Assembly (NCBI RefSeq): GCF_010672085.1
Contig: NZ_JAAHHT010000038.1
Location: 1-61,526 of the forward strand
Length of the DNA: 61,526 nucleotides
Reading direction: 5' to 3'
Origin: Okeania sp. SIO3I5
GTDB lineage: Bacteria > Cyanobacteriota > Cyanobacteriia > Cyanobacteriales > Microcoleaceae
Of this stretch, positions 1 to 61,526 are shown piece after piece. The notes below the pieces were generated by a model that was given only the letters and a program-made list of their open reading frames with translations, was not told the DNA's origin and ran no database searches. A program made the position numbers and the translations under genes. Each line of letters starts with the position of its first letter. Within the stretch, counting starts at the first letter, position 1.

Positions 1-261
1 AAGGGGGAGAAATAGCCCCCTCTCCTTGCAGGAGAGGGGCAGGGGGAGAGGTCTTCGATAGTTTCCCGAGCCACAATTTGAGTATTGAAGGGGGAGAAAT
101 AGCCCCCTCTCCTTGCAGGAGAGGGGCAGGGGGAGAGGTCTTCGATAGTTTCCCGAGCCACAATTTGAGTATTGAAGGGGGAGAAAGACCCCCCTCTCCT
201 TGCAGGAGAAGGGCAGGGGGAGAGGTCTTCAATAGTTTCCCGAGCCACGATTTTAGTCTGG
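1..261. repeat. 87-bp tandem repeat, three copies
   Basis: Three direct copies begin at 1, 88 and 175 with a constant period of 87 bp. Each holds a C-rich/G-rich inverted segment (CCCCCTCTCC against GGAGAGGGGC) followed by GGGGGAGAGGTCTTCGATAG. The third copy has diverged slightly. Because 87 is 29 codons, an open frame runs through all copies and into the HupE-like gene downstream, but nothing suggests the repeat is a real protein segment. A related C/G-rich segment occurs inside the family E element at 26751-27061, so the array is probably its expanded interior. Confidence 0.9.
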
Positions 262-273
262 ACGTGCTACTAC
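249..273. mobile_element. right terminal repeat of a family E inverted-repeat element
   Basis: The stretch ending GACGTGCTACTAC matches the right end of the better preserved element at 26751-27061 (GACGCGCTACTAC), including the preceding ATTTTAG/T run. The left end lies outside the window. The candidate GTG start of the HupE-like gene (264) is inside this terminal repeat. Confidence 0.55.
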
Positions 274-1286
274 GTTGTCTTTGTCTAATTCTCCTAGTTG
301 TTATAACTTTGGGATTTTCTCCTACTCCGGCTTTTGCTCACGGCTTTCAAACCGCCTACCTGGAATTACGAGAACAACCCTCTGGTCAAATTGACGCACT
401 TTGGAAAACACCTCCAGCTTTTGGTTCTGGGGATGATGGATATGGACCTCCGATCGCCATTCGCCCTGTTTTTCCGAAACACTGTTCTGTAGCTATTACT
501 CCAGGAGCGATCGCTACTTCTGTTTCCCAATGGACATTAGATTGTGGCGACAAAGGATTGGCTGAATCAACTATTACGTTTCCTGGATTGATTAATAATT
601 TTGTGGAAGTGCTGTTGCGAGTGGAATGGGCGGATGGGCATTCCCAAACTACTATGTTGCCGACGGGGCAAGAAACTTTTGTGATTCCAGAAAAAACGAC
701 GGTGTTTGCTGTTGGGCAGACTTACCTGAAACTGGGTGTAGAGCATATTTTCAGCGGTATTGACCATTTGTTGTTTGTTTTGGGGCTGGTGTTAATCGTC
801 GGCCCTTCTTGGCGTTTGGTGAAGACGATTACTGCTTTTACTTTGGCTCACAGTGTTACTCTGGGGGCGGCGACGTTGGGGTTTGTGAATGTCCCTCAAG
901 CTCCTGTGGAAGCGGTGATTGCTCTGAGTATTTTGTTTTTGGCTTCAGAATTGGCTCATAGTCGGATGGGAAAAACGGGACTAACTGAGCAATATCCCTG
1001 GTTGGTGGCTCTGACGTTTGGGTTACTGCATGGCTTTGGCTTTGCAGGAGCTTTGACTGAGGTAGGTTTGCCGCCCCAGGATATTCCTCCGGCTTTGTTG
1101 TTTTTCAATGTTGGGGTGGAGTTGGGGCAACTGGCTTTTGTGTTGGCGGTGGTTGCGGTGATGGAGAGTCTGAAACGTTTGGGTTCCGAGAACTATCCGC
1201 GCTGGTTGGGATGGCTGCCTACTTATGGTATTGGGACGATGGCATCTTTCTGGTGTATTCAGCGAGTTATGGCGTTTTGGAGCTAA
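264..1286 (+). CDS. HupE/UreJ family membrane protein
   Basis: The C-terminal half is the HupE/UreJ_2 fold. It has about six hydrophobic helices with the conserved motifs GIDHLLFVLG, TLAHSVTL, LLHGFGFAGAL and NVGVELGQ, whose His and acidic residues are thought in the family to handle nickel or another metal. A hydrophobic stretch ending SPTPAFAHG looks like a signal peptide followed by an extracytoplasmic beta-rich domain of about 150 residues. No ATG precedes the signal sequence: the frame stays open back into the 87-bp repeats with a TTG at 78, and the nearest plausible start is GTG 264, inside a mobile-element end. I chose 264. The true N-terminus may have been lost. No hydrogenase or urease gene is nearby, so metal specificity is unknown. 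Confidence 0.8.
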   Translation: MLLRCLCLILLVVITLGFSPTPAFAHGFQTAYLELREQPSGQIDALWKTPPAFGSGDDGYGPPIAIRPVFPKHCSVAITPGAIATSVSQWTLDCGDKGLAESTITFPGLINNFVEVLLRVEWADGHSQTTMLPTGQETFVIPEKTTVFAVGQTYLKLGVEHIFSGIDHLLFVLGLVLIVGPSWRLVKTITAFTLAHSVTLGAATLGFVNVPQAPVEAVIALSILFLASELAHSRMGKTGLTEQYPWLVALTFGLLHGFGFAGALTEVGLPPQDIPPALLFFNVGVELGQLAFVLAVVAVMESLKRLGSENYPRWLGWLPTYGIGTMASFWCIQRVMAFWS

Positions 1287-1380
1287 CTGATAGAAACTCT
1301 ATCTCAACATCTATAGTTGATTGAAGCGGAGCTTAAATCCTCGTTACAAAAAACTTCTGAATTCTGACTTCCTTAAGCTC
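1287..1380. repeat. upstream part of a duplicated intergenic segment
   Basis: The segment from about 1325 (GCGGAGCTTAAATCCTCG) to 1390 is almost identical to 2514-2577 (GCGGAGCTTGAATCCTCG). It leads into hairpin copy A as the second leads into copy B. This is the left trace of the DUF3604 tandem duplication. Confidence 0.8.
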
Positions 1381-1490
1381 CTGGCATCTTAACAATGGCT
1401 TGGTAGTTTCCACCTCCATTGACTGAGTGTAAGTCCAGTATTTCCCAACACACAACCAAAAGCTAACCAGTGGACTTCTTGTCCGGAGTT
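1381..1490 (+). ncRNA. hairpin-forming conserved element, copy A
   Basis: Runs from CTGG (1381-1384) to CCAG (1435-1438) with an inner stem CAATGG (1393-1398) / CCATTG (1416-1421). A second small hairpin follows (GGAC / GTCC around 1472-1484). Copies B and C keep the outer CTGG/CCAG and the position of the inner stem but change the stem sequence on both sides, so pairing is preserved. I read it as a structured leader or transcript-end element whose DUF3604 gene has been lost here. Strand is inferred from the DUF3604 gene. Confidence 0.5.
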
Positions 1491-1578
1491 AAACAGATAG
1501 TGGAAATCATTAACGCCCTTAACGAAGTTATCGCTACCGAGGTTATAATTAGAAGATATCACTTTTAGATACAAAGCT

Positions 1579-1836
1579 ATGTCAAACAAAACTTTTGACC
1601 TAAAACAATTACCAATGAGTCTTACTGAATTACTGTATTCGATTCAAGATGAGCAAGAAATAGTCATTACTAATGATAATATTCCGGTTGCTAGATTAAC
1701 TCTACTTAATCCAGTTGTTGAAACTAGATTGTCATTAGAAAAAACACCTCAACCTGGATTAAATTTAGGTGCTATAGTAATGAATGATGATTTTGATCAA
1801 TCTTTACCAGATGAATTTTGGTTGCAAAAACCATGA
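1579..1836 (+). CDS. Phd/YefM-like antitoxin
   Basis: This 85-residue protein resembles the small antitoxins paired with PIN toxins in cyanobacteria. The N-terminal half (FDLKQLPMSLTELLYSI, then EIVITNDNIPVARLTLL) is the Phd/YefM-like DNA-binding fold, and the C-terminal tail, rich in acidic and aromatic residues (DDFDQSLPDEFW), is the usual toxin-neutralising segment. The stop overlaps the ATG of the toxin gene (ATGA), a translationally coupled arrangement. Such antitoxins normally repress their own operon. It appears intact although its toxin is broken, so it may act only as an orphan antitoxin or repressor. Confidence 0.85.
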   Translation: MSNKTFDLKQLPMSLTELLYSIQDEQEIVITNDNIPVARLTLLNPVVETRLSLEKTPQPGLNLGAIVMNDDFDQSLPDEFWLQKP

Positions 1837-2321
1837 AATTACTGTTAGATACACATACTTTTATTTGGTGGGATAGTGAGCCATCAAAACTTTCTCAACG
1901 TGCATTAGAGTTATTAACAAATAAGAATAATTTGAGGTTATTGAGTGTGGTTAGTCTTTGGGAAATTTCAATTAAACACCAGTTAGGTAAACTAACATTA
2001 AATAAAACTTTTGGAGAAATTGTTGCTATTCAACAAAATAATTTGACCGAAATATTACCAATTACTGTTGCTCATGTTTTAGCTTTAGATAGTTTGTCTG
2101 TTTATAGCAAAAGGCAGAAGGCAGAGGGCAGAAGGCAGAAGGAAAAACCATGCGTTGTCTGGGTTTTAGGTTAATGATACGTGTCCTAACCTTTGCTTCG
2201 ACTGCTATATCACAAAGATCCTTTTGATCGTTTACTGATTGCTCAAGCTAATGTAGAAAATGCAGTGCTGATTAGTCGTGATTCTGTTTTTGCTAATTAT
2301 TCAGTTAAGGTAGAGTGGTAG
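1833..2321 (+). pseudogene. PIN-domain toxin (VapC type), interrupted
   Basis: The frame begins MKLLLDTHTFIWW, with the first PIN aspartate at residue 6, and continues through VSLWEISIKHQLGKL and LPITVAHVLALDSLSVY. It then meets about 105 nt of foreign sequence (about 2106-2210) with an in-frame TAA at 2172. After that the same frame resumes with HKDPFDRLLIAQA and ends VLISRDSVFANYSVKVEW, the expected PIN C-terminus carrying the remaining acidic residues. Removing 2106-2210 restores one frame of 127 codons, the usual VapC length. As it stands translation stops after the first three acidic residues, so the ribonuclease should be inactive. Confidence 0.85.
2106..2210. mobile_element. about 105-bp insertion in the PIN toxin gene
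   Basis: The left part is a purine-rich short tandem repeat (GGCAGAA units). The right part contains GTCCTAACCTTTGC, resembling the GTCCTAACCTTA core of the family H elements. TATA occurs on both sides (about 2102-2106 and 2206-2209), which may be a short target duplication. The length is a multiple of three, but the insert carries a stop codon. Confidence 0.6.
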
Positions 2322-2390
2322 TAGATTGGATTTTACCAAGAAAGCGATCGCTCTTTGAGAAAATTATAGAACGTACTAGACTGTTTCGTC

Positions 2391-2447
2391 GAAGATTTTT
2401 GGGACACAATCATTCAGCAAGTTGACAAACATTACTCAACCAAGTAG
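2391..2447 (+). pseudogene. 3' remnant of a second DUF3604 gene
   Basis: The 18 codons EDFWDTIIQQVDKHYSTK plus stop match the last 18 codons of the intact DUF3604 gene (EDFWDTIIQQVEKRYSTK, ending at 4929) with two substitutions. The sequence after the stop (TAGATGAARTAAAT) is also shared. Upstream of 2390 the similarity ends. This is the tail of a tandem copy whose body has been lost, its place being taken by the toxin-antitoxin segment. Confidence 0.9.
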
Positions 2448-2567
2448 ATGAAATAAATTTATCAAAATAATTGGGTCTAAAGCCCCTCTTTTTAAGGCGA
2501 AACGTTTTTGGAGCGGAGCTTGAATCCTCGTTACAAAAAACTTCTGAATTCTGACTTCCTTAAGCTC

Positions 2568-2700
2568 CTGGCATCTCACAAGAGTTTGGTAGTTTTCCAA
2601 CTCATTGACTGAGTATAAGTCCAGCAATAGAGCTATCGCCTCTAGTTAGGAAGCGAGCGCAAAAACAAACTAAACCGATAGACATCTTGTCCGAGGTTCA
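2568..2700 (+). ncRNA. hairpin-forming conserved element, copy B (DUF3604 leader)
   Basis: Outer CTGG (2568-2571) pairs with CCAG (2621-2624). The inner stem pairs CAAGAGTTTGG (2579-2589) with CCAACTCATTG (2597-2607), with one bulge on each side. A second hairpin GAC-ATCTT-GTC lies near 2681-2693, then CGAGGTT. It sits between the remnant copy and the intact DUF3604 gene, ending about 45 nt before its ATG. It could be a 5' leader of that gene or a 3' element of the lost one. Confidence 0.5.
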
Positions 2701-2745
2701 AAAAATCCAAAAAAAGACAATTCCGATTGAGTTTATCTAACCACA

Positions 2746-4929
2746 ATGAAACGAACGTTTTCGCAAGTCCAACGGCTTTTGGCCGGACTTTGCACTCTCC
2801 TCTTCGTTGGTAGCATTTTCCTCGCTCCCAACACCGCCCTGGCGACTCCCTCGATCCCAGGAGAATACGACTTTATATTTCGGAAAAAAACCTCACCCCC
2901 TGTGCCTGAAATAGATTGTCGCTTTGATCCGAATACGGAGTGTTACTCTCCCAATGTGGAACATCCTCAACAGGTGTTATGGGGCGATACCCACCTGCAT
3001 ACTATTTATTCCTTTGATGCAGGTTCTGCTGGAACTCGTTTGACACCCGCAGATTCCTATGAATTTGCTAAAGGGAATGAAGTCACGATTGATGCAGGAC
3101 AACCCGTGAAGCTTTCTCGTCCCTTAGATTTTTTGGTCGTTACCGATCACTCAGATGGACTAGGGGCTTTTGGGCAGTTTTTGTATAATCCTCCTACAGA
3201 TTGTGGTGCCGATCAAGAGATGGTCAATAGATGGCATGAAATGACGATCGCGGGTGGAGATGAGGCAGCTCAAGTTCAATCAGAAATTACTGCAGTCTTT
3301 GGCCGGGGGGAAGCACCCTTATGTATGTTTCCCTCTGCTGAAGAGTTCCAAACCGCTTGGCAAGAGATCGTTGATGCAGCAGAAACTTATAACGATCCAG
3401 GTAACTTCACGGCAGTGATTGGCTATGAGTGGACCTCGGTGTTGGGTGGCAACAACTTACACCGCAACATCATCTACCGCGATAATGGGGACAAAGCCAA
3501 GCAACTGGTCCCCTACACCACAGACCAAAGCACCAATCCAGAAGACCTTTGGAATTGGATGCAAGCTTATGAAGACAAAACCGGTGGTGATGTGCTCGCG
3601 ATTCCTCACAATGGCAATCTCAGTAACGGTCTGATGTTTGCGGAATTCGACCATAATGGTAATCCCTTAACCAAAGACTACGCTCAACGGCGACAGCTTT
3701 GGGAACCGCTCTATGAAGTCACGCAGATTAAAGGTACCAGCGAGACTCATCCAGAAATATCTCCTGATGATGAATTCGCTGACTTTGAGGTTGCAGGTTG
3801 GGAAGACGGCAACATGGATATGAGCTTCAAAAAACCCAGTGACCCGGAAGCCCGCAAAGCCATGCGTGAGCATGAGTATGCTCGTCCGGCTCTGAAAAAT
3901 GGACTGAAATTGGAAGCAAGTTTGGGTGTGAACCCCTTCAAATTTGGTCTGGAGGGTGCATCAGATTCTCATATGGCCCTGTCGGCAGTAGAAGAGAATA
4001 GTTACATGGGTAAGTACCCCAATGAGGCTCCCAGTGCTGAACGGGCAATAGAGGATCATGGTATCGGTCGTCTTGGATGGAACTATGGCTCCTCTGGCTT
4101 TATTGGGGTTTGGGCTACTGAAAATACCCGCAAGGCTCTCTTCGATGCCATGGAGCGGCGTGAAGTGTATGGCACCACCGGACCGCGCATGACGGTGCGC
4201 TTCTTTGGCGGTTGGAACTTCACCGACTCGGATCTAGACCCGGCTCCGGAGCTTATGGCTCAAGCGGGTTACGACAAGGGGGTTCCTATGGGCAGCGATT
4301 TGCCCCCAGCACCTCCGGTTCCTCTGATATATCCAGCGCCGGAGCCTCCCTCCCCGACGTTTATGGTGGCAGCACAGAAGGATTCAAATTCCTATGGGGC
4401 AAATCTGGACCGGATTCAAATCGTTAAAGGCTGGCTGAATGATGACGGCACCACTGAGGAGAAGATATTCGACGTGGCTTGGTCTGGCGAACGCACCCCT
4501 GGTGCCGACGGCAAGGTTCCCGCGATCGAAAACACGGTGGACACTGAAACAGCAACCTGGGACACCAGCAGCGGTACGGACTACCTAGCAGAGGTTTGGA
4601 CTGACCCAGATTTCGATTCCACACAACGTGCGTTTTACTACGCGCGGGTGCTGGAAATTCCTACTCCACGTTGGACTGACTACGACAAGGCGTTCTACGG
4701 TGATGAGTGGTGTACTGGAACTAACCCGGAAGAAGGAGATTTAACCAACTGTGACGGCATTCCGCTGACTTTGCAGGAACGGGCGTATACATCCCCGATT
4801 TGGTATTCTCCAGCTACAGTGGCGATGGAACCAACATCCCAGTCTGGGCAAACTGTTGAAAATGTGAGTCACGAAGATTTTTGGGACACAATTATTCAGC
4901 AGGTTGAGAAACGTTATTCAACTAAGTAG
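2746..4929 (+). CDS. secreted DUF3604 family protein
   Basis: This 727-residue protein has a signal peptide (residues 1-33, cleavage after TALA) and the DUF3604 domain over the rest. Metal-site-like motifs of the PHP/amidohydrolase kind are visible: GDTHLHT (80-86), VVTDHSD (131-137), an IPHNG motif near 290 and GASDSHMAL near 405. The family is therefore suspected to be a metallohydrolase, but no reaction is established as far as I know. It is expected in the periplasm or outside the cell. The gene stands alone, with hairpin copy B upstream and copy C plus a terminator-like palindrome downstream. A remnant at 2391-2447 shows it was once tandemly duplicated. Confidence 0.88.
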   Translation: MKRTFSQVQRLLAGLCTLLFVGSIFLAPNTALATPSIPGEYDFIFRKKTSPPVPEIDCRFDPNTECYSPNVEHPQQVLWGDTHLHTIYSFDAGSAGTRLTPADSYEFAKGNEVTIDAGQPVKLSRPLDFLVVTDHSDGLGAFGQFLYNPPTDCGADQEMVNRWHEMTIAGGDEAAQVQSEITAVFGRGEAPLCMFPSAEEFQTAWQEIVDAAETYNDPGNFTAVIGYEWTSVLGGNNLHRNIIYRDNGDKAKQLVPYTTDQSTNPEDLWNWMQAYEDKTGGDVLAIPHNGNLSNGLMFAEFDHNGNPLTKDYAQRRQLWEPLYEVTQIKGTSETHPEISPDDEFADFEVAGWEDGNMDMSFKKPSDPEARKAMREHEYARPALKNGLKLEASLGVNPFKFGLEGASDSHMALSAVEENSYMGKYPNEAPSAERAIEDHGIGRLGWNYGSSGFIGVWATENTRKALFDAMERREVYGTTGPRMTVRFFGGWNFTDSDLDPAPELMAQAGYDKGVPMGSDLPPAPPVPLIYPAPEPPSPTFMVAAQKDSNSYGANLDRIQIVKGWLNDDGTTEEKIFDVAWSGERTPGADGKVPAIENTVDTETATWDTSSGTDYLAEVWTDPDFDSTQRAFYYARVLEIPTPRWTDYDKAFYGDEWCTGTNPEEGDLTNCDGIPLTLQERAYTSPIWYSPATVAMEPTSQSGQTVENVSHEDFWDTIIQQVEKRYSTK

Positions 4930-4948
4930 ATGAAGTAAATCTACGATC

Positions 4949-5004
4949 CTGGCATCTCACAATAGTTTGGTAATATCAAGACTATTGATTGAGTGTAAGT
5001 CCAG
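4949..5004 (+). ncRNA. hairpin-forming conserved element, copy C
   Basis: Outer CTGG (4949-4952) / CCAG (5001-5004) and inner CAATAGT (4960-4966) / ACTATTG (4981-4987), enclosing TTG..CAA. Starts 20 nt after the DUF3604 stop. Compared with copy A the inner stem differs at paired positions with base-pairing kept. The 3' flank GTGTAAGTCCAG is shared with copy A. Confidence 0.5.
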
Positions 5005-5006
5005 CA

Positions 5007-5045
5007 AATGAGCGATCGCTTCCCAACTAGAGGCGATCGCTCATT
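5007..5045 (+). terminator. terminator-like palindrome built from two HIP1 sites
   Basis: AATGAGCGATCGCT at 5007-5020 pairs with GGCGATCGCTCATT at 5032-5045 around an 11-nt loop. The long GC-rich stem after the DUF3604 gene could end transcription, although no U-tract follows. Confidence 0.5.
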
Positions 5046-5078
5046 CAAAAATTCAAAATTCAAAATTCAAAATTCAAA
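5045..5078. repeat. ATTCAAA heptamer tandem repeat
   Basis: About five copies of a 7-nt unit (TCAAAAT), a short tandem repeat of the sort common between cyanobacterial genes. Confidence 0.85.
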
Positions 5079-5156
5079 GTAATGCAAAAATATAGGATCT
5101 AACAGCTATAGTTAAAAGAAATTTCAAACTTTTAACTTTTAGCTTTTGAGTTACTT

Positions 5157-8100
5157 ATGGCCAATACCCCAGAAAATCCCAATGACCAAACCCACCTTTC
5201 GACCCCCAGAAAATGGAAACGAATCATAATTATCAGTGGTCTAGGATTAGGCACAGTCCTCGTAGCAGGGGGAATAGCAGTAAGTTGGTGGGTTAAAGAA
5301 GGATTGGCCCCAATGGTCAGTGATAGTCTAACTCAATTAATGCAAAGACCAGTCCAAGTGGGAGAGTTGAGAAAGTTTGGCCTGGGTTACATAGAGTTTG
5401 GCCCTTCATCCCTACCTCCGACTTCGACTGACTCTATTACTGCCTCTACAGATGTAGTCAAAGTCACTTTTCCTCTTGGACCAATTTTATTCGGAACTGT
5501 AAGACTAGATATTACATTCGGAGAATCTCAAGCAGTTGTAAAGCAGGAAGCTAATGGTTCATTTGCTATACCACTATTGGCAGAGTTACCTCCTCCACCA
5601 TTAGATATTGACATTGAAAGGCTCAGTTTTCCCAAATTAAATGTTACTATTGAGCCTGCGGTAAAGGAAAAATCTGCTACCCCAATTTTGTTAGATTTGG
5701 GTAAAAGTGAAGTTCTCGCTACAGATAATGAAGAACGTTGGATAGTTAATCTGAATGGCAAGGTTATAGATGGTGGTAATTTTAAGGTTAATGCTGAAGC
5801 TAATATCAATACTTTGGAGGTTAAAGGTAATGTTGTAGCAAAAAAACTGCAACTGCCAATTTTTGCTCCGTTAGCGTTAGCGATAGAAAATATTCCGGAT
5901 ATATATGTTGAAAGTGGGGAGTTAGATGCGAACCTCCGCGCTCGGGTAATAATAACTGACAATATTGCGGATATTTTGCAGGATGCTAGAGGAAAGGTTA
6001 GCTTACGGGAGTTGAAAGCGAATACGGATATTTTGAGTAACTCGGTTAAGGTGAATACGGTTGCTAATTTTGCTTGGCCAAAAGTTAATCTGGAAAATTT
6101 GGATGTCAACTACGGGGATATTGGGGTAAAACTGCGAGGTGCAGCGGAAACAGGAAGAGATTTAGATTTACAGAATATTAAACTTGATTTGCAGGCGCAA
6201 GTTTTGCCTGTTTCTTTTGAGACTCTGTTTGATACTGCGGTAAGAGAAATTGGTTTGTTCTCGAATAACACTTCATCACCGGAAACTAAACAACAGTTAC
6301 AGCAGATCAGCAGTCAAATTGAAAATATTAGACCTTTTTTGGCAGGAACAGTAAAAACTGATGTTAAGGTTTCTGGAAGTTTGTTGGAACCGGTGGTGTC
6401 GGGAAAAGTTGAGACTACTGAAGTTACTAGGGTTGACAGGTTAAGGTTTAAAGATATCGCTACGAAGTTTACTGTTAGTCCTGAGTTAAACCAAGAGTTT
6501 CAATTTGTTAATGTGACTGCTGGTTTCTCTGACTTACAAATTAATCCGGTGGTGGGAGGTAAGATAACTGGTAAAGGCAGCATTTCTGAAGTCATTGGGA
6601 AGCTAGACACGGATTTGGGCACGGATACACGGATTAAAAGTTTGGTTGAGTTAACATCTGTGCAGAGTCAGCAGCAAGAAACTAAATTTAACCCATCGGA
6701 GCTAGACTCGGATTTGGGCACGGATACACGGATGAAAAATTTGGTTCAGTCGGAGCTAGACTCGGATTTGGGCACGGATACACGGATGAAAAATTTGGTT
6801 CAGTTAACACCTGTGCAGAATCAGCAGCAAGAAACTAAATTTAACCCCTCGGAGCTAGACACGGATTTGGGCACGGATACACGGATTAAAAGTTTGGTTG
6901 AGTTAACATCTGTGCAGAGTCAGGAGCAAGAAACAAAATTTAACCCCTCGGAGCTAGACACGGATTTGGGCACGGATACACGGATGAAAAATTTGGTTCA
7001 GTTAACACCTGTGCAGAATCAGCAGCAAGAAACTAAATTTAACCCAAAAGTTGATTTAGATTTGCGGGTGGAAAATTTACCTGTGGAGGCGATCGCTCAA
7101 CAATACGGCATCACCTCACCTCTTCCCATCGGTGACTTTTCTTCGGAGGTGAAAATTTCTGGTTTGTTGGAAAGTCTCAAAGGGCAAATTCAATGGCAGT
7201 TACCAAAAGCGGTTTATCCTTTAAGTGGTGAGGTTGATATTGTTAATAGTCAGGCAAATATTAAAAATACTGTTGTCAAAGTTGGTGGAGGAACGGTTAA
7301 TATTAATGGCAATGCTAATTTGGAAAATTGGCAACTGAACGCTACGGCAAATCAAATTAATTTAGAGAATTTAGAACCTTTACAACCGTTGGGTTTACCA
7401 TCAGGATTGGAAGGTATTGTTAATGGTCAAGCAAATTTTTCTGGTCTGACAAATCAATTGTCTATTAATAGTATTAATGGAAATGCCACGGGAAGAGTGA
7501 ATCTTGCTGGTGGTCAAATTAATCTGAATGGTGAAGTAAATAATGGTAATTGGCAAGGAAAGGGAATAGCTACTCAACTGAGTTTGAGTGCTTTGGAAAG
7601 AATTGCTAGAAATTCGGATATTTTGATAACTCCTAATCCGATATTATCTGGTCGAACCGATGGAAAAATTAATGGTGAAGCAACTGCATCTGGGAGTTTA
7701 AATAATTTAAGTTTGCCAGGAGTAACAGTTGATTTTGACGGCAATCTTAATCTTGCAAATGGCAGAATTAATGCTGGTGGCAAAGTTAATAATGGTAGAT
7801 TTCAAACTTTAGTTAATACTCAAGATTTGCCAATTAATCCTTTATTAGATTTAGGTTTGTCTGCGGTAAATTCTGGAATTATTACTGACCAAGAACAATT
7901 AAATCTAATTAAGACAAATATTCCACGGGTAAAATCTCTCAATGGTCAAATAAATGGCAAGGTCAATTTATCTGGAAATTTAACTAATCTTGACCCAGAA
8001 TTTATCACAGAAAATCTCACAGGAAATTTAACTGGAAATCTAAAAATTGAAGCGGGAACAATTAACGCCACAGGTAACTTAAATAGAGGAAATTTCCAAA

Positions 8101-11100
8101 CGACAGTTCAAACAAATCAAATAGCTCTAACTGCTGTAGAAAAATTATTGAATCAAACAGGAATAGCTTCAGAATTTAGAAGTTCTGCTTCAGAGAGAAC
8201 TAATATTTTGCCAAGAAATACTGATGGAAATGTTCAAGGTGGAGCGACGGTATCTGGAAATATTAATAATTTAACTCCTGAAGGAATTACTGTTAATGGG
8301 GATGGCAAAGTAATTATTGCCGGAGGAACAATTAACGCTGAAGGAAAATTAAATCGAGGAAATTTTCAAGCTTCAGTTAATAGTAGTAAATTAGCAGTAA
8401 ATCCTCTTTTAGATTTAGGCGAGTCAATTTTAGTATCTGGCTTAATACCTGTAGAAGCTAATCAAATCAAAACTTTGCAAGCTCAAATTCCGATTGTTAA
8501 ATCTTTAAATAGTCAAGTAAATGTCAATGCTAACTTGTCTGGAAGTTTGATAAACTTGGCTCCAGAAGCAATAGCAGGAATAGCTAAAAGTAAGCTTTTT
8601 ATTGATGGTAATAAAATTGATATTGATGGAGAATTGGAGCGAGGTAATTTTTTTGCTGATGTAAAAGCCGACAAAATTGGTTTACGCAGTCTAGAACAAA
8701 TAATCAGAAAAACTGATTTAGTTGCTCTTCCACCTAGCGCAACTTTACCTCCAGGAATAGAAGGAGAAATTTTTGGAAATTTAAGCGTATTTGCTAATGT
8801 TAATAATTTGACTCCTCAAGCTATTGCTGCTGATGGAAGTGGAAAATTAATAATTGGAAATAACACAATTAATGCCACGGGTAAATTAGAACGAGGAAAT
8901 TTTGAAGCAGCAGTGAGGGCTGACCCTATTCCTCTAAGTTTTGTTAAAAAAATAGCAAGAGAGCTAGCGCTAGACACGGATTTGGGCACGGATACACGGA
9001 TTAAACAAAATGGTTTTGGCATGGATAAAGACACGGATTTGAGCACGGATGAAGGGATTAAAAAAGAGGAAGGATTAGAGGAATTTATTAAGTTAGCTTT
9101 GCCTTATTTAGAAGCAATAGATGGAAATATTCTTGGTAATGCTAAATTAGCTGGAAATTTAGAAAATTTAAACTCAGATGCTATAGCTGCTGAAGCAGAA
9201 GGAAAGGTAATTTTTTCTGGTGGTGGAGCGGTAAATATTACTGGGAAATTAGTCGGTCAAAAATGGCAAGCTACCGTAGTGGGAGAGCAAATTCCTTTAG
9301 AGAAATTTTCAGAAGCAATAGAAAAACAAGAAGAGGCAAAACCTGCCGTTGCTGCTATTAGACAAACTCAAAAATTATTAGGGCAAGCTGAAAATTTACC
9401 TGTAATTGGTGGATTATTTAATAGCAAGATTGACTTATCTGGAAGTCTGGAAAATTTAACTCCAGAAGCTATTCAAGCAAAAGCAAAATTAACACTTTCT
9501 GAATTACCAATTATTCAGAAATCTTTCAATGGTTGGTTTAGCTGGAATGGCAGGGAAATAGAAATAGAAAAAGTTACTATTCCGCCAGAAGTTAATGCAA
9601 ATGGAAAAGTAGGTGTAGATTTTCCAGCACAAAAACCTCCCGCTGTTTCTGGAATTAATATCAACGTCAATTTGTCAGATTTTAATTTAGCATCTCTGCC
9701 AATAGAGAAATTTACGGAAGACTTACCCATCGAAAAAAAAGGTGAATTATTAACAGGTAGAGTCAACTTTGATGGCAAAATTATCGGTCAATCTATTGCC
9801 GACTTAAACTTAGTTGGTGATGTAGCTTTGAGAAATTTAGCAGTAAATGGAGTAGATTTTGATTCGGAGTTATCAGGCAAATTAAATGCGGGAATTACTC
9901 AAGGAGCAAGCGTTAAAATTGCTGGTAAAAATGATCGTCTGGAATTGGTGTTAGATAAAACCTATTTTCCCACTGCTTTTTTAGTTAAACGCGACGAAGC
10001 AAAACTCGCAGGAGTTACCCAAGGAGAAAACTTTTTAGTAACATTAGAAAAATTTCCTCTGGAGTTGTTAGGTATAGCACCAGCAGAACAATTTGGTATC
10101 GGTGCAGTTACGGGAGAAGCATCCGCAAAAATAGCTTTATCCGATCTGAGAACATTCGACATTAACTCTATCAAAGCAAACGGAAATTTAGAGGTGGCAA
10201 AACCTGGTATTGGTTACATAGATGCTGAAAGTTTCACAGCAGATATAAATTATGCTCAAGGAAAAGCAAATCTTAATGACGGTACATTGTTATTAGGAAA
10301 TAGTCGATATGTCTTACAAGCAATGGTTGATCTAAATTCATCCAGTTCTACTTTTAACCCCAAATTTGCAGGGAGTCTCAAAATAGAAAAAGGAGAAGTG
10401 CAAGATATTTTGACTGCCCTCCAATGGTTTAACTTAGAAGAGATTGCACGGGGTGTGGCAACTCCCAATTATGGCACGGCAGCAAATGTGCAAACATTAT
10501 CAAGAAGTTTTCCTGAAAATACCCCTTTAATGAAGCAGTTGCGTCGGTTTGCTAAAATTCAAGCGTTGCTGCAACAACAAACAAGTCAACAACCAGATAC
10601 TCCCATACCAATACCACCCCTTGCCGATCTTGATGTCACTTTTTCGGGCGACATAATAGCGCAAGGATCGTTGCAGTCCGGTGTTGATGGAAAATTTGAT
10701 ATCAAAGGTAATGGTTGGAACTGGGGAATTTACAAAATAGATAATTTTCTCGTACAGGGTAAGTATGAAAATGATATCTTGACAGTCAAACCCTTAGAAA
10801 TGCAAGTAGGAGAAGCATCGTTAGCATTCAATGGAGACTTTAGTCTAGAAAATCAAAGTGGGAAATTGCAACTAAAAAATGTAGAGTTGGCAGAAATACA
10901 GAAATTTGCCCAGAGTTATGTACCGCCAAATATCAATATTGCAGGAATGTTGAATTTAGAAACAGAATTAGGCGGAAATTTTGAAGATCCCAAAGCTTTT
11001 GGTAACATTAAGATAGTGGATGGAACTCTCAACGAACAACCTATTGAAAAAGCAGAAACAAAATTTAATTACCAAACTGAGAGACTGGGTTGCCAAACTG

Positions 11101-12632
11101 GGAGACTGTGTTTTGAGGGAGAACTTTCTATAATTGGAGACCCCATTGAATATAGAGGTAATATACCCATTGACTTACCCTTCGCTAAAGATTCCGCAGA
11201 TAGCAATGAAATTAGTGTCCGCTTAAATGTCAAAAATGATGCCTTCAAAATAGTAAATATTTTAACTGATCAGGTGACTTTAAACTCAGGTAAAGGAGAG
11301 ATATTATTAGAAGTAAAAGGAACATTGCAACAACCACAAGCAAAAGGTTCTGCCGAATTTAACGATATTAGTATAACTGCAGCAGCATTTCCCGATCCTG
11401 TAACAGACTTGGAAGGCACCGTTTTATTTAATGGCGATCGCCTCGAAGTCGAAAAAATTCAAGGAAACATTAGTGATGGTGTAGTTCAAGTTGTTGGTGC
11501 TTTACCACTATTGAAACCTTTTAGTAGCGAAGATCCAGATATCAACAACCCTCTGACAATTACCCTAGACAACCTTAACGTAGACTTTAAAAGAGCATTT
11601 CAAGGCGGTATTGATGGTAAAGTCGTAATTACAGGAGCAGCTTTGGAACCCAAAGTTGGTGGTAACGTAGAAGTATCCAAAGGTAAGATATTTTTGAATC
11701 AAGCAGCAGGTTTAGCAGGTGAATTCGCCTCTACAGCAGAAACTCAAACAGATGGAGGCAGCTTTGGTATGGGAGAATTTAAGATTGGTATCAATGATTT
11801 TCAGGTAATATTGAGCGATCGCCTACAGATGGTTAGTCCAGGACTAGCTAATTTTCAAGTTGGAGGTGGTTTACGGATAAATGGCACCGTCACTGACATT
11901 CGTCCTAGCGGTACAATTAACTTAGAAGAAGGTATAATTAACTTATTTAGTACAGATTTGCGTTTAGATCCTAACTATAACAATACAGCGAAATTTATCC
12001 CCGATAATGGACTCGATCCCATAGTAGATGTACAGTTATTAGCATCAGCTTTTGAAAGCAGTGGTTCATTAACAACAAGACCGAGTACTGCATTTTCAGC
12101 AGAAACAATAGATGCTCCATCACCAGGAACTTTGAATAGTAGTCAGAGAATCCAAATTATGGCCAAAGCAACCGGACCGCTATCAAAATTAGAAGATGAA
12201 GATAACAAAGATAACGAAAATAACCTAGAGCTAACCAGTTCTCCGCAGCGAACCGAGACACAAATAGTCAGTTTATTAGGAGGTAATATTGTTAATACCC
12301 TTAGTGCAGACAGAAATTTAGCATTAGCAAATGTGGCAAGTACCGCTCTATTTAGTGGCATACAACAGGATATTATTGACTTCACGGGATTAAGTGAATT
12401 TCGGATATTTCCTGCAAGTATTCCTAAAAGTGGATCGCAACGTGCGAACAGTTTAGGTTGGGGTTTAGAGGTTGGTATTGATGTAACAAAGGAACTCGGA
12501 ATATCCGCAACTATACTTGAAGCACCAGAGTTGTCTGTGAATTATCAAGTTAATGATAAAGTACGTCTCCGAGGAGGTAGTAATTTTTCTGATAATGCAG
12601 TGTTGTCAATTGAGTATGAAACGAGATTTTGA
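5157..12632 (+). CDS. TamB-like translocation/assembly module protein
   Basis: This 2491-residue protein has one N-terminal membrane segment (IIIISGLGLGTVLVAGGIAV, about residues 24-43). Long repeating beta-strand segments of AsmA/TamB character follow, with recurrent INGxxxxSGxLxNLxPE patterns, and a C-terminal TamB (DUF490) domain ends in a beta-barrel-like segment (LRGGSNFSDNAVLSIEYETRF). TamB proteins span the periplasm and work with an Omp85 partner in outer-membrane assembly or lipid transport; no Omp85 gene is next to it here. Residues about 482-630 are a tandem array of a 33-residue unit, and about 1271-1303 hold a related insert. The start is the ATG after TTTGAGTTACTT. The stop is followed immediately by a family A element. 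Confidence 0.92.
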   Translation: MANTPENPNDQTHLSTPRKWKRIIIISGLGLGTVLVAGGIAVSWWVKEGLAPMVSDSLTQLMQRPVQVGELRKFGLGYIEFGPSSLPPTSTDSITASTDVVKVTFPLGPILFGTVRLDITFGESQAVVKQEANGSFAIPLLAELPPPPLDIDIERLSFPKLNVTIEPAVKEKSATPILLDLGKSEVLATDNEERWIVNLNGKVIDGGNFKVNAEANINTLEVKGNVVAKKLQLPIFAPLALAIENIPDIYVESGELDANLRARVIITDNIADILQDARGKVSLRELKANTDILSNSVKVNTVANFAWPKVNLENLDVNYGDIGVKLRGAAETGRDLDLQNIKLDLQAQVLPVSFETLFDTAVREIGLFSNNTSSPETKQQLQQISSQIENIRPFLAGTVKTDVKVSGSLLEPVVSGKVETTEVTRVDRLRFKDIATKFTVSPELNQEFQFVNVTAGFSDLQINPVVGGKITGKGSISEVIGKLDTDLGTDTRIKSLVELTSVQSQQQETKFNPSELDSDLGTDTRMKNLVQSELDSDLGTDTRMKNLVQLTPVQNQQQETKFNPSELDTDLGTDTRIKSLVELTSVQSQEQETKFNPSELDTDLGTDTRMKNLVQLTPVQNQQQETKFNPKVDLDLRVENLPVEAIAQQYGITSPLPIGDFSSEVKISGLLESLKGQIQWQLPKAVYPLSGEVDIVNSQANIKNTVVKVGGGTVNINGNANLENWQLNATANQINLENLEPLQPLGLPSGLEGIVNGQANFSGLTNQLSINSINGNATGRVNLAGGQINLNGEVNNGNWQGKGIATQLSLSALERIARNSDILITPNPILSGRTDGKINGEATASGSLNNLSLPGVTVDFDGNLNLANGRINAGGKVNNGRFQTLVNTQDLPINPLLDLGLSAVNSGIITDQEQLNLIKTNIPRVKSLNGQINGKVNLSGNLTNLDPEFITENLTGNLTGNLKIEAGTINATGNLNRGNFQTTVQTNQIALTAVEKLLNQTGIASEFRSSASERTNILPRNTDGNVQGGATVSGNINNLTPEGITVNGDGKVIIAGGTINAEGKLNRGNFQASVNSSKLAVNPLLDLGESILVSGLIPVEANQIKTLQAQIPIVKSLNSQVNVNANLSGSLINLAPEAIAGIAKSKLFIDGNKIDIDGELERGNFFADVKADKIGLRSLEQIIRKTDLVALPPSATLPPGIEGEIFGNLSVFANVNNLTPQAIAADGSGKLIIGNNTINATGKLERGNFEAAVRADPIPLSFVKKIARELALDTDLGTDTRIKQNGFGMDKDTDLSTDEGIKKEEGLEEFIKLALPYLEAIDGNILGNAKLAGNLENLNSDAIAAEAEGKVIFSGGGAVNITGKLVGQKWQATVVGEQIPLEKFSEAIEKQEEAKPAVAAIRQTQKLLGQAENLPVIGGLFNSKIDLSGSLENLTPEAIQAKAKLTLSELPIIQKSFNGWFSWNGREIEIEKVTIPPEVNANGKVGVDFPAQKPPAVSGININVNLSDFNLASLPIEKFTEDLPIEKKGELLTGRVNFDGKIIGQSIADLNLVGDVALRNLAVNGVDFDSELSGKLNAGITQGASVKIAGKNDRLELVLDKTYFPTAFLVKRDEAKLAGVTQGENFLVTLEKFPLELLGIAPAEQFGIGAVTGEASAKIALSDLRTFDINSIKANGNLEVAKPGIGYIDAESFTADINYAQGKANLNDGTLLLGNSRYVLQAMVDLNSSSSTFNPKFAGSLKIEKGEVQDILTALQWFNLEEIARGVATPNYGTAANVQTLSRSFPENTPLMKQLRRFAKIQALLQQQTSQQPDTPIPIPPLADLDVTFSGDIIAQGSLQSGVDGKFDIKGNGWNWGIYKIDNFLVQGKYENDILTVKPLEMQVGEASLAFNGDFSLENQSGKLQLKNVELAEIQKFAQSYVPPNINIAGMLNLETELGGNFEDPKAFGNIKIVDGTLNEQPIEKAETKFNYQTERLGCQTGRLCFEGELSIIGDPIEYRGNIPIDLPFAKDSADSNEISVRLNVKNDAFKIVNILTDQVTLNSGKGEILLEVKGTLQQPQAKGSAEFNDISITAAAFPDPVTDLEGTVLFNGDRLEVEKIQGNISDGVVQVVGALPLLKPFSSEDPDINNPLTITLDNLNVDFKRAFQGGIDGKVVITGAALEPKVGGNVEVSKGKIFLNQAAGLAGEFASTAETQTDGGSFGMGEFKIGINDFQVILSDRLQMVSPGLANFQVGGGLRINGTVTDIRPSGTINLEEGIINLFSTDLRLDPNYNNTAKFIPDNGLDPIVDVQLLASAFESSGSLTTRPSTAFSAETIDAPSPGTLNSSQRIQIMAKATGPLSKLEDEDNKDNENNLELTSSPQRTETQIVSLLGGNIVNTLSADRNLALANVASTALFSGIQQDIIDFTGLSEFRIFPASIPKSGSQRANSLGWGLEVGIDVTKELGISATILEAPELSVNYQVNDKVRLRGGSNFSDNAVLSIEYETRF
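6602..7045 (+). repeat. in-frame 99-bp tandem repeat inside the TamB gene
   Basis: Units start with GCTAGAC at 6602, 6701, 6755, 6854 and 6953. Spacing is 99 bp except for one shortened 54-bp unit, so every unit is a whole number of codons. Each contains CGGATTTGGGCACGGATACA and encodes DLGTDTR followed by K(S/N)LV and a Gln-rich QQETKFNP tail. Two alternating subtypes exist (RIKSLVELTSVQSQ and RMKNLVQLTPVQNQ), pointing to duplication of a two-unit block. Confidence 0.95.
8966..9060 (+). repeat. second, diverged DLGTDTR-type insert in the TamB gene
   Basis: The same CACGGATTTGGGCACGGATA core appears at about 8973-8992 and again, altered, at about 9031-9051 (CACGGATTTGAGCACGGATG). Encodes DTDLGTDTRIKQNGF and DTDLSTDEGIKKEEG in frame. 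A repeat spreading within one gene while keeping the frame is the simplest reading. Confidence 0.85.
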
Positions 12633-12733
12633 TTACAGCGGTTTTCATTTGGCACATTAGGGACGTTCCATGGAACGTCCCTACAAGATTCTGGTTGTGA
12701 CGATGTAGTTCATCAATATGAAAAGCGCTGTAA
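12633..12733. mobile_element. family A element (TTACAGCG ends, TA target)
   Basis: Ends TTACAGCGGTTTTCA and GAAAAGCGCTGTAA are inverted repeats. The centre holds a palindromic block (GGGACGTTCC / GGAACGTCCC, 12660-12685). Related copies are at 35857-35965, 49898-50054 and 58194-58301 (opposite orientation). The 35857 copy shows insertion at a TA dinucleotide, typical of IS630/Tc1-mariner-like transposition. No transposase is encoded. Confidence 0.9.
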
Positions 12734-12773
12734 TATCATGTCTCTTTAAATAACCAGAATAAAAAATTTAGAG

Positions 12774-12912
12774 AGTAGGGAGGGAGTAGGGAGCGAAAAA
12801 TATTCTCCCTTGGAGATAAGAAGATTTTTATTACGGCTAATTAATGAGACTTGATATAAGAGGGAGTAGGGAGTAGGAAGTAGGAAGTAGGGAGTAGGGA
12901 GTAGGGAGCAGG
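12774..12912. repeat. GGGAGTA short tandem repeats
   Basis: Two clusters of the unit GGGAGTA(G), around 12774-12797 and 12862-12912, in the 297-bp gap between the TamB and Uma2-type genes. Nothing else is recognisable between 12734 and 12929. Confidence 0.8.
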
Positions 12913-12929
12913 ATGCTCCCACTACTTAC

Positions 12930-13841
12930 TTAACTACCAGAAATTTTCCGCACTTCCTCAATAGTCAAACTCAGAATTTGTGCTACTTGTTCCACACTCA
13001 TTCCCGTTGCTAATAGTTGAGGAATAGCACTTCTTCGTGCTTGGCGTTCCTGTTCTAATTCGTTGGCAAGGCGATCGCCACGGGCTGTTTCTGCTTCTGC
13101 ACGGGCTGTTTCTGCTTCTGCACGGGCTGTTTCTTTTTCTGCACGAGCTTTTTCTATTTCTTTTCCTTCTGCTCCTGTTAACAACAAGTTACCTTCAGAA
13201 TCCCACCAGCGTAACCATGATAGAGCTTGATTTTGATAGAAACCTTCCCATTTTCCTAATTCTATTCCCAGGGGTTCTATCAAATAGTGACCCCGTTCAT
13301 TAGGAGACATCTGGCGATAAGAGTTATTCTCTAAATGATACATTTGTAAGTTACCAGTTTTCACGATATATATTCCGTAGTAATCTATTTGGATAATCTG
13401 TTCGTATACCCAAAATTTTCCTGGTTTTGTTGTTTTACCATCCGGGGAAACTGACAAAGGTGTTTTGTCTAATTCTTCTGTTCCGTCACCGCTGGCAAAT
13501 TCTAGAGCAATTAAAGGCGGTGTAGGTTCTTGCCACAGACAATAGGAACGACGAAATTCACCATCTAATAGTGGTGGTACATTGGGAACGTAAAACCAAT
13601 CTGGTGCTTCTGCACCTTTTTCGGGGGGTTCTGTTTGTCGCCAATAGATCCCACTATCTTGTCCGATGGCATAATTTCCATCTGGGTGTCGCTGTTGTAA
13701 AATTGCTCCGATGGAGTCAGTTAAAAGAATGCTTTGGGGATGTTCCTGGAAATTTTTCACAAAAGTGCCGTCTTCATCTGGTAAATGAGTATGATCGAGA
13801 AAGGGTTGGGGTACGTCTATTTTGATTTTGGCGTGAGTCAT
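12930..13841 (-). CDS. Uma2 family (DUF820) nuclease-like protein
   Basis: This 303-residue protein belongs to the Uma2/DUF820 group, abundant in cyanobacteria and distantly related to PD-(D/E)XK nucleases. Recognisable segments are APDWFYVPNVPP, PLIALEFASGDG and KFWVYEQIIQIDYYGIY, the usual core spacing. Residues about 228-265 are a charged coiled coil with repeated AEAETAR units, and the C-terminus (LLATGMSVEQVAQILSL) is a small helical tail common in these proteins. Whether it cuts DNA is unproven; many copies are presumed inactive or selfish. It stands alone, opposite in strand to its neighbours. Upstream lies a CAGTTAT short tandem repeat. Confidence 0.85.
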   Translation of the reverse strand: MTHAKIKIDVPQPFLDHTHLPDEDGTFVKNFQEHPQSILLTDSIGAILQQRHPDGNYAIGQDSGIYWRQTEPPEKGAEAPDWFYVPNVPPLLDGEFRRSYCLWQEPTPPLIALEFASGDGTEELDKTPLSVSPDGKTTKPGKFWVYEQIIQIDYYGIYIVKTGNLQMYHLENNSYRQMSPNERGHYLIEPLGIELGKWEGFYQNQALSWLRWWDSEGNLLLTGAEGKEIEKARAEKETARAEAETARAEAETARGDRLANELEQERQARRSAIPQLLATGMSVEQVAQILSLTIEEVRKISGS

Positions 13842-13909
13842 TTCAGTTATCAGTTATCAGTTAATCTAGATTTTACCACAATTATACCAATTTGAAAAAA
13901 GAATGCACT

Positions 13910-13937
13910 CATATCAAATCCGGTTGAATACTTATTA
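13910..13937. mobile_element. solo end of a family B element
   Basis: ATATCAAATCCGGTTGAATA matches one terminal repeat of the family B elements (for example 35683-35702). No partner end is seen before the family C element that begins at 13942, which probably interrupted it. Confidence 0.55.
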
Positions 13938-13941
13938 TATA

Positions 13942-14052
13942 CAGGAGTTACGAAAAATATCTAATCGTACACCATCTGTAGGGGCGATTTCCTACTCATG
14001 CGAGCAAACGCGAATCGCCCCTACTAGATATGGTGCTTATGCGTAAGTCCTG
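13942..14052. mobile_element. family C element (AGGACTTACGCA ends)
   Basis: Inverted ends CAGGAGTTACG (decayed) and GCGTAAGTCCTG, with subterminal pair ATTCGCGTTTGCT-like arms around GTAGGGGCGATT / AATCGCCCCTAC. Other copies are at 15063-15152, 23539-23669, 26925-27032 and 29107-29217. The right end abuts sequence that reads in frame into the methyltransferase gene, so the insertion lies in its 5' coding region. Confidence 0.85.
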
Positions 14053-14099
14053 AAGAAAATCAACGTTCCCCTAAAGATCGTCATGAAATTCGGCGGGGA

Positions 14100-14996
14100 A
14101 TGCAGCAACAACCATCCTATAAGTGGTACAGTAGCTGCAAACGTACCATCCAAGAAATGATGTGGGAATCAGTTGCCACTACAGTCGAACGTCAACTACC
14201 AAAATTGGTCGAATGTGCCAAAGAGCGGAGAAAACCTCTGGGAACACTTACCCTAGATCCGGAATTAAAAATTCCTACCTACCAAACTGTTGTAGATACT
14301 CATTGTATGCCAGGAGGATATAACGGCGAATACACTCAAGATGATGTAGCAGCAGGTGCTATCTATGATTTGGGAGTTCATATTGCGATGAGAAACCCTG
14401 AGTCTCTTCGCGATGTCAGAGGTAAGACAGTTATTCATAAATTCTTGAAGCAGCAATATCCAAATTTTCAACCTAGGAAAATTCTAGATATGGGTTGTAC
14501 CGTTGGTGCTAACACCTTGCCTTATGTAGATGCTTATCCAAATGCTGAAGTTTATGGTATCGATCTAGCTCCCGCCATATTACGCTATGCTCATGCACGA
14601 GCGGAGTCTTTAGGAAAACGGGTGCATTTTAGCCAACAGAATGCCGAGAATACTAACTTCCCAGATGAATCATTTGATTTAGTGGTAAGTCATATTTTCC
14701 TACATGAAATACCTGTGCCAGCAATTCGGAATGTTTTCCGCGAAAGTTATCGTTTATTAGCTCCAGGTGGAATAATGATACATCAAGATGCGCCTTTGTA
14801 TCGTGATCTAGATTTATTTACCGCGTTCCTCTATGATGAAGAAACAACTAATAATAATGAACCTTTCTGGAGTGCGATGCGAGATTTAGATTTAGTAGCT
14901 GTAGCACAAGAAGCAGGTTTTTCCAGAGATAATCTTATTGAGACACTGCTCGAACAAAATAATGGCAGACAGTCATTCATTATTGTTGGTATTTAG
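14100..14996 (+). CDS. class I SAM-dependent methyltransferase, probably 5'-truncated
   Basis: This 298-residue protein carries the Rossmann methyltransferase core: motif I ILDMGCTVGANT (128-139), an acidic YGIDL (152-156), a VVSHIFLHEI strand (195-204) and LAPGG (220-224). About 110 upstream residues form a helical N-terminal region. The ATG at 14100 is the first in frame, but the same frame continues upstream (EENQRSPKDRHEIRRGM) back to the family C element. That stretch looks like genuine coding sequence, so the original start was probably lost to the insertion. The catalytic core is intact, but without its promoter the gene may depend on transcription from the element. Substrate unknown; neighbours are a small conserved protein and flavin monooxygenases. 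Confidence 0.85.
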   Translation: MQQQPSYKWYSSCKRTIQEMMWESVATTVERQLPKLVECAKERRKPLGTLTLDPELKIPTYQTVVDTHCMPGGYNGEYTQDDVAAGAIYDLGVHIAMRNPESLRDVRGKTVIHKFLKQQYPNFQPRKILDMGCTVGANTLPYVDAYPNAEVYGIDLAPAILRYAHARAESLGKRVHFSQQNAENTNFPDESFDLVVSHIFLHEIPVPAIRNVFRESYRLLAPGGIMIHQDAPLYRDLDLFTAFLYDEETTNNNEPFWSAMRDLDLVAVAQEAGFSRDNLIETLLEQNNGRQSFIIVGI

Positions 14997-15480
14997 AATT
15001 TAGAATTTAGAATTATTAAACTTTGTATTTCAATTGTAATTTAGAATGTAAAATTTAGAATTCAGGACTTACCCAAAGGTTCTATATATAGTGCTGTGGT
15101 GCGTTACGCTGGCGCCAACACACCCTACCAATAGCGTTCATCCGTAAGTCCTAGAATTATTAAATTTTGTATTTCAATTCTAAATTCTGACGAATGTAGA
15201 ATGTAGAATTGAGAATTATTAAACTTCGTATTTTAATTCTCATTGAAAATTTAAAATTGAGAATTATTAAACTTAGTATTTTAATTCTAAATTCTGACGA
15301 TATTTAGCTCAAAAAGACCAACAAAAAAAGATGATTCCTAGACAAGCAAAAGGTAAACGACCAGTTTATTTAGATAATACAGATTGAGAATGTAGAATTA
15401 AGAATTGAGAATTAAGAATTAAGAATTGAGAATTATTAAACTTTGTATTTCAATTCTAAATTCTGACAATATTTAGCTCA
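14997..15480. repeat. AT-rich repeats derived from TTTAGAATT and a partial duplication
   Basis: Repeated blocks of AATTGAGAATTATTAAACTT with TTTCAATTCTAAATTCTGA fill this gap (copies near 15010, 15150, 15210, 15260, 15410). A family C element lies at 15063-15152 (ends AGGACTTACCC and CCGTAAGTCCT), with core TGGTGCGTTACGCTGGCGCC. The block 15290-15384 duplicates 15459-15553. Confidence 0.8.
15331..15387 (+). pseudogene. duplicated 5' end of the following small gene
   Basis: Encodes MIPRQAKGKRPVYLDNTD then TGA. It matches the first 18 codons of the gene at 15500 with one residue changed, together with about 40 nt of shared upstream sequence. The duplication junction supplies the stop. Could be translated as an 18-residue leader peptide, but more likely a duplication by-product. 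Confidence 0.75.
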
Positions 15481-15499
15481 AAAAGACCAACAAAAAAAA

Positions 15500-15769
15500 A
15501 TGATTCCTAAACAAGCAAAAGGTAAAAGACCAGTTTATTTAGATAATACAGATAATGATAAATTACTGGCAATAATAATGGCATTAGCAGGGGAAGTTTC
15601 CGTATTGCGGGAACGCCTAGATACAATTGAAAAATTAGTAGTAGCTAAAGGCATCATTTCCTCCGAAGACATTGAAAATTATCAGCCAGATGCACAAGTA
15701 AATGAGGAAAGGGAACAATGGCGTGCTGATTATATTGCTAGAATACTGAGAGTTATAGAAAATAGTTAA
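15500..15769 (+). CDS. small conserved cyanobacterial protein, coiled-coil
   Basis: An 89-residue soluble protein that I cannot assign to a named family. It has a basic N-terminus (MIPKQAKGKRPVYLDN) and a central helix IIMALAGEVSVLRERLDTIE with heptad-like hydrophobics suited to a coiled coil. An acidic, charged C-terminus follows (ISSEDIENYQPD, EEREQWRADYIARILRVI). It lies between the methyltransferase and the first monooxygenase, 13 nt before the latter, so it may be co-transcribed with the monooxygenase array. The ATG at 15500 follows an A-tract, without a clear Shine-Dalgarno. An in-frame TGA lies just upstream. Confidence 0.75.
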   Translation: MIPKQAKGKRPVYLDNTDNDKLLAIIMALAGEVSVLRERLDTIEKLVVAKGIISSEDIENYQPDAQVNEEREQWRADYIARILRVIENS

Positions 15770-15782
15770 TTAGTTTGAGACA

Positions 15783-16973
15783 ATGAAAAAAACAGTTGAA
15801 AAAGTTGCCATTATTGGTGCAGGGCCTGGTGGTTTAGCAACAGCGATCGCTCTGAGAAAACAAAGCATTGATGCCCATGTCTATGAGAAGGCAAAAGAAT
15901 TTCGTCCAGTGGGAGGTGGTCTCGGTTTAATGTCCAATGGTTTGAGGTGTCTGGATGCTATTGAACCAGAGATAGCTATTACACTAAAACTTGCAGGTTG
16001 TCAAGTAAAAAGAGTAACTGTGAACACAAGCGCTGGAGAAACCATTAGGACTACCGAAAGTACAATGATGGCTAAATACGGACAACCATTTTTAACTATT
16101 TGGTGGTGGCGGTTGCAACAGATTTTAGCATCTGCACTGCCACCAGAAGTTATTCACCTGAATCATAGTTACATAGGCTTTGAGCAAAATGAAAACACTG
16201 TCATTACTCACTTTGATAATGAAAAAACTGTCGATTCAGATTTGCTCATTGGAGCTGATGGGGTAAACTCTACAGTTAGACAAACATTAATTGATGATGG
16301 TCAACCAAGATATCTTGGTACGATGTCTTGGCGTACTGTCATTAATTATAACAAGAACAACAATCTACTACCACCAAATGAAGTCGTCGTTATGAGGGGA
16401 GAAAAAAGCATATTATTCCTGCTTAACTTAGGGGAGGGAAATATGTATTGGGGCGCTAGGAAGGTATTGTCAGATTCCTCTCTTTCCAACACTGCTACTG
16501 AGGTTAAGTCTCGTGTTCTCAAAGAATTCGCTGATTGGATCGAGCCAGTGCGGAAACTAATCGAAGCAACTGATGCTGAACGGATATTAGAAAGGCCAAT
16601 ATGCGACAAACCGCCATTAAAACAATGGAGTTATGGCAGGGTGACGTTATTGGGAGATGCAGCTCATCCCATGTCACCACTGGCAGGGCAAGGAGCAAAT
16701 ACCACTTTTGAAGATGCTTATGAACTTGCCGAATGTCTGTGCAACTTCTCAGACTTGCAAACAGCTCTCAGTGCCTACGACAACCGTCGCATCCAACGTA
16801 CAGCAATTATTCAAACTCTTACAGGGGAGAGTGAGAAAGGCTTAGATAAACCTACTCAGCAAACTAACCAACAGTCACAGCAGGAACGTGAAGAATTTCA
16901 AAATTGGCTGTATGATTACAATCCAAAATCAGAGTCGCGTCTGAGACCTTGGAAAGAAAAAGTAGTAATATAA
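15783..16973 (+). CDS. FAD-dependent monooxygenase 1
   Basis: This 396-residue group A flavoprotein monooxygenase is of the aromatic-hydroxylase/zeaxanthin-epoxidase-like type. The dinucleotide motif GAGPGG (11-16) sits in VAIIGAGPGGLATAIALRKQ, the mid-protein DG motif is LLIGADGVNS (about 154-163), and the FAD-ribityl GD motif is LLGDAAHPMSPLAGQGANTT (about 287-306). These features predict NAD(P)H- and O2-dependent hydroxylation or epoxidation of an unknown substrate in the cytosol. The C-terminus (FQNWLYDYNP, ESRLRPWKEKVV) is shared with paralogues 2 and 3. First of a tandem array, 32 nt before the next member. The spacer contains AAAGGAAACAAG, a likely ribosome-binding region. Confidence 0.92.
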   Translation: MKKTVEKVAIIGAGPGGLATAIALRKQSIDAHVYEKAKEFRPVGGGLGLMSNGLRCLDAIEPEIAITLKLAGCQVKRVTVNTSAGETIRTTESTMMAKYGQPFLTIWWWRLQQILASALPPEVIHLNHSYIGFEQNENTVITHFDNEKTVDSDLLIGADGVNSTVRQTLIDDGQPRYLGTMSWRTVINYNKNNNLLPPNEVVVMRGEKSILFLLNLGEGNMYWGARKVLSDSSLSNTATEVKSRVLKEFADWIEPVRKLIEATDAERILERPICDKPPLKQWSYGRVTLLGDAAHPMSPLAGQGANTTFEDAYELAECLCNFSDLQTALSAYDNRRIQRTAIIQTLTGESEKGLDKPTQQTNQQSQQEREEFQNWLYDYNPKSESRLRPWKEKVVI

Positions 16974-17005
16974 CAACAAATACCAATTCAAAGGAAACAA
17001 GCAAA

Positions 17006-18205
17006 ATGAGAGAAATGTCAAAACCTGTTGTGGAAAAAGTTGCCATTATTGGTGCAGGACCTGGTGGTTTAGCAACAGCGATCGCTCTGAGAAAACAAGG
17101 CATTGATGCTCATGTCTATGAGAAGGCCAGGGAATTTCGTCCAGTGGGAACAGGTTTAGGTTTAATGCCCAATGGTCTGAGATGCCTGGATGCCATTCAA
17201 CCAGGTATATTGAATACACTAAAAATTTCAGGTTGTCAACTCCAGAGAACTACCTTGAAGACAACCAGTGGAGAAATCATTAGGAGTACGGAACATAGCA
17301 TAGTAGCCCAAAAATACGGACAACAACTTTTAACTATTTGGTGGTGGCGTTTGCAACAGATTCTGGCATCATTTCTCCCACCAGATGTTATTCATCTAAA
17401 TTATCGTTGCATCAACTTTGAACAAAATGAAAATACTGTCATTACCCACTTTGAAAATGGCAAAACTGTTGTAGCAGATTTGCTCATTGGAGCGGATGGT
17501 GGAAATTCTGTAGTCAGACAAAAATTGATTGGTGATGGGCAACCTCAATATCTTGATACTATGTCTTGGCGTGCTGTTCTTGACTATAACGAGGAGTTAG
17601 TGCCACCTGATGAAGCCATTATGATCAAGGGAGAACAAAGTCTATTTTTTATCTTCAATTTAGGGGAGGGAAATATGAACTGGATTGCTCAGAAAGCATT
17701 GTCAGAAGCATCTTTTTCCTCTACCCCTGCTGAAACTAAGTCTCATGTTGTCAAAGAATATGCTAATGGGAACAAATTAGTGGAGAAAGTGATAGAAGCA
17801 ACCAATGCCGAACGCATCTTGGAAACTCCTATCTGCCACATACTACCATTAAACCAATGGAGTTATGGTAGGGTGACCCTATTGGGAGATGCTGCTCATC
17901 TGATGCCACCATCATCAGGGCAAGGAGCTAATACGACTTTTGAAGATGCTTATGAACTTGCTGAGTGTCTGGGTAATTTTCCAGACCTAGAAACTGCTCT
18001 AAGTACCTATGATCAACGTCGCATTCAGCGCACAGCGATTATTCAAACCCGTAGCACTAAAGGGCATAAACTCCAGTTCTCTCCACCGACTCAGCAAACA
18101 AACCAAAAGTCACCGCAGGATTTTCAAGAGTTTCAAAATTGGCTTTATGAGTATGATCCAAAATCAGAGTCGCGTCTGAAACCTTGGAAAGAAAAAGTAG
18201 TATAA
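17006..18205 (+). CDS. FAD-dependent monooxygenase 2
   Basis: A paralogue of the preceding gene. I chose ATG 17006 (MREMSKPVVEKVAIIG) because copies 3 and 4 begin with the same MRE(M/T)SKP sequence after the same AAGGAAAC-containing spacer; the longer frame from 16949 would overlap gene 1. FAD motifs are GAGPGG, LLIGADGGNS and LLGDAAHLMPPSSGQGANTT. The DG motif has Gly where the others have Val or Ile, and the proline after DAAH is replaced by Leu. These changes around the flavin pocket may alter specificity. The substrate-domain strand TIWWWRLQQILAS is shared with copy 1. Same strand and tight spacing suggest one transcript with genes 1 and 3. Confidence 0.92.
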   Translation: MREMSKPVVEKVAIIGAGPGGLATAIALRKQGIDAHVYEKAREFRPVGTGLGLMPNGLRCLDAIQPGILNTLKISGCQLQRTTLKTTSGEIIRSTEHSIVAQKYGQQLLTIWWWRLQQILASFLPPDVIHLNYRCINFEQNENTVITHFENGKTVVADLLIGADGGNSVVRQKLIGDGQPQYLDTMSWRAVLDYNEELVPPDEAIMIKGEQSLFFIFNLGEGNMNWIAQKALSEASFSSTPAETKSHVVKEYANGNKLVEKVIEATNAERILETPICHILPLNQWSYGRVTLLGDAAHLMPPSSGQGANTTFEDAYELAECLGNFPDLETALSTYDQRRIQRTAIIQTRSTKGHKLQFSPPTQQTNQKSPQDFQEFQNWLYEYDPKSESRLKPWKEKVV

Positions 18206-18238
18206 CAACAAATACCAGAAAAAAAGGAAACACGTCAA

Positions 18239-19432
18239 ATGAGAGAAACGTCAAAACCTCTTGTGAACAAGGTTGCCATTATTGGTGCAGGTCCTGGTGG
18301 TCTAGCAACAGCGATCGCTCTCAGAAAACAAGGTATTGATGCTCATGTCTATGAGAAAGCCAGGGAATTTTCTCCAGTGGGAGCAGGTGTATCATTAAAA
18401 CCTAATGGTATGAGATGTCTTGATGCAATTCAACCTGGTTTAGTAGATAAACTAAGACGTTTGGGTTTTCAAGTGCAGATAACAACTTTGAAAACAAGCA
18501 CTGGAGAAACTATTTGGACGACCAAAACTCCGATGATGCCAAAAGATCAAGAGCTAACATTTGCTATTTGGTGGTGGCATTTGCAACATATTCTAGTATC
18601 AGAGCTACCATCAGAAGTTATTCACTTGAATCATTCTTGCATCAACTTTGAGCAAAATGAAAACAGTGTCACTACCCAATTTGAAAATGGAAAAACAGTC
18701 GAAGCAGACCTATTAATTGGAGCTGATGGCATAAATTCTAGAGTCAGAGAAATATTAATAGGTGATGGGCAACCCAGGTATTCTGGTAGTATGTGTTGGC
18801 GTGCTATTATTGACTATAGAGGCGAACTACTGTTACCCAATGAAGGTCTAATAATTAGAGGAGAACAAACTGCAATGATTTTGTACCCTCTGGGTGAAGG
18901 AAAGATGAACTGGTCTGCTGGTAAACCATTTCCAGAATCTTTTGTCTCTCCTAGTGCTGCTGAGGTAAAATATCGGGTTCTCAAAGAATTTTCTAATTGG
19001 ATGAAACCAATACTAGAAATGATAGCTGAAACCGATGCTGAAACCATCTTAGAATCACCTATTTGCAGAAGACTGCCATTGAAGCAATGGAGTTATGGTA
19101 GGGTTACATTATTGGGAGATGCAGTTCATGGGATGTCACCGGGAGGAGGTCAAGGAGCTAATACTACTTTTGAAGACGCTTACGAACTTGCTGAATGTTT
19201 GTACAATTTCCCAGATTTACAAACTGCACTTAGTAACTATGATCAACGTCGTATTCAACGTACAGTAGTTATTCAAAACTATAGTGAGAAAATGGAGAAA
19301 ATTTCTTATCAGAACATCGAGGAGCAAAACCAACAGTCGCAGGAAAATTTTGCAGAGTTTGAACGTTGGTTATATGATTACGATCCTAACTTAGAGTCCC
19401 GTCTGAGACCTTGGAAAGAAAAAGTAGTATAG
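18239..19432 (+). CDS. FAD-dependent monooxygenase 3
   Basis: Third tandem paralogue, 397 residues, starting MRETSKPLVNKVAIIGAGPG. Motifs are GAGPGG, LLIGADGINS and LLGDAVHGMSPGGGQGANTT; note DAVHG in place of the usual DAAHP. C-terminus LYDYDPNLESRLRPWKEKVV is shared. The stop is TAG, whereas paralogues 1 and 2 and the fragment at 22166 end TAA followed by CAACAAATA. Here a family H element begins right inside the stop codon (AGCGCTACGC at 19431), and the expected TAACAACAAATA continues after it at 19557. The insertion replaced the stop without changing the protein. Probable operon with genes 1 and 2. Confidence 0.92.
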   Translation: MRETSKPLVNKVAIIGAGPGGLATAIALRKQGIDAHVYEKAREFSPVGAGVSLKPNGMRCLDAIQPGLVDKLRRLGFQVQITTLKTSTGETIWTTKTPMMPKDQELTFAIWWWHLQHILVSELPSEVIHLNHSCINFEQNENSVTTQFENGKTVEADLLIGADGINSRVREILIGDGQPRYSGSMCWRAIIDYRGELLLPNEGLIIRGEQTAMILYPLGEGKMNWSAGKPFPESFVSPSAAEVKYRVLKEFSNWMKPILEMIAETDAETILESPICRRLPLKQWSYGRVTLLGDAVHGMSPGGGQGANTTFEDAYELAECLYNFPDLQTALSNYDQRRIQRTVVIQNYSEKMEKISYQNIEEQNQQSQENFAEFERWLYDYDPNLESRLRPWKEKVV

Positions 19433-19551
19433 CGCTACGCGCTAGGGAATAGGGAATAGGGAATAGGGAATAGTAGAGTTTCAAAGGGTTTTCCTAGGTC
19501 ATGCTGCGCAAACAGGATTTATAAATGTCCTAACCTTAATGCGTAATACTA
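19431..19551. mobile_element. family H element inserted at the monooxygenase 3 stop codon
   Basis: Flanked by TAGTAT on both sides (19425-19430 and 19552-19557), a 6-bp target duplication. The ends are loosely inverted (GCTACGCGCTAGG against CCTTAATGCGTAATACTA). The interior has a GGGAATA tandem repeat (19443-19471) and GGATTTATAAATGTCCTAAC. A reversed relative lies at about 35843-36029, itself interrupted by a family A element. Confidence 0.8.
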
Positions 19552-19566
19552 TAGTATAACAACAAA

Positions 19567-19695
19567 TATAGCAATATGAAATAATTCGGTAAAAAAAGCT
19601 GTAGGGGTTTGGTCTCCAAACCCAAACGCATAAGGGATTTGGAGACCAAATTCCTACGATAAAATGTGACAACATGGATCGCGGATTGCTATATA
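19567..19695. mobile_element. family D element (TATAGCAAT ends)
   Basis: Ends TATAGCAAT and ATTGCTATA are inverted. The centre is a near-palindrome (GTAGGGGTTTGGTCTCCAAA against TTTGGAGACCAAATTCCTAC). It cuts into the post-monooxygenase spacer TAACAACAAATA. A relative is at about 29228-29325. Confidence 0.8.
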
Positions 19696-19701
19696 TAGTC
19701 T

Positions 19702-19741
19702 TTGACATACTCCCGTAAGGGCAACGTCGGGAGTATGTCAA
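19702..19741. terminator. perfect 14-bp inverted repeat before the MscS gene
   Basis: TTGACATACTCCCG (19702-19715) pairs exactly with CGGGAGTATGTCAA (19728-19741) around a 12-nt loop. It would block read-through from the monooxygenase array into the channel gene. The same arm TTGACATACTCCCGACG occurs at 36045-36061, so it may be the end of a mobile element rather than a native terminator. Confidence 0.5.
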
Positions 19742-19786
19742 TACTATTTCTTCCAAATATTAAGTTAATTCTGTACAGGTACTTAT

Positions 19787-21721
19787 ATGACAAGACTTCA
19801 AAAATATCTATTTAGATTTGCCCTTATAGTTTGCATCAGTTTACTATCAGTATTTCTATTTTCTCCTGTCCAAGCTCAAGATACAACAAGTGTCAAAGTT
19901 CCAGTGGTATTAGATGGTCGAAAATTGTTAGAAATTGACGCTTTGGGAAAACTGACAGCTCAGGAAAGAGCAGAATTTATCACATTAACTCTAGAGTCAG
20001 CCTTAGCTGATAGTATTGAAAGGGGAACACCTCCAGAGGTAAAAGTGGTTCGCTCCAATCAAAATGTGGTATTGAAAGTTGATAGTCGTCCCTTGCTAGA
20101 GTTGCCAGAGGATACCTTCAACTCTATTTACTCAGAGATGCAGCCGCAAATATGGCAGGAACAACTCCAGCAGGGTTTAGAGAAAAGTTGGCGGGAACGC
20201 ACACCCGCTTATACCCGTTGGGCAGTCAAAATGCTGATAATTGCTTTTATGACTACTCTGTTGCTTCAGGGGGGACTCGTATTGCTGTTTCGTTTCATTC
20301 TACGCCGGAAAATCAAAGATCCTCAGAGACGCTGGCACTCTTTACAACTATTAGTTTTGGTATTGTTGCAAGTGGGAATATGGGCGACATTCATCAATTA
20401 TGGAGTTCAATTATTTCCCATAACTAGAGGTTGGTTTTACGAGATTTTTCAACTTCTAGACAGTACATTTAATGCCAGAATGTTCCAATTGGGAGAAGAA
20501 ACCATTTCTCTCAACCGAATATTAGCGATCGCTCTAACTATCATTGCACTTTGGATAGGGGTAAGTTGGTTTGTCAGTATTCTCAAATCTCGCTTGCTCC
20601 CTCTCACGGAAGCAGAACCCAGTCACCAAGATACAATTGCTTTTTTTGTTCAATACGGACTACTCGGTTTAGGGGGTATCCTAATTCTTAATGCTGGAGG
20701 AGTAGACTTTCAATCTCTAGCTTTCTTGTTAGGAGCGCTCGGAGTTGGTATTGGTTTTGGATTACAAAATATTGTTAAAGACTTTATTTGTGGGTTAATT
20801 TTAATTGTCGCTCGTCCGATCAAAGTTGGAGAATTAGTTCAAGTAGGAGATTTTCAAGGTTTAGTTCAACGCATTGGTACCAGAACTACTGAGATTTCCA
20901 ATATCGAACGCTATATTATTACTATTCCCAATTCTCGCTTTATTGAAGGGGAAGTCCTCAACTGGAACCGTAGCGGTATAACTAGGGTAAAAGCTTATGT
21001 GAAAATTCCCTATGGAACAGATATTGATTTTGTCTACAAGGTTCTACTTGCTGCAGCGCAAGTGGAACATCCAGATATTCTCCGCCATCCTCCCCCCAAG
21101 GTAAAATTTCGGGAATATACAGAGGATGGGTTACAGTTTCGGGTAGTGGCATTTATCCGCGATCCTCTGAAGCAACCAAAGGTGAAAACCCACCTGTATA
21201 ACCAGATAGAAAGATACTTGCGAAAGTATGGAGTCGAAGTTGCTCGTCCCCAACAAGATCTACATCTTAAAGACTTAGATCCAGAAATCTATGCTTGGAT
21301 GCGATCGCAAACTCCTGTAGAATATCAAGTTCTACCTCAAGAAATTCCATCTATTGAACCACCTCCGAGCAAAGAAGAGTACGACTGGGAAGCAATATCT
21401 AGTGCGATGCGTGGAGAGAATGGAGTTTCTATCAAAGATCGACGATTTCAATTTAAGCTCTTCAAAAATGTCTTTTTAGGTTCCGAAGCAGTAGAGTGGT
21501 TAATGATTAATGAACGATCTACCAGGGAAGAAGCGATTTTAATGGGCGAGTTAATGTTACAAAAGGGAATAATTCATCACGTCCTAGACGAACATAATTT
21601 TAAAGATGAACCTCTTTTTTATCGGTTTTATTATGATGAAATTGAGAATAACCTTAGCACCAATTCTAATAGTTCAGAAAATGAAAGTGATTCAAAGCTA
21701 CAAGATGATTCTAATGAATAA
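19787..21721 (+). CDS. MscS-family mechanosensitive channel with C-terminal DEP domain
   Basis: This 644-residue protein has a signal peptide (to about residue 30, SPVQAQD) and a periplasmic region of about 110 residues. Several membrane segments lie between about 145 and 330. The MscS pore/beta domain has the signature FLLGALGVGIGFGLQNIVKD, then ARPIKVGELVQVGDFQG and ITIPNSRFIEGEVLNW. After the usual C-terminal alpha/beta domain, residues about 545-620 form a DEP domain (FKLFKNVFLGSEAVEWLM, then GELMLQKGIIHHVLDEHNF and FYRFYYDE). DEP domains bind membranes or signalling proteins, so gating may be tuned by a partner. The channel would release solutes on hypo-osmotic shock. Its segment sits where a further monooxygenase gene once stood. 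Confidence 0.9.
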   Translation: MTRLQKYLFRFALIVCISLLSVFLFSPVQAQDTTSVKVPVVLDGRKLLEIDALGKLTAQERAEFITLTLESALADSIERGTPPEVKVVRSNQNVVLKVDSRPLLELPEDTFNSIYSEMQPQIWQEQLQQGLEKSWRERTPAYTRWAVKMLIIAFMTTLLLQGGLVLLFRFILRRKIKDPQRRWHSLQLLVLVLLQVGIWATFINYGVQLFPITRGWFYEIFQLLDSTFNARMFQLGEETISLNRILAIALTIIALWIGVSWFVSILKSRLLPLTEAEPSHQDTIAFFVQYGLLGLGGILILNAGGVDFQSLAFLLGALGVGIGFGLQNIVKDFICGLILIVARPIKVGELVQVGDFQGLVQRIGTRTTEISNIERYIITIPNSRFIEGEVLNWNRSGITRVKAYVKIPYGTDIDFVYKVLLAAAQVEHPDILRHPPPKVKFREYTEDGLQFRVVAFIRDPLKQPKVKTHLYNQIERYLRKYGVEVARPQQDLHLKDLDPEIYAWMRSQTPVEYQVLPQEIPSIEPPPSKEEYDWEAISSAMRGENGVSIKDRRFQFKLFKNVFLGSEAVEWLMINERSTREEAILMGELMLQKGIIHHVLDEHNFKDEPLFYRFYYDEIENNLSTNSNSSENESDSKLQDDSNE

Positions 21722-21727
21722 GGATTT

Positions 21728-21855
<128 letters not shown>

Positions 21856-22031
21856 GATTCAATAATTAATAGACCTCTCCAGAAAAGAGGGAACACTTAA
21901 CACTTAACAGGGAACAGGTGACCAACCCCTAACCCCTCCTGGGAGGGGAATAATTGATAATTTATCAATAAGAATTGATTTTATTTTTTATTTTCGGAGA
22001 TGTCTAATAATTAACAATTAGAGTCCCATCT

Positions 22032-22164
22032 GATATCAAATCCGGTAATATTGGTAGAAAAAAGCAGAGAAACCGGGTTTGTATCATAAGCTCTACAATA
22101 CTAACATTGACCTCCCACAAACCCGGTTTCTTATAACACTTCCGTTGCCAAACGGATTTGATAT
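22032..22164. mobile_element. family B element, variant ends (GATATCAAATCCGG)
   Basis: GATATCAAATCCGG at 22032-22045 pairs with CGGATTTGATAT at 22153-22164. Inside is an imperfect palindrome GAAACCGGGTTTGT / ACAAACCCGGTTTC. Its right end abuts the monooxygenase 3' remnant. Confidence 0.8.
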
Positions 22165-22195
22165 GAAACCTTGGAAACAAAAAGTAGTAGTATAA
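22165..22195 (+). pseudogene. 3' remnant of a lost monooxygenase gene
   Basis: Ten codons at 22166-22195 (KPWKQKVVV then TAA), followed by CAACAAATACCAG, match the C-terminus KPWKEKVV and spacer of monooxygenases 1 to 3. With the truncated post-gene spacer after monooxygenase 3 (19557-19566), this marks both edges of a missing array member. Confidence 0.85.
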
Positions 22196-22229
22196 CAACA
22201 AATACCAGAAAAAAAAGGAAACAAGCAAA

Positions 22230-23408
22230 ATGAGAGAAACTTCTAAACCTGTTGTAGAAAAGGTTGCCATTATCGGAGGAGGTATTGGTGGTTTAGCAAC
22301 AGCGATCGCTTTGAGAAAACAAGGTATTGATGCCCATGTCTATGAGAAAGCTAGAGAGTTGCGCCCAGTTGGTGCAGGTTTATCCCTCAACCCCAACGGT
22401 TTAAAAGCTCTAGAGGCGATAAAACCAAGTCTAGTTGAACAATTGAAACAAGCAGGCAGCATACTCAAATTCATAAACTTGCGGAACAATACTGGGGAGA
22501 CAACTCAGCAAAAAAAAATCACCCTAATGGAAAAATACGGACAACCTATGTTGATTATCCGCTGGTCTAAATTACAGGAAATTCTAGCATCAGCACTTCC
22601 ACCAGAGATAATTCACCTGAATCATCGCTGCGTTAGCTTTACTCAAAATCATAACAGTGTAACAGTAGAATTTGAGGGTCAAAAAACAGTAGAGGTAGAC
22701 CTAGTAGTAGGAGCAGATGGAATTAAATCTGCTGTCAGACAAATACTAATTGGTGATGGCGAACCTCGCTATTTAGGTAGAATGTCTTGGCGTGGTCTGA
22801 TCAGGTATAGTCACGAACTACTTGCTGCTAATGAAGCGACTGCAATGATAGCCGCACCCAAGAACGTCACACTGATGGATGTGGGTGACGGATATATATC
22901 TTGGGGAGCAAAAATGCTATGTGTAGATGATTCTAGTTTAGGGAGTGCTGCTGATATCAAATCTCGACTTCTCAAAGAATTTGGTGAGTGGGCATCTCCT
23001 GTACCAGAGATTATAGAAGCAACAGATGCAGAAATCATTGTAGAACGACCGATATCGGATAGACCACCATTATCTAGTTGGAGCAAGGGGAGGGTTACAC
23101 TTTTGGGAGATGCTGCTCATCCCATGAGTCCATCTATTGGACAGGGAGCAAATACAGCTTTTGAAGATGGCTACGAGCTCTCCGAGTACCTGGCAAAAGC
23201 TCCTAACCTTGAGGCAGCTTTAGCCATCTATGATGAAAATCGCATAGAACGCACACAGATTATTCAAGCTCGTAGTGCTTTTTCGGGGAACCGAGCATAC
23301 AAACCTGACGGCGAAAAATATCTTCAGGAGAGATTGAGAAGTAATGAGGAGTTTGAAGACTGGCTTTATAAATACGAGCCATTAGCGATCGCGTCCCGTA
23401 TGGTATAG
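22230..23408 (+). CDS. FAD-dependent monooxygenase 4
   Basis: This 392-residue member starts MRETSKPVVEKVAIIGGGIG after the same AAGGAAACAAGC spacer as its paralogues. Motifs are GGGIGG (in place of GAGPGG), VVGADGIKS and LLGDAAHPMSPSIGQGANTA, all consistent with a working group A flavin monooxygenase. It is the most diverged copy: the substrate-binding region differs (LIIRWSKLQEILAS where copies 1 and 2 have LTIWWWRLQQILAS), and the C-terminal tail is shorter (FEDWLYKYEP, no LRPWKEKVV). It is separated from copies 1-3 by the MscS gene. A distinct substrate or regiochemistry is plausible but not shown. Confidence 0.92.
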   Translation: MRETSKPVVEKVAIIGGGIGGLATAIALRKQGIDAHVYEKARELRPVGAGLSLNPNGLKALEAIKPSLVEQLKQAGSILKFINLRNNTGETTQQKKITLMEKYGQPMLIIRWSKLQEILASALPPEIIHLNHRCVSFTQNHNSVTVEFEGQKTVEVDLVVGADGIKSAVRQILIGDGEPRYLGRMSWRGLIRYSHELLAANEATAMIAAPKNVTLMDVGDGYISWGAKMLCVDDSSLGSAADIKSRLLKEFGEWASPVPEIIEATDAEIIVERPISDRPPLSSWSKGRVTLLGDAAHPMSPSIGQGANTAFEDGYELSEYLAKAPNLEAALAIYDENRIERTQIIQARSAFSGNRAYKPDGEKYLQERLRSNEEFEDWLYKYEPLAIASRMV

Positions 23409-23857
23409 AATGAGAGGGAAGTGTGGGAAGGGTGGGAAGTGTGGGGAGTGTGGGGATATCTAGAAAGACTTGGCAATAGCGCTCGGTCACGAGAACATTT
23501 TTTATACCTACCCGAAAGTGCGATGTTATGATAAGATCAGGACTTACGCATTACCGCTATATCTAGTAGGGGCGGTTTCCTAGGTCATGCTCCTAATTAC
23601 GCGGAAAGCGACAGCATTCGGAACGAAACCGCCCCTACATTTGGTGTAAAATTTGATATGCGTGCGTAATATCATGTCCGGTTGAATAGTTTAAAAATGG
23701 AGGAGTCAGTAGTTGTAGGGGCGAGCAAGCGAATCGCCCCTACAGGAGTCAGGAGGGAAGAGGGGGGAATCTAAAGCTATAAGGAGGAAAAAGTTTTTTT
23801 ATCACGCTCTTATCCGGACATGATATAATTATCCATTATCCATTATCCATTAATGAA
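23409..23857. mobile_element. repeat cluster: tandem repeat, family C and family B elements
   Basis: Contents in order: GTGTGGGAA-type repeats (23418-23456); a family C element 23539-23669 (AGGACTTACGCA left end, GCGGTTTC core pair, right end truncated at GCGTGCGTAAT); a family B element 23668-23828 (TAATATCATGTCCGGTTG to TCCGGACATGATATAA) that overlaps the truncated end; then a TTATCCA tandem repeat (23829-23853) right before the hydrolase start. No gene seen. Confidence 0.8.
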
Positions 23858-24838
23858 ATGAACATTCGAGCCTTTTACCGAGCAACCAAAGTTGAGAACG
23901 CTCAACCACCATACGATACTATTCATCTGAAAGTGTTTTACCCAGGAAAAATATCAGAAGGTGAAATAGATATGAATCAAGAAATGATGCCAGTTGACTC
24001 TCAACACGCTCCGTTTCCCGTAGTGATTTTTTTGAGTGGGTTCAACTGCCATCCTCAAATGTATGAATGGTTGGCAGTCAAACTATCTGAACGCGGACTG
24101 GTAGTAGTGACATTTTCCTGGGTAGAAGAAAGTTTTCCAGGCAAAGTTAACATGACTCCAGGTATTAATTTCCAATTATGGAAACCTGATAACTATGGTA
24201 CAGGTTCTACATCTTCTACCTTACCTACCATTATTCTAGAACTAGAGAGATTGAATTCAGAAGGAATTCTTGCTGGTATGCTTGACCTAGAAAAAATTAT
24301 TTTGGGCGGGCATTCTGCTGGAGGTCGGATAGCTATGGAAAATGCTGACCCCAGATTTTATCCTCAAGTTGCAGCAGCTTTTGCCTATGGAACCACCTCT
24401 GTCGCTCCAGTGATTCTTGGGCATGAACTAGGAAAAATTTTGCCTCTAGCAGACTCACAACCACTACTTTTAATAGGTGGTACTTGTGATGGAGTGGTTG
24501 CAAAAATGAATGTTTATAATGGTTTCCCTGAAAATGCTACTATCGGTGTTGAGGAGACATTTGCTCAAGCAATTTCTGGGGGAAGAGATGATAGCTATTT
24601 ATTGTTATTAGAAGGGGCAAATCATTTTACTATTTCCGATCCTTTTGACCCCACAACTGCTAGACCTTTTTTGGACTTTCCTGCAACTAAACCAGAAGAT
24701 GAAATTCGTTCTCTCATGGCAGAAACAATAGGTTTATTTATTGATGCTCACGTTCGTCAACAGTCAATAGCATTTGATCAACTGAAGGAACTACTTAATA
24801 ACAGTCATCCCCTAATTAAATCATTTGAACGCAAATAA
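23858..24838 (+). CDS. alpha/beta hydrolase (chlorophyllase/dienelactone-hydrolase-like)
   Basis: This 326-residue protein has the alpha/beta-hydrolase plan: a strand-turn PFPVVIFLSGFNCHP that would form the oxyanion region, the nucleophile elbow GHSAGG (Ser about 153), and a late His in EGANHFT (about 256). An Asp after PLLLIGGTCDG is a candidate third catalytic residue. No signal peptide, so probably cytosolic. It likely cleaves an ester or related bond; the substrate is unknown. Its stop overlaps the ATG of the next gene (TAATG), so the two are translationally coupled, and the DUF3598 gene follows closely. The start lies after a TTATCCA repeat with no clear ribosome-binding site. Confidence 0.82.
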   Translation: MNIRAFYRATKVENAQPPYDTIHLKVFYPGKISEGEIDMNQEMMPVDSQHAPFPVVIFLSGFNCHPQMYEWLAVKLSERGLVVVTFSWVEESFPGKVNMTPGINFQLWKPDNYGTGSTSSTLPTIILELERLNSEGILAGMLDLEKIILGGHSAGGRIAMENADPRFYPQVAAAFAYGTTSVAPVILGHELGKILPLADSQPLLLIGGTCDGVVAKMNVYNGFPENATIGVEETFAQAISGGRDDSYLLLLEGANHFTISDPFDPTTARPFLDFPATKPEDEIRSLMAETIGLFIDAHVRQQSIAFDQLKELLNNSHPLIKSFERK

Positions 24839-25896
24839 TGTCTGAAATGAAATCAACACAAATTAATCAACCCGGTCTCTTACTCACTCCTGGCGCTGAA
24901 GGTTGGTGGGACTCCGAACGCATCTCCTCACCGCGCGTAATTCATAGTCCAGATGGTACTTGGAAAATGTGGTATTATGGGCGCGATGCCAGTTTTGACC
25001 GTCAAATCAATTTACCAACTGGTCGTTGTGGTCTGGCTATTTCTGCTGATGGCATTGAATGGGAAAGAGTCAAAGGTCCTTTAACAATGGGAGCTATATT
25101 TGAACCTCACCCAGACGAAAATAGATTTGATTCTGCTCATGTTGGGGTGAGTGATGTCTACTTTAGTGACGGTCTTTACTGGATGTGGTATTTTGGTGGC
25201 GATCGCCAAGTTCTAGAAGTAGGAAAATTTCAAGCTAAAGGTATTCAAATGCTCCCTGGTTGTGCAGTTTCTCGCGATGGCATTAATTGGGTGAGATTGG
25301 AAGGTCCTCACCGAGGCGCATTCCTGAGTCCTGGTCAACCAGGAGAATTTGATGCTTTATTTTGTGCTTGGCCACAAGTGCTGAGAGATGGATCGTCCTG
25401 GAAAATGTATTACCACACCCTAAACCCAGAAAGACTATTTTTGGTAGGTTTAGCGGTTTCCCAAGATGGTTTTCAGTGGGAGAAAGTCGGTCAAATTTTA
25501 AGACCAGGAGAACCGGGAAGCTTTGATGAACGGGGTATTGGTACCCGTCACGTCCTGAAAATAGACGGTCAGTATTTGATGTTTTACGAAGGTGTTAACC
25601 AGAGTGGATATCATTCTATTGGTTTAGCTATTTCCTCTGATGGCATTAACTGGGAAAAACAACCAGGAGCAGAAGTTGGTGGGTCTATTTTTAGTCATGC
25701 TCCTAAAGGTTCTGGTCGTTGGGATGCACAGGCGATCGGTACTCCTTGTGTTGTACCGATGGCAGATGGTAGTTTTCGGATGTACTATATCGGTGCGAAT
25801 GAAGGAGGCCACGATGAGTTATCAACTCAGCATCAAATAGGTTTAGCAGTTAGTGATGGTTCTAATTTTCGCAAGTGGTATAGATGGGGAGAATAA
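24838..25896 (+). CDS. five-bladed beta-propeller glycosidase-like protein (GH32/43/130 superfamily)
   Basis: This 352-residue protein shows repeated propeller-blade motifs: SPRVIHSPDGTWKMWYYG, YFSDGLYWMWYFGG, LRDGSSWKMYYHT, KIDGQYLMFYEG and MADGSFRMYYIGA. Each is followed by GLAxSxDGxxWE. This pattern is that of glycosidase clans F/J and GH130-like phosphorylases. Acidic residues (DSERI near the start, DSAHVGVSDV, FDERGIGTRH) could be catalytic, but I cannot assign them. There is no signal peptide, so it would act in the cytosol, perhaps on a glycosylated small molecule. Coupled to the hydrolase upstream (1-nt overlap). Confidence 0.75.
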   Translation: MSEMKSTQINQPGLLLTPGAEGWWDSERISSPRVIHSPDGTWKMWYYGRDASFDRQINLPTGRCGLAISADGIEWERVKGPLTMGAIFEPHPDENRFDSAHVGVSDVYFSDGLYWMWYFGGDRQVLEVGKFQAKGIQMLPGCAVSRDGINWVRLEGPHRGAFLSPGQPGEFDALFCAWPQVLRDGSSWKMYYHTLNPERLFLVGLAVSQDGFQWEKVGQILRPGEPGSFDERGIGTRHVLKIDGQYLMFYEGVNQSGYHSIGLAISSDGINWEKQPGAEVGGSIFSHAPKGSGRWDAQAIGTPCVVPMADGSFRMYYIGANEGGHDELSTQHQIGLAVSDGSNFRKWYRWGE

Positions 25897-25944
25897 TGAG
25901 GTACAATAGTACAAAATCAAGATAAATTGGAGAATCAAGTAACT

Positions 25945-26733
25945 ATGAATTTACAAGAACAAAATTGGATTAACCTATTTGGAGATATTTCTCCAGAAGG
26001 AACAGCTTGGTATGGTATTTGGACTAGATATTCTCCAGAATTAGAAGTTATAAAATCTTTTCAAAGTATCAGGAAATTTTTGGCTAATGAAGATCAAACA
26101 GTTATTAATCAGCAAAATAATTATACTTATGCTGATGGTAGTACCGAAGAAAAAAAATGGCAAATGGAGAAAAAAATTGCTAATCAATCTGATGGGATTG
26201 TTCATCCAGCATCAGAATTAATGAGGGCATTATCTTTAAGTGAAGAAGCAAAAACTTGGATGTGTCCAGAATTAAAAATAGGGAATTATTTTAGTAGTGA
26301 ATTTTTTTTCCAACATCAAAATTTTCGGACTAGCGTTAGTGTTATTTATGGAGAGAATGGTGAGCTAGTAAGATTGACACAAATTCGCGAACATCTCAAT
26401 AGTTATCTTGAACAAAAACCAGGAGCAGAATTAAAGAATATATCGGGAAGTTGGGTGGGCAAAAAAGAGTCTATGACTCCCGATTTACAAATTTATCAAG
26501 AAGCAGAACTGACACAATTTGAGTTAGATCCAAGTGCAGGTCAAAATAAAACATTTTTTCTGCCTGATGGCATAGTTATTAATGTTCCTGAAAAGGTAAA
26601 CATAGGAGAAGAATTTGAATTGATAGTAGGTAAGATGGTGATAGAAAATAGGTATAAACGGATGACTATTAAGTACGACAAAGATGGCAAATTTATTCAG
26701 TTAATTTCTGAAGTTTTTGACCGGAAAGATTAA
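25945..26733 (+). CDS. DUF3598 family protein (calycin-like)
   Basis: A 262-residue soluble protein of the cyanobacterial DUF3598 type. Typical features are WINLFGDISPEGTAWYGIWT, FQSIRKFLAN, the strand pairs FRTSVSVIYGENGELVRLTQ, and ISGSWVGKKESMTPDL opening a second lipocalin-like barrel. Calycin folds bind small hydrophobic ligands or pigments, so ligand binding is a reasonable inference, but no function is established. ATG 25945 is preferred over the TTG at 25927. Begins 48 nt after the glycosidase-like gene on the same strand, so likely the third gene of that operon. Downstream is a large repeat element. Confidence 0.8.
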   Translation: MNLQEQNWINLFGDISPEGTAWYGIWTRYSPELEVIKSFQSIRKFLANEDQTVINQQNNYTYADGSTEEKKWQMEKKIANQSDGIVHPASELMRALSLSEEAKTWMCPELKIGNYFSSEFFFQHQNFRTSVSVIYGENGELVRLTQIREHLNSYLEQKPGAELKNISGSWVGKKESMTPDLQIYQEAELTQFELDPSAGQNKTFFLPDGIVINVPEKVNIGEEFELIVGKMVIENRYKRMTIKYDKDGKFIQLISEVFDRKD

Positions 26734-26750
26734 GGAAGAATTGAGTATTT

Positions 26751-27061
26751 GTAGTGGCGTGTCTAGCTTGAAAATGTGGATTAAAAAACCTAACCCCCCA
26801 ACCCCACAACTATCCCCCCTTGCCCCACGAGTGAAAGGGGGGAATTTCTCCCCTCTCAAGAGCAGGAGAGGGGAGGGGCAGGGGGGAGAGGTCTTCGTTT
26901 GTTGCTCGCTCCTAACACACCATCAGGACTTACGCATAACAACTATATGTAGTAGGGGCGTTACGAAGTATGCGCAGCAAACGGCCGTTCGCCCCTACAG
27001 GTGGTGTATGAATTGATATTTTGCGTAAGTCTTAACCATTTTAAGCTTGACGCGCTACTAC
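26751..27061. mobile_element. family E element with a nested family C element
   Basis: Left end GTAGTGGCGTGTCTAGCTTG pairs with right end AAGCTTGACGCGCTACTAC. The interior has C/G-rich blocks ending GGGGGGAGAGGTCTTCG, like the 87-bp repeat at the window start. A family C copy (AGGACTTACGCATAACAAC to TTGCGTAAGTCTT, 26925-27032) is inserted near its right end. The remaining 170 nt to the kinase start contain an AT-rich stretch and a HIP1 site but no clear feature. Confidence 0.8.
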
Positions 27062-27231
27062 TTTGAGCAACAAGACTTGCAAACCCCCAGGTTTATTGCT
27101 CTGATTTTTTGCTCTTAGGAAGTTTCGTTGATCAACCTGGTTTCTGTCTAAGTCTTAGTCGGGTTGAAGATTTCCCAAAAGCGATCGCTCTATAATTAAT
27201 TAAATTATCTTTTAACTAACCCAAATGACCA

Positions 27232-27828
27232 ATGGCCAGCAACCAACTTCTAGACAACCGATACCAAATTATTAACAAGCTGCATGAGACTGATTTGAGC
27301 ATAACATTCCAGGGACAAGACACCAGAAGATTTAATCGTCTATGTCTCATCAAGCAACTTAAGACTTGCTACAAACTCCAATTACAACAAGAACTAGAAA
27401 AAAGATTTCAACAAGAAGCAAAAATTTTAGAAAGATTGGGAAACCACCCACAAATTCCAGATTTATACGGCTATTTTTCTGAAAATAATCAACTTTATTT
27501 AGTTCAAGAATGGATAGCAGGATGTAACCTCAAACAAAACTTTGACCAAGAAGGGAAACTGACAGAAACAGCACTCAAAGATATACTAATAAAATTATTA
27601 CCAGTCATCGAGTTTCTGAAAGAAAATCAAATAGTTCACCGGGATATTAAGCCGAGTAATATTATGCTTAATGGAGAAAATTTACCTATATTAATAGACT
27701 TCGGTATAGTCAAAGAAATTTACACCATAGTTAATCAAAACATAGCTTATACTGTTGCGGGTATTGGAACTCCAGGGTTGACTTCTCCCGAACAAAAAAA
27801 GGTCAACCTACTGGACCGTTTCAGCTAA
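27232..27828 (+). pseudogene. Ser/Thr protein kinase, N-terminal part of a split gene
   Basis: Encodes a Hanks-type kinase domain up to the activation segment: LLDNRYQIINKLHE, the catalytic loop HRDIKPSNIML (with the key Asp), IDFGIVKE (metal-binding DFG) and GTPGLTSPEQKK. It then runs into a family F element and stops. The C-lobe, membrane segment and C-terminal domain are encoded separately at 27930-28802. Translation of this piece gives 198 residues without the C-lobe, which should not be an active kinase. Two lesions are present: the 131-bp element with its 4-bp duplication, which is frame-neutral (135 nt), and a frame offset upstream at an A7 tract (27794-27800). Confidence 0.85.
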
Positions 27829-27942
27829 AACTGTGCATGATTATTTTAGGTTGTGGGAAGACAAGGAAGACAAGGAGGACAAGGAAGACAAGGTGGTAAG
27901 GGAGAAAAAAGCCTATTGCACCATTTAAGATGAAACAGTCCA
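27812..27942. mobile_element. family F element splitting the kinase gene
   Basis: A 131-bp element with ends TGGACCGTTTCAGCT and GATGAAACAGTCCA, flanked by CTAC on both sides (27808-27811 and 27943-27946). The inner arms read AAAACTGTGCA and TGCACCATTTAA. The core is a GGAAGACAA tandem repeat. The copy at 30746-30883 is in the opposite orientation and flanked by GTAG, the complement of CTAC, so target choice is specific. Confidence 0.92.
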
Positions 27943-28802
27943 CTACCTATGCTAGCGATATATATAGTTTAGGATTAATAGCTATTTATCTTTTAAGAGG
28001 AAAAGTACCCGATGGTAAACTTTCCTGGCGTCAAGATGCACCGAATATTAGCTCAGAATTTGCCGATATTTTAGATAAGTCTATAGAAGAAAATTTGAGC
28101 GATCGCTATCAGACTGCTACAGAAATGTTAACTGCTATAAAAAACATCAAAACTTCTTATTCTATCCCTAATACTAAACAGCAAATTTCCCGAACCCAAC
28201 CATCTCTAAAACCAACTCAAAAAATTTCCCCTGTAACTATAACGAACTCAGAAAATAGTCAGTGGTTAAAAACCGGAACAGTTGCTGCTATTTTCGGAAT
28301 TATCAGCACAGGAACATTCACTTTTTACAACAACAAAATAGAACAACCTATGCTACAACTGGACGGACCGCCAATAGAAATTCCAGAACCTAATCGGATT
28401 AACCTCGCAGCATCAGAACCGATTACGGAAGAAGTAGCACGACTAACAATTCAAAGTTGGTTAGATGCCAAGACTTCTGCTCTTGGTCCTAATCATCAAA
28501 TTGAACAATTACCAAATATTCTAGTGGTTCCAGCACTTTCTCGTTGGTTGCCTACAGCTAATGCCCTGAAGCGAGAAAAATCTTACCGGAAGTATGAGCA
28601 TGATTTCGACATCAAAAGTGTAAAGATGAGCAATACAGATGCTAATGAAGCTCAAGTAGATGTTCAACTAAGAGAAAAGGTTGAGTTTTATGACGAGAAT
28701 GGTAGATTGACTAATTCTGACAACGAAAACTTACTTGTTCGTTATAATTTAGTTCGCTGGAACCAAAAATGGTACATTAGTAATTGGAAAATACTGAGAT
28801 AA
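27930..28802 (+). pseudogene. Ser/Thr kinase C-lobe and ARC6-IMS-like domain, C-terminal part of a split gene
   Basis: The frame opens with an ATG from the family F end (MKQSTTYASDIYSLGLIAIY). TYASDIYSLG is the kinase C-lobe motif that should directly follow SPEQKKGQP. A linker, one membrane segment (TGTVAAIFGIISTGTFTFY) and a C-terminal domain LTIQSWLDAKTSALG to WYISNWKIL follow, the latter resembling the IMS domain of ARC6-like proteins often fused to cyanobacterial kinases. It could be expressed from the new ATG as a membrane-anchored IMS protein without catalytic parts. Probably decaying. Confidence 0.85.
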
Positions 28803-29383
28803 TTTTAACTGTAGGAATAGGCGTTGCTGATGCATGGGTATGATTTGTATTTTTTTGTAATTTATAAACCATTGAATAACAACTATTTCAAATTGTTCAA
28901 TTTTTATTTTCATACCTTGATTCAGCAAGGCCTAGAAATAATTATGGTTAAACTAAGCAGACCTATTTCGGGGTAATTCCTTTATTGAACTCATTGGATG
29001 TGTTGGGTTTCACTTCGTTCAACCCAACCTACTTTGATCGAGAGGAATTGCGCACCTCTCCAAGAAACCGGGTTTATTACCCTGATTATTTTCAAATAAT
29101 GATTTCAGGACTTACGCAAAATATCAAATCACACACCATTTGTAGGGGCGATTCGCGTTTGCGCAGCATTCCGCAGGAAATCGCCCCTACTAGATATGGT
29201 GGTTATGCGTAAGTCCTGGATTTGAGAAAAAAACTGTAGGGGTTTGATCTCCAAACCCAAGGGGAAATGGGATTTGGAAACCAAACCCCTACGGTTAAAT
29301 GTTAAAACCTATTTAGGATTGCTATGTCTGCTTTTTTTTGCTATATGATATAATCAGTCAATTACCAAAAATTAAAATTAGCA
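28803..29383. mobile_element. repeat cluster with family C and D elements
   Basis: Holds a family C copy at 29107-29217 (AGGACTTACGCAAAATATC to GGTGGTTATGCGTAAGTCCT). It appears inserted in a family D relative whose right part is 29228-29325 (CTGTAGGGGTTTGATCTCCA to GGATTGCTAT). Upstream are an AAACCGGGTTT motif (29066-29076) and the arms TGTTGGGTTTC / CAACCCAAC. No gene is supported here. Confidence 0.75.
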
Positions 29384-30679
29384 ATGGCAATAGACATCTC
29401 CCATAACAAACCTCTTCCTAACTGGGAAGAATTACTACAGGTTGCACAACAAAATACCACAGCAAAATGGATATTAAGAACAGCTCAAAGTCCAAGCACT
29501 ACCACAATATCTAGTTACCTCGATCGCCTCAACCCTGGAGAAAAACCTTCTGTTTTGCTTTATCGAGATACTAATGCTTGGTGTCCTTTCTGCGAAAGAG
29601 TTTGGTTAGCTTTGGAAGAAAAACAAATCCCTTTTGAGGTTGAGTTGATTAATTTAAGAGACAAACCAGAATGGTACACGGATATGGTGCCAACTGGATT
29701 AGTTCCGGCGGTGAAAATTGAAGGGGAGTTAGTGTATGAATCTAAAGATATTTTACTTGCTTTAGAAAACAAATTTGATAGCTTTCCCCTATTGCCGAGG
29801 GAACCTCAAGAAATATCTGTAGCTTTAGAGATGATTGAAAATTTTGACAATAATGGTTTAATTCAAGCAGGATATCGGTTTCTCTCGAATTCTCAGTTTA
29901 ATTCTCAGCAGAATACAGAAATGACACCGGAAGAAAAAGAGGCACAACTGCTAAATTTGCAAACAACTTTTGAGACTAAGTTAGAGCAGTTTGAGGAAAG
30001 ATTAGGTCAGTATCCTGGTGTTTATTTGATGCACGAGTTTAGTTTGGTGGATATAATCTATACTCCTGGTCTGAGAAGATTAGCAGCAAATTTACCTATA
30101 TTTCGGGGGTATTCTATCTATAATAATGATCGCTTTCCTAGGACCAATCAATGGCTCATTGCGATCGATCAACGTCACGCTTATCAGCGGGTTAAACCAA
30201 ATGCTCGAACTAATAATTTGGTCATGCAAAAGATATTTCGTTTACAGTCTATTTACAACAGTAAACCAGAACCTCAAGTAGAATTTGCCAGTCTGGAAAA
30301 AGACTATCGGATGGAGGCAGCAGGGAGATTAAGTAGTAACTACCAAACTGTTGTTGCTGATATTCTCAAAAATTCGGGAATTAAAACATGGGTGAGTCAG
30401 AAGAGTTTGCCAAAAATTGAATCAGTTATTGATGTTTACTTAAGAGGTTTGGTTTATTATTTAATTGAGGGAAGTATTCCATCCTTTTCTGCACGAGCGG
30501 TTGATGCTCAAACTGAACAACAAAATGAAGTGAAGGAGAAAACCTCTGCTGATGCTGCCATTGGAGCGATCGCTCTAGCTTTTCTCAGAAATCGGGTTTG
30601 TGTTCCCCGTGACATGAGTGCAAATGCTGCGGTTGCTTTTCAAACAGCAATTGATACTATGTTATCTTGTATTTACTAA
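29384..30679 (+). CDS. glutathione S-transferase family protein
   Basis: This 431-residue protein has a thioredoxin-fold N-terminal domain with the redox-type motif WCPFCERVW (about residues 65-73), then LINLRDKPEWYTDMVPTGLV, VPAVKIEGELVYESKDIL (GST cis-Pro and Ser-binding loop) and a helical C-terminal domain. The CPFC pair suggests a glutaredoxin/omega-like cysteine enzyme, such as a dehydroascorbate reductase or deglutathionylase. The last ~150 residues (about 290-431) extend beyond a normal GST of about 220-260 residues and are helical, without a recognised motif. It stands alone between repeats. Cytosolic; role probably in redox or xenobiotic handling. Confidence 0.85.
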   Translation: MAIDISHNKPLPNWEELLQVAQQNTTAKWILRTAQSPSTTTISSYLDRLNPGEKPSVLLYRDTNAWCPFCERVWLALEEKQIPFEVELINLRDKPEWYTDMVPTGLVPAVKIEGELVYESKDILLALENKFDSFPLLPREPQEISVALEMIENFDNNGLIQAGYRFLSNSQFNSQQNTEMTPEEKEAQLLNLQTTFETKLEQFEERLGQYPGVYLMHEFSLVDIIYTPGLRRLAANLPIFRGYSIYNNDRFPRTNQWLIAIDQRHAYQRVKPNARTNNLVMQKIFRLQSIYNSKPEPQVEFASLEKDYRMEAAGRLSSNYQTVVADILKNSGIKTWVSQKSLPKIESVIDVYLRGLVYYLIEGSIPSFSARAVDAQTEQQNEVKEKTSADAAIGAIALAFLRNRVCVPRDMSANAAVAFQTAIDTMLSCIY

Positions 30680-30745
30680 ATTTCTCTTTGAGCATAGAGA
30701 AACTGGGTTGATCTAAAATGCCTAACCATAGTAACATCCCAGTAG

Positions 30746-30883
30746 TGGACTGTTTCATCTTAAATGTTGCAATAGATGTAGGTTGGGTTGAGGAACCGAA
30801 ACCCAACAACAGTCTTTCTCTCCTACTCCCCTACTCCCCTACTCCCCTACTCCCTAATGCACAGTTTTAGCTGAAACAGTCCA
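30746..30883. mobile_element. family F element, second copy
   Basis: Ends TGGACTGTTTCATCTTAAAT and GTTTTAGCTGAAACAGTCCA, flanked by GTAG on both sides (30742-30745 and 30884-30887). The core is a CTCCCCTACTCCC tandem repeat. Following it, GTAGGGTGCGTTA (30884) and GCACCCTAC (30978) form another inverted pair. Confidence 0.9.
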
Positions 30884-31070
30884 GTAGGGTGCGTTAGCGG
30901 AACGGAGTGGAGAGTAACGCACCATTTTTGATGTTGTTAGGTACGTTACGCTGTCGCTTTTGATGTCGCATAGCAAAATAGCACCCTACTGAACTAATGA
31001 GGTACAACTGATGATCGGGAATATTTTTTGCTTCCATACCTGTTCCCTATTCCCTATTCCCTAATTGCCT

Positions 31071-31748
31071 ATGAAAATTCTCTTAGTTGAAGATGATCAA
31101 CAAGTTGCCGATGCTCTATCAGAAGCATTGGGCGATCGCAATTATGTTGTAGAAATTGCTAAAGATGGAGCTGAAGGTTTAGAACTGGCCAAAACTTTTA
31201 CTTACGATTTAATTATCCTCGACCTAATTTTACCTAAAATAGATGGAATCACTGTTTGTCAGCAGTTACGAAGTTCGGGCAACCGGACGTTAATTTTAAT
31301 GCTGACAGGTAAAGATACTAGCGATGACAGAGTTTTAGGATTAGACGTAGGAGCAGATGATTACCTCGTTAAACCCTTTGAAATGAAAGAATTATTAGCC
31401 AGAATTCGCGCTCTATTACGACGTCAAGAAACCACACTTTCTCCCATTTTAGAATGGGAACGACTCCGTTTCGATCCTAGTCATTATGAAGTTAAGTATA
31501 ACGACAAATTATTACAACTGACTCCCAAAGAATATGCTTTGCTAGAATTATTACTCCGCAGTAATAGTCGCATTCTCAGTCGTCGTGCTATACTTGATAA
31601 TCTTTGGGAATTTGAAGATTCCCCAGGGGAAGAAACCGTTAAAGTTCATGTCCGTGGGTTGCGCTCCAAGTTAAAAGCGGCAGGTGCACCTGCAAATTTT
31701 ATTGAAAATATTTATGGAGTCGGTTACCGACTTAATCCAAATGTCTAA
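31071..31748 (+). CDS. OmpR-family response regulator (RppA/NrsR-like)
   Basis: This 225-residue two-domain regulator has a receiver domain with the acidic pair EDD (7-9), phospho-acceptor Asp in LIILDLILPKIDG (about 52), Thr in LMLTGKDT and Lys in YLVKPFEM. A winged-helix OmpR/PhoB DNA-binding domain follows (LQLTPKEYALLELLL to VKVHVRGLRSKLKAAG and YGVGYRL). ATG 31071 is preferred to the TTG two codons earlier. It directly follows a TTCCCTA tandem repeat, leaving no Shine-Dalgarno sequence. The stop overlaps the start of the histidine kinase gene by 8 nt, so the pair is coupled. Confidence 0.92.
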   Translation: MKILLVEDDQQVADALSEALGDRNYVVEIAKDGAEGLELAKTFTYDLIILDLILPKIDGITVCQQLRSSGNRTLILMLTGKDTSDDRVLGLDVGADDYLVKPFEMKELLARIRALLRRQETTLSPILEWERLRFDPSHYEVKYNDKLLQLTPKEYALLELLLRSNSRILSRRAILDNLWEFEDSPGEETVKVHVRGLRSKLKAAGAPANFIENIYGVGYRLNPNV

Positions 31749-33237
31749 TTTTAAACAGTTAAAATCAGTACAAACGCAACTTTTGCGTTCCTATTTGGGA
31801 GTAATGATAGCAACTTTAGGCGTATCATTTTTAGTCGTGGAACGTTGGGTAAGTTACGATCTCAATCAACAATTTAATGACTACTTATTCCAATTAGCAG
31901 AAGCAGCATCTCAAACTCTAGAAATTGTTAAGCACGAATCTAGGGAACATGAAGAGGGAGACTACAACAAAGACGAACTACCAGAAGAACATTACCGAAG
32001 TTATTATCCCAAAACTTATCCGAAAAATGAACGCCAACAGGGAGAAGATGACAAAGACGAATCACCAGAACAACATTATCAAAGTAATTCAAAAACTTCT
32101 GGCAAACTTGCCGATCTAATGGCAGGATATGATCGCCACGGAACTCTTGCCATTCCCAAACACCATCCGCTTTACTATGCTCAAGGAATAGAATGGTTTG
32201 ACGAAGAGCAAGAACTGATAATTCGAGAAGGCGATCTGAATGTTAACTGGTCACTCTCAAAGCATTTAGAGCATTCTAGTAAAATTCTAGAAAAAAATAA
32301 AATTCGTAGTTTAGCTCTGCCAGTATTTTACACACCTCCTAGAAGCGAGACTGAAATACTATCAGGTTATATCCGCGTCAGTCATGTTACTGAAGTGTTG
32401 GATGTACAGTTAGAAAGACTGCGATGGGGATTGATCTTTGGTAGCATGGTTGCAGTTGGTTTAACTGCATGGGGTGGAATTTGGTTAACCAACAAATCTT
32501 TAGAACCCATTGGTGAAAGTTTTCAGAGACTGAAACAATTTACTGGTGATGCGTCTCACGAATTAAGAAGTCCGCTGACGGTAATTCAGAGTTCAATTTC
32601 TGTACTGCAAAGTCATCCCGAACGGATCGATCCAGTAGATAAAAATAAAGTAGATGCGATCGCTGATGCTAGTCATCGCATGACACAATTGGTAGAAGAT
32701 TTATTATTGTTAGCTCGTTTAGACGGTTCAGTAGCGTTGATAGGTGTGGAAAAAATTCCCCTACCGTTGGATGAAATTCTGGAAGACACTATTGAATTTG
32801 CTCACACTGCAGCAGAACAAAAAGAGATTGAACTGAATTCAAGTCTTGATTCCAATATCTGGGTTTTGGGAGATGGGCAACAACTACAACGGGTATTTTC
32901 TAATTTAATTGAAAATGCCGTGCAATACACGCCAACAGACGGAAAAGTAACAGTTTCTTTATTTACTGATACTGATAATCAAACAGCAATTATTACCGTA
33001 GAAGATACAGGAATTGGCATTGCACCAGAGGACTTACCCCACATATTTGAACGTTTGTGGCGCAGTGAACGTGCCAAAATTGAACGCCGAGAAGGAACAG
33101 GGTTAGGCATGGCGATCGCTCAAACTTTAGTTCAGGTTCACGGAGGCAAAATTGATGTCACCAGTAAAGTAGGTTTGGGGAGTTGTTTTTGGGTAAAACT
33201 ACCAATTTTAAAGAGTAGGGGATTTATTAATGGATAA
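31741..33237 (+). CDS. sensor histidine kinase (RppB/NrsS-like)
   Basis: This 498-residue partner of the overlapping response regulator has two membrane segments (about 15-33 and 235-257) flanking a periplasmic sensor of about 200 residues. The sensor is rich in Glu, Asp, Lys and His, with two related blocks (KDELPEEHYRS and KDESPEQHYQS), suggestive of metal binding but not proof. The cytosolic part has the H-box DASHELRSPLTVI, N-box NLIENAVQYTP, and G-boxes DTGIGIAPEDLP and GTGLGMAIAQ. RppB/NrsS relatives sense nickel or redox state; here no efflux genes are adjacent, and three small membrane protein genes follow instead. I chose ATG 31741, where the similarity begins. Confidence 0.9.
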   Translation: MSNFKQLKSVQTQLLRSYLGVMIATLGVSFLVVERWVSYDLNQQFNDYLFQLAEAASQTLEIVKHESREHEEGDYNKDELPEEHYRSYYPKTYPKNERQQGEDDKDESPEQHYQSNSKTSGKLADLMAGYDRHGTLAIPKHHPLYYAQGIEWFDEEQELIIREGDLNVNWSLSKHLEHSSKILEKNKIRSLALPVFYTPPRSETEILSGYIRVSHVTEVLDVQLERLRWGLIFGSMVAVGLTAWGGIWLTNKSLEPIGESFQRLKQFTGDASHELRSPLTVIQSSISVLQSHPERIDPVDKNKVDAIADASHRMTQLVEDLLLLARLDGSVALIGVEKIPLPLDEILEDTIEFAHTAAEQKEIELNSSLDSNIWVLGDGQQLQRVFSNLIENAVQYTPTDGKVTVSLFTDTDNQTAIITVEDTGIGIAPEDLPHIFERLWRSERAKIERREGTGLGMAIAQTLVQVHGGKIDVTSKVGLGSCFWVKLPILKSRGFING

Positions 33238-33253
33238 TGGATAATGGATAATT

Positions 33254-33471
33254 ATATCAAATTCGGTTGAATAGTTATTAGAGTTGTTGGGAGTACGGTA
33301 GGGACGTTTTGCTGGCGCATAACTCCGTTAACGCTATGCGACATGGAAAGCGTAGCATTCCGTAAGGAAAACGCATTAATGCTCAAGCAAGGTCCGTACG
33401 GGAGTAGAGGAGATTGAATACTGAAAATTATAGAATTATCAACATATACTGTATAACCGGATTCTATATTA
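33254..33471. mobile_element. family B element, variant ends
   Basis: TATATCAAATTCGGTTGAAT at 33254 and AACCGGATTCTATATTA ending 33471 form decayed inverted ends. The interior includes the sequence AGGGACGTTTTGCTGGCGCA with many TGCG motifs. A GGATAAT tandem repeat precedes it. Between 33472 and 33751 there are CTCCTGT repeats (33558-33590) and the direct repeat listed next. Confidence 0.7.
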
Positions 33472-33608
33472 CCTCTCCCTGTAAATAATTAAGCATAAAT
33501 ACTTGCTTGATTGATGACTCAATTACGGCAGCTATGATTTTCTTCTAAAATTCTGTCTCCTGTCTCCTGTCTCCTGACTCCTGATTCCTAATTACCACTT
33601 TAATTTTC

Positions 33609-33632
33609 GTTACATACTTAAGTTTTGTTACA
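33609..33632 (+). promoter_or_regulatory. direct repeat GTTACA upstream of the membrane-protein set
   Basis: GTTACA at 33609-33614 and 33627-33632, spaced 18 nt. OmpR-type regulators bind direct half-sites, and the RppA-like gene lies just upstream, so this is a candidate operator for 33752. TTACA also resembles an HLR1 half-site, but the spacing is not the standard one. Confidence 0.3.
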
Positions 33633-33751
33633 GTTTTTTACTGAAAATCTCAAACCATAAAAAAATAATAATAACGCCATATCTTTCCTAGTTTTTTACT
33701 TTTGATCGCTAATCTAAGAATCAAGTCTAAATTAACGTCAAGAAAGATTCT

Positions 33752-34366
33752 ATGATTACACAGTCTCAAGACACTCAAGAATCATCAATTCCTCGACCTA
33801 TGGATATTGCCACCATCTGTGTTTATGGGTTGAGTTTCCTCTCAGCAGGATTATTTATGTTTCTACCTCTCGTGAACCTATTGAGTCCGAGTCCCTGGCA
33901 ACGTTATATGGGAGCAATACATGGTTTTGCCGCCCTATTAGCAACAGTTGTTATCTCTTATGCAGGACATCTAGCATTTCCCCTATTACGAGGAGTTCGG
34001 AAAATTCTGCCTCAAATGCGTACCCTTACTTTTTGGTCAACCTGTTTGTCATTTTGCGCCATTGCTTCGGGAAATTGGGTATATATGCGCTATCGCGCTC
34101 CTGCCAACGGTGCAAGAGCATGGTTGCGGGAAAATACTCCTCTAGTGCATTACCTGTTTATGGAATATCACGAATTCACCGTTCTATTTACCCTTCCTTT
34201 AGGTGCTGCCTGTACCTGGGTTTTGTGGAAATATGGCGACTCAATTTTAGAACAACAAAACCGTCCTGTTCTTACCGGAACTTGTTTAGCATTGATGGCA
34301 ATGATGTTCTTCGGTATTGGCGGATTAGTCAGTGGTTTAAATGTTGCCAGAATGCACTCTCTTTAG
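33752..34366 (+). CDS. multi-pass membrane protein, function unknown
   Basis: This 204-residue protein has about four to five hydrophobic segments (near 20-45, 58-72, 95-112, 140-165, 175-198). Histidines occur within or near membrane helices (GAIHGFAALL, SYAGHLAFP, LVHYLFMEYHEFT), a layout reminiscent of heme-b or metal-binding membrane proteins such as DUF2231/cytochrome b561-like families, but I cannot assign it. It lies 514 nt after the two-component pair and 104 nt before a second small membrane protein. Together with 35423-35659 these may form a set regulated by the RppA/RppB-like system. Start ATG after AAGAAAGATTCT. Confidence 0.65.
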   Translation: MITQSQDTQESSIPRPMDIATICVYGLSFLSAGLFMFLPLVNLLSPSPWQRYMGAIHGFAALLATVVISYAGHLAFPLLRGVRKILPQMRTLTFWSTCLSFCAIASGNWVYMRYRAPANGARAWLRENTPLVHYLFMEYHEFTVLFTLPLGAACTWVLWKYGDSILEQQNRPVLTGTCLALMAMMFFGIGGLVSGLNVARMHSL

Positions 34367-34470
34367 TCAGTTATCAGTTACCAGTTACCAGTTACCAGTT
34401 ATCAGTTAATCTTTTTACTGTTAACTGTTTCAAAAATAAATCTAGACACCCTCAAATTAGGATAACAATC

Positions 34471-34941
34471 ATGCAAATTTACGATCGCGACATTCATCAT
34501 TTACCATTTTACGTCAAATTTTGGAATCAACTCAAACAATTTCCTCAAGGTCTGGCAACCGGAGCAAAATCCCACCCTACCGTATCTGGTCCGGCAGCAG
34601 CAGCACTTGTGAGTGCAGCTTTCAGTTGTTTTGCATTAATGGTTAACCAGCATTTTTGCAGTCTATTTAAAGTTTGGGAAACAAAAGTTTGGAGTTTAGG
34701 TGATTGGATACCAGGCAGTCACAACCCCGATCCCTTATACGGTGAAATTGGTAGTTACTCAGGTAAAGAAACAATAATGTTAATCGCTTGGTTATTTAGC
34801 TGGTTCCTGCTTAGTCAACTTTGGCAAAATAAACAGGTTCCGTTTTCAACTATCTTTTTCTGCCTGTTTACATTTCTCGTTGCTGCAACAGTAATGAATT
34901 GGCATCCTCTGTTTCCATATCTACCGTTAATGCCTAAATAG
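34471..34941 (+). CDS. small membrane protein, function unknown
   Basis: This 156-residue protein has hydrophobic segments at about 43-63, 102-118 and 124-143. It has a soluble N-terminus (YDRDIHHLPFYVKFWNQL) and the motif SHNPDPLYGEIGSYSGKET between helices. No named family recognised. ATG 34471 follows AATTAGGATAACAATC, giving a fair ribosome-binding site (TAGGA), and avoids a longer frame that would overlap the previous gene. Between the two genes lies a CAGTTAC tandem repeat (34367-34403). Likely acts with its membrane neighbour. Confidence 0.65.
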   Translation: MQIYDRDIHHLPFYVKFWNQLKQFPQGLATGAKSHPTVSGPAAAALVSAAFSCFALMVNQHFCSLFKVWETKVWSLGDWIPGSHNPDPLYGEIGSYSGKETIMLIAWLFSWFLLSQLWQNKQVPFSTIFFCLFTFLVAATVMNWHPLFPYLPLMPK

Positions 34942-34960
34942 AGCTTGCTGAAAAAAGCAA

Positions 34961-35062
34961 AGTGTGGGAGGTGTGGGAAGTGTGGGAAGTGTGGGAGGTG
35001 TGGGAAGTGTGGGAAGTGTGGGAAGTGTGGGAAGTGTGGGAAGTGTGGGAAGGGTGGGAGAA
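34961..35062. repeat. GTGTGGGAA nonamer tandem repeat
   Basis: About eleven near-identical 9-nt units (GTGTGGGAA/GTGTGGGAG). Related arrays are at 23418-23456 and 44706-44745. The rest of 35063-35422 shows GGGAATA repeats (35217-35240) and no gene. Confidence 0.9.
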
Positions 35063-35422
35063 ATAATTTTTCCTTGATTTTTCTGCTATAGTTACCCCAA
35101 AGTCCTGACTTTATGCAGCTCTTTTCACCGAAAAACAGGTACTTTTTCACGACTTCAAATGGCTAAAACCTCTATATGTAAGTGCTTTGATATTTAATCA
35201 GCAAACCCTAAATAGGGAGCAGGGAATAGGGAATAGGGAATTATCGCGGAGCATTTCCGCAGCGAAAACTTAGTTAGAGGTTACTTTTGACTTTAGACAT
35301 CTCTAATAATCAAAAATTAAATCAATTCTTATTGATAAATTATCAATTACTCTCCCCTGTTCCCTCTTTTATGGAAATGTCTTTTGAACTTTAAATCTCA
35401 TATTGTTTGGAGGTACAAAACT

Positions 35423-35659
35423 ATGTTACAAGCTAGTGAATACAAGCAAAGTGAATACAAACAAAAAGTTGTGACAGCACGAGGCAAGCAAAAGTTGCAC
35501 AAATATGTCTCAATTTGTGTCGGGTTATTACTTTTGATGTTAGCAACATTTCCCATCGCATACTTACGAGTTAGTAGCAGTGGTAAATATAATGGTGGTG
35601 CGTTTAATTCTTTAACTCTTGAAGAAAACGAAAGACCTGAACTAAAAGGCGATCGCTAA
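35423..35659 (+). CDS. small single-pass membrane protein
   Basis: This 78-residue protein has a charged N-terminus containing a duplicated SEYKQ unit (ASEYKQSEYKQK), one strong membrane helix (YVSICVGLLLLMLATFPIAY) and a polar tail ending ERPELKGDR. The start follows TTTGGAGGTACAAAACT, the best Shine-Dalgarno sequence seen in this region, at good spacing. No family recognised. It is the third small membrane protein downstream of the two-component genes and could be a subunit of the same complex, though a 480-nt repeat-filled gap separates it from the previous gene. Confidence 0.6.
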   Translation: MLQASEYKQSEYKQKVVTARGKQKLHKYVSICVGLLLLMLATFPIAYLRVSSSGKYNGGAFNSLTLEENERPELKGDR

Positions 35660-35842
35660 TACTGGCACATATTCATATCAAATCCGGTTGAATACTTATT
35701 ATATAGTTGGGGGTGGGGAGTGTCGTCTGTACAGGACTCAAAAAATGTAGGGTTGTCAATATTCTAGCTCAGACAATGAATGAGCAATGCCTGCTCCCCC
35801 GCTCCCCTACTCCCTCTTTTCTAGAGATACGCTTAGGGGTTC

Positions 35843-36029
35843 TATAGTGCTACGCATTACAGCGGTTTTCATGATTAGTAAACCACAGTAGGGACGTTCC
35901 ATGGAACGTCCCTACAATGTTTTGCTTGTGAAGATGTGGTTCATCAAGAAAGAAAAGCGCTGTAAGGTTAGGACATTTATAAATCCTCAAATCCTTTGAC
36001 AGTTTACTATTCCCTATTCCCTAGCGCTA
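35843..36029. mobile_element. family H element interrupted by a family A element
   Basis: ATAGTGCTACGCATTA (35843-35859) and AAGGTTAGGACATTTATAAA (35964 onward) to CCCTAGCGCTATA are the two parts of a family H element. In the copy at 19431-19551 (reverse strand) the two parts are continuous (CGCATTAAGG). The family A element is therefore inserted at the TA of this site. Confidence 0.8.
35857..35965. mobile_element. family A element nested in family H
   Basis: Ends TTACAGCGGTTTTCATG and GAAAAGCGCTGTAA. The central palindrome is GGGACGTTCC / GGAACGTCCC. Flanking TA on both sides is the target duplication, deduced from the unoccupied homologous site at 19531-19547. Confidence 0.9.
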
Positions 36030-36044
36030 TAAGTGAATTTTTTT

Positions 36045-36330
36045 TGACATACTCCCGACGTTGCCCTTCTATTCCCCCCTTTGAAAGGGGGGTTAGGGGG
36101 GATGGACAACGCGGGATTCTGAGCGTCTGGGAAACCCTGACCGCGGAGCATGACAGAGGTGATGTCCTCCCCCTGTGTTGACATTGATAATAACAAAATG
36201 CTCCTAGCTTGTGTCTTGGGCATATAAACGTTTAGCTTATGAAGGTATCCGAATCCGGGCCCTGGCTTTCATCCCGACGCTCCCCCTCCCCCCTATGCAC
36301 GGGGGGTTAGGGGGGATGGAGAGCGCGGGA
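36045..36330. other. paired C/G-rich hairpins, possible IS200/IS605-like ends
   Basis: Two related hairpins: 36054-36115 (CCCGACGTTGCCC, CCCCCCTTT / AAAGGGGGG, GGACAACGCGGGA) and 36272-36331 (CCCGACGCTCCCC, CCCCCC / GGGGGG, GGAGAGCGCGGGA). The left flank carries TTTTGACATACTCCCGACG, as in the palindrome at 19702. Between them lie GATGTCCTCCCCC and an AT-rich stretch. This resembles the subterminal hairpins of IS200/IS605-type non-coding elements, but no TnpA/TnpB gene is present. Confidence 0.35.
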
Positions 36331-36345
36331 CTTCCCGCCAGGAAA

Positions 36346-36392
36346 GTTAAGTTAAGGTAAAAATCAGGTAAAAATGAAGTAAAGTGAAAAAA
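36346..36392 (+). promoter_or_regulatory. direct repeats upstream of the giant histidine kinase gene
   Basis: TTAAGTTAAGG then AGGTAAAAATCAGGTAAAAATGAAGTAAAG contains three to four units of (A/C)AGGTAAAAAT/GAAGTAAAG at about 11-nt spacing, just upstream of the start. Direct repeats with helical spacing suggest an operator or simply repeat expansion. Confidence 0.3.
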
Positions 36393-36418
36393 CTAATTTT
36401 TTATGAATTTTTTAGGTG

Positions 36419-39400
36419 ATGATGCTCAACTTACCTGGTTATCAACAAACAAACCAAATATATGCTGGCCAACGAACCTTAGTCTATCGGGCAATCCAGG
36501 AGAGCGATCGCTATCGAGTAGTGATCAAAGTTATGCGGAATCCCTTTCCCCGCTTCAATGACTTAGTGCGCTTCCGGAACCAATATGTTATTACCCGCCA
36601 CTTGGAACATCCTACCATTCTTCGGCCTCTTGCCTTGGAACGCTACGGCAACGGTTATGCCCTCGTAATGCGAGATGAAGGAGCGATCGCCCTCTCTAAG
36701 TATTGGCCTAACTCCGAACAAAACCTCATCGACTTTTTCACCATGGCTATTCAACTGGCTGAGGCACTTCATTATCTGACTCAACAGCGCATTATCCACA
36801 AAGACATTAAGCCTAGTAATATCCTCATTCATCCCCAAACCCTTCAAGTTCAACTGCTCGACTTCAGTATCTCCAGCTTGCTGCCCAAAGAACAACAACA
36901 ACTCATCAACCCCAATGTTCTCGAAGGAACCCTCGCCTATATGTCCCCAGAACAAACGGGACGGATGAACCGGGGTATTGACTACCGCACTGATTTCTAT
37001 TCCCTGGGTGTCACCTTTTTTCAACTCCTGACGGGAAAATTACCCTTTGACACAAGAGATCCGATGGAGTTGCTGCATTGTCATCTAGTCCAGAAGGTAA
37101 AGTTTCCAGTGGATAGCTGGCAGAAGCAAGTGCCGAAAGCTTTGCAGGGGATTGTTATCAAGCTGATGGCTAAGAATGGGGAAAATCGCTATCAGAGTGC
37201 CTTGGGGCTGAAACATGACTTAGAGCAATGTAGAGACGAGTGGGAAGCCACAGAAACAATTATCCCCTTTGATCTTGGGGAACGGGATGTATGCGATCGC
37301 TTCTTGATTCCTGAAAAACTCTACGGACGGGAAAGGGAAGTCCAAAGATTACTGGATGCTTTTAAACAAGTAGCTGGAAAGGGTAGCAAGGAAGTTTTCC
37401 GAAGCCAACTTATTTTAGTTACTGGTTTCTCAGGTATCGGCAAAACCGCCGTTGTCAATGAGGTGCATAAACCCATTGTCGAAAAACGGGGCTACTTTAT
37501 CAAAGGAAAATTCGACCAACTCAATCGCAACATTCCTTTTTATGCCTTTGTGCAAGCCTTTCGAGACTTAATGAAACAACTGCTGAGTGAAAGCGATGCT
37601 GAACTCGAAAGTTGGAAGTCTAAAATTCTGAGCGCTGTGAGAGAAAGTGGGCAGGTAATCATTGATGTCATTCCCGAACTACAGCAGATTATTGGACCGC
37701 AACCTCCTGCTGTTGAGTTATCTGGTACTGCTGCCCAAAATCGGTTTAATTTACTCTTTCAGAGATTCACTCAAGTCTTTTCAACGCCAGAGCATCCGTT
37801 AGTGATATTTTTAGATGACTTACAGTGGGTAGATTTGGCGTCTCTGAACTTGATGAATTTGTTGATGACAGATCTAGAAACAGGCTATCTGTTATTAATT
37901 GGAGCTTACCGAGACAACGAAGTTTCACCCACCCATCCCTTGATGTTAGCTTTAGATGGGCTAACCCAAGCTGGGGCGATCCTAAATACCATTACCCTAC
38001 AACCCTTAAGTCAAAATAGCCTCAATCATCTGGTAGCTGATACACTCCATTGTGGGGAGGAATTCGCCCAACCTATTACGGAGTTAGTGTATCAGAAGAC
38101 TCAGGGAAATCCATTTTTTGCCATCCAGTTTCTCAAGGCTTTACATGAAGATGACCTGATTGAGTTTGATAGGCAAGCTGGCTATTGGCAGTGCGATATC
38201 GTGCGAGTCCAGGATGCAGCTCTGACGAATGATGTAGTGGAATTTATGGCCTTGCAGTTAAAAAAATTACCCATATCTGCCCAAGAGATTCTCAAACTGG
38301 CAGCTTGTATTGGCAACCAATTTGATTTGGAAACGTTGGCTATTGTTTCTGAGCGATCGGACATTGAAACGGCAACAGCTTTGTGGTCAGCATTGCAACA
38401 AGGTTTAGTTTTGCCTCAGAGTCAGATATATAAGTTTTATGTGGGTGGGGAAGAGCAGAAGTTAGAACCAGAGTCCCAGATCCTCCATTACCGATTTCTC
38501 CATGACCGAGTGCAGCAAGCGGCCTATTCTCTGATTCCTAATGACGAGCAGAAACAAACTACCCATCTGAAAATTGGACGGTTGTTACTGAAAAACACTC
38601 CAGAGGGGGCGCAGGACGAAAATATTTTTGCCATTGTGAATCAATTGAATTATGGAGTAGACTTGCTAACTACTCATAGCGAACGCGATCGTTTAGCTCA
38701 GTTAAATCTGAAGGCAGGACGTAAAGCTTTAGCATCAACAGCTTATCGGGCAGCAGTTGAATATTTCAGCATTGGTAGAATGCTCTTACCTCAAGATTCC
38801 TGGAACTCTTCTTACTCTCTTACTTTGGCATTATACGAGTCAGAAATTGAGGGAACTTATCTGAATGGTGACTTCGAGGAAATGGAGCAACTGGCGAAAG
38901 TATTAGATAGTCATACTGCTAACCTTCTAGATCGCATCAAAGTCTATGAAGTGAAGATCAGAGCTTACTCAGCCCAAAATAAACTCAAAGAAGCGACTAA
39001 TCTTGGGTTTGTCGTTTTAGAGCAGTTAGGGGTGAGTTTCCCGACTCCAGTGACTCCAACTCATATTCAGGAAGGTTTCCAGGAAATTGCTCCCAAGTTG
39101 AACGATATAGAGATTGATCGATTAATTGATTTACCGGCGATGACTACACCAGAAAAATTGGCCGCGATGCAAATTCTCTCGAATATATTTATCCCTGTTT
39201 ATATTGTCGAGCCAAATCTACTTCCTCTGGTGGTATGTAAACAAGTTCTTATTTCTCTTGAATATGGTAATTCTCCCGAATCAGCAGTTGCTTATACAAA
39301 TTACGGGTTAATTTTGTGTGGAATTGTGGGAGATATTGAGACAGGTTACCAATTTGGAAAACTAGGTTTGTCCGTTTTATCAAAACTAAATATCAACCAA

Positions 39401-42385
39401 CTTAAATCTAAAATATTTAATGTAGCTTATGTTTGCGTTATTCATTGGAAAGAACCATTGAGAGCAATTTTAAAGCCTGTTGCAGAATCTTATGCCAATG
39501 GAATAGAAACGGGAGATTTAGAATTTGCTAGTTATGCAGCTTTTGCCTATTGCTATGTTTCCTTTTTGGTGGGAAAGAATCTTGGCGAAGTGAGAGCAAA
39601 TATGGAGAAATACTATCATGCACTCCAGAAAATCAAGCAAGAAACAACTTTAAATTATATCGCTATTTTTTGGCAATCTGTGCTAAATTTACAAAACCAA
39701 TCTAAAAATCCGTGCCATTTAAAGGGTGAGGTTTATAATGAGGAGCAAAAGCTATTGCACCATCAAGAATCCAACGATATTACAGCGTTCGGTAACTTGT
39801 ATTTTAATAAATTGCTCCTATGCTATTTATTTGGAGAATTTGCTCAAGCTCTCAAAAATGCAGCAGAATTTGAAAAATATTTAGAAGGACAGACAGGTCT
39901 AGCTATCATACCGATTTTTTATTTTTATGATTCTCTAACACGCCTTGCTTTATGTAACGAGACTAAGGTTGATGCTGAGGAAAGGGAAAGTATTTGGCAG
40001 CGGGTTGCTGCCAATCAGGAAAAGATGAAAAAATGGGCACATTATGCACCGATGAATCATCAACATAAAGTCGCTCTAGTAGAAGCGGAAAAATGTCGCA
40101 TCTTAGGACAGCATTATGAAGCTGGAGATTTTTACGATCGAGCTATTTCCGGTGCTAAAGAAAATAAATACCTTCAAGAAGAAGCTCTTGCTAACGAACT
40201 TGCAGCCAAGTTTTATTTGGATTGGGGTAAAGAAAAAGTCGCTGCTGGTTACCTGCAAGAAGCTTATTATGGCTATGCAAAGTGGGGCGCTAAAGCTAAA
40301 AATGATGACTTAGAACAGCGCTACCCCCATTTGTTGCAGCCAATTCTAGAACAGGTAAGCTTAAGCAATTATCTCGAAACCTTAGCCGAACTTGCTACCG
40401 TTCCAACTCTCTCGCTTCCTAACTCCATTGCAGATAAATCCTCTTCAAGCAACAACCTTAATACAACCCTAGATTTAGCTACTATTATCAAAGCGTCTCA
40501 TAGCATTTCCAGCATAATTCAACTCGACGAACTTCTGCACCAACTAACTAAAATTATTCTGCAAAACTCAGGGGGCGATCGCTGTGCCTTAATCCTCCCT
40601 GACACTAAAGGAAACTGGCAGGTTGAAGCCATCGCTACACTGAAAAGCACTGAAGTTGGGACACAGACTCTAGAAGGTAATCCTAACCTGCCCATCAAGC
40701 TGATTCACTATGTCAAAAATACCCAAGAGATGGTAATGATTGATGCTATGAAAACCGATTTACCAGTCATGGATGGTTATCTGAGTCAGCAATTACCCCA
40801 GAGTGTTCTCTGTTTGCCACTGCTGAATCAACAAAAATTGATTGGAGTTCTGTATTTGCAAAATCAATTAACGAGAGGTGTCTTTACGAGCGCTCGCCTT
40901 CTAGTTCTCAAATTTCTCTGTACCCAAGCTGCCATTTTTCTTGAAAAAGCAAATCTGTATAAGCAATCCCAATCCTATGCCCAGCAGTTAGAAGTTTCCT
41001 TGAGCAAATTACAGGCCAGTGAAACTCGCTTTCGCCATCTAGCTACAAACATTCCTGGTATGATTTATCAACTCTTAATTGCAACCGATGGCTCAACAAG
41101 GGTTTCCTATGCAAGCTCTGGTTGTTTTGATATATATGAGGTGTCTGCCGAAGAAATGATGGCTGGCAAATATAGTCTTCGAGACTTTGAACATCCTGAA
41201 GATCGCCTGCTAATCGATCGGATTATTGCTGAGACTCACGAGACATTGCAAAAGTTCAACCTAGAATTTCGTATTGTTACACTGTCGGGAATAGTAAAAT
41301 GGATTCATGCAGTATCCCATCCTGTTAAACAAGCAGATGGCTCAATTATCTGGGATGGTGTAGTGATGGATATTAGCGATCGCCAACAAATCGAAGCAGA
41401 GCGCCAAAAATTATTCTTTGAATTAGCCCAAGTTAATCGGGAATTAGAGCAAGCAAACCAGGAATTAGGTAATTATTCTCAGACATTGGAGCAAAAAGTT
41501 GAGGAGCGCACTGCCGAACTTAAAGCAGCCCAACAACGCATTATTGCCCAGGAAAAATTGGCCTCTCTAGGGACTCTCACCGCAGGTGTGGCCCATGAAC
41601 TACGGAACCCTCTCAACTTTGTCAAAAACTATGCTGAAGGTTCCATCGAACTTTCTCAAGAACTATTGGATACCCTCGAACCTGTAATTTCTAGCCTGGA
41701 CTCAGAAACTTTAGAATTGAGTAAATCTATAATTGATGATTTGCAGGAAAACGCTACAACTATTTGCCACCATAGCGTTCGGGCTACACAAATCATTGAA
41801 ACCATGATGCAACATACTCGTGTAGAATACAAGCAATCTATCCCCCAGGACACCCATCTCCATGACTTGCTAGATCAAACTGTAAAGCTAGTTTCCCACA
41901 GCAAAAAAGAGCAGGATAAGCCTTTTAATCCCTCCATTCGCACTAACTATGCTGCCAATTTGGACTTGATTAAAGTGATTCCCAGCAGTTTCATCCGTGC
42001 CTTGATTAACTTGATGGATAATGCCTTTGATGCTATGCGCTCTAAGCAAAATCAACTCAGAGCTAATTCTCCTCTAGGAACAATTGACTATACTCCTACC
42101 CTGTTGGTATCTACCCATCTCCTATCAGAGCAAGTGGAAATACGAATTCGTGATAATGGTTGTGGCATTGAACCAGCGATAGAGTCAAAAATATTAGACC
42201 CATTTTTTACAACCAAACCACCCGGAGAAGGGACTGGATTGGGCCTATCACTGACCCACGATATCATTGTCAAACAGCATCAAGGTAGTATAAATATTGA
42301 CAGTAAACTGAGTGAGTTTACGGAAGTGATTTTGAGACTACCTAATTATATTATGTCCGGTAGCATCGGTATTGTAAAAGGGTAA
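36419..42385 (+). CDS. giant hybrid: Ser/Thr kinase, AAA-type ATPase, GAF, PAS, histidine kinase
   Basis: About 1988 residues. In order: a Hanks-type kinase domain (1-270; catalytic loop [10 protein letters not shown] with Asp about 129; DFS instead of DFG at about 148; [11 protein letters not shown]); a STAND/AAA-like ATPase (about 295-600; P-loop [11 protein letters not shown] near 335, [12 protein letters not shown]); a helical repeat region (about 650-1310); GAF (about 1365-1520); PAS (about 1545-1665); coiled coil; histidine kinase with H-box [12 protein letters not shown] (His about 1726), N-box [10 protein letters not shown], and G-boxes DNGCGIEP and [11 protein letters not shown]. Cytosolic, no membrane span. 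The last ~12 residues ([10 protein letters not shown]) come from a family B terminal repeat. ATG 36419 or 36422 are equally possible. It likely integrates an unknown ligand and phosphorylates a partner regulator, perhaps the REC-GGDEF-EAL protein downstream. Confidence 0.9.
42346..42385. mobile_element. family B end forming the kinase C-terminus
   Basis: TTATGTCCGGTAGCATCGGT followed by ATTGTA equals the left end of the element at 44656 (CATGTCCGGTAGCATCGGT). It encodes the terminal [10 protein letters not shown] of the kinase and supplies its stop codon. No matching right end is seen nearby. Confidence 0.8.
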
Positions 42386-42447
42386 GAATTCAGAATTTAG
42401 AATTGAGAATTCAGAAATTTCCTTTGGGAGGATGGTGAGGTACAGTG

Positions 42448-42613
42448 TAATATCATGTCCGGTTGAATAGTTATAAATAAAAATGGAGGAGTAATGAGTA
42501 ATGAGTAATGAGTAATGAGTCAGGATGGAAGAAGAGGGAGGGAAGAAGAGGGAATTTTAAGCTATAAAGAAGAGAAAGTTTTTTTATCACGCTCTTATCC
42601 GGACATGATATAA
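42448..42613. mobile_element. family B element
   Basis: TAATATCATGTCCGGTTGAA to TTATCCGGACATGATATAA. The interior has an AATGAGT heptamer array (42489-42520), followed by CTATAAAGAAGAGAAAGTTT, shared with the copy at 23668-23828. The rest of the gap to 42806 shows small palindromes (AGCCTTCAAGGCT, AACCTGAAAGGTT) and a very AT-rich probable promoter region. Confidence 0.9.
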
Positions 42614-42806
42614 CACAGCCTTCAAGGCTGTAACAACCTGAAAGGTTGAACTGCCACTGATTACTAACAGGTTTCCACCTTTTAACAACAGGATTGTGTA
42701 TTAAGTAAGCGATCGCTTAATTTTTTTTACTAATGTAACTGTGAAAATACTTTCGGCAATTTTATAGTTATATTATATAATAATATTATTATATTCTAAA
42801 TGTTAG

Positions 42807-44591
42807 ATGAATACTATTTTTTCTCAATCAACAACTCCTGAAGAACAAAAAACACAAATAGCAAAAATCCTGGTCGTCGATGATGAAATTGAGCTTCAAC
42901 GCTTAATTAAACAGCGCTTCCGGAAAAATATTCGAGCCAAAGAATTTGATTTTATTTTTGTGCAAAATGGGATAGAAGCTTTGAATAAGCTCAAGCAGGA
43001 AGGGCATATTGATGTTGTAATCACTGATATTAATATGCCAGAAATGGATGGTTTAACTCTATTAAGTGAGCTATCCGATATTGATGAGAACATTAAAGCA
43101 GTTGTGCTTTCTGCATACGGGGATCTGACTAATATTAGAACTGCAATGAATTTGGGAGCATTTGATTTCCTAACCAAACCCATTGATTTTCAAGACTTAG
43201 AAATCACGATCAGAAAAACTGTACAGTTTGTGCAAAAGATGCGAAAGAAGCAAAAGCAAATTGAAAAAATGTATGCTCAACTCGAATACGATGCAGTTCA
43301 CGATGCTCTCACAGGATTACCGAATCGAATATTGTTAGATAATTTATTACAGCATAATATTTCCCGTTCTCAACGCTACCCTGACTATTTATATGCTGTT
43401 TTGTTTATCGACTTAGACCGCTTCAAAATTGTTAATGACAGCTTGGGACACTCTGTGGGAGACAGTCTTCTGGCAGCAGTTGCAGAACGATTAAAAGTTT
43501 CTGTTCGAGCTTCAGACACAGTTGCTCGTTTTGGTGGAGATGAATTTGTGATTATACTTGAAGCACTCAAGGATATCCATGAAGTAACCTATATCACCCA
43601 AAGGATTCAGGAACATTTCAACCAATCCTTCTTACTCAATGAACATGAAATTCATCTCGGAGCTAGTATTGGGATTACTCTTAGCACTAGACAATATCAT
43701 CAACCAGACGAGTTGCTCCGAGATGCTGATGCTGCCATGTATTGTGCTAAAAAAGCCAAAGGCCAAAATCAGTATGTCATTTTTGATCCGACTATTCAAG
43801 CAACTGCGATGGAACGATTACATCTGGAAAATAAACTTCGACAAGCAATTGAGCGGGAAGATTTTTCTCTGTATTATCAACCAATTATTGAAGTGACTAC
43901 AGGTTATTTGAGTAGTTTTGAAGCATTGATTCGCTGGTTTACTCCTGATGGAAGCATTTCTCCAATGAAGTTTATTCCGATTGCAGAGGAAACTGGATTG
44001 ATTTCTCCTTTAGGATGGTGGGTGTTTCAAGAAGCTTGTCGTCAGCTACAATATTGGCAAAATAAATTTCTTCAACAGCAATCCCTGGTGCTAAATATTA
44101 ATTTCTCAAGCATCCAGCTCAAGCAAAGCGATCTAGTGGAGAATATTCAAGCTACTCTAGATGCTACTGAGTTACTCGGAAGTAGTCTGAAACTAGAAAT
44201 TACTGAAAGTTGTCTTTTAGAAAATTCCGAAGCTCAGATTCAGGTGCTACAACAATTGAAAGACTTAGGAATTAATATCTGTGTTGATGACTTTGGTACA
44301 GGTTACTCCTCACTCAGTCGCCTCCATGAATTTCCCATTGACACTTTAAAAATTGACCGAGCATTTGTGAGACGGATGGAGGATAATTCCGGTGGTTTAG
44401 AAATGGTTAAGATGATTATTGCACTCGCTCATAGTCTGAACATGAATGTTGTAGCAGAAGGAGTGGAAACAGAAACTCAACTACAACAATTGAAAGCTTT
44501 AGGATGTGAATTTGTCCAAGGATATTTCCTAGCAAAACCTTTAGATAAAGTTGCAGCGGAGGAGTTTCTACAGTCAGGGAATAGGGAATAG
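42807..44591 (+). CDS. response regulator with GGDEF and EAL domains
   Basis: 594 residues. The receiver domain has the acidic DDE at about 24-26, phospho-acceptor Asp about 74 (VVITDINMPEMDG) and Lys in LTKPIDF. A coiled-coil linker follows. The GGDEF domain has an intact active site, ARFGGDEFVII (GGDEF at about 243), with upstream DLDRFKIVNDSLGH. The EAL domain has FEALIRWF (EAL at about 372), FTESCLL-type ITESCLLEN, VDDFGTGYSSL, LKIDRAFV and AEGVETETQ. Both cyclic-di-GMP synthesis and breakdown look possible. The output would be switched by phosphorylation, plausibly from the histidine kinase encoded just upstream. The last residues (QSGNRE) and stop derive from a GGGAATA tandem repeat, so the original C-terminus was slightly altered. 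Confidence 0.92.
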   Translation: MNTIFSQSTTPEEQKTQIAKILVVDDEIELQRLIKQRFRKNIRAKEFDFIFVQNGIEALNKLKQEGHIDVVITDINMPEMDGLTLLSELSDIDENIKAVVLSAYGDLTNIRTAMNLGAFDFLTKPIDFQDLEITIRKTVQFVQKMRKKQKQIEKMYAQLEYDAVHDALTGLPNRILLDNLLQHNISRSQRYPDYLYAVLFIDLDRFKIVNDSLGHSVGDSLLAAVAERLKVSVRASDTVARFGGDEFVIILEALKDIHEVTYITQRIQEHFNQSFLLNEHEIHLGASIGITLSTRQYHQPDELLRDADAAMYCAKKAKGQNQYVIFDPTIQATAMERLHLENKLRQAIEREDFSLYYQPIIEVTTGYLSSFEALIRWFTPDGSISPMKFIPIAEETGLISPLGWWVFQEACRQLQYWQNKFLQQQSLVLNINFSSIQLKQSDLVENIQATLDATELLGSSLKLEITESCLLENSEAQIQVLQQLKDLGINICVDDFGTGYSSLSRLHEFPIDTLKIDRAFVRRMEDNSGGLEMVKMIIALAHSLNMNVVAEGVETETQLQQLKALGCEFVQGYFLAKPLDKVAAEEFLQSGNRE

Positions 44592-44624
44592 GGAATAGGG
44601 AATAGGGAATAGGGAATAGGGAAT
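44577..44624. repeat. GGGAATA heptamer tandem repeat
   Basis: About six and a half units of GGGAATA spanning the end of the GGDEF-EAL gene. Other arrays of the same unit: 19443-19471, 31041-31060 (reverse), 46398-46417, 48357-48390 (reverse), 50925-50980 and 58447-58470. Confidence 0.95.
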
Positions 44625-44655
44625 GAAATTGTTGATTTCATAACAAGGAGTCAGA

Positions 44656-44952
44656 TCATGTCCGGTAGCATCGGTATTGTATAGAACTCATTTGGGATAT
44701 ATTATTGGGAGGTGTGGGAGGTGTGGGAGGTGTGGGGAGGTGTGCTCCGTACAGGACTCAAAAAATGTAGGGTTGTAAATATTCTCTGACGACAATGAAT
44801 GAGCAATGTCTACTTCCCCGCTCCCCTGCTCCCCTACTCTCCTACTCCCTCTTTTCTAGAGATATCAAATGGGTTGTATAGAGAAGGTAAGGAAAAAGGA
44901 AAAAAGATATTTCCCCAACTTTTACACCCTCCGATACTAACGGACATGATAT
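44656..44952. mobile_element. family B element, TAGCATCGG subtype
   Basis: GATCATGTCCGGTAGCATCG at 44656 pairs with CCGATACTAACGGACATGAT at 44931-44950. The interior contains GAGGTGTGG repeats (44706-44745) and CTCCCCTACTC repeats (about 44816-44850). Confidence 0.8.
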
Positions 44953-44958
44953 AAATTA

Positions 44959-45090
44959 TAATATCATGTCCGGATCAGAGCGTGATCAAAACACTTCTTT
45001 CTCCTGGTACATTCTTTTCTCCTGTCTCCTGTCTCCTGTCTCCTGACTCCTCCCTAATTATTTATAACTATTCAACCGGTCATGATATAA
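44959..45090. mobile_element. family B element next to the flotillin 1 stop
   Basis: ATATCATGTCCGGATCAGAG to ATTCAACCGGTCATGATAT. The interior is a CTCCTGT array (45017-45053). Ends two bases before the flotillin 1 stop codon. Confidence 0.85.
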
Positions 45091-45092
45091 CT

Positions 45093-46367
45093 TCAGACTT
45101 CAGTTGACTTCTTACTTTTGACTTCAACTGTATCCGTTCCTGCGGTCAAACTTTCCAGAGTAGCAGCTACATCAATACCAGCAGTTTGCTTTAACTCCTC
45201 AAAGAAAGCAGCCATTTTTGTGGCATTGCTCCCACCTTGAGAATTAATCACAGTCACATTATCCATATCTACCTCTGGCACAGTAGAAACCATAATCTTC
45301 AACAACTCCTCCAATTTCTGATACAGAAAAACCTCCCGTGCATTTGCACCAGCACCTTTCCAAGATTCCGCTAACTTACGAATACCCTCAGCTTGTGCCT
45401 TCCCTGGTTCCACAATAGCAGCAGCATCACCCTTCGCCCGAGCGATCGCTCGCTTACATTCGGCCTCCGCAGGGGCAACCACATCTGCCTGTAACTGTTG
45501 TTCAACCTGTTTGATTCGCTCCTTCTGTACTGCTACCTCAGCTTGAGTCCGCGCTACTTCTGAGCCGATATCTGCCTCAGCTTCAGCAACCACAGCTTGC
45601 CGTTTTGTCATCGCATCTTTAATCCGCCTTTCTGCCTCTGCACGAGCCATCTCGATCTCAGTTTCAATCTGTTTGAGAGAAGTATTTTTATGGTTTTGTG
45701 CCTCCCGGATAATTGATTCTGCCTGAGTTTGAGCTTCAGCAATGCGAGAATCTCGTACAAGTTCCGCCTGTTGTTTACGCCCGATAGAATCAAGATATGC
45801 TACTTCATCGGAAATATTCTGAATTTGCAGAGTATCTAATACCAAACCTAATTTTTCTAGATCATCTTCTGCTTCTTCTAGTAAGTTTTTGGCAAAAGCA
45901 ATTTTATCCTCGTTCACCTGTTCTGGTGTTAGAGAAGCTAACACACCGCGCAAATTTCCTTCTAGAGTTTCTTGCGCTAATTTTTCAATTTCCTGGCGAG
46001 ATTTTCCAAGCAACCGCTCGATCGCATTATGAATAGTAGGTTCCTCACCAGCAACTTTGATATTTGCTACACTTTCCACCGTCAGAGGAATACCACCTTT
46101 AGAATAAGCATTATTAACCTTGAGTTCAATAATCATATTACTCAAGTCCATGCGAAAAGCTTGTTCTAAGAGCGGGACGCGGATACTACTACCACCTTTA
46201 ACCAGACGATACCCAACTTTTTTCTTAGTATCTCCAACACGGTGACGACTACCAGCAAAAATTAGGACTTCACTTGGTTGACAGATGTAATAAAGGTTCC
46301 GAATTACAAATACACCTGCACCAGTTCCTAGTCCGAAAACTCCTAGTAATGCTATTACTATTTCCAT
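45093..46367 (-). CDS. flotillin family protein 1
   Basis: 424 residues. An N-terminal membrane segment (MEIVIALLGVFGLGTGAGVF) is followed by an SPFH/band-7 domain (QPSEVLIFAGSRHRVGD, NAYSKGGIPLTVESVANIKV, ETLEGNLRGVLASLTPEQVN). A long Glu/Ala-rich coiled coil (about 225-330) and a C-terminal oligomerisation region complete it. Flotillins scaffold membrane microdomains as large oligomers. ATG 46367 is chosen since upstream frame residues come from tandem repeats. It is the last gene of a minus-strand cluster with two NfeD-like genes and a second flotillin, though a 504-nt repeat-rich gap separates the flotillins. The C-terminus TVEVKSKKSTEV is short and polar. Confidence 0.9.
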   Translation of the reverse strand: MEIVIALLGVFGLGTGAGVFVIRNLYYICQPSEVLIFAGSRHRVGDTKKKVGYRLVKGGSSIRVPLLEQAFRMDLSNMIIELKVNNAYSKGGIPLTVESVANIKVAGEEPTIHNAIERLLGKSRQEIEKLAQETLEGNLRGVLASLTPEQVNEDKIAFAKNLLEEAEDDLEKLGLVLDTLQIQNISDEVAYLDSIGRKQQAELVRDSRIAEAQTQAESIIREAQNHKNTSLKQIETEIEMARAEAERRIKDAMTKRQAVVAEAEADIGSEVARTQAEVAVQKERIKQVEQQLQADVVAPAEAECKRAIARAKGDAAAIVEPGKAQAEGIRKLAESWKGAGANAREVFLYQKLEELLKIMVSTVPEVDMDNVTVINSQGGSNATKMAAFFEELKQTAGIDVAATLESLTAGTDTVEVKSKKSTEV

Positions 46368-46871
46368 GATTTTTTGACTCCGTAATTTTAGTTGTTGATA
46401 GGGAATAGGGAATAGGGAAGACAAGAAAGAAAGAGGACAAGGTGAACAAGGTAACAAGCAAGAAAAAAGCAATTGTCATTACTAGATTAAATGCTTGCGT
46501 GATAGATAACTAAATTGTTATAAGTTTGAATTTGGAGGCGTTTGTGCTTCCTTGTCTACTTTTCCCCCAAGTCTACCAACTTTAACTCTATTTATAGTTT
46601 GCTTCCTTGTCTACTTTTCCTTACCGAAATAATTAATAATTAAACAATTAAATAATTAGATAATTCAGGTTTAAATCCTCCCCAATAAAGGGGAAAAAGC
46701 GGTTGTTAGCGGAGCTTCCCGTAGGGAGGGATGGATAGGTTACCGGCGCCATATCCAATCAACCAAGAGAAATAAATCTTTTCCTTCTTGGTCAATTCTC
46801 TCCCTTTTAGGGAGAGGTAATTATCCATTATCCATTATCCATTATCCATTATCCATTATCCATTAATGAAC
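46368..46871. repeat. repeat-rich gap between the flotillin genes
   Basis: Contains GGGAATA units (46398-46417), a GGACAAGGTGAACAAGG stretch, CTTCCTTGTCTACTTTTC twice (46549, 46601) and an ATCCATT heptamer array (46823-46865). No reading frame or RNA gene recognised. Confidence 0.7.
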
Positions 46872-48263
46872 CTATTTCTCAGTCTGCAGAGATTCAACTT
46901 TTTTGCGATTCTGACTTCTGAGTTCTGTCATCCCTGTGACATCAACGCCAAGGGTTTGATTAACATTGTTAAGGAACTGACGGAAGATTTCAGGATAGGC
47001 ATTTACCAAACTGGCGATCGACTTACCATCCCCACTATCAATAACTTTAACATTTTCTAGCTTAACTTGTCCTGGAACTTTAGCAGACTCCCGCAAAATC
47101 ATGCTAATCTGCTGTAAGTAGAATAACTCGGCAGCATCCTTACCAGTTTCCTGCCAAACCAACGAAAGCATATCGTTAACTAAAGCTTCAGCTTGAGCAT
47201 TTTCTGAGAGTGAAGCAGCATTTCCTTTAGCTAACAATTCTCTAGCTTGCCGTTGCGCGTCTGCAGGCAATACTTCATCTGCTTCCAGACGTAACCTTTC
47301 TAATTCGGCGCGGACTGTTTGCAATAATTGTTCTGCTCTCGCCCTAGCTTCTTTCCCTGCTGCTATAGTTCGTTCTTCTTCTGAACGTGCTTGCTGTTCC
47401 AATTCAGCTTTGATTTTGCGAAGTTCGTTTTCTTTCTGAACTATTAATGTAGCTGCCTGAGTTTTGGCAATTTCTGACTCTCGTTTGGACTCTGCTTCTA
47501 TTTGCTCTGCTTCTGCTTTGGCGTTAGATTCGGCAATTTCTGCATCTCGGCGAATCATGGCAATTTGTTTGCGCCCAATGGAGTTTAGGTAGTCTACATC
47601 ATCGGAAACACTTTGAATTTTCAGAATGTCGAGTTGCAGACCCAATTTAGCTAAGTCACGACTCACGTCTTCGGCAATACGTTCGGCAAATTGAAGACGG
47701 TCTTCGTTTAATTGTTCTGGGGTGAGGGTGGCCACAACTCCCCGGAGATTTCCCTCTAGGGTTTCTCTGGCAACACGGGTAATTTCTGAGCGATCGCGAT
47801 CGAGAAATCTTTCTATGGCATTGCCTACCACTTTAGGATCATTAGAAACTTTAATATTAGCGATCGCTTGAATATTCAGCGGAGTACCGCCTTTGGAGTA
47901 GGCATTTCGTACTTCTACAGGAACCGGCATTGTTCGCAAGTCCATTGTTTTAGTTGTTTCCAGAATTGGAATCGGAATTGCTCTACCACCGAAAATTACG
48001 CGATAACCAACTGTTTGACCCTCTTTTGTGCGCCGTTTACGACCAGATAAAATTAGAATTTCATTAGGTTTACAAATTCGGATGAATGTATTGATAAACC
48101 AGATGAGTACTATCACTCCAAATATGGATAAAGCAACGGGTAAACCTGTATAAACTTCTTTTGTTAAACTATTAGTTTGGTTTGTTTCTAAAACTCTAGG
48201 AGTTTGTGCAATTTCTACTGTAGTTATTTCGGTTTTCCCAGGCTCAACAAATTGACTTTTCAT
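46872..48263 (-). CDS. flotillin family protein 2
   Basis: 463 residues. A membrane segment at about 41-60 (VALSIFGVIVLIWFINTFIR), SPFH domain (KPNEILILSGRKRR, NAYSKGGTPLNIQAIANIKV, ETLEGNLRGVVATLTPEQLN), then a long coiled coil rich in EAEQIEAESKRESEIAKTQ-type repeats. It ends in GVDVTGMTELRSQNRKKVES. It shares the SPFH core with flotillin 1 but has a longer N-terminal tail. The two probably form hetero-oligomers, as paired bacterial flotillins do. Downstream partner in an operon of nfeD-like 1, nfeD-like 2, flotillin 2 and flotillin 1. Confidence 0.9.
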   Translation of the reverse strand: MKSQFVEPGKTEITTVEIAQTPRVLETNQTNSLTKEVYTGLPVALSIFGVIVLIWFINTFIRICKPNEILILSGRKRRTKEGQTVGYRVIFGGRAIPIPILETTKTMDLRTMPVPVEVRNAYSKGGTPLNIQAIANIKVSNDPKVVGNAIERFLDRDRSEITRVARETLEGNLRGVVATLTPEQLNEDRLQFAERIAEDVSRDLAKLGLQLDILKIQSVSDDVDYLNSIGRKQIAMIRRDAEIAESNAKAEAEQIEAESKRESEIAKTQAATLIVQKENELRKIKAELEQQARSEEERTIAAGKEARARAEQLLQTVRAELERLRLEADEVLPADAQRQARELLAKGNAASLSENAQAEALVNDMLSLVWQETGKDAAELFYLQQISMILRESAKVPGQVKLENVKVIDSGDGKSIASLVNAYPEIFRQFLNNVNQTLGVDVTGMTELRSQNRKKVESLQTEK

Positions 48264-48356
48264 TAGCTAAATTTCCTCATTACAAAGTTTGAAATCAATA
48301 GAGATATCCAAAAATAAAAAATGAAATCAATTCAAGATCTGAAATCAACAATTTCA

Positions 48357-48400
48357 TTCCCTATTCCCTATTCCCTATTCCCTATTCCCTGACTTCTGCA
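48357..48400. repeat. CCCTATT heptamer tandem repeat
   Basis: About five units of TTCCCTA (reverse complement of the GGGAATA family) in the 171-nt gap between flotillin 2 and NfeD-like 2. Confidence 0.9.
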
Positions 48401-48434
48401 AGAAGTCTAATTAATAGTTTGACAGAATACAATC

Positions 48435-48776
48435 TTATTCCTCGTTATGAAAAAATGATGGAGAAACTACCCACACCTGATTATTTTCCGTGCCTACAAC
48501 AAATACTTTTTCTCCCTTAGTAAATTCTTTAGATTCTTCTGTGCGGGCAATTAGTTCAAGATTCAATCCCTTAATATATAGGCGTACTTTTCCCCTACTA
48601 TAAACATCAAAAGGAATTTCTACAGTGCAAGGTAGACCCAAAAAATCTTGAGGACTAACCAAACTATTTATAACTTGTCGTTTGCGAAAAATCGACAACA
48701 ACAATACTATTAACATCCCACTAAATATTCCCACTGCCACTGAGATATAAGCTAGTATTAAAATTTGATTTTTCAT
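48435..48776 (-). CDS. small NfeD-like protein
   Basis: 113 residues: one membrane helix (ILILAYISVAVGIFSGMLIVL), a basic stretch (FRKRQV), and a C-terminal OB-fold-like domain (SPQDFLGLPCTVEIPFDVYS, GKVRLYIKGLNLELIA, EFTKGEKVFVVGTENNQVWV). The OB part is close to that of the larger neighbour. NfeD proteins partner flotillins or stomatins at the membrane, which fits the operon. Lies 28 nt after the larger NfeD-like gene. Confidence 0.85.
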   Translation of the reverse strand: MKNQILILAYISVAVGIFSGMLIVLLLSIFRKRQVINSLVSPQDFLGLPCTVEIPFDVYSRGKVRLYIKGLNLELIARTEESKEFTKGEKVFVVGTENNQVWVVSPSFFHNEE

Positions 48777-48803
48777 TGCTATCTATAATATAGGTAAAAA
48801 ATC

Positions 48804-49415
48804 TTAAGATTTCTCCTCAGACGATTTAGCCATCCAATCTTCTGATACTACCCATACTCTATTATTTTCCACTCCTACTATAAACACTTTTTCTCCCTTA
48901 GTAAACTCCCTATTTTCTTCACTAAAAGCAATAAATTCTACCATAGATTCCTTAACATTTACTCGAATTTTGCCTTTACTATTTTTATTAAAAGGAATTT
49001 CGACTGTTCCCGAAAGACCTAGCAAATCATCACTACGTACCAAGCTATTAGCGGGACGATTTTTTAAGGTATGTAATACATAAGCCATGATTGTGCCACA
49101 TAAAAGACCAACTATTATAGAAATAATAGCAATTATTGTTGGTGAAAGACTGGGAGAAAGATTGGATAATAAAACTCCAGTTAAGCCAAAAAAGCAACTG
49201 CCAAAAGTCCAAAATTTCAAGCTCAAAAATGGTAACCATAATCGCCGACGAGACTGATTATATATTGAGGTATTACCTTGTTTATTTCCTTGGTCAATTA
49301 TTTCTAGGTCTGGCTCAAAGTCTTGGTCAAAGTCTACACCATCTAGGCCTGAAAATGCCGAAAGTGCCACAAATGCTCCACCAATAATTAAACAGAAAAG
49401 ATAAGTTGATTCCAT
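48804..49415 (-). CDS. NfeD-like membrane protein
   Basis: 203 residues: membrane helices at about 4-21, 60-84 and 88-113, the last pair being SCFFGLTGVLLSNLSPS and IIAIISIIVGLLCGTIMAYV. A C-terminal OB-fold-like domain follows (RSDDLLGLSGTVEIPFNKNS, GKIRVNVKESMVEFIA, EFTKGEKVFIVGVENNRVWV). This is the YqiJ/YuaF-type arrangement found next to flotillins. First gene of the minus-strand operon. Promoter presumably in 49416-49560, which is AT-rich with no recognisable box. Confidence 0.85.
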   Translation of the reverse strand: MESTYLFCLIIGGAFVALSAFSGLDGVDFDQDFEPDLEIIDQGNKQGNTSIYNQSRRRLWLPFLSLKFWTFGSCFFGLTGVLLSNLSPSLSPTIIAIISIIVGLLCGTIMAYVLHTLKNRPANSLVRSDDLLGLSGTVEIPFNKNSKGKIRVNVKESMVEFIAFSEENREFTKGEKVFIVGVENNRVWVVSEDWMAKSSEEKS

Positions 49416-49767
49416 AAGTTGTCCTTCATAAATTTTTAGTACCTTCTTGTCTATTTATATTCTGACAAATTAGTCTTCCGATCGATACTATTTGTAAAAA
49501 AAATTTGTATTTTTTTAGGAAAGTGCCTGCTATATCATCAGCAATAATCTTAATTATTTTTAAAACTTTCTTTCGCCATTACTATTTAGAGACTGTTTGT
49601 AAAATAAATATTAAGGAACTTGTCTCATAACTAAATCTTAAAGTTTGAATAAGGTCAGGGATTGAAACCCGTCTACAGGTGCAGGGGTAAAAGTATTAAT
49701 ATTCCTAAAATTATAGTGAATTTATTTGTGAGAAATAATTGTTTTTTCACCTATTCCCTATTCCGAA
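49416..49767. other. gap upstream of the NfeD/flotillin operon
   Basis: AT-rich. Holds a single GGTCAGGGATTGAAACCCGT stretch near 49650 that resembles part of a cyanobacterial CRISPR repeat but is not repeated. Also has GAGACTGTTTGTAAAATAAA (49590), whose inverse occurs near 60825. No gene seen. Confidence 0.5.
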
Positions 49768-49897
49768 TTATATCAAATCTGGATAATTACTATACCCAAG
49801 TCATTGCGACTTACACTCCGTGGAAGGAAGCAATCTCCGTGCGCGTCTGAGATTGCTTCCTATCGTCGCAATGACCACTGTTCAACCGGATTTTATA

Positions 49898-49900
<3 letters not shown>
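49768..49900. mobile_element. family B element, variant ends, with GTCATTGCGAC hairpin core
   Basis: TTATATCAAATCTGGATAAT to GTTCAACCGGATTTTATAT. The core is a long inverted repeat (GTCATTGCGAC, GGAAGCAATCTC / GAGATTGCTTCC, GTCGCAATGAC; 49800-49874). Its end coincides with the start of a family A element. Confidence 0.8.
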
Positions 49901-50054
<154 letters not shown>

Positions 50055-50307
50055 AGTGTTCCCTATTCCCTATCTTCATTTTTTATATTTCCTGATACAT
50101 TCAATCTCTTATACCATTTCTCCATAAAGTTGCGCTTAATAAAAGATATAAAACTATCAGTAAAATTCAAGTTTGGGTAATAATTATTAAGGGCATTGTT
50201 ACAGATAAATGATATTAGGACATTATTGAGTTTCTCAAATTTAGTCCGTGGTGCGAATTTAACTTCTGAATTCTGACTTCAGCTATACTTCACCAGTATA
50301 AGAATTA

Positions 50308-50838
50308 CTATAGCAATACAAGATGCTGAAAATTAGGATTATAATCAGGCAAAATATCTATACTAGGTTGAGTTACTCGTAAAGTTAATGATAGTCGAAC
50401 TTGACTACTGGTATTACATATAGACCGAGGAATAAGTTCATCTGTAAACATTACAAATTCACCAGGTTTGAGAACAACTGGTATGGCTTTTTCTGCTAAT
50501 GTATTTGTAATTTTAAAGAAATTATTTCCACTAAAATGATCTTTCATTTTCACAGATAAATTATTGTCAATCTGACTATTAGGTATCAACTCAAAGCCAT
50601 TAAATTCATTGACTTCAGTTAGGGCAATATAAACATGAATTGTTTGACCGACTCCAGAAATTAATTTGGGATAAGAGTCTCTATGCCACAACGGGATTAA
50701 CTGTTTTGCTGGATAATTTACCCATAATTCAGAACGCCATAATACTAATTTTTTTCCTAAATATTCTTGCAATTTTTGCAGTAAATTCTCATCCTGACAT
50801 AATTTCCATACTTCAGGGGAATCAAGATGTCTTTCCAT
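50308..50838 (-). pseudogene. phytanoyl-CoA dioxygenase-like remnant
   Basis: 176 residues from ATG 50838. The HxD iron-site motif is present (PLWHRDSYP, His52 and Asp54), then GQTIHVYIALTEVNEFNGFELIPNSQ. The final segment is FTDELIPRSICNTSSQVRLSLTLRVT. In active PhyH enzymes a distal His precedes the N-S/R segment; here that position reads Arg (IPRS), so the third iron ligand seems missing. The N-terminal ~80 residues usual for the family are absent: the frame continues upstream only into a family G element (a TTG at 50886 lies in its end). Either an inactive fragment or a protein with altered chemistry. Confidence 0.6.
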
Positions 50839-50871
50839 GTGAAATTCTTGCTTCCAAATTTGAATTAATAA

Positions 50872-51029
50872 TATAGCAATTCCCAAGAAGCGTGAGGTAC
50901 AAAATTCCTTGGTTTTAGGGAACAGGGAACAGGGAACAGGGAATAGGGAATAGGGAATAGGAAACAGGGAATAGGAAATAGGAACAAATAAAGATAGGTG
51001 TACCTCACGATTGCTGAGAAACGCTATAT
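50872..51029. mobile_element. family G element (TATAGCAATTCCCA ends)
   Basis: TATAGCAATTCCCA at 50872, then GTGAGGTACAAAATTC and GGTTTTAGGGAACA. The right end is GTACCTCACGA then GAGAAACGCTATATA (51029). The core is a GGGAATA/GGGAACA array. A reversed copy is at 61069-61216. Confidence 0.85.
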
Positions 51030-51110
51030 AAAAGCAGAACCAATTTTGAGTTTAAACATCAAACTCAAAAACTTCAATAGTAGTAATTTACTGGGAGGTT
51101 TAGGTAAGAC

Positions 51111-52055
51111 TTATTCAAAAATTGTTTGGCTAATATGACTGAGTTCGGTACGATCTAATTTGAGAGAGTAAAGACCATAAATTCCCCAAAAATTATCATA
51201 ATTTGTAATAGGATTAATTATTTTTTTCTCGCATCCAGTCCAGAGCAAACTTTTTTCCCATAGTGTTTTAGCAAAGTCAATATCTGTTGCTATTTTTGGC
51301 AAAGGAATTTCCTGGCTTTGAGAGTCTAAAAATTTTCCAGTCACATCTTTTAGTTCATCGGATTGGGCACAAAATAATGTACTATTAGCACCTTTTTCTG
51401 GTGAAATACCTAAACCTAAATATTTACTCAAACCATAGAAAATAGTAATATTAGATTGTACAAATCCTGGATGAACTGCATTAACAGTCACATTTGTATT
51501 CTCTAGCTGCCTTGGGAGTTCATTTGTCAGAAGTAATAGACATAATTTAGAGACAGAGTAAAGTTCTAAAAAATTAATAGGTGTTTTTTTTACTAATAAA
51601 TTCCAGGGAATAGCTTTTGGTTTTAATGCCAGATCGGAAGCCACCATAATAATTCTACTAGAGCCAGAAATCTTCAGTTTTTCAAGCAAAAGATAGGTTA
51701 ATAGAAAATGACCTAAATAATTAGTTCCCCAAATTAATTCAAAACCTTCTTTAGTAATACCTTTGTGATTAAAAATGCCAGCATTATTAACTAAAATATG
51801 TAATGGAAGTTTTCTGGCTAAAAATAGATCGACAAATTGGCGCACTGAATTTAAAGAAGCTAGATTAAGGGGCAAAAATTCAACATTTGGATTTGCACTA
51901 TTCTGACGAATATAATCTACAGCTTTCTCAGCTTTAATAAGAGAACGACAGGCAATAAATACATGACACCTTGCTTTTGCCAAACCAACAGCAGTCATTA
52001 AACCAACACCAGAATTACCACCTGTAACAATACATACTTTATCTTCTAATATCAT
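51111..52055 (-). CDS. short-chain dehydrogenase/reductase (retinol dehydrogenase/POR-like)
   Basis: 314 residues. Cofactor motif TGGNSGVG (11-18), NNAG (90-93), catalytic Ser in MVASD (about 140) and YSVSK (Tyr166, Lys170): a complete classical SDR active site with NADP-type features (ACRS after beta2). The C-terminal region (VHPGFVQSNI, FCAQSDELKDVTGKF) resembles retinol dehydrogenase- and protochlorophyllide reductase-like SDRs. The substrate is unknown. The start codon ATG (52055) lies within the terminal repeat of a family B element (CCGGACATGATA). A longer frame to 52151 reads through the element and has a tandem-repeat-derived N-terminus, so I reject it. The MILEDKVCIVTGG start is normal for the family. 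Confidence 0.88.
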   Translation of the reverse strand: MILEDKVCIVTGGNSGVGLMTAVGLAKARCHVFIACRSLIKAEKAVDYIRQNSANPNVEFLPLNLASLNSVRQFVDLFLARKLPLHILVNNAGIFNHKGITKEGFELIWGTNYLGHFLLTYLLLEKLKISGSSRIIMVASDLALKPKAIPWNLLVKKTPINFLELYSVSKLCLLLLTNELPRQLENTNVTVNAVHPGFVQSNITIFYGLSKYLGLGISPEKGANSTLFCAQSDELKDVTGKFLDSQSQEIPLPKIATDIDFAKTLWEKSLLWTGCEKKIINPITNYDNFWGIYGLYSLKLDRTELSHISQTIFE

Positions 52056-52291
52056 GTCCGGATAATTAGTTATAAAAAAACTTTCTTCTTCTTCTCCTAT
52101 TCTTCCTCTTCCTTCTTTACTTCCCTCCTGACTCCTGTACGGACGTTGCATAACAAAAATGCGTTTTCTTATAGGGAATGCTGCGCAAACATGTCGCGCA
52201 GCGTTAACGGAGTTGTGCTTTAGCTAAACGTCCCTACCTCCTGACTCCTCCGTAGTTATTTATTTATCACTGTTCAACCGGACATGATATA
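52048..52291. mobile_element. family B element at the SDR start
   Basis: TAATATCATGTCCGGATAAT to TTCAACCGGACATGATATAA. The interior has CTTCTTCTTCTCC repeats, a TCCCTCCTGACTCCTG stretch and ATGCGTTTT/GCGCAGCGTT segments also seen at 33300-33390 and 58030-58150. It overlaps the first codons of the SDR gene. From 52292 to 52519 only a TTCCCTA repeat is recognised. Confidence 0.85.
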
Positions 52292-52519
52292 AATGTTGAT
52301 TCATAGTTTTGATCCTACAAAATCTTACTTTTAACTTTTGACTTCCGTGAAACAGTATACCAAATAGACACGGGGACGCGGAGATGGAGGCTTTTAATTT
52401 CTGATTAAAAGTTGACTTTTCACCATTTTACCATTTTAGTCAAAGCAAAAGGGACGCTTATTGACTAAAAAAAAAGCTTACTATTCCCTATTCTCTATTC
52501 CCTGACGAATGCAAGAAGT

Positions 52520-55500
52520 CTAATATTGATGACAGCGTTCCAGATAAATCTGGGCAACCCGATCGCCTTGATAATACTCTAAGCATTCTTGAAATAAACC
52601 CCCTGCTTCTTCAAATAACTGTTGATGAAATAACAAGACTGCCCTTTCAAACTTTTCTTTGGTCGTTATTTTCGCATCCCGTAATTCTGTCGAGTCCGCC
52701 GAAAATACTTCAAATAAAGCAACTGATTTCGTTTTTCCTTTAGCTTTGACTTGAGCAATAAATCGCAAATCGTATTTTAAGGGATCATTTAAGTGTGCCA
52801 AGGTTTTATCAGTAATTAAAAGGGAAACTCCATAGGTTTTGGTTAACCCTTCCACTCTAGACGAGAGGTTCACCGCATCTCCGATCGCCGTTCCATCCAT
52901 ACGCCCAAACCCGCCGACAGTACCTAACATTAATACTCCTGTATGTAAACCCACACCAATACGCAAAGGTTTAAGATGATTTTCTTGCCGAGATAAATTA
53001 TATTTCTTCAATTCTTGCAACATAGCGATCGCGCCTTGCACTGCGTCATCAGCAGAATTAGCAAACAAAGCCATAATAGCATCACCAATATATTTATCAA
53101 TAAACCCCCCATGAGCTTGAATTTGGGGTTCCATATAACCAAGATATTCATTAATAAAAGCAAAGTTTTCCGCAGGAGTCATCTTTTCGGAGATAGTAGT
53201 AAAATCGCGAATATCGGAGAATAAAACCGTCATTTTTCGTTCCACTTGATCTCCTAGTTGCACATCCACAATGCTGTTTTTGTCTAAAAAACTGAGAAAC
53301 TGAGCCGGAACAAAACGCTCATAAGCTTGATTTAATTTAGTTATATTATTATACAGTCGGGCATTTTCTAATGAAATAGCTGCTTGAGAAGCAAGAGTTC
53401 GTAACAGTGCCATCCGTTCTCTGGTAAAAGCTCCAGTAGTCAAGTTATTTTCTAGATAAATAATACCCTGAAGTTTACCTTGATTGATTAAAGGAGTGCA
53501 AGCAATAGACTGACATTGATATTGTTGAATGTAGGGATCGTCAGTAAAATTACCTTCACAAGTAGCATTGTTCAAAACAATAGTTTTACGAGTACGGGCA
53601 ACATAATAGACAATTTTTGACGCTACCATTTGAAATTCAGACACAGGAATAGACTGCAATACTGAAATTTGATCTGAGTTTTCCTCCTTCGTTGCTTCAA
53701 TAAACAAACCTTCCCCATGAACCAAAATTAATATTCCTCGTTGCGCTCCTGCATTTTCAATGAGAATATCCATTAAAGTTGCCAGCAATTTTTCCAAAAC
53801 AATCTCACTAGAAATGGCAGTCGTAGATTTAATCACTGTAGCTAAATCTAAAAATTCAGTATCATTAGAAGTGCTTGTACCCTGAAACGATGTTGTCCTA
53901 TCTGTTTTGCTCTTGGAAGTTTTCAACAATTGAGGATAGTTTTTTTCCAGGTGTTTGACTTTTGCTATTGCTCCCCATTGACTATAGCAGTAATGTGCTT
54001 CCATCATGTAAACGGAAGCAATTTTTTCCTGCTGCCAGTCAAGATAAAATTTCGCTGCTAGTTCATTTGCTAAAGCTTCTTCTTGAATATACTCATTACT
54101 CCTAGACCCTGATATCGCCTTGTTATATAGCTCAATTGCTTCGGCTTTTTTGCCTAAGATGCGACATTTTTCAGCTTCTACTAAATCAACTTTATGTTGA
54201 TAATTCATCGGAGCATACTTTGCCCATTGCTGTTGCAGTTCCCTTTGATTTTCTGCCACTCGTTCCATCACCTCTGAAATTTCGTTTTTGTCATCACTCA
54301 AACTTGCTAAAGCTATCAAAGAATCATAAAAATAAAACAATGGTTGATTTATAAATCCTTGACAAGTAAGCATATACCCCTTAATTTCTTCTAGATAGTT
54401 TTGAATAGATTCAATTTCCTCAAACAGATAACACAGCATCATCTTATATAAGTAAAAAAATGATAACCCAAGGAAGTCATTAACAGAGAACATTTGAGAG
54501 ATAAATTCGGCTTCTTGCTCTGCATTTCCAGATAAAATAGTTGGATATTTAGCAATTCCTAGTAAATTTAATGTTGACTGCCAACAACTGCGACACCAAT
54601 TGGATGCTGCCAATTGATTCAATTGTATTAACCCATTAAAGTAATTATGAGCTGTCTGTTCCAAGGTAGCCAGAGGTTGACTGCACCAAAAAGAGTGCAA
54701 ACAAAAAGCATGAGCATTGTAGCCTGCCAATTCTAAGTTTCCCACTTCTAAACTTATTCCATATCCTTCTTGCAAGGAAGAGAGGGCTTCTCTCATGTGG
54801 GACTTACGATGCAGGAGAAAGAACATCAGTGTATTTATTACAAATGGCTTCACCACTTTCAAATCCAGTTTGGACGCTACCTGTAGTGCTAGTTGACCAA
54901 ACTTGAGCGCAACATCAATATCTTGCAAGACATTACAAGCAACGATACTATAGCAAGAATAAGTAACAGCAGAACCCTCAGTATTTCCATATTGAATAGA
55001 CAGCTTGAGTGATAAAGCAACCAATAATGGAAATAACAAAGCCCCAGACTGGTAAGCAGATGACATAATGCTACTGGCAATTTTCACAATAGCAATTTTT
55101 TCTCTATCCTTCATTATTGGCAGATTAACGAAATTTTCTATTTCTCGATTGCCGATCAATATTTCTATCTCCGACAGTGCCTGTTGAACATCATTCTGTG
55201 TAGGTGTTTCCGGAAAACTTACACCTAATTGTCCTAAAAATTGTTTAGCAGTAGCAATAGCTTCCGTCAATAAATTTCTAGCACTATATGATTGTAGTTG
55301 AATTCGATAAACATTCATCTGTTCTAGTAAAGAGCGAGTATTGGCAATCACTATCTCAATTAACTCTTCCATCACCTCAAATTTACCACCCAGAAAAGCC
55401 AATTCCGCCCCTAATTCATAGAATTCTAAAGTCAGATCATATTGTTGCAACCAAGCATTTTCTCCCAACAAATCCAACCCTATGCTGGCATATTCACGAG

Positions 55501-57823
55501 CTGTTTGATAAGCATTAGCATCTTTAGCTTTGCGACAGGCAACCAAGTTAAGTTTAGCTAATTCATTTCGCTCGGTTTGCCCTTTTATTAAAGTTGTTCC
55601 ATAGTTGAGTTGGTTGACAAGTTCAAAAATCCGTTCTTCTTTGGTTTCTGGGGGTATCTTTTGTAAAAGTAGTTGTCCTATCTGATAATGAGTATTGTTT
55701 TTTTCTTCATCAGGAATTAGAGCATAAGCAGCTTGCTGAATGCGATCGTGACTAAATTTAAAAGATTGAATCAGAAGATTTTCATCTAATTCTGACTGGG
55801 ATAAAATTAAATTGCGCTCTAGAGCAATTTTTAACAAATGAAAAGTTTCTGGGGCAGAATTTTTGACTACCAAAGTGAGAGTTTTTAAGTCAAATTCTGC
55901 TCCTAAACAAGCAGCAAGAGATAAAACTTCTTGGCTTGGTAATGGTAATTTTTGTAGCTTACTCACCATCAATTCCACAACATTATCTGTTAACCCCCTA
56001 GCCTTTATAACTTCTATGTTCCATTCCCAAACCCTTAATTTATGATTAAAATTTAGTAATTTTTCGCTATATAATCCCTGTAAAAATTCATTAACAAAGA
56101 AAGGATTTCCTCCCGTTTTTTCTCTCACCAACCAAGCTAAGTCGCAAACTTTTTCTGGATTATGCTTCAAGGTATCGCCGCTCAGACAAGCAATTTGATA
56201 TACAGGTAATTTTTTCAACTTAATTTTGTTAATTCCTGCCTTGTTTTGCTTGAGCTTTTTGAGAGAAATAGTCAAAGGATGACTTGCTGAAACTTCATTA
56301 TCACGGTAAGCTCCTAAGAGTAAAAGATATTTGGTTTTTCCTACTAATAATAGCCGTTCAATCAATGTCAAAGTTGCTAAATCTGCCCATTGTAAGTCAT
56401 CAATAAATAGAGTCAATGGATGCTCGTAATCGCAGAAACAACTAATAAAATCACCAAAAACCAGATTAAAACGATTTTGCGCTTCAGTTGCTCCTAATGC
56501 AACAACAGGAGGTTGTTTGCCAATAATTAATTCGACTTCGGGAATCACATCAATAATTACTTGTCCGTTATTTCCTAATGCTGCCAATAATTTTTTTCGC
56601 CATACCTTTAATGTAGCTTTACTTTCTCCCAATAAATACTCAATCAACCCCCGAAAAGCGGAGACTATTGCTGAATAAGGAATATTCCTTTGAAATTGGT
56701 CAAATTTCCCGGAGATAAAATAACCCCGACGTTCGGCGATCGGTTTGAAAAGTTCTTGCACCAGGGATGATTTACCAATACCAGAATAACCTTTGACTAA
56801 TATCATTTCCACTTTTCCTGTTTCCACCACTCTCTTAAATGCTTCCACTAAAGTTCCGATTTCTTTTTCCCTACCATAGAGTTTTTGGGGAATTTGGAAG
56901 CGATCGGAAAGATCCTGTTCACCTAATGGGAAGAAATTAATGTTTCCTGTTTCTTCTAGTTGTCGGCGACATTCCTCTAAATCTGCTTTTAATCCATAAG
57001 CACTTTGATAGCGATCCTCAGCATTTTTGGCCATCAATTTCATCACAATATCTCCCAGCACTGAGGGAATTTGTTTCTGCGCTTCTTGTGCTTTACTAAT
57101 AATTGCAGGAGGTGGTTTAGCAATGTGGGAATGAACTAACTCCAAAGGGTCTGAACTTTCAAAGGGCAATTTTCCTGTTAACATTTCATAGAAAGTTACT
57201 CCCAAAGAATAAAAATCTGAGCGATAATCCAAACCTCGATTCATTCTTCCTGTTTGTTCTGGGGAAATGTAAAGTAGAGTACCTTCTAATACATTAGGAT
57301 TTTTTAGGGTTGGGTTTTCTCGACTAAGTTGAGTAGCAATACCAAAATCAATAATTTTAAGTTCTTTAGTTTTAGGATTAAAAACAATATTGTCGGGATT
57401 AATATCTTTATGAATAACATTTTGAGTATGGATTTGTCCTATAATTTTGGTAATTGGGATCGCCAGGACTAAAAATTCTAAGGGGGATAAAATTTGACGC
57501 TCCTTTAACCATTGTTTTAAGGATATTCCCCCAAAGTCTTCAAAAGCGATCGCATAGCTTCTTTGCCATTCTTCTAAACTATAAGCTTTGATAATACCAG
57601 AAGATTCTAATTGGCAAGTCAGATAATATTCCTGTTTGTAGCGTCGAATTTGCTCCGGGGTTGGATACTCTTGGTTAAGAAATTTGAGGATAACCAACCT
57701 GTTATCCTTTAGTTTTCGAGCGCGATACACTTGTGAGTTCGCACTCTCATGAATTTGAGTTAAATCTGTGTATCCAGCAAGAATTACCATAAAATCTGAG
57801 AAAAAATTAGGCACTCTATTCAT
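52520..57823 (-). CDS. giant hybrid: Ser/Thr kinase, AAA-type ATPase, GAF, adenylate/guanylate cyclase
   Basis: 1767 residues. In order: Hanks-type kinase (about 15-290; catalytic loop HKDINPDNIV, IDFGIAT with an intact [14 protein letters not shown]); ATPase (about 310-620; P-loop GYSGIGKSSLVQE, LTLFIDDLQWAD); helical repeat region (about 680-1290); GAF (about 1310-1470); class III cyclase (about 1510-1690) with both metal aspartates in VLFSDIRDFTT and KYIGDAIMALF, and GTAIGDAVNLSSRVEG carrying the Asp, Asn and Arg of the active site. No membrane span. It makes cAMP or cGMP in response to GAF/ATPase inputs. First two-thirds match the layout of the 36419 protein, so the two are paralogues with swapped outputs. 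The start may be 57823 or ATG 57790 (MVILAGYTDL). Confidence 0.92.
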   Translation of the reverse strand: MNRVPNFFSDFMVILAGYTDLTQIHESANSQVYRARKLKDNRLVILKFLNQEYPTPEQIRRYKQEYYLTCQLESSGIIKAYSLEEWQRSYAIAFEDFGGISLKQWLKERQILSPLEFLVLAIPITKIIGQIHTQNVIHKDINPDNIVFNPKTKELKIIDFGIATQLSRENPTLKNPNVLEGTLLYISPEQTGRMNRGLDYRSDFYSLGVTFYEMLTGKLPFESSDPLELVHSHIAKPPPAIISKAQEAQKQIPSVLGDIVMKLMAKNAEDRYQSAYGLKADLEECRRQLEETGNINFFPLGEQDLSDRFQIPQKLYGREKEIGTLVEAFKRVVETGKVEMILVKGYSGIGKSSLVQELFKPIAERRGYFISGKFDQFQRNIPYSAIVSAFRGLIEYLLGESKATLKVWRKKLLAALGNNGQVIIDVIPEVELIIGKQPPVVALGATEAQNRFNLVFGDFISCFCDYEHPLTLFIDDLQWADLATLTLIERLLLVGKTKYLLLLGAYRDNEVSASHPLTISLKKLKQNKAGINKIKLKKLPVYQIACLSGDTLKHNPEKVCDLAWLVREKTGGNPFFVNEFLQGLYSEKLLNFNHKLRVWEWNIEVIKARGLTDNVVELMVSKLQKLPLPSQEVLSLAACLGAEFDLKTLTLVVKNSAPETFHLLKIALERNLILSQSELDENLLIQSFKFSHDRIQQAAYALIPDEEKNNTHYQIGQLLLQKIPPETKEERIFELVNQLNYGTTLIKGQTERNELAKLNLVACRKAKDANAYQTAREYASIGLDLLGENAWLQQYDLTLEFYELGAELAFLGGKFEVMEELIEIVIANTRSLLEQMNVYRIQLQSYSARNLLTEAIATAKQFLGQLGVSFPETPTQNDVQQALSEIEILIGNREIENFVNLPIMKDREKIAIVKIASSIMSSAYQSGALLFPLLVALSLKLSIQYGNTEGSAVTYSCYSIVACNVLQDIDVALKFGQLALQVASKLDLKVVKPFVINTLMFFLLHRKSHMREALSSLQEGYGISLEVGNLELAGYNAHAFCLHSFWCSQPLATLEQTAHNYFNGLIQLNQLAASNWCRSCWQSTLNLLGIAKYPTILSGNAEQEAEFISQMFSVNDFLGLSFFYLYKMMLCYLFEEIESIQNYLEEIKGYMLTCQGFINQPLFYFYDSLIALASLSDDKNEISEVMERVAENQRELQQQWAKYAPMNYQHKVDLVEAEKCRILGKKAEAIELYNKAISGSRSNEYIQEEALANELAAKFYLDWQQEKIASVYMMEAHYCYSQWGAIAKVKHLEKNYPQLLKTSKSKTDRTTSFQGTSTSNDTEFLDLATVIKSTTAISSEIVLEKLLATLMDILIENAGAQRGILILVHGEGLFIEATKEENSDQISVLQSIPVSEFQMVASKIVYYVARTRKTIVLNNATCEGNFTDDPYIQQYQCQSIACTPLINQGKLQGIIYLENNLTTGAFTRERMALLRTLASQAAISLENARLYNNITKLNQAYERFVPAQFLSFLDKNSIVDVQLGDQVERKMTVLFSDIRDFTTISEKMTPAENFAFINEYLGYMEPQIQAHGGFIDKYIGDAIMALFANSADDAVQGAIAMLQELKKYNLSRQENHLKPLRIGVGLHTGVLMLGTVGGFGRMDGTAIGDAVNLSSRVEGLTKTYGVSLLITDKTLAHLNDPLKYDLRFIAQVKAKGKTKSVALFEVFSADSTELRDAKITTKEKFERAVLLFHQQLFEEAGGLFQECLEYYQGDRVAQIYLERCHQY

Positions 57824-58193
57824 TTTAATGCAGTGGAGTTAATTCAGAAATAACTCTCAAGTTAAACAAATTTTGAAAATTAATATTTTTTTCAACTCAA
57901 AGTTGACTGTTTTTGCATACATTAAAAATGCTGAAATCTCTGTGATTAATGTCACAAAAAACAAATGTCAATAAATGTAAGTATTCATAAGTATTCAGCG
58001 GTCAGCTAGCCTCTTGCCTCCTTTCCTGGGGAATGCTGCGCAACATGAATGCGCAGCGTTTTCCTACGGAACATGAAAAGCGGAGCTTTGGGTCAGCAAA
58101 ACGCTTTTCATGTCGCGTAGCCTTGCCGGATCTGAGCCGAAAAGCGTTAACGCGCGTTGTGCGCTAGCTAAACAGCTATCAGCTTTATTACCT
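57824..58193. repeat. repeat-rich gap upstream of the cyclase gene
   Basis: 57824-57960 is AT-rich and likely carries the promoter of the minus-strand gene. 58010-58170 contains a decayed palindromic block of AATGCTGCGCAACATGAATG, GAAAAGCGGAGC and GCTTTTCATGTCGCG with TGCGC motifs, similar to the interior of the element at 52048. No gene seen. Confidence 0.55.
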
Positions 58194-58301
58194 TTACAGC
58201 GCTTTTCTTTCTTGATGAACCACATCGTCACAACCAAAACCCCGTAGGGACGTTCCATGGAACGTCCCTACTCTGGTCTACTGAAATGAAAACTGCTGTA
58301 A
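58194..58301. mobile_element. family A element, reversed
   Basis: TTACAGCGCTTTTCTTTC to GAAATGAAAACTGCTGTAA, with the GGGACGTTCC / GGAACGTCCC centre. Its interior GATGAACCACATCGTCACAA is the reverse complement of that in 35857-35965. Followed by a TCAGTTA repeat and a GGGAATA array (58447-58470). Confidence 0.9.
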
Positions 58302-59125
58302 AATAGGAAAAAGCAATTGAGAGGTTTCAAAGAATTAAAAGTATGAGTCATTTCAGTTATCAGTTATAGCGCTGTGTTCCGGCAACAGGCAATAGGCACT
58401 CTTGCTACAGGGGGAATAAAAAACTGATAATATAAGACTTTTAGCTAAGGGAATAGGGAATAGGGAATAGGTATGGGGGTCCGAAGAAATCAAGACAAGT
58501 ATTGGTGCGACTCGTTCCTATTAGGAGTCTCTGGAAACCAGAGGGTTATGAATAGGGTTCAACGAGGCCACAAAAAGAAGAGCCTGTATAGCTCACAGCT
58601 ACACGAGGCCACCAAAGAAGAGCCTGTTGAATAACTGAGTTACGGATGTGAGTGAAAGTCTCACCCGCTGAGGGAAAGCGGACTCCCGACCTGGCCACAC
58701 CGAGCTAGACTTACCACGCTTCAGAGTGAAGCTGGCCTTTACTGCCCCAATCAGAGCGTATAGTGATAGGCACACTGGGGGTAATGGGGAGACGGCATGG
58801 GTACATTACGGAATATCCTGAAAAAGCGTCTTATTTCTCGGCATGGAGTCACTTGATAAACTCCTGACCGCACACGATTATCCCCGCGTCAAGACAATAC
58901 ATTAGACGCATCCCTGGGGATCGTGTAGGCGAATTGGACAGCCCTAAACCGTCATAACAATCTGTGATTCGGAACGAGGAAAAACGTTGAGAGAGTCTCT
59001 AGAAAGGTCGAATAAGAGAGTAGGTGGGAAAGCACGGAAATCTCTCCAACGGGTAGGATGCAAGCGCAAATTGCTTGCAGGGTAATCAGCGTAGTGAAAT
59101 AAGTCAAGAGAGTACGCTTAGGCAC

Positions 59126-60625
59126 ATGAGTAATCATAGTGAAGTCTGGAGCAACCAAAACTGGAAGAAATTCCAGAAAAATCTGTTCCGCCTCCAAAAA
59201 CGAATCTACTTGCGCCATGCAGAAGGTCGATACTCGTAAAGTATTAAGTCTTCAACGCCTGGTGCTGAAATCCCATGCTGCAAGGATGCTAGCTGTAAGA
59301 CAAGTCTCTGAGCTTAATTCTGGGATATTACTTGTGGGGTCGATGGACAAAAATCCTTAAACTTCAAGCAAAGGCTTAACCTAGCTCAAAAGCTAAAAGA
59401 AGCAAACCACTGGGAACATGAAGGATTAAGGGAAGTTAAAATCCCCAAGAAAAATGGGAAAATCCGAACACTAAAAATCCCAACCATCGCAGACAGGGCA
59501 TGGCAATGTCTTGTTAAATATGCCTTAGAACCCGCCCACGAGGTAACATTCCACGCCCGAAGTTATGGCTTTAGACCCGGAAGAGGCGCGCAAGACGCAC
59601 AAAAATACGTCTTTGATAACCTTAGAAGCAAGGTAAGTGGTCATAACAAAAGGGTAATCGAGCTAGACATTGAAAAATGTTTCGATAGAATTAACCACAA
59701 GGCGATTATGACTAATGTGATTGCCCCCCAACAAATAAAAATTGGGTTGTGGAGATGCTTAAAGGCAGGGGTATCACCGGAGTTTCCAGAACAAGGTACA
59801 CCCCAAGGTGGTGTAGTATCACCACTACTAGCTAACATAGCATTAAACGGTATAGAGGATATCCACCCATCAGTAAGATATGCCGATGACATGGTGTTCT
59901 TCTTAAAACCAAGAGATAACGCTGAGAAGATTTTAGAAAGAATACAGCAGTTCCTGGCAAAGCGTGGGATGAATATATCAGCAGAGAAGACAAAAATAAC
60001 GCGGGCAACGGCAGGCTTTGACTTCTTGGGATGGCACTTTAAAGTGCAAGAAAACGGGAAGTTTCGATGCACTCCCTCAGAGGAAAACTACGAAAAACTC
60101 CGCAAGAAAGCCAAAGCCATAGTCAACAACTCTGCATTAGCCACTACCGCCAAAGCGAAAAAGCTAAGTCCCATTATCAGGGGTTGGAGAAAGTACCACC
60201 GTTATTGCAAGATGGACGGGTCAAGGTTTAGTCTATGGCACTTAAGCTATGCAACCTTTAAAATGTTCCTCAAGGACAAGAACAAAGGTAAAAACGAAGC
60301 CACTAAACTCGCAAATCAAGCATTCCCGGCGGTCCCGTACTCCGAAAACAAGTTTGTTATGGTCAAAGGGAAAAAATCTCCCTATGATGGTGACTTGCTT
60401 TACTGGAGTCAAAGAAATTCCAGCCTATATAATGGACACACAACAAAAGCGTTAAAACGGCAAGGCTACAAATGTGGTCACTGCGGACACTACCTGGACG
60501 GAAACGAAAAGGTACATCTGCATCACATCGATGGCAACCACGACAATTGGAAACCTAAGAATCTCTTAGCAGTACATGAGTCATGCCACGATTATATCCA
60601 CATGGGCAAAAGACCAAAAGTCTAA
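59126..60625 (+). pseudogene. group II intron reverse transcriptase/maturase with HNH domain, frameshifted
   Basis: Starts MSNHSEVWSNQNWKKFQKNL. The frame stops after HAEGRYS (stop 59237-59239), continues in a second frame (KVLSLQRLVLKSHAARMLAV to ELNSG) and returns to the first frame near GVDGQKSLNF (59339). It then runs without interruption to 60625. Ignoring the two compensating shifts it would be about 499 residues: RT domains with RYGFRPGRGAQDA-type SYGFRPGRGAQDAQ, QGTPQGGVVSPLLANI, catalytic RYADDMVFF and GFDFLGWHF. A maturase region (LSPIIRGWRKYHRYC) and a complete HNH endonuclease (CGHCGHYL, HLHHIDGNHDNWKPKNL, HESCHDYIH) follow. The catalytic motifs are intact but the frame is broken, so the intron is probably immobile unless helped in trans. 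Confidence 0.88.
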
Positions 60626-60635
60626 GATTATCTAG

Positions 60636-60673
<38 letters not shown>

Positions 60674-60713
60674 AGGAGAGGTGCGAGGGGTAATACCCTC
60701 CATCGACTCTAAC

Positions 60714-61068
60714 AAGAGTTAAAATAAAGGGAATATATATACCTTTCCACCTCTATATCTAGAAAATTTCAATCTTTTGAAGTACCTTTTACTTTTAGAT
60801 TTTAGTCACTCAACAACTCTCTTAAGACTTATTTTACAAACAGTTTCTTAGTCGTACAAAGTGTTTATAGATCAGTATAACAAAAGGAAATCTTTCAAAA
60901 TATCCCCTTTCTCTTGGGGAAAAACCTTTTGAAAAAATTTTAGTATCAAGAATAACCGTATTAAATCTTTTTATTTGTATAAAATAATTTATATAACTAG
61001 AAATAAATATTTACTGAAACCTCTAGAAATTAGTAATCAATTTAACTAAACTAAAAAGTAGGAAAATT
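60714..61068. other. AT-rich sequence after the intron
   Basis: No frame, RNA gene or strong repeat. Contains CTTATTTTACAAACAGTTTC (60825), inverse of a stretch at 49590, possibly a decayed insertion-sequence end. Confidence 0.5.
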
Positions 61069-61216
61069 ATATAGCGTTTCTCAAAAAGCTTGAGGTACAG
61101 TTATTTTTCTTCTTTATCTATTCCTATGGAGCGAGAATTACTACTCCCTGTTCCCAGTTAAGTGTTCCCTAAAACCAAAGAATTTTGTACCTCACGAATA
61201 TGGGAATTGCTATATT
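61069..61216. mobile_element. family G element, reversed copy
   Basis: TATATAGCGTTTCTC then GAGGTACAGTTATTTTTC. The right end reads CCCTAAAACCAAAGAATTTT, GTACCTCACGA and GGGAATTGCTATA. It matches the 50872-51029 copy in opposite orientation. Confidence 0.85.
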
Positions 61217-61419
61217 TTTATATTATATTAATGTAAGTATTTCATAAATTTGGGCTACTATCTGGTATAGTAGGTAACAGAGAGCGGTGCAACCCCGCGG
61301 GGCACGCAAGACGCAAGCGGTGCGACTCCGCGATGACGTTTCGCTGCGCCACATGAAAAGCGAAGCATTCCGCAGGAAAGCCCCTCTGCCCATAGGCAAG
61401 TCGCAAGCGGGGATGGATG

Positions 61420-61526
61420 AGTTATATGAAATCCGGTAGCATCGGTGTAATATAGAATCCGGGTAATTAGTTATCGTATTACTGAGGAGTAATGAGTAAT
61501 GAGTAATGAGTAAGGAGTTAGGAGTT
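61420..61526. mobile_element. left end of a family B element running off the window
   Basis: ATATGAAATCCGGTAGCATC then GGTGTAATATAGAATCCGGG and a TAATGAG heptamer array up to the window edge. The partner end lies outside. The preceding 61270-61400 is a GC-richer stretch with CGCAAGCGG repeats and no gene. Confidence 0.6.

What the first reader, a model, noticed from the sequence alone, without database searches (positions are those of the whole stretch)
15783..23408. Flavin monooxygenase array with a deleted fifth member replaced by an MscS-DEP gene
Copies 1-3 are contiguous with conserved spacers. After copy 3 (beyond an inserted element) the spacer sequence TAACAACAAATA persists at 19557. 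Before copy 4, ten C-terminal codons of another monooxygenase plus its spacer survive at 22166. Both edges of a lost gene are thus visible, with the MscS-DEP gene and repeats between them. The array therefore had at least five members and has been cut open.
Basis: partly seen in the sequence, partly recalled or inferred. Interest (0 to 1): 0.65.

Follow-up and report, generated by a model that had tools for sequence, protein, structure and literature searches.

The report
Channel gene replaced two array genes
In this filamentous cyanobacterium a mechanosensitive-channel gene has moved from its usual neighbourhood into a row of related flavin-enzyme genes, where at least one and probably two of those genes were lost and left only a short tail; it is a well-preserved example of ordinary genome reshuffling.

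Summary
Three intact flavin monooxygenase genes (A, B, C) stand in tandem. After C its spacer persists (19555-19568). Before the fourth gene (F) lies the tail of another monooxygenase with a complete spacer. That tail is longer than reported: it continues on the other side of a MITE inserted in it.

Relatives support the reading. Okeania sp. SIO2C9 has C-D-E*-F* (* broken), O. hirsuta B-D-E-F, and Hydrocoleum sp. CS-953, with the same left-hand neighbours as the window, B-A-D-E. No D/E-type gene was found in the window's own genome, so probably two genes were lost, not one.

The MscS-DEP gene is the newcomer. In 10 of 11 relatives with an orthologue it stands divergent from one conserved 298-aa gene (8 intact, 1 cut by a contig end, 1 decayed). 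In the window's genome that gene lies on another contig with no MscS sequence beside it. The moved piece kept about 95 bp of upstream DNA (36 of them a later hairpin) and under 30 bp downstream. At least two of the repeats in the seams are later MITE insertions.

Real and well documented, but ordinary genome plasticity. How the gene moved is not shown, and the junctions come from one assembly.

The parts
15783..16973 (+). Flavin monooxygenase type A (copy 1); its upstream array spacer is missing
   Evidence: PF01494 E 9e-27; orthologue Hydrocoleum gene 2, 89% nt over the unbroken part
17006..18205 (+). Flavin monooxygenase type B (copy 2)
   Evidence: PF01494 E 1.4e-30; orthologues O. hirsuta 89%, Hydrocoleum 90% nt
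18239..19432 (+). Flavin monooxygenase type C (copy 3)
   Evidence: PF01494 E 5.7e-31; orthologue Okeania SIO2C9 gene 1, 90% nt, there followed directly by D
19432..19554 (.). Short insertion in the spacer after C, between two copies of AGTATA (19426, 19553)
   Evidence: Same element at the same spacer base, before gene D, in Hydrocoleum L002
19555..19568 (+). Surviving left part of the spacer after C: left cut edge
   Evidence: Exact TATAACAACAAATA
19569..19691 (.). MITE_L, TA on both sides
   Evidence: 71 matches listed in own genome, inner-palindrome matches of the same copies included, 40 of 495 first-look candidates scored; TA on both sides in 10 of 10 full-length copies
19692..19786 (+). 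Upstream DNA of the MscS gene that came with it; holds a hairpin insertion at 19704-19739
   Evidence: The 47 bases before the ATG match G005 and G004 at 83%; TATAGTCTTT seen in the same place in G001 and G005; hairpin coordinates
19787..21721 (+). MscS-family channel gene with a DEP domain; relocated
   Evidence: PF00924, PF21082, PF00610 above cutoffs; orthologues at 73-89% at another locus in 11 relatives
21730..21854 (.). MITE_a, TGA target duplication
   Evidence: TNA duplication in 7 of 7 elements with these ends, each listed on both strands
21870..22006 (.). MITE_b-like repeat, inverted ends; 8-base direct repeat ATAATTAA beside it
   Evidence: 5 full-length copies; only the window copy has the 8-base repeat
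22014..22033 (+). Relic of a lost monooxygenase, left piece
   Evidence: In-register match to tails of 15 genes, best 12 of 14; 0 of 53,713 control 14-mers
22034..22163 (.). MITE_R inserted inside the relic, TGA target duplication
   Evidence: Duplication of 3 bases in 15 of 18 full-length copies; 47 matches listed in own genome, 40 of 493 candidates scored
22164..22195 (+). Relic, right piece: last codons (KPWKQKVVV, stop) of the lost monooxygenase
22196..22229 (+). Complete array spacer before F: right cut edge
22230..23408 (+). Flavin monooxygenase type F (copy 4)
   Evidence: PF01494 E 4e-30; orthologues O. hirsuta 91%, MO_207.B10 93% nt

Best explanation
An ancestral tandem array of class A flavin monooxygenases held at least types A, B, C, D, E and F, joined by near-identical spacers of 32-34 bases. 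In this lineage D and all but about the last 15 codons of E were lost. A piece of about 2 kb with the MscS-DEP gene, its upstream DNA and under 30 bp downstream now joins the spacer after C to the tail of the lost gene, in the same orientation. The MscS gene left its old place beside a conserved 298-aa gene, which remains on another contig. MITEs and a hairpin element landed in the seams. Shown: extra genes in relatives, the relic, no D/E-type gene found elsewhere in the genome, the changed position of the MscS gene, MITE_R inside the relic. Inferred: that two genes rather than one were lost, that loss and insertion were one event, that the joining was non-homologous, and that relic and spacer were kept because the spacer carries F's ribosome-binding site.
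For: Gene types and orders: tree and identities, maps. Own genome: only A, B, C, F and distant homologues at 27-51% identity. MscS orthologues at 73% or more in 11 of 58 relatives: beside the 298-aa gene in 8 intact, 1 cut by a contig end (G002), 1 decayed (G001); the G010 contig ends 51 bases upstream. In the window's genome the 298-aa gene is on C549 with its usual far-side neighbours, a FeoB gene on the MscS side, and no MscS sequence. In the 4 same-genus genomes with both, FeoB and MscS are on different contigs. The MscS piece keeps its upstream DNA. The relic reads on across MITE_R. Target duplications. Hydrocoleum shares the left neighbours.
Against: The relic cannot be typed as E by sequence: it scores best with SIO2C9 D (130) against 84 for O. 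hirsuta E and 73 for Hydrocoleum E, and O. hirsuta E has only 9 of 14 in the in-register test. D and E are unresolved in the tree; within one genome they are 82-86% alike, between genomes 85-89%. No single genome has all of A-F, and orders differ (A-B in the window, B-A in Hydrocoleum). Window B, C and F differ less from other genera (dS 0.10-0.27) than MscS and the 298-aa gene do from Okeania (0.39-0.53), so array parts may have been exchanged horizontally. TA flanks of MITE_L cannot separate a later insertion from recombination or misassembly at MITEs.
Confidence: 0.78

Rival explanations
1. No gene was lost: C and F were neighbours, the MscS piece inserted between them and the event duplicated some 70 bases of C's tail and spacer; the relic is that duplicate.
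For: The relic shares TTAGAGTCCC with C's own tail and C ties for the best in-register score, 12 of 14. Both edges carry the same spacer.
Against: The relic differs from C's tail by one codon (GTAGTAGTA against GTAGTA) and several bases. The lower score of C is not a fair test, because C's stretch there lacked the spacer. D and E lie between C and F in SIO2C9 and before F in O. hirsuta, and Hydrocoleum has D-E. A duplication of that length is not usual for transposons (general knowledge).
Confidence: 0.12
2. The exchange was MITE-driven: MITE_L copies in the spacer after C and upstream of MscS recombined and brought the MscS piece in.
For: MITE_L lies exactly between array spacer and MscS upstream DNA, and the family is abundant. 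In O. hirsuta the same family sits in the E-F spacer at the same base.
Against: On the right MITE_R is not the boundary, since monooxygenase sequence lies on both sides of it, and MITE_a and MITE_R have matching 3-base duplications. In 5 of 11 MscS relatives compared, the 1200 bp upstream of MscS did not match the MITE_L stretch.
Confidence: 0.25
3. The layout is an assembly chimera joined at repeats.
For: The genome is in 562 contigs and repeats lie at both seams; no second genome with the junction was available.
Against: The MscS gene's old place is altered in the same assembly; no D/E-type gene turns up in an assembly rated 99.98% complete; the relic continues in register across MITE_R.
Confidence: 0.08

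Closest known systems
Class A flavin monooxygenases, nearest model urate hydroxylase HpxO
   Same: PF01494 domain; HpxO is the best NCBIfam model for all four copies; for copy 2 the best solved structures are 3rp8/3rp6, a 'flavoprotein monooxygenase' (that this is HpxO is recalled)
   Different: Far below the HpxO cutoff of 500 bits; substrate unknown; tandem array
MscS/MscK-type mechanosensitive channels
   Same: PF00924 and PF21082; best NCBIfam model is MscK, below its cutoff
   Different: C-terminal DEP domain, PF00610; close orthologues (73% or more) in 11 of 58 relatives, all 11 in the window's family
Bacterial MITEs
   Same: Short, many copies, inverted ends, TA or TNA target duplications
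   Different: No parent transposase was sought or identified

Membership tests
Class A flavin monooxygenase (PF01494) | FAD_binding_3 domain above the curated cutoff | tested here: met
   94.6, 107.2, 108.4, 105.7 bits against 22
Urate hydroxylase HpxO | NCBIfam equivalog score of at least 500 bits | tested here: not met
   215.8, 214.5, 226.8, 251.5 bits
Class A flavin monooxygenase (PF01494) | Flavin-dependent hydroxylation of a substrate | not testable with these tools
   Needs an enzyme assay
MscS-family channel with DEP domain | PF00924, PF21082 and PF00610 above cutoffs | tested here: met
   65.7, 40.4, 79.1 bits against 20.2, 21, 32.7
MITE (elements L, a, R) | Several copies with inverted ends and short target duplications | tested here: met
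   L: TA in 10 of 10 copies; R: 15 of 18, a: 7 of 7
MITE (element b) | Consistent target duplication | tested here: inconclusive
   1 of 5 full-length copies has a duplication of 7 bases or more
Composite transposon carrying MscS | Two flanking elements of one family | tested here: not met
   Left and right elements have different ends and each its own duplication

The most novel reading that the evidence does not exclude
The monooxygenase array behaves as a shuffled cassette system: its near-identical spacers are joints at which genes A-F are reordered, lost and passed between genera, so a gene travels with its upstream spacer and a scrap of its former neighbour's tail. Five of nine genes that stand behind a cut or an interrupted spacer keep such a tail and spacer, among them a lone F gene in another genus.
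Probability: 0.2. Interest if true: 0.5.

Novelty: new member of a known kind. Interest (0 to 1): 0.33.

Why it matters
It is a clearly readable case of one gene taking the place of members of a tandem array: both cut edges, the moved gene's old address, fuller arrays in relatives and later MITE layers are all visible. It also shows that short gene tails plus spacer can survive as fossils when an array is cut, which helps to recognise lost array members from sequence alone. It says little new about enzyme or channel function.

Tried and rejected
MITE_R as the right recombination boundary: rejected, because monooxygenase sequence lies on both sides of it. Composite transposon: rejected. HpxO as the name of the enzymes: cutoff not met. 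Typing the relic as D or E by sequence: inconclusive. The free local alignment of the relic's left piece was not significant (104 of 1000 shuffles); the in-register test was. A first set of MITE boundaries was a few bases off for a, b and R and was redone. Promoter and terminator scan of 19400-22260: 9 promoter-like sites against 8.0 expected, 4 terminator-like against 1.9 expected; no conclusion drawn. Five paper searches (Trichodesmium with MITEs, mechanosensitive with DEP domain in cyanobacteria, MITEs in cyanobacteria, Okeania monooxygenase genome, Trichodesmium noncoding DNA) showed nothing on this locus in their listings of 2, 1, 15 of 43, 3 and 4 papers; no paper was opened. No structure was predicted.
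Full report
What is there. The window is contig C312 of a 10.5 Mb genome in 562 contigs. It holds four flavin monooxygenase genes with the PF01494 domain, here called A, B, C and F. A, B and C are contiguous with gaps of 32 and 33 bases; the spacer before F has 34. Between C and F lie a short inserted element, a spacer remnant, a MITE, the MscS-DEP gene, three further repeats and the tail of another monooxygenase. The spacer and tail motifs are far beyond chance in the window.

Gene types in relatives. One scan of named genome contigs gave 34 loci. Array pieces occur in Okeania hirsuta (L001, L019), Hydrocoleum sp. CS-953 (L002), Okeania SIO2C9 (L003) and SIO2F4 (L028); Microcoleaceae MO_207.B10 (L027) has a lone F gene. 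The other loci hold one homologue each, L031 and L034 in two pieces. A family-wide search with F found matches at E 1e-90 or better in 5 of 61 genomes, the window's own included.

The tree supports A (window c1, Hydrocoleum 2), B (window c2, O. hirsuta 1, Hydrocoleum 1), C (window c3, SIO2C9 1) and F (window c4, O. hirsuta 4, SIO2C9 4, MO_207) at 99-100%. D (O. hirsuta 2, SIO2C9 2, Hydrocoleum 3) and E (O. hirsuta 3, SIO2C9 3, Hydrocoleum 4) are not resolved by the tree. I assign them by order and by nucleotide identity: 86-89% within D, 85-89% within E, 82-86% between D and E of one genome, so the split is weak. Orders: window A-B-C-[MscS]-F; O. hirsuta B-D-E-F on one contig; Hydrocoleum B-A-D-E; SIO2C9 C-D-E*-F*.

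Same locus. Hydrocoleum shares the window's left neighbours: the end of the TamB gene 86%, a methyltransferase 91%, a small gene 95%. On the right it has a related hydrolase (67%) and the first 31 residues of the propeller-like protein (90%). The element after C in the window sits after A and in front of D in Hydrocoleum, at the same base of the spacer. The spacer at 19555 therefore most likely once led into D.

The relic. With MITE_R and one copy of its TGA duplication set aside, the tail reads on in register to the left (best 12 of 14; 0 of 53,713 control 14-mers). It is about 15 codons or more. With the other two repeats set aside too, it begins about 27 bases after the MscS stop codon. Its sequence does not say whether it is E; its place before F does.

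The MscS gene moved. An orthologue at 73-89% identity was found in 11 of 58 relatives; one same-genus genome, G006, 81% complete, showed none at that level. In 8 of the 11 it is divergent from an intact 298-aa gene, which has no Pfam match. In G002 that gene is cut by the contig end, in G001 it is decayed with an intact copy elsewhere, and the G010 contig ends 51 bases upstream. In the window's genome the 298-aa gene is on C549 with its usual far-side neighbours. On the MscS side stands a FeoB gene, and no MscS sequence is found there. In the 4 same-genus genomes that have both, FeoB and MscS are on different contigs, so the old place was rearranged too. The moved gene keeps upstream DNA like that of G004 and G005. 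None of the 11 MscS loci holds such a monooxygenase, and none of the 34 monooxygenase loci holds this MscS gene. Its dN/dS against G003 is 0.205; six other pairs give 0.16-0.38, so it shows no decay.

Order of layers. MITE_L copies are TA-flanked (10 of 10). MITE_R copies have 3-base duplications in 15 of 18 and MITE_a-like elements in 7 of 7. MITE_R and MITE_a are therefore later landings. For MITE_L a recombination origin stays possible, and b is unclear.

History and function. Pairs of the same type have dN/dS 0.18-0.42, so the genes are under purifying selection. Window B, C and F differ from other genera by dS 0.10-0.27, against 0.45-0.53 for MscS and 0.39-0.44 for the 298-aa gene versus Okeania. 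Hydrocoleum B against O. hirsuta B is 0.083, against 0.578 for MscS. The neighbouring second hydrolase is also low (0.179), the propeller-like protein not (0.420 over 66 codons). This suggests horizontal exchange of array parts and weakens, without removing, the argument that D and E were ancestral here; the relic points to at least one lost gene in any case. The enzymes resemble HpxO most but fall far below its cutoff. Their substrate is unknown, and I see no functional link with the channel.

A recurring trace. Of nine genes that stand behind a cut or an interrupted spacer, read by eye, five keep a spacer and a tail of a missing gene: window F, O. hirsuta B, the O. hirsuta L019 gene, SIO2C9 C and MO_207 F. 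Four do not: window A lacks the spacer, Hydrocoleum B and the SIO2F4 gene keep only its right part, and Hydrocoleum D's spacer is interrupted. A likely reason, inferred, is that the spacer carries the ribosome-binding site of the next gene.

Verdict. It is a clear but ordinary case of genome reshuffling.

Noticed in passing
window 23409-23857; L003 13946-15966: SIO2C9 has two hydrolase genes after F, 67% and 88% identical to the window's single one; the window has only the second, with repeats in the gap, so a further gene was probably lost between F and the hydrolase.
   Followed up: partly
L003 11902-13228; L028 10658-11820: In SIO2C9 an IS605 OrfB-type gene (PF01385), and in SIO2F4 a similar-looking one (by eye), interrupt a D/E-type monooxygenase near codon 220, each with loss of adjacent sequence.
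   Followed up: partly
L002 4600-7512: Hydrocoleum genes B and A contain internal direct duplications; the first one in B shifts the frame. They may be real or an assembly fault.
   Followed up: no
L001 3861-3979; window 19569-19691: The same MITE family is inserted at the same base of an array spacer in O. hirsuta (E-F) and in the window (after C), so the spacer may be a preferred target.
   Followed up: partly
window 15242-15553: A 143-base stretch upstream of A is duplicated at 93% (15242-15384 and 15411-15553); the second copy holds the start of the small gene at 15500.
   Followed up: no
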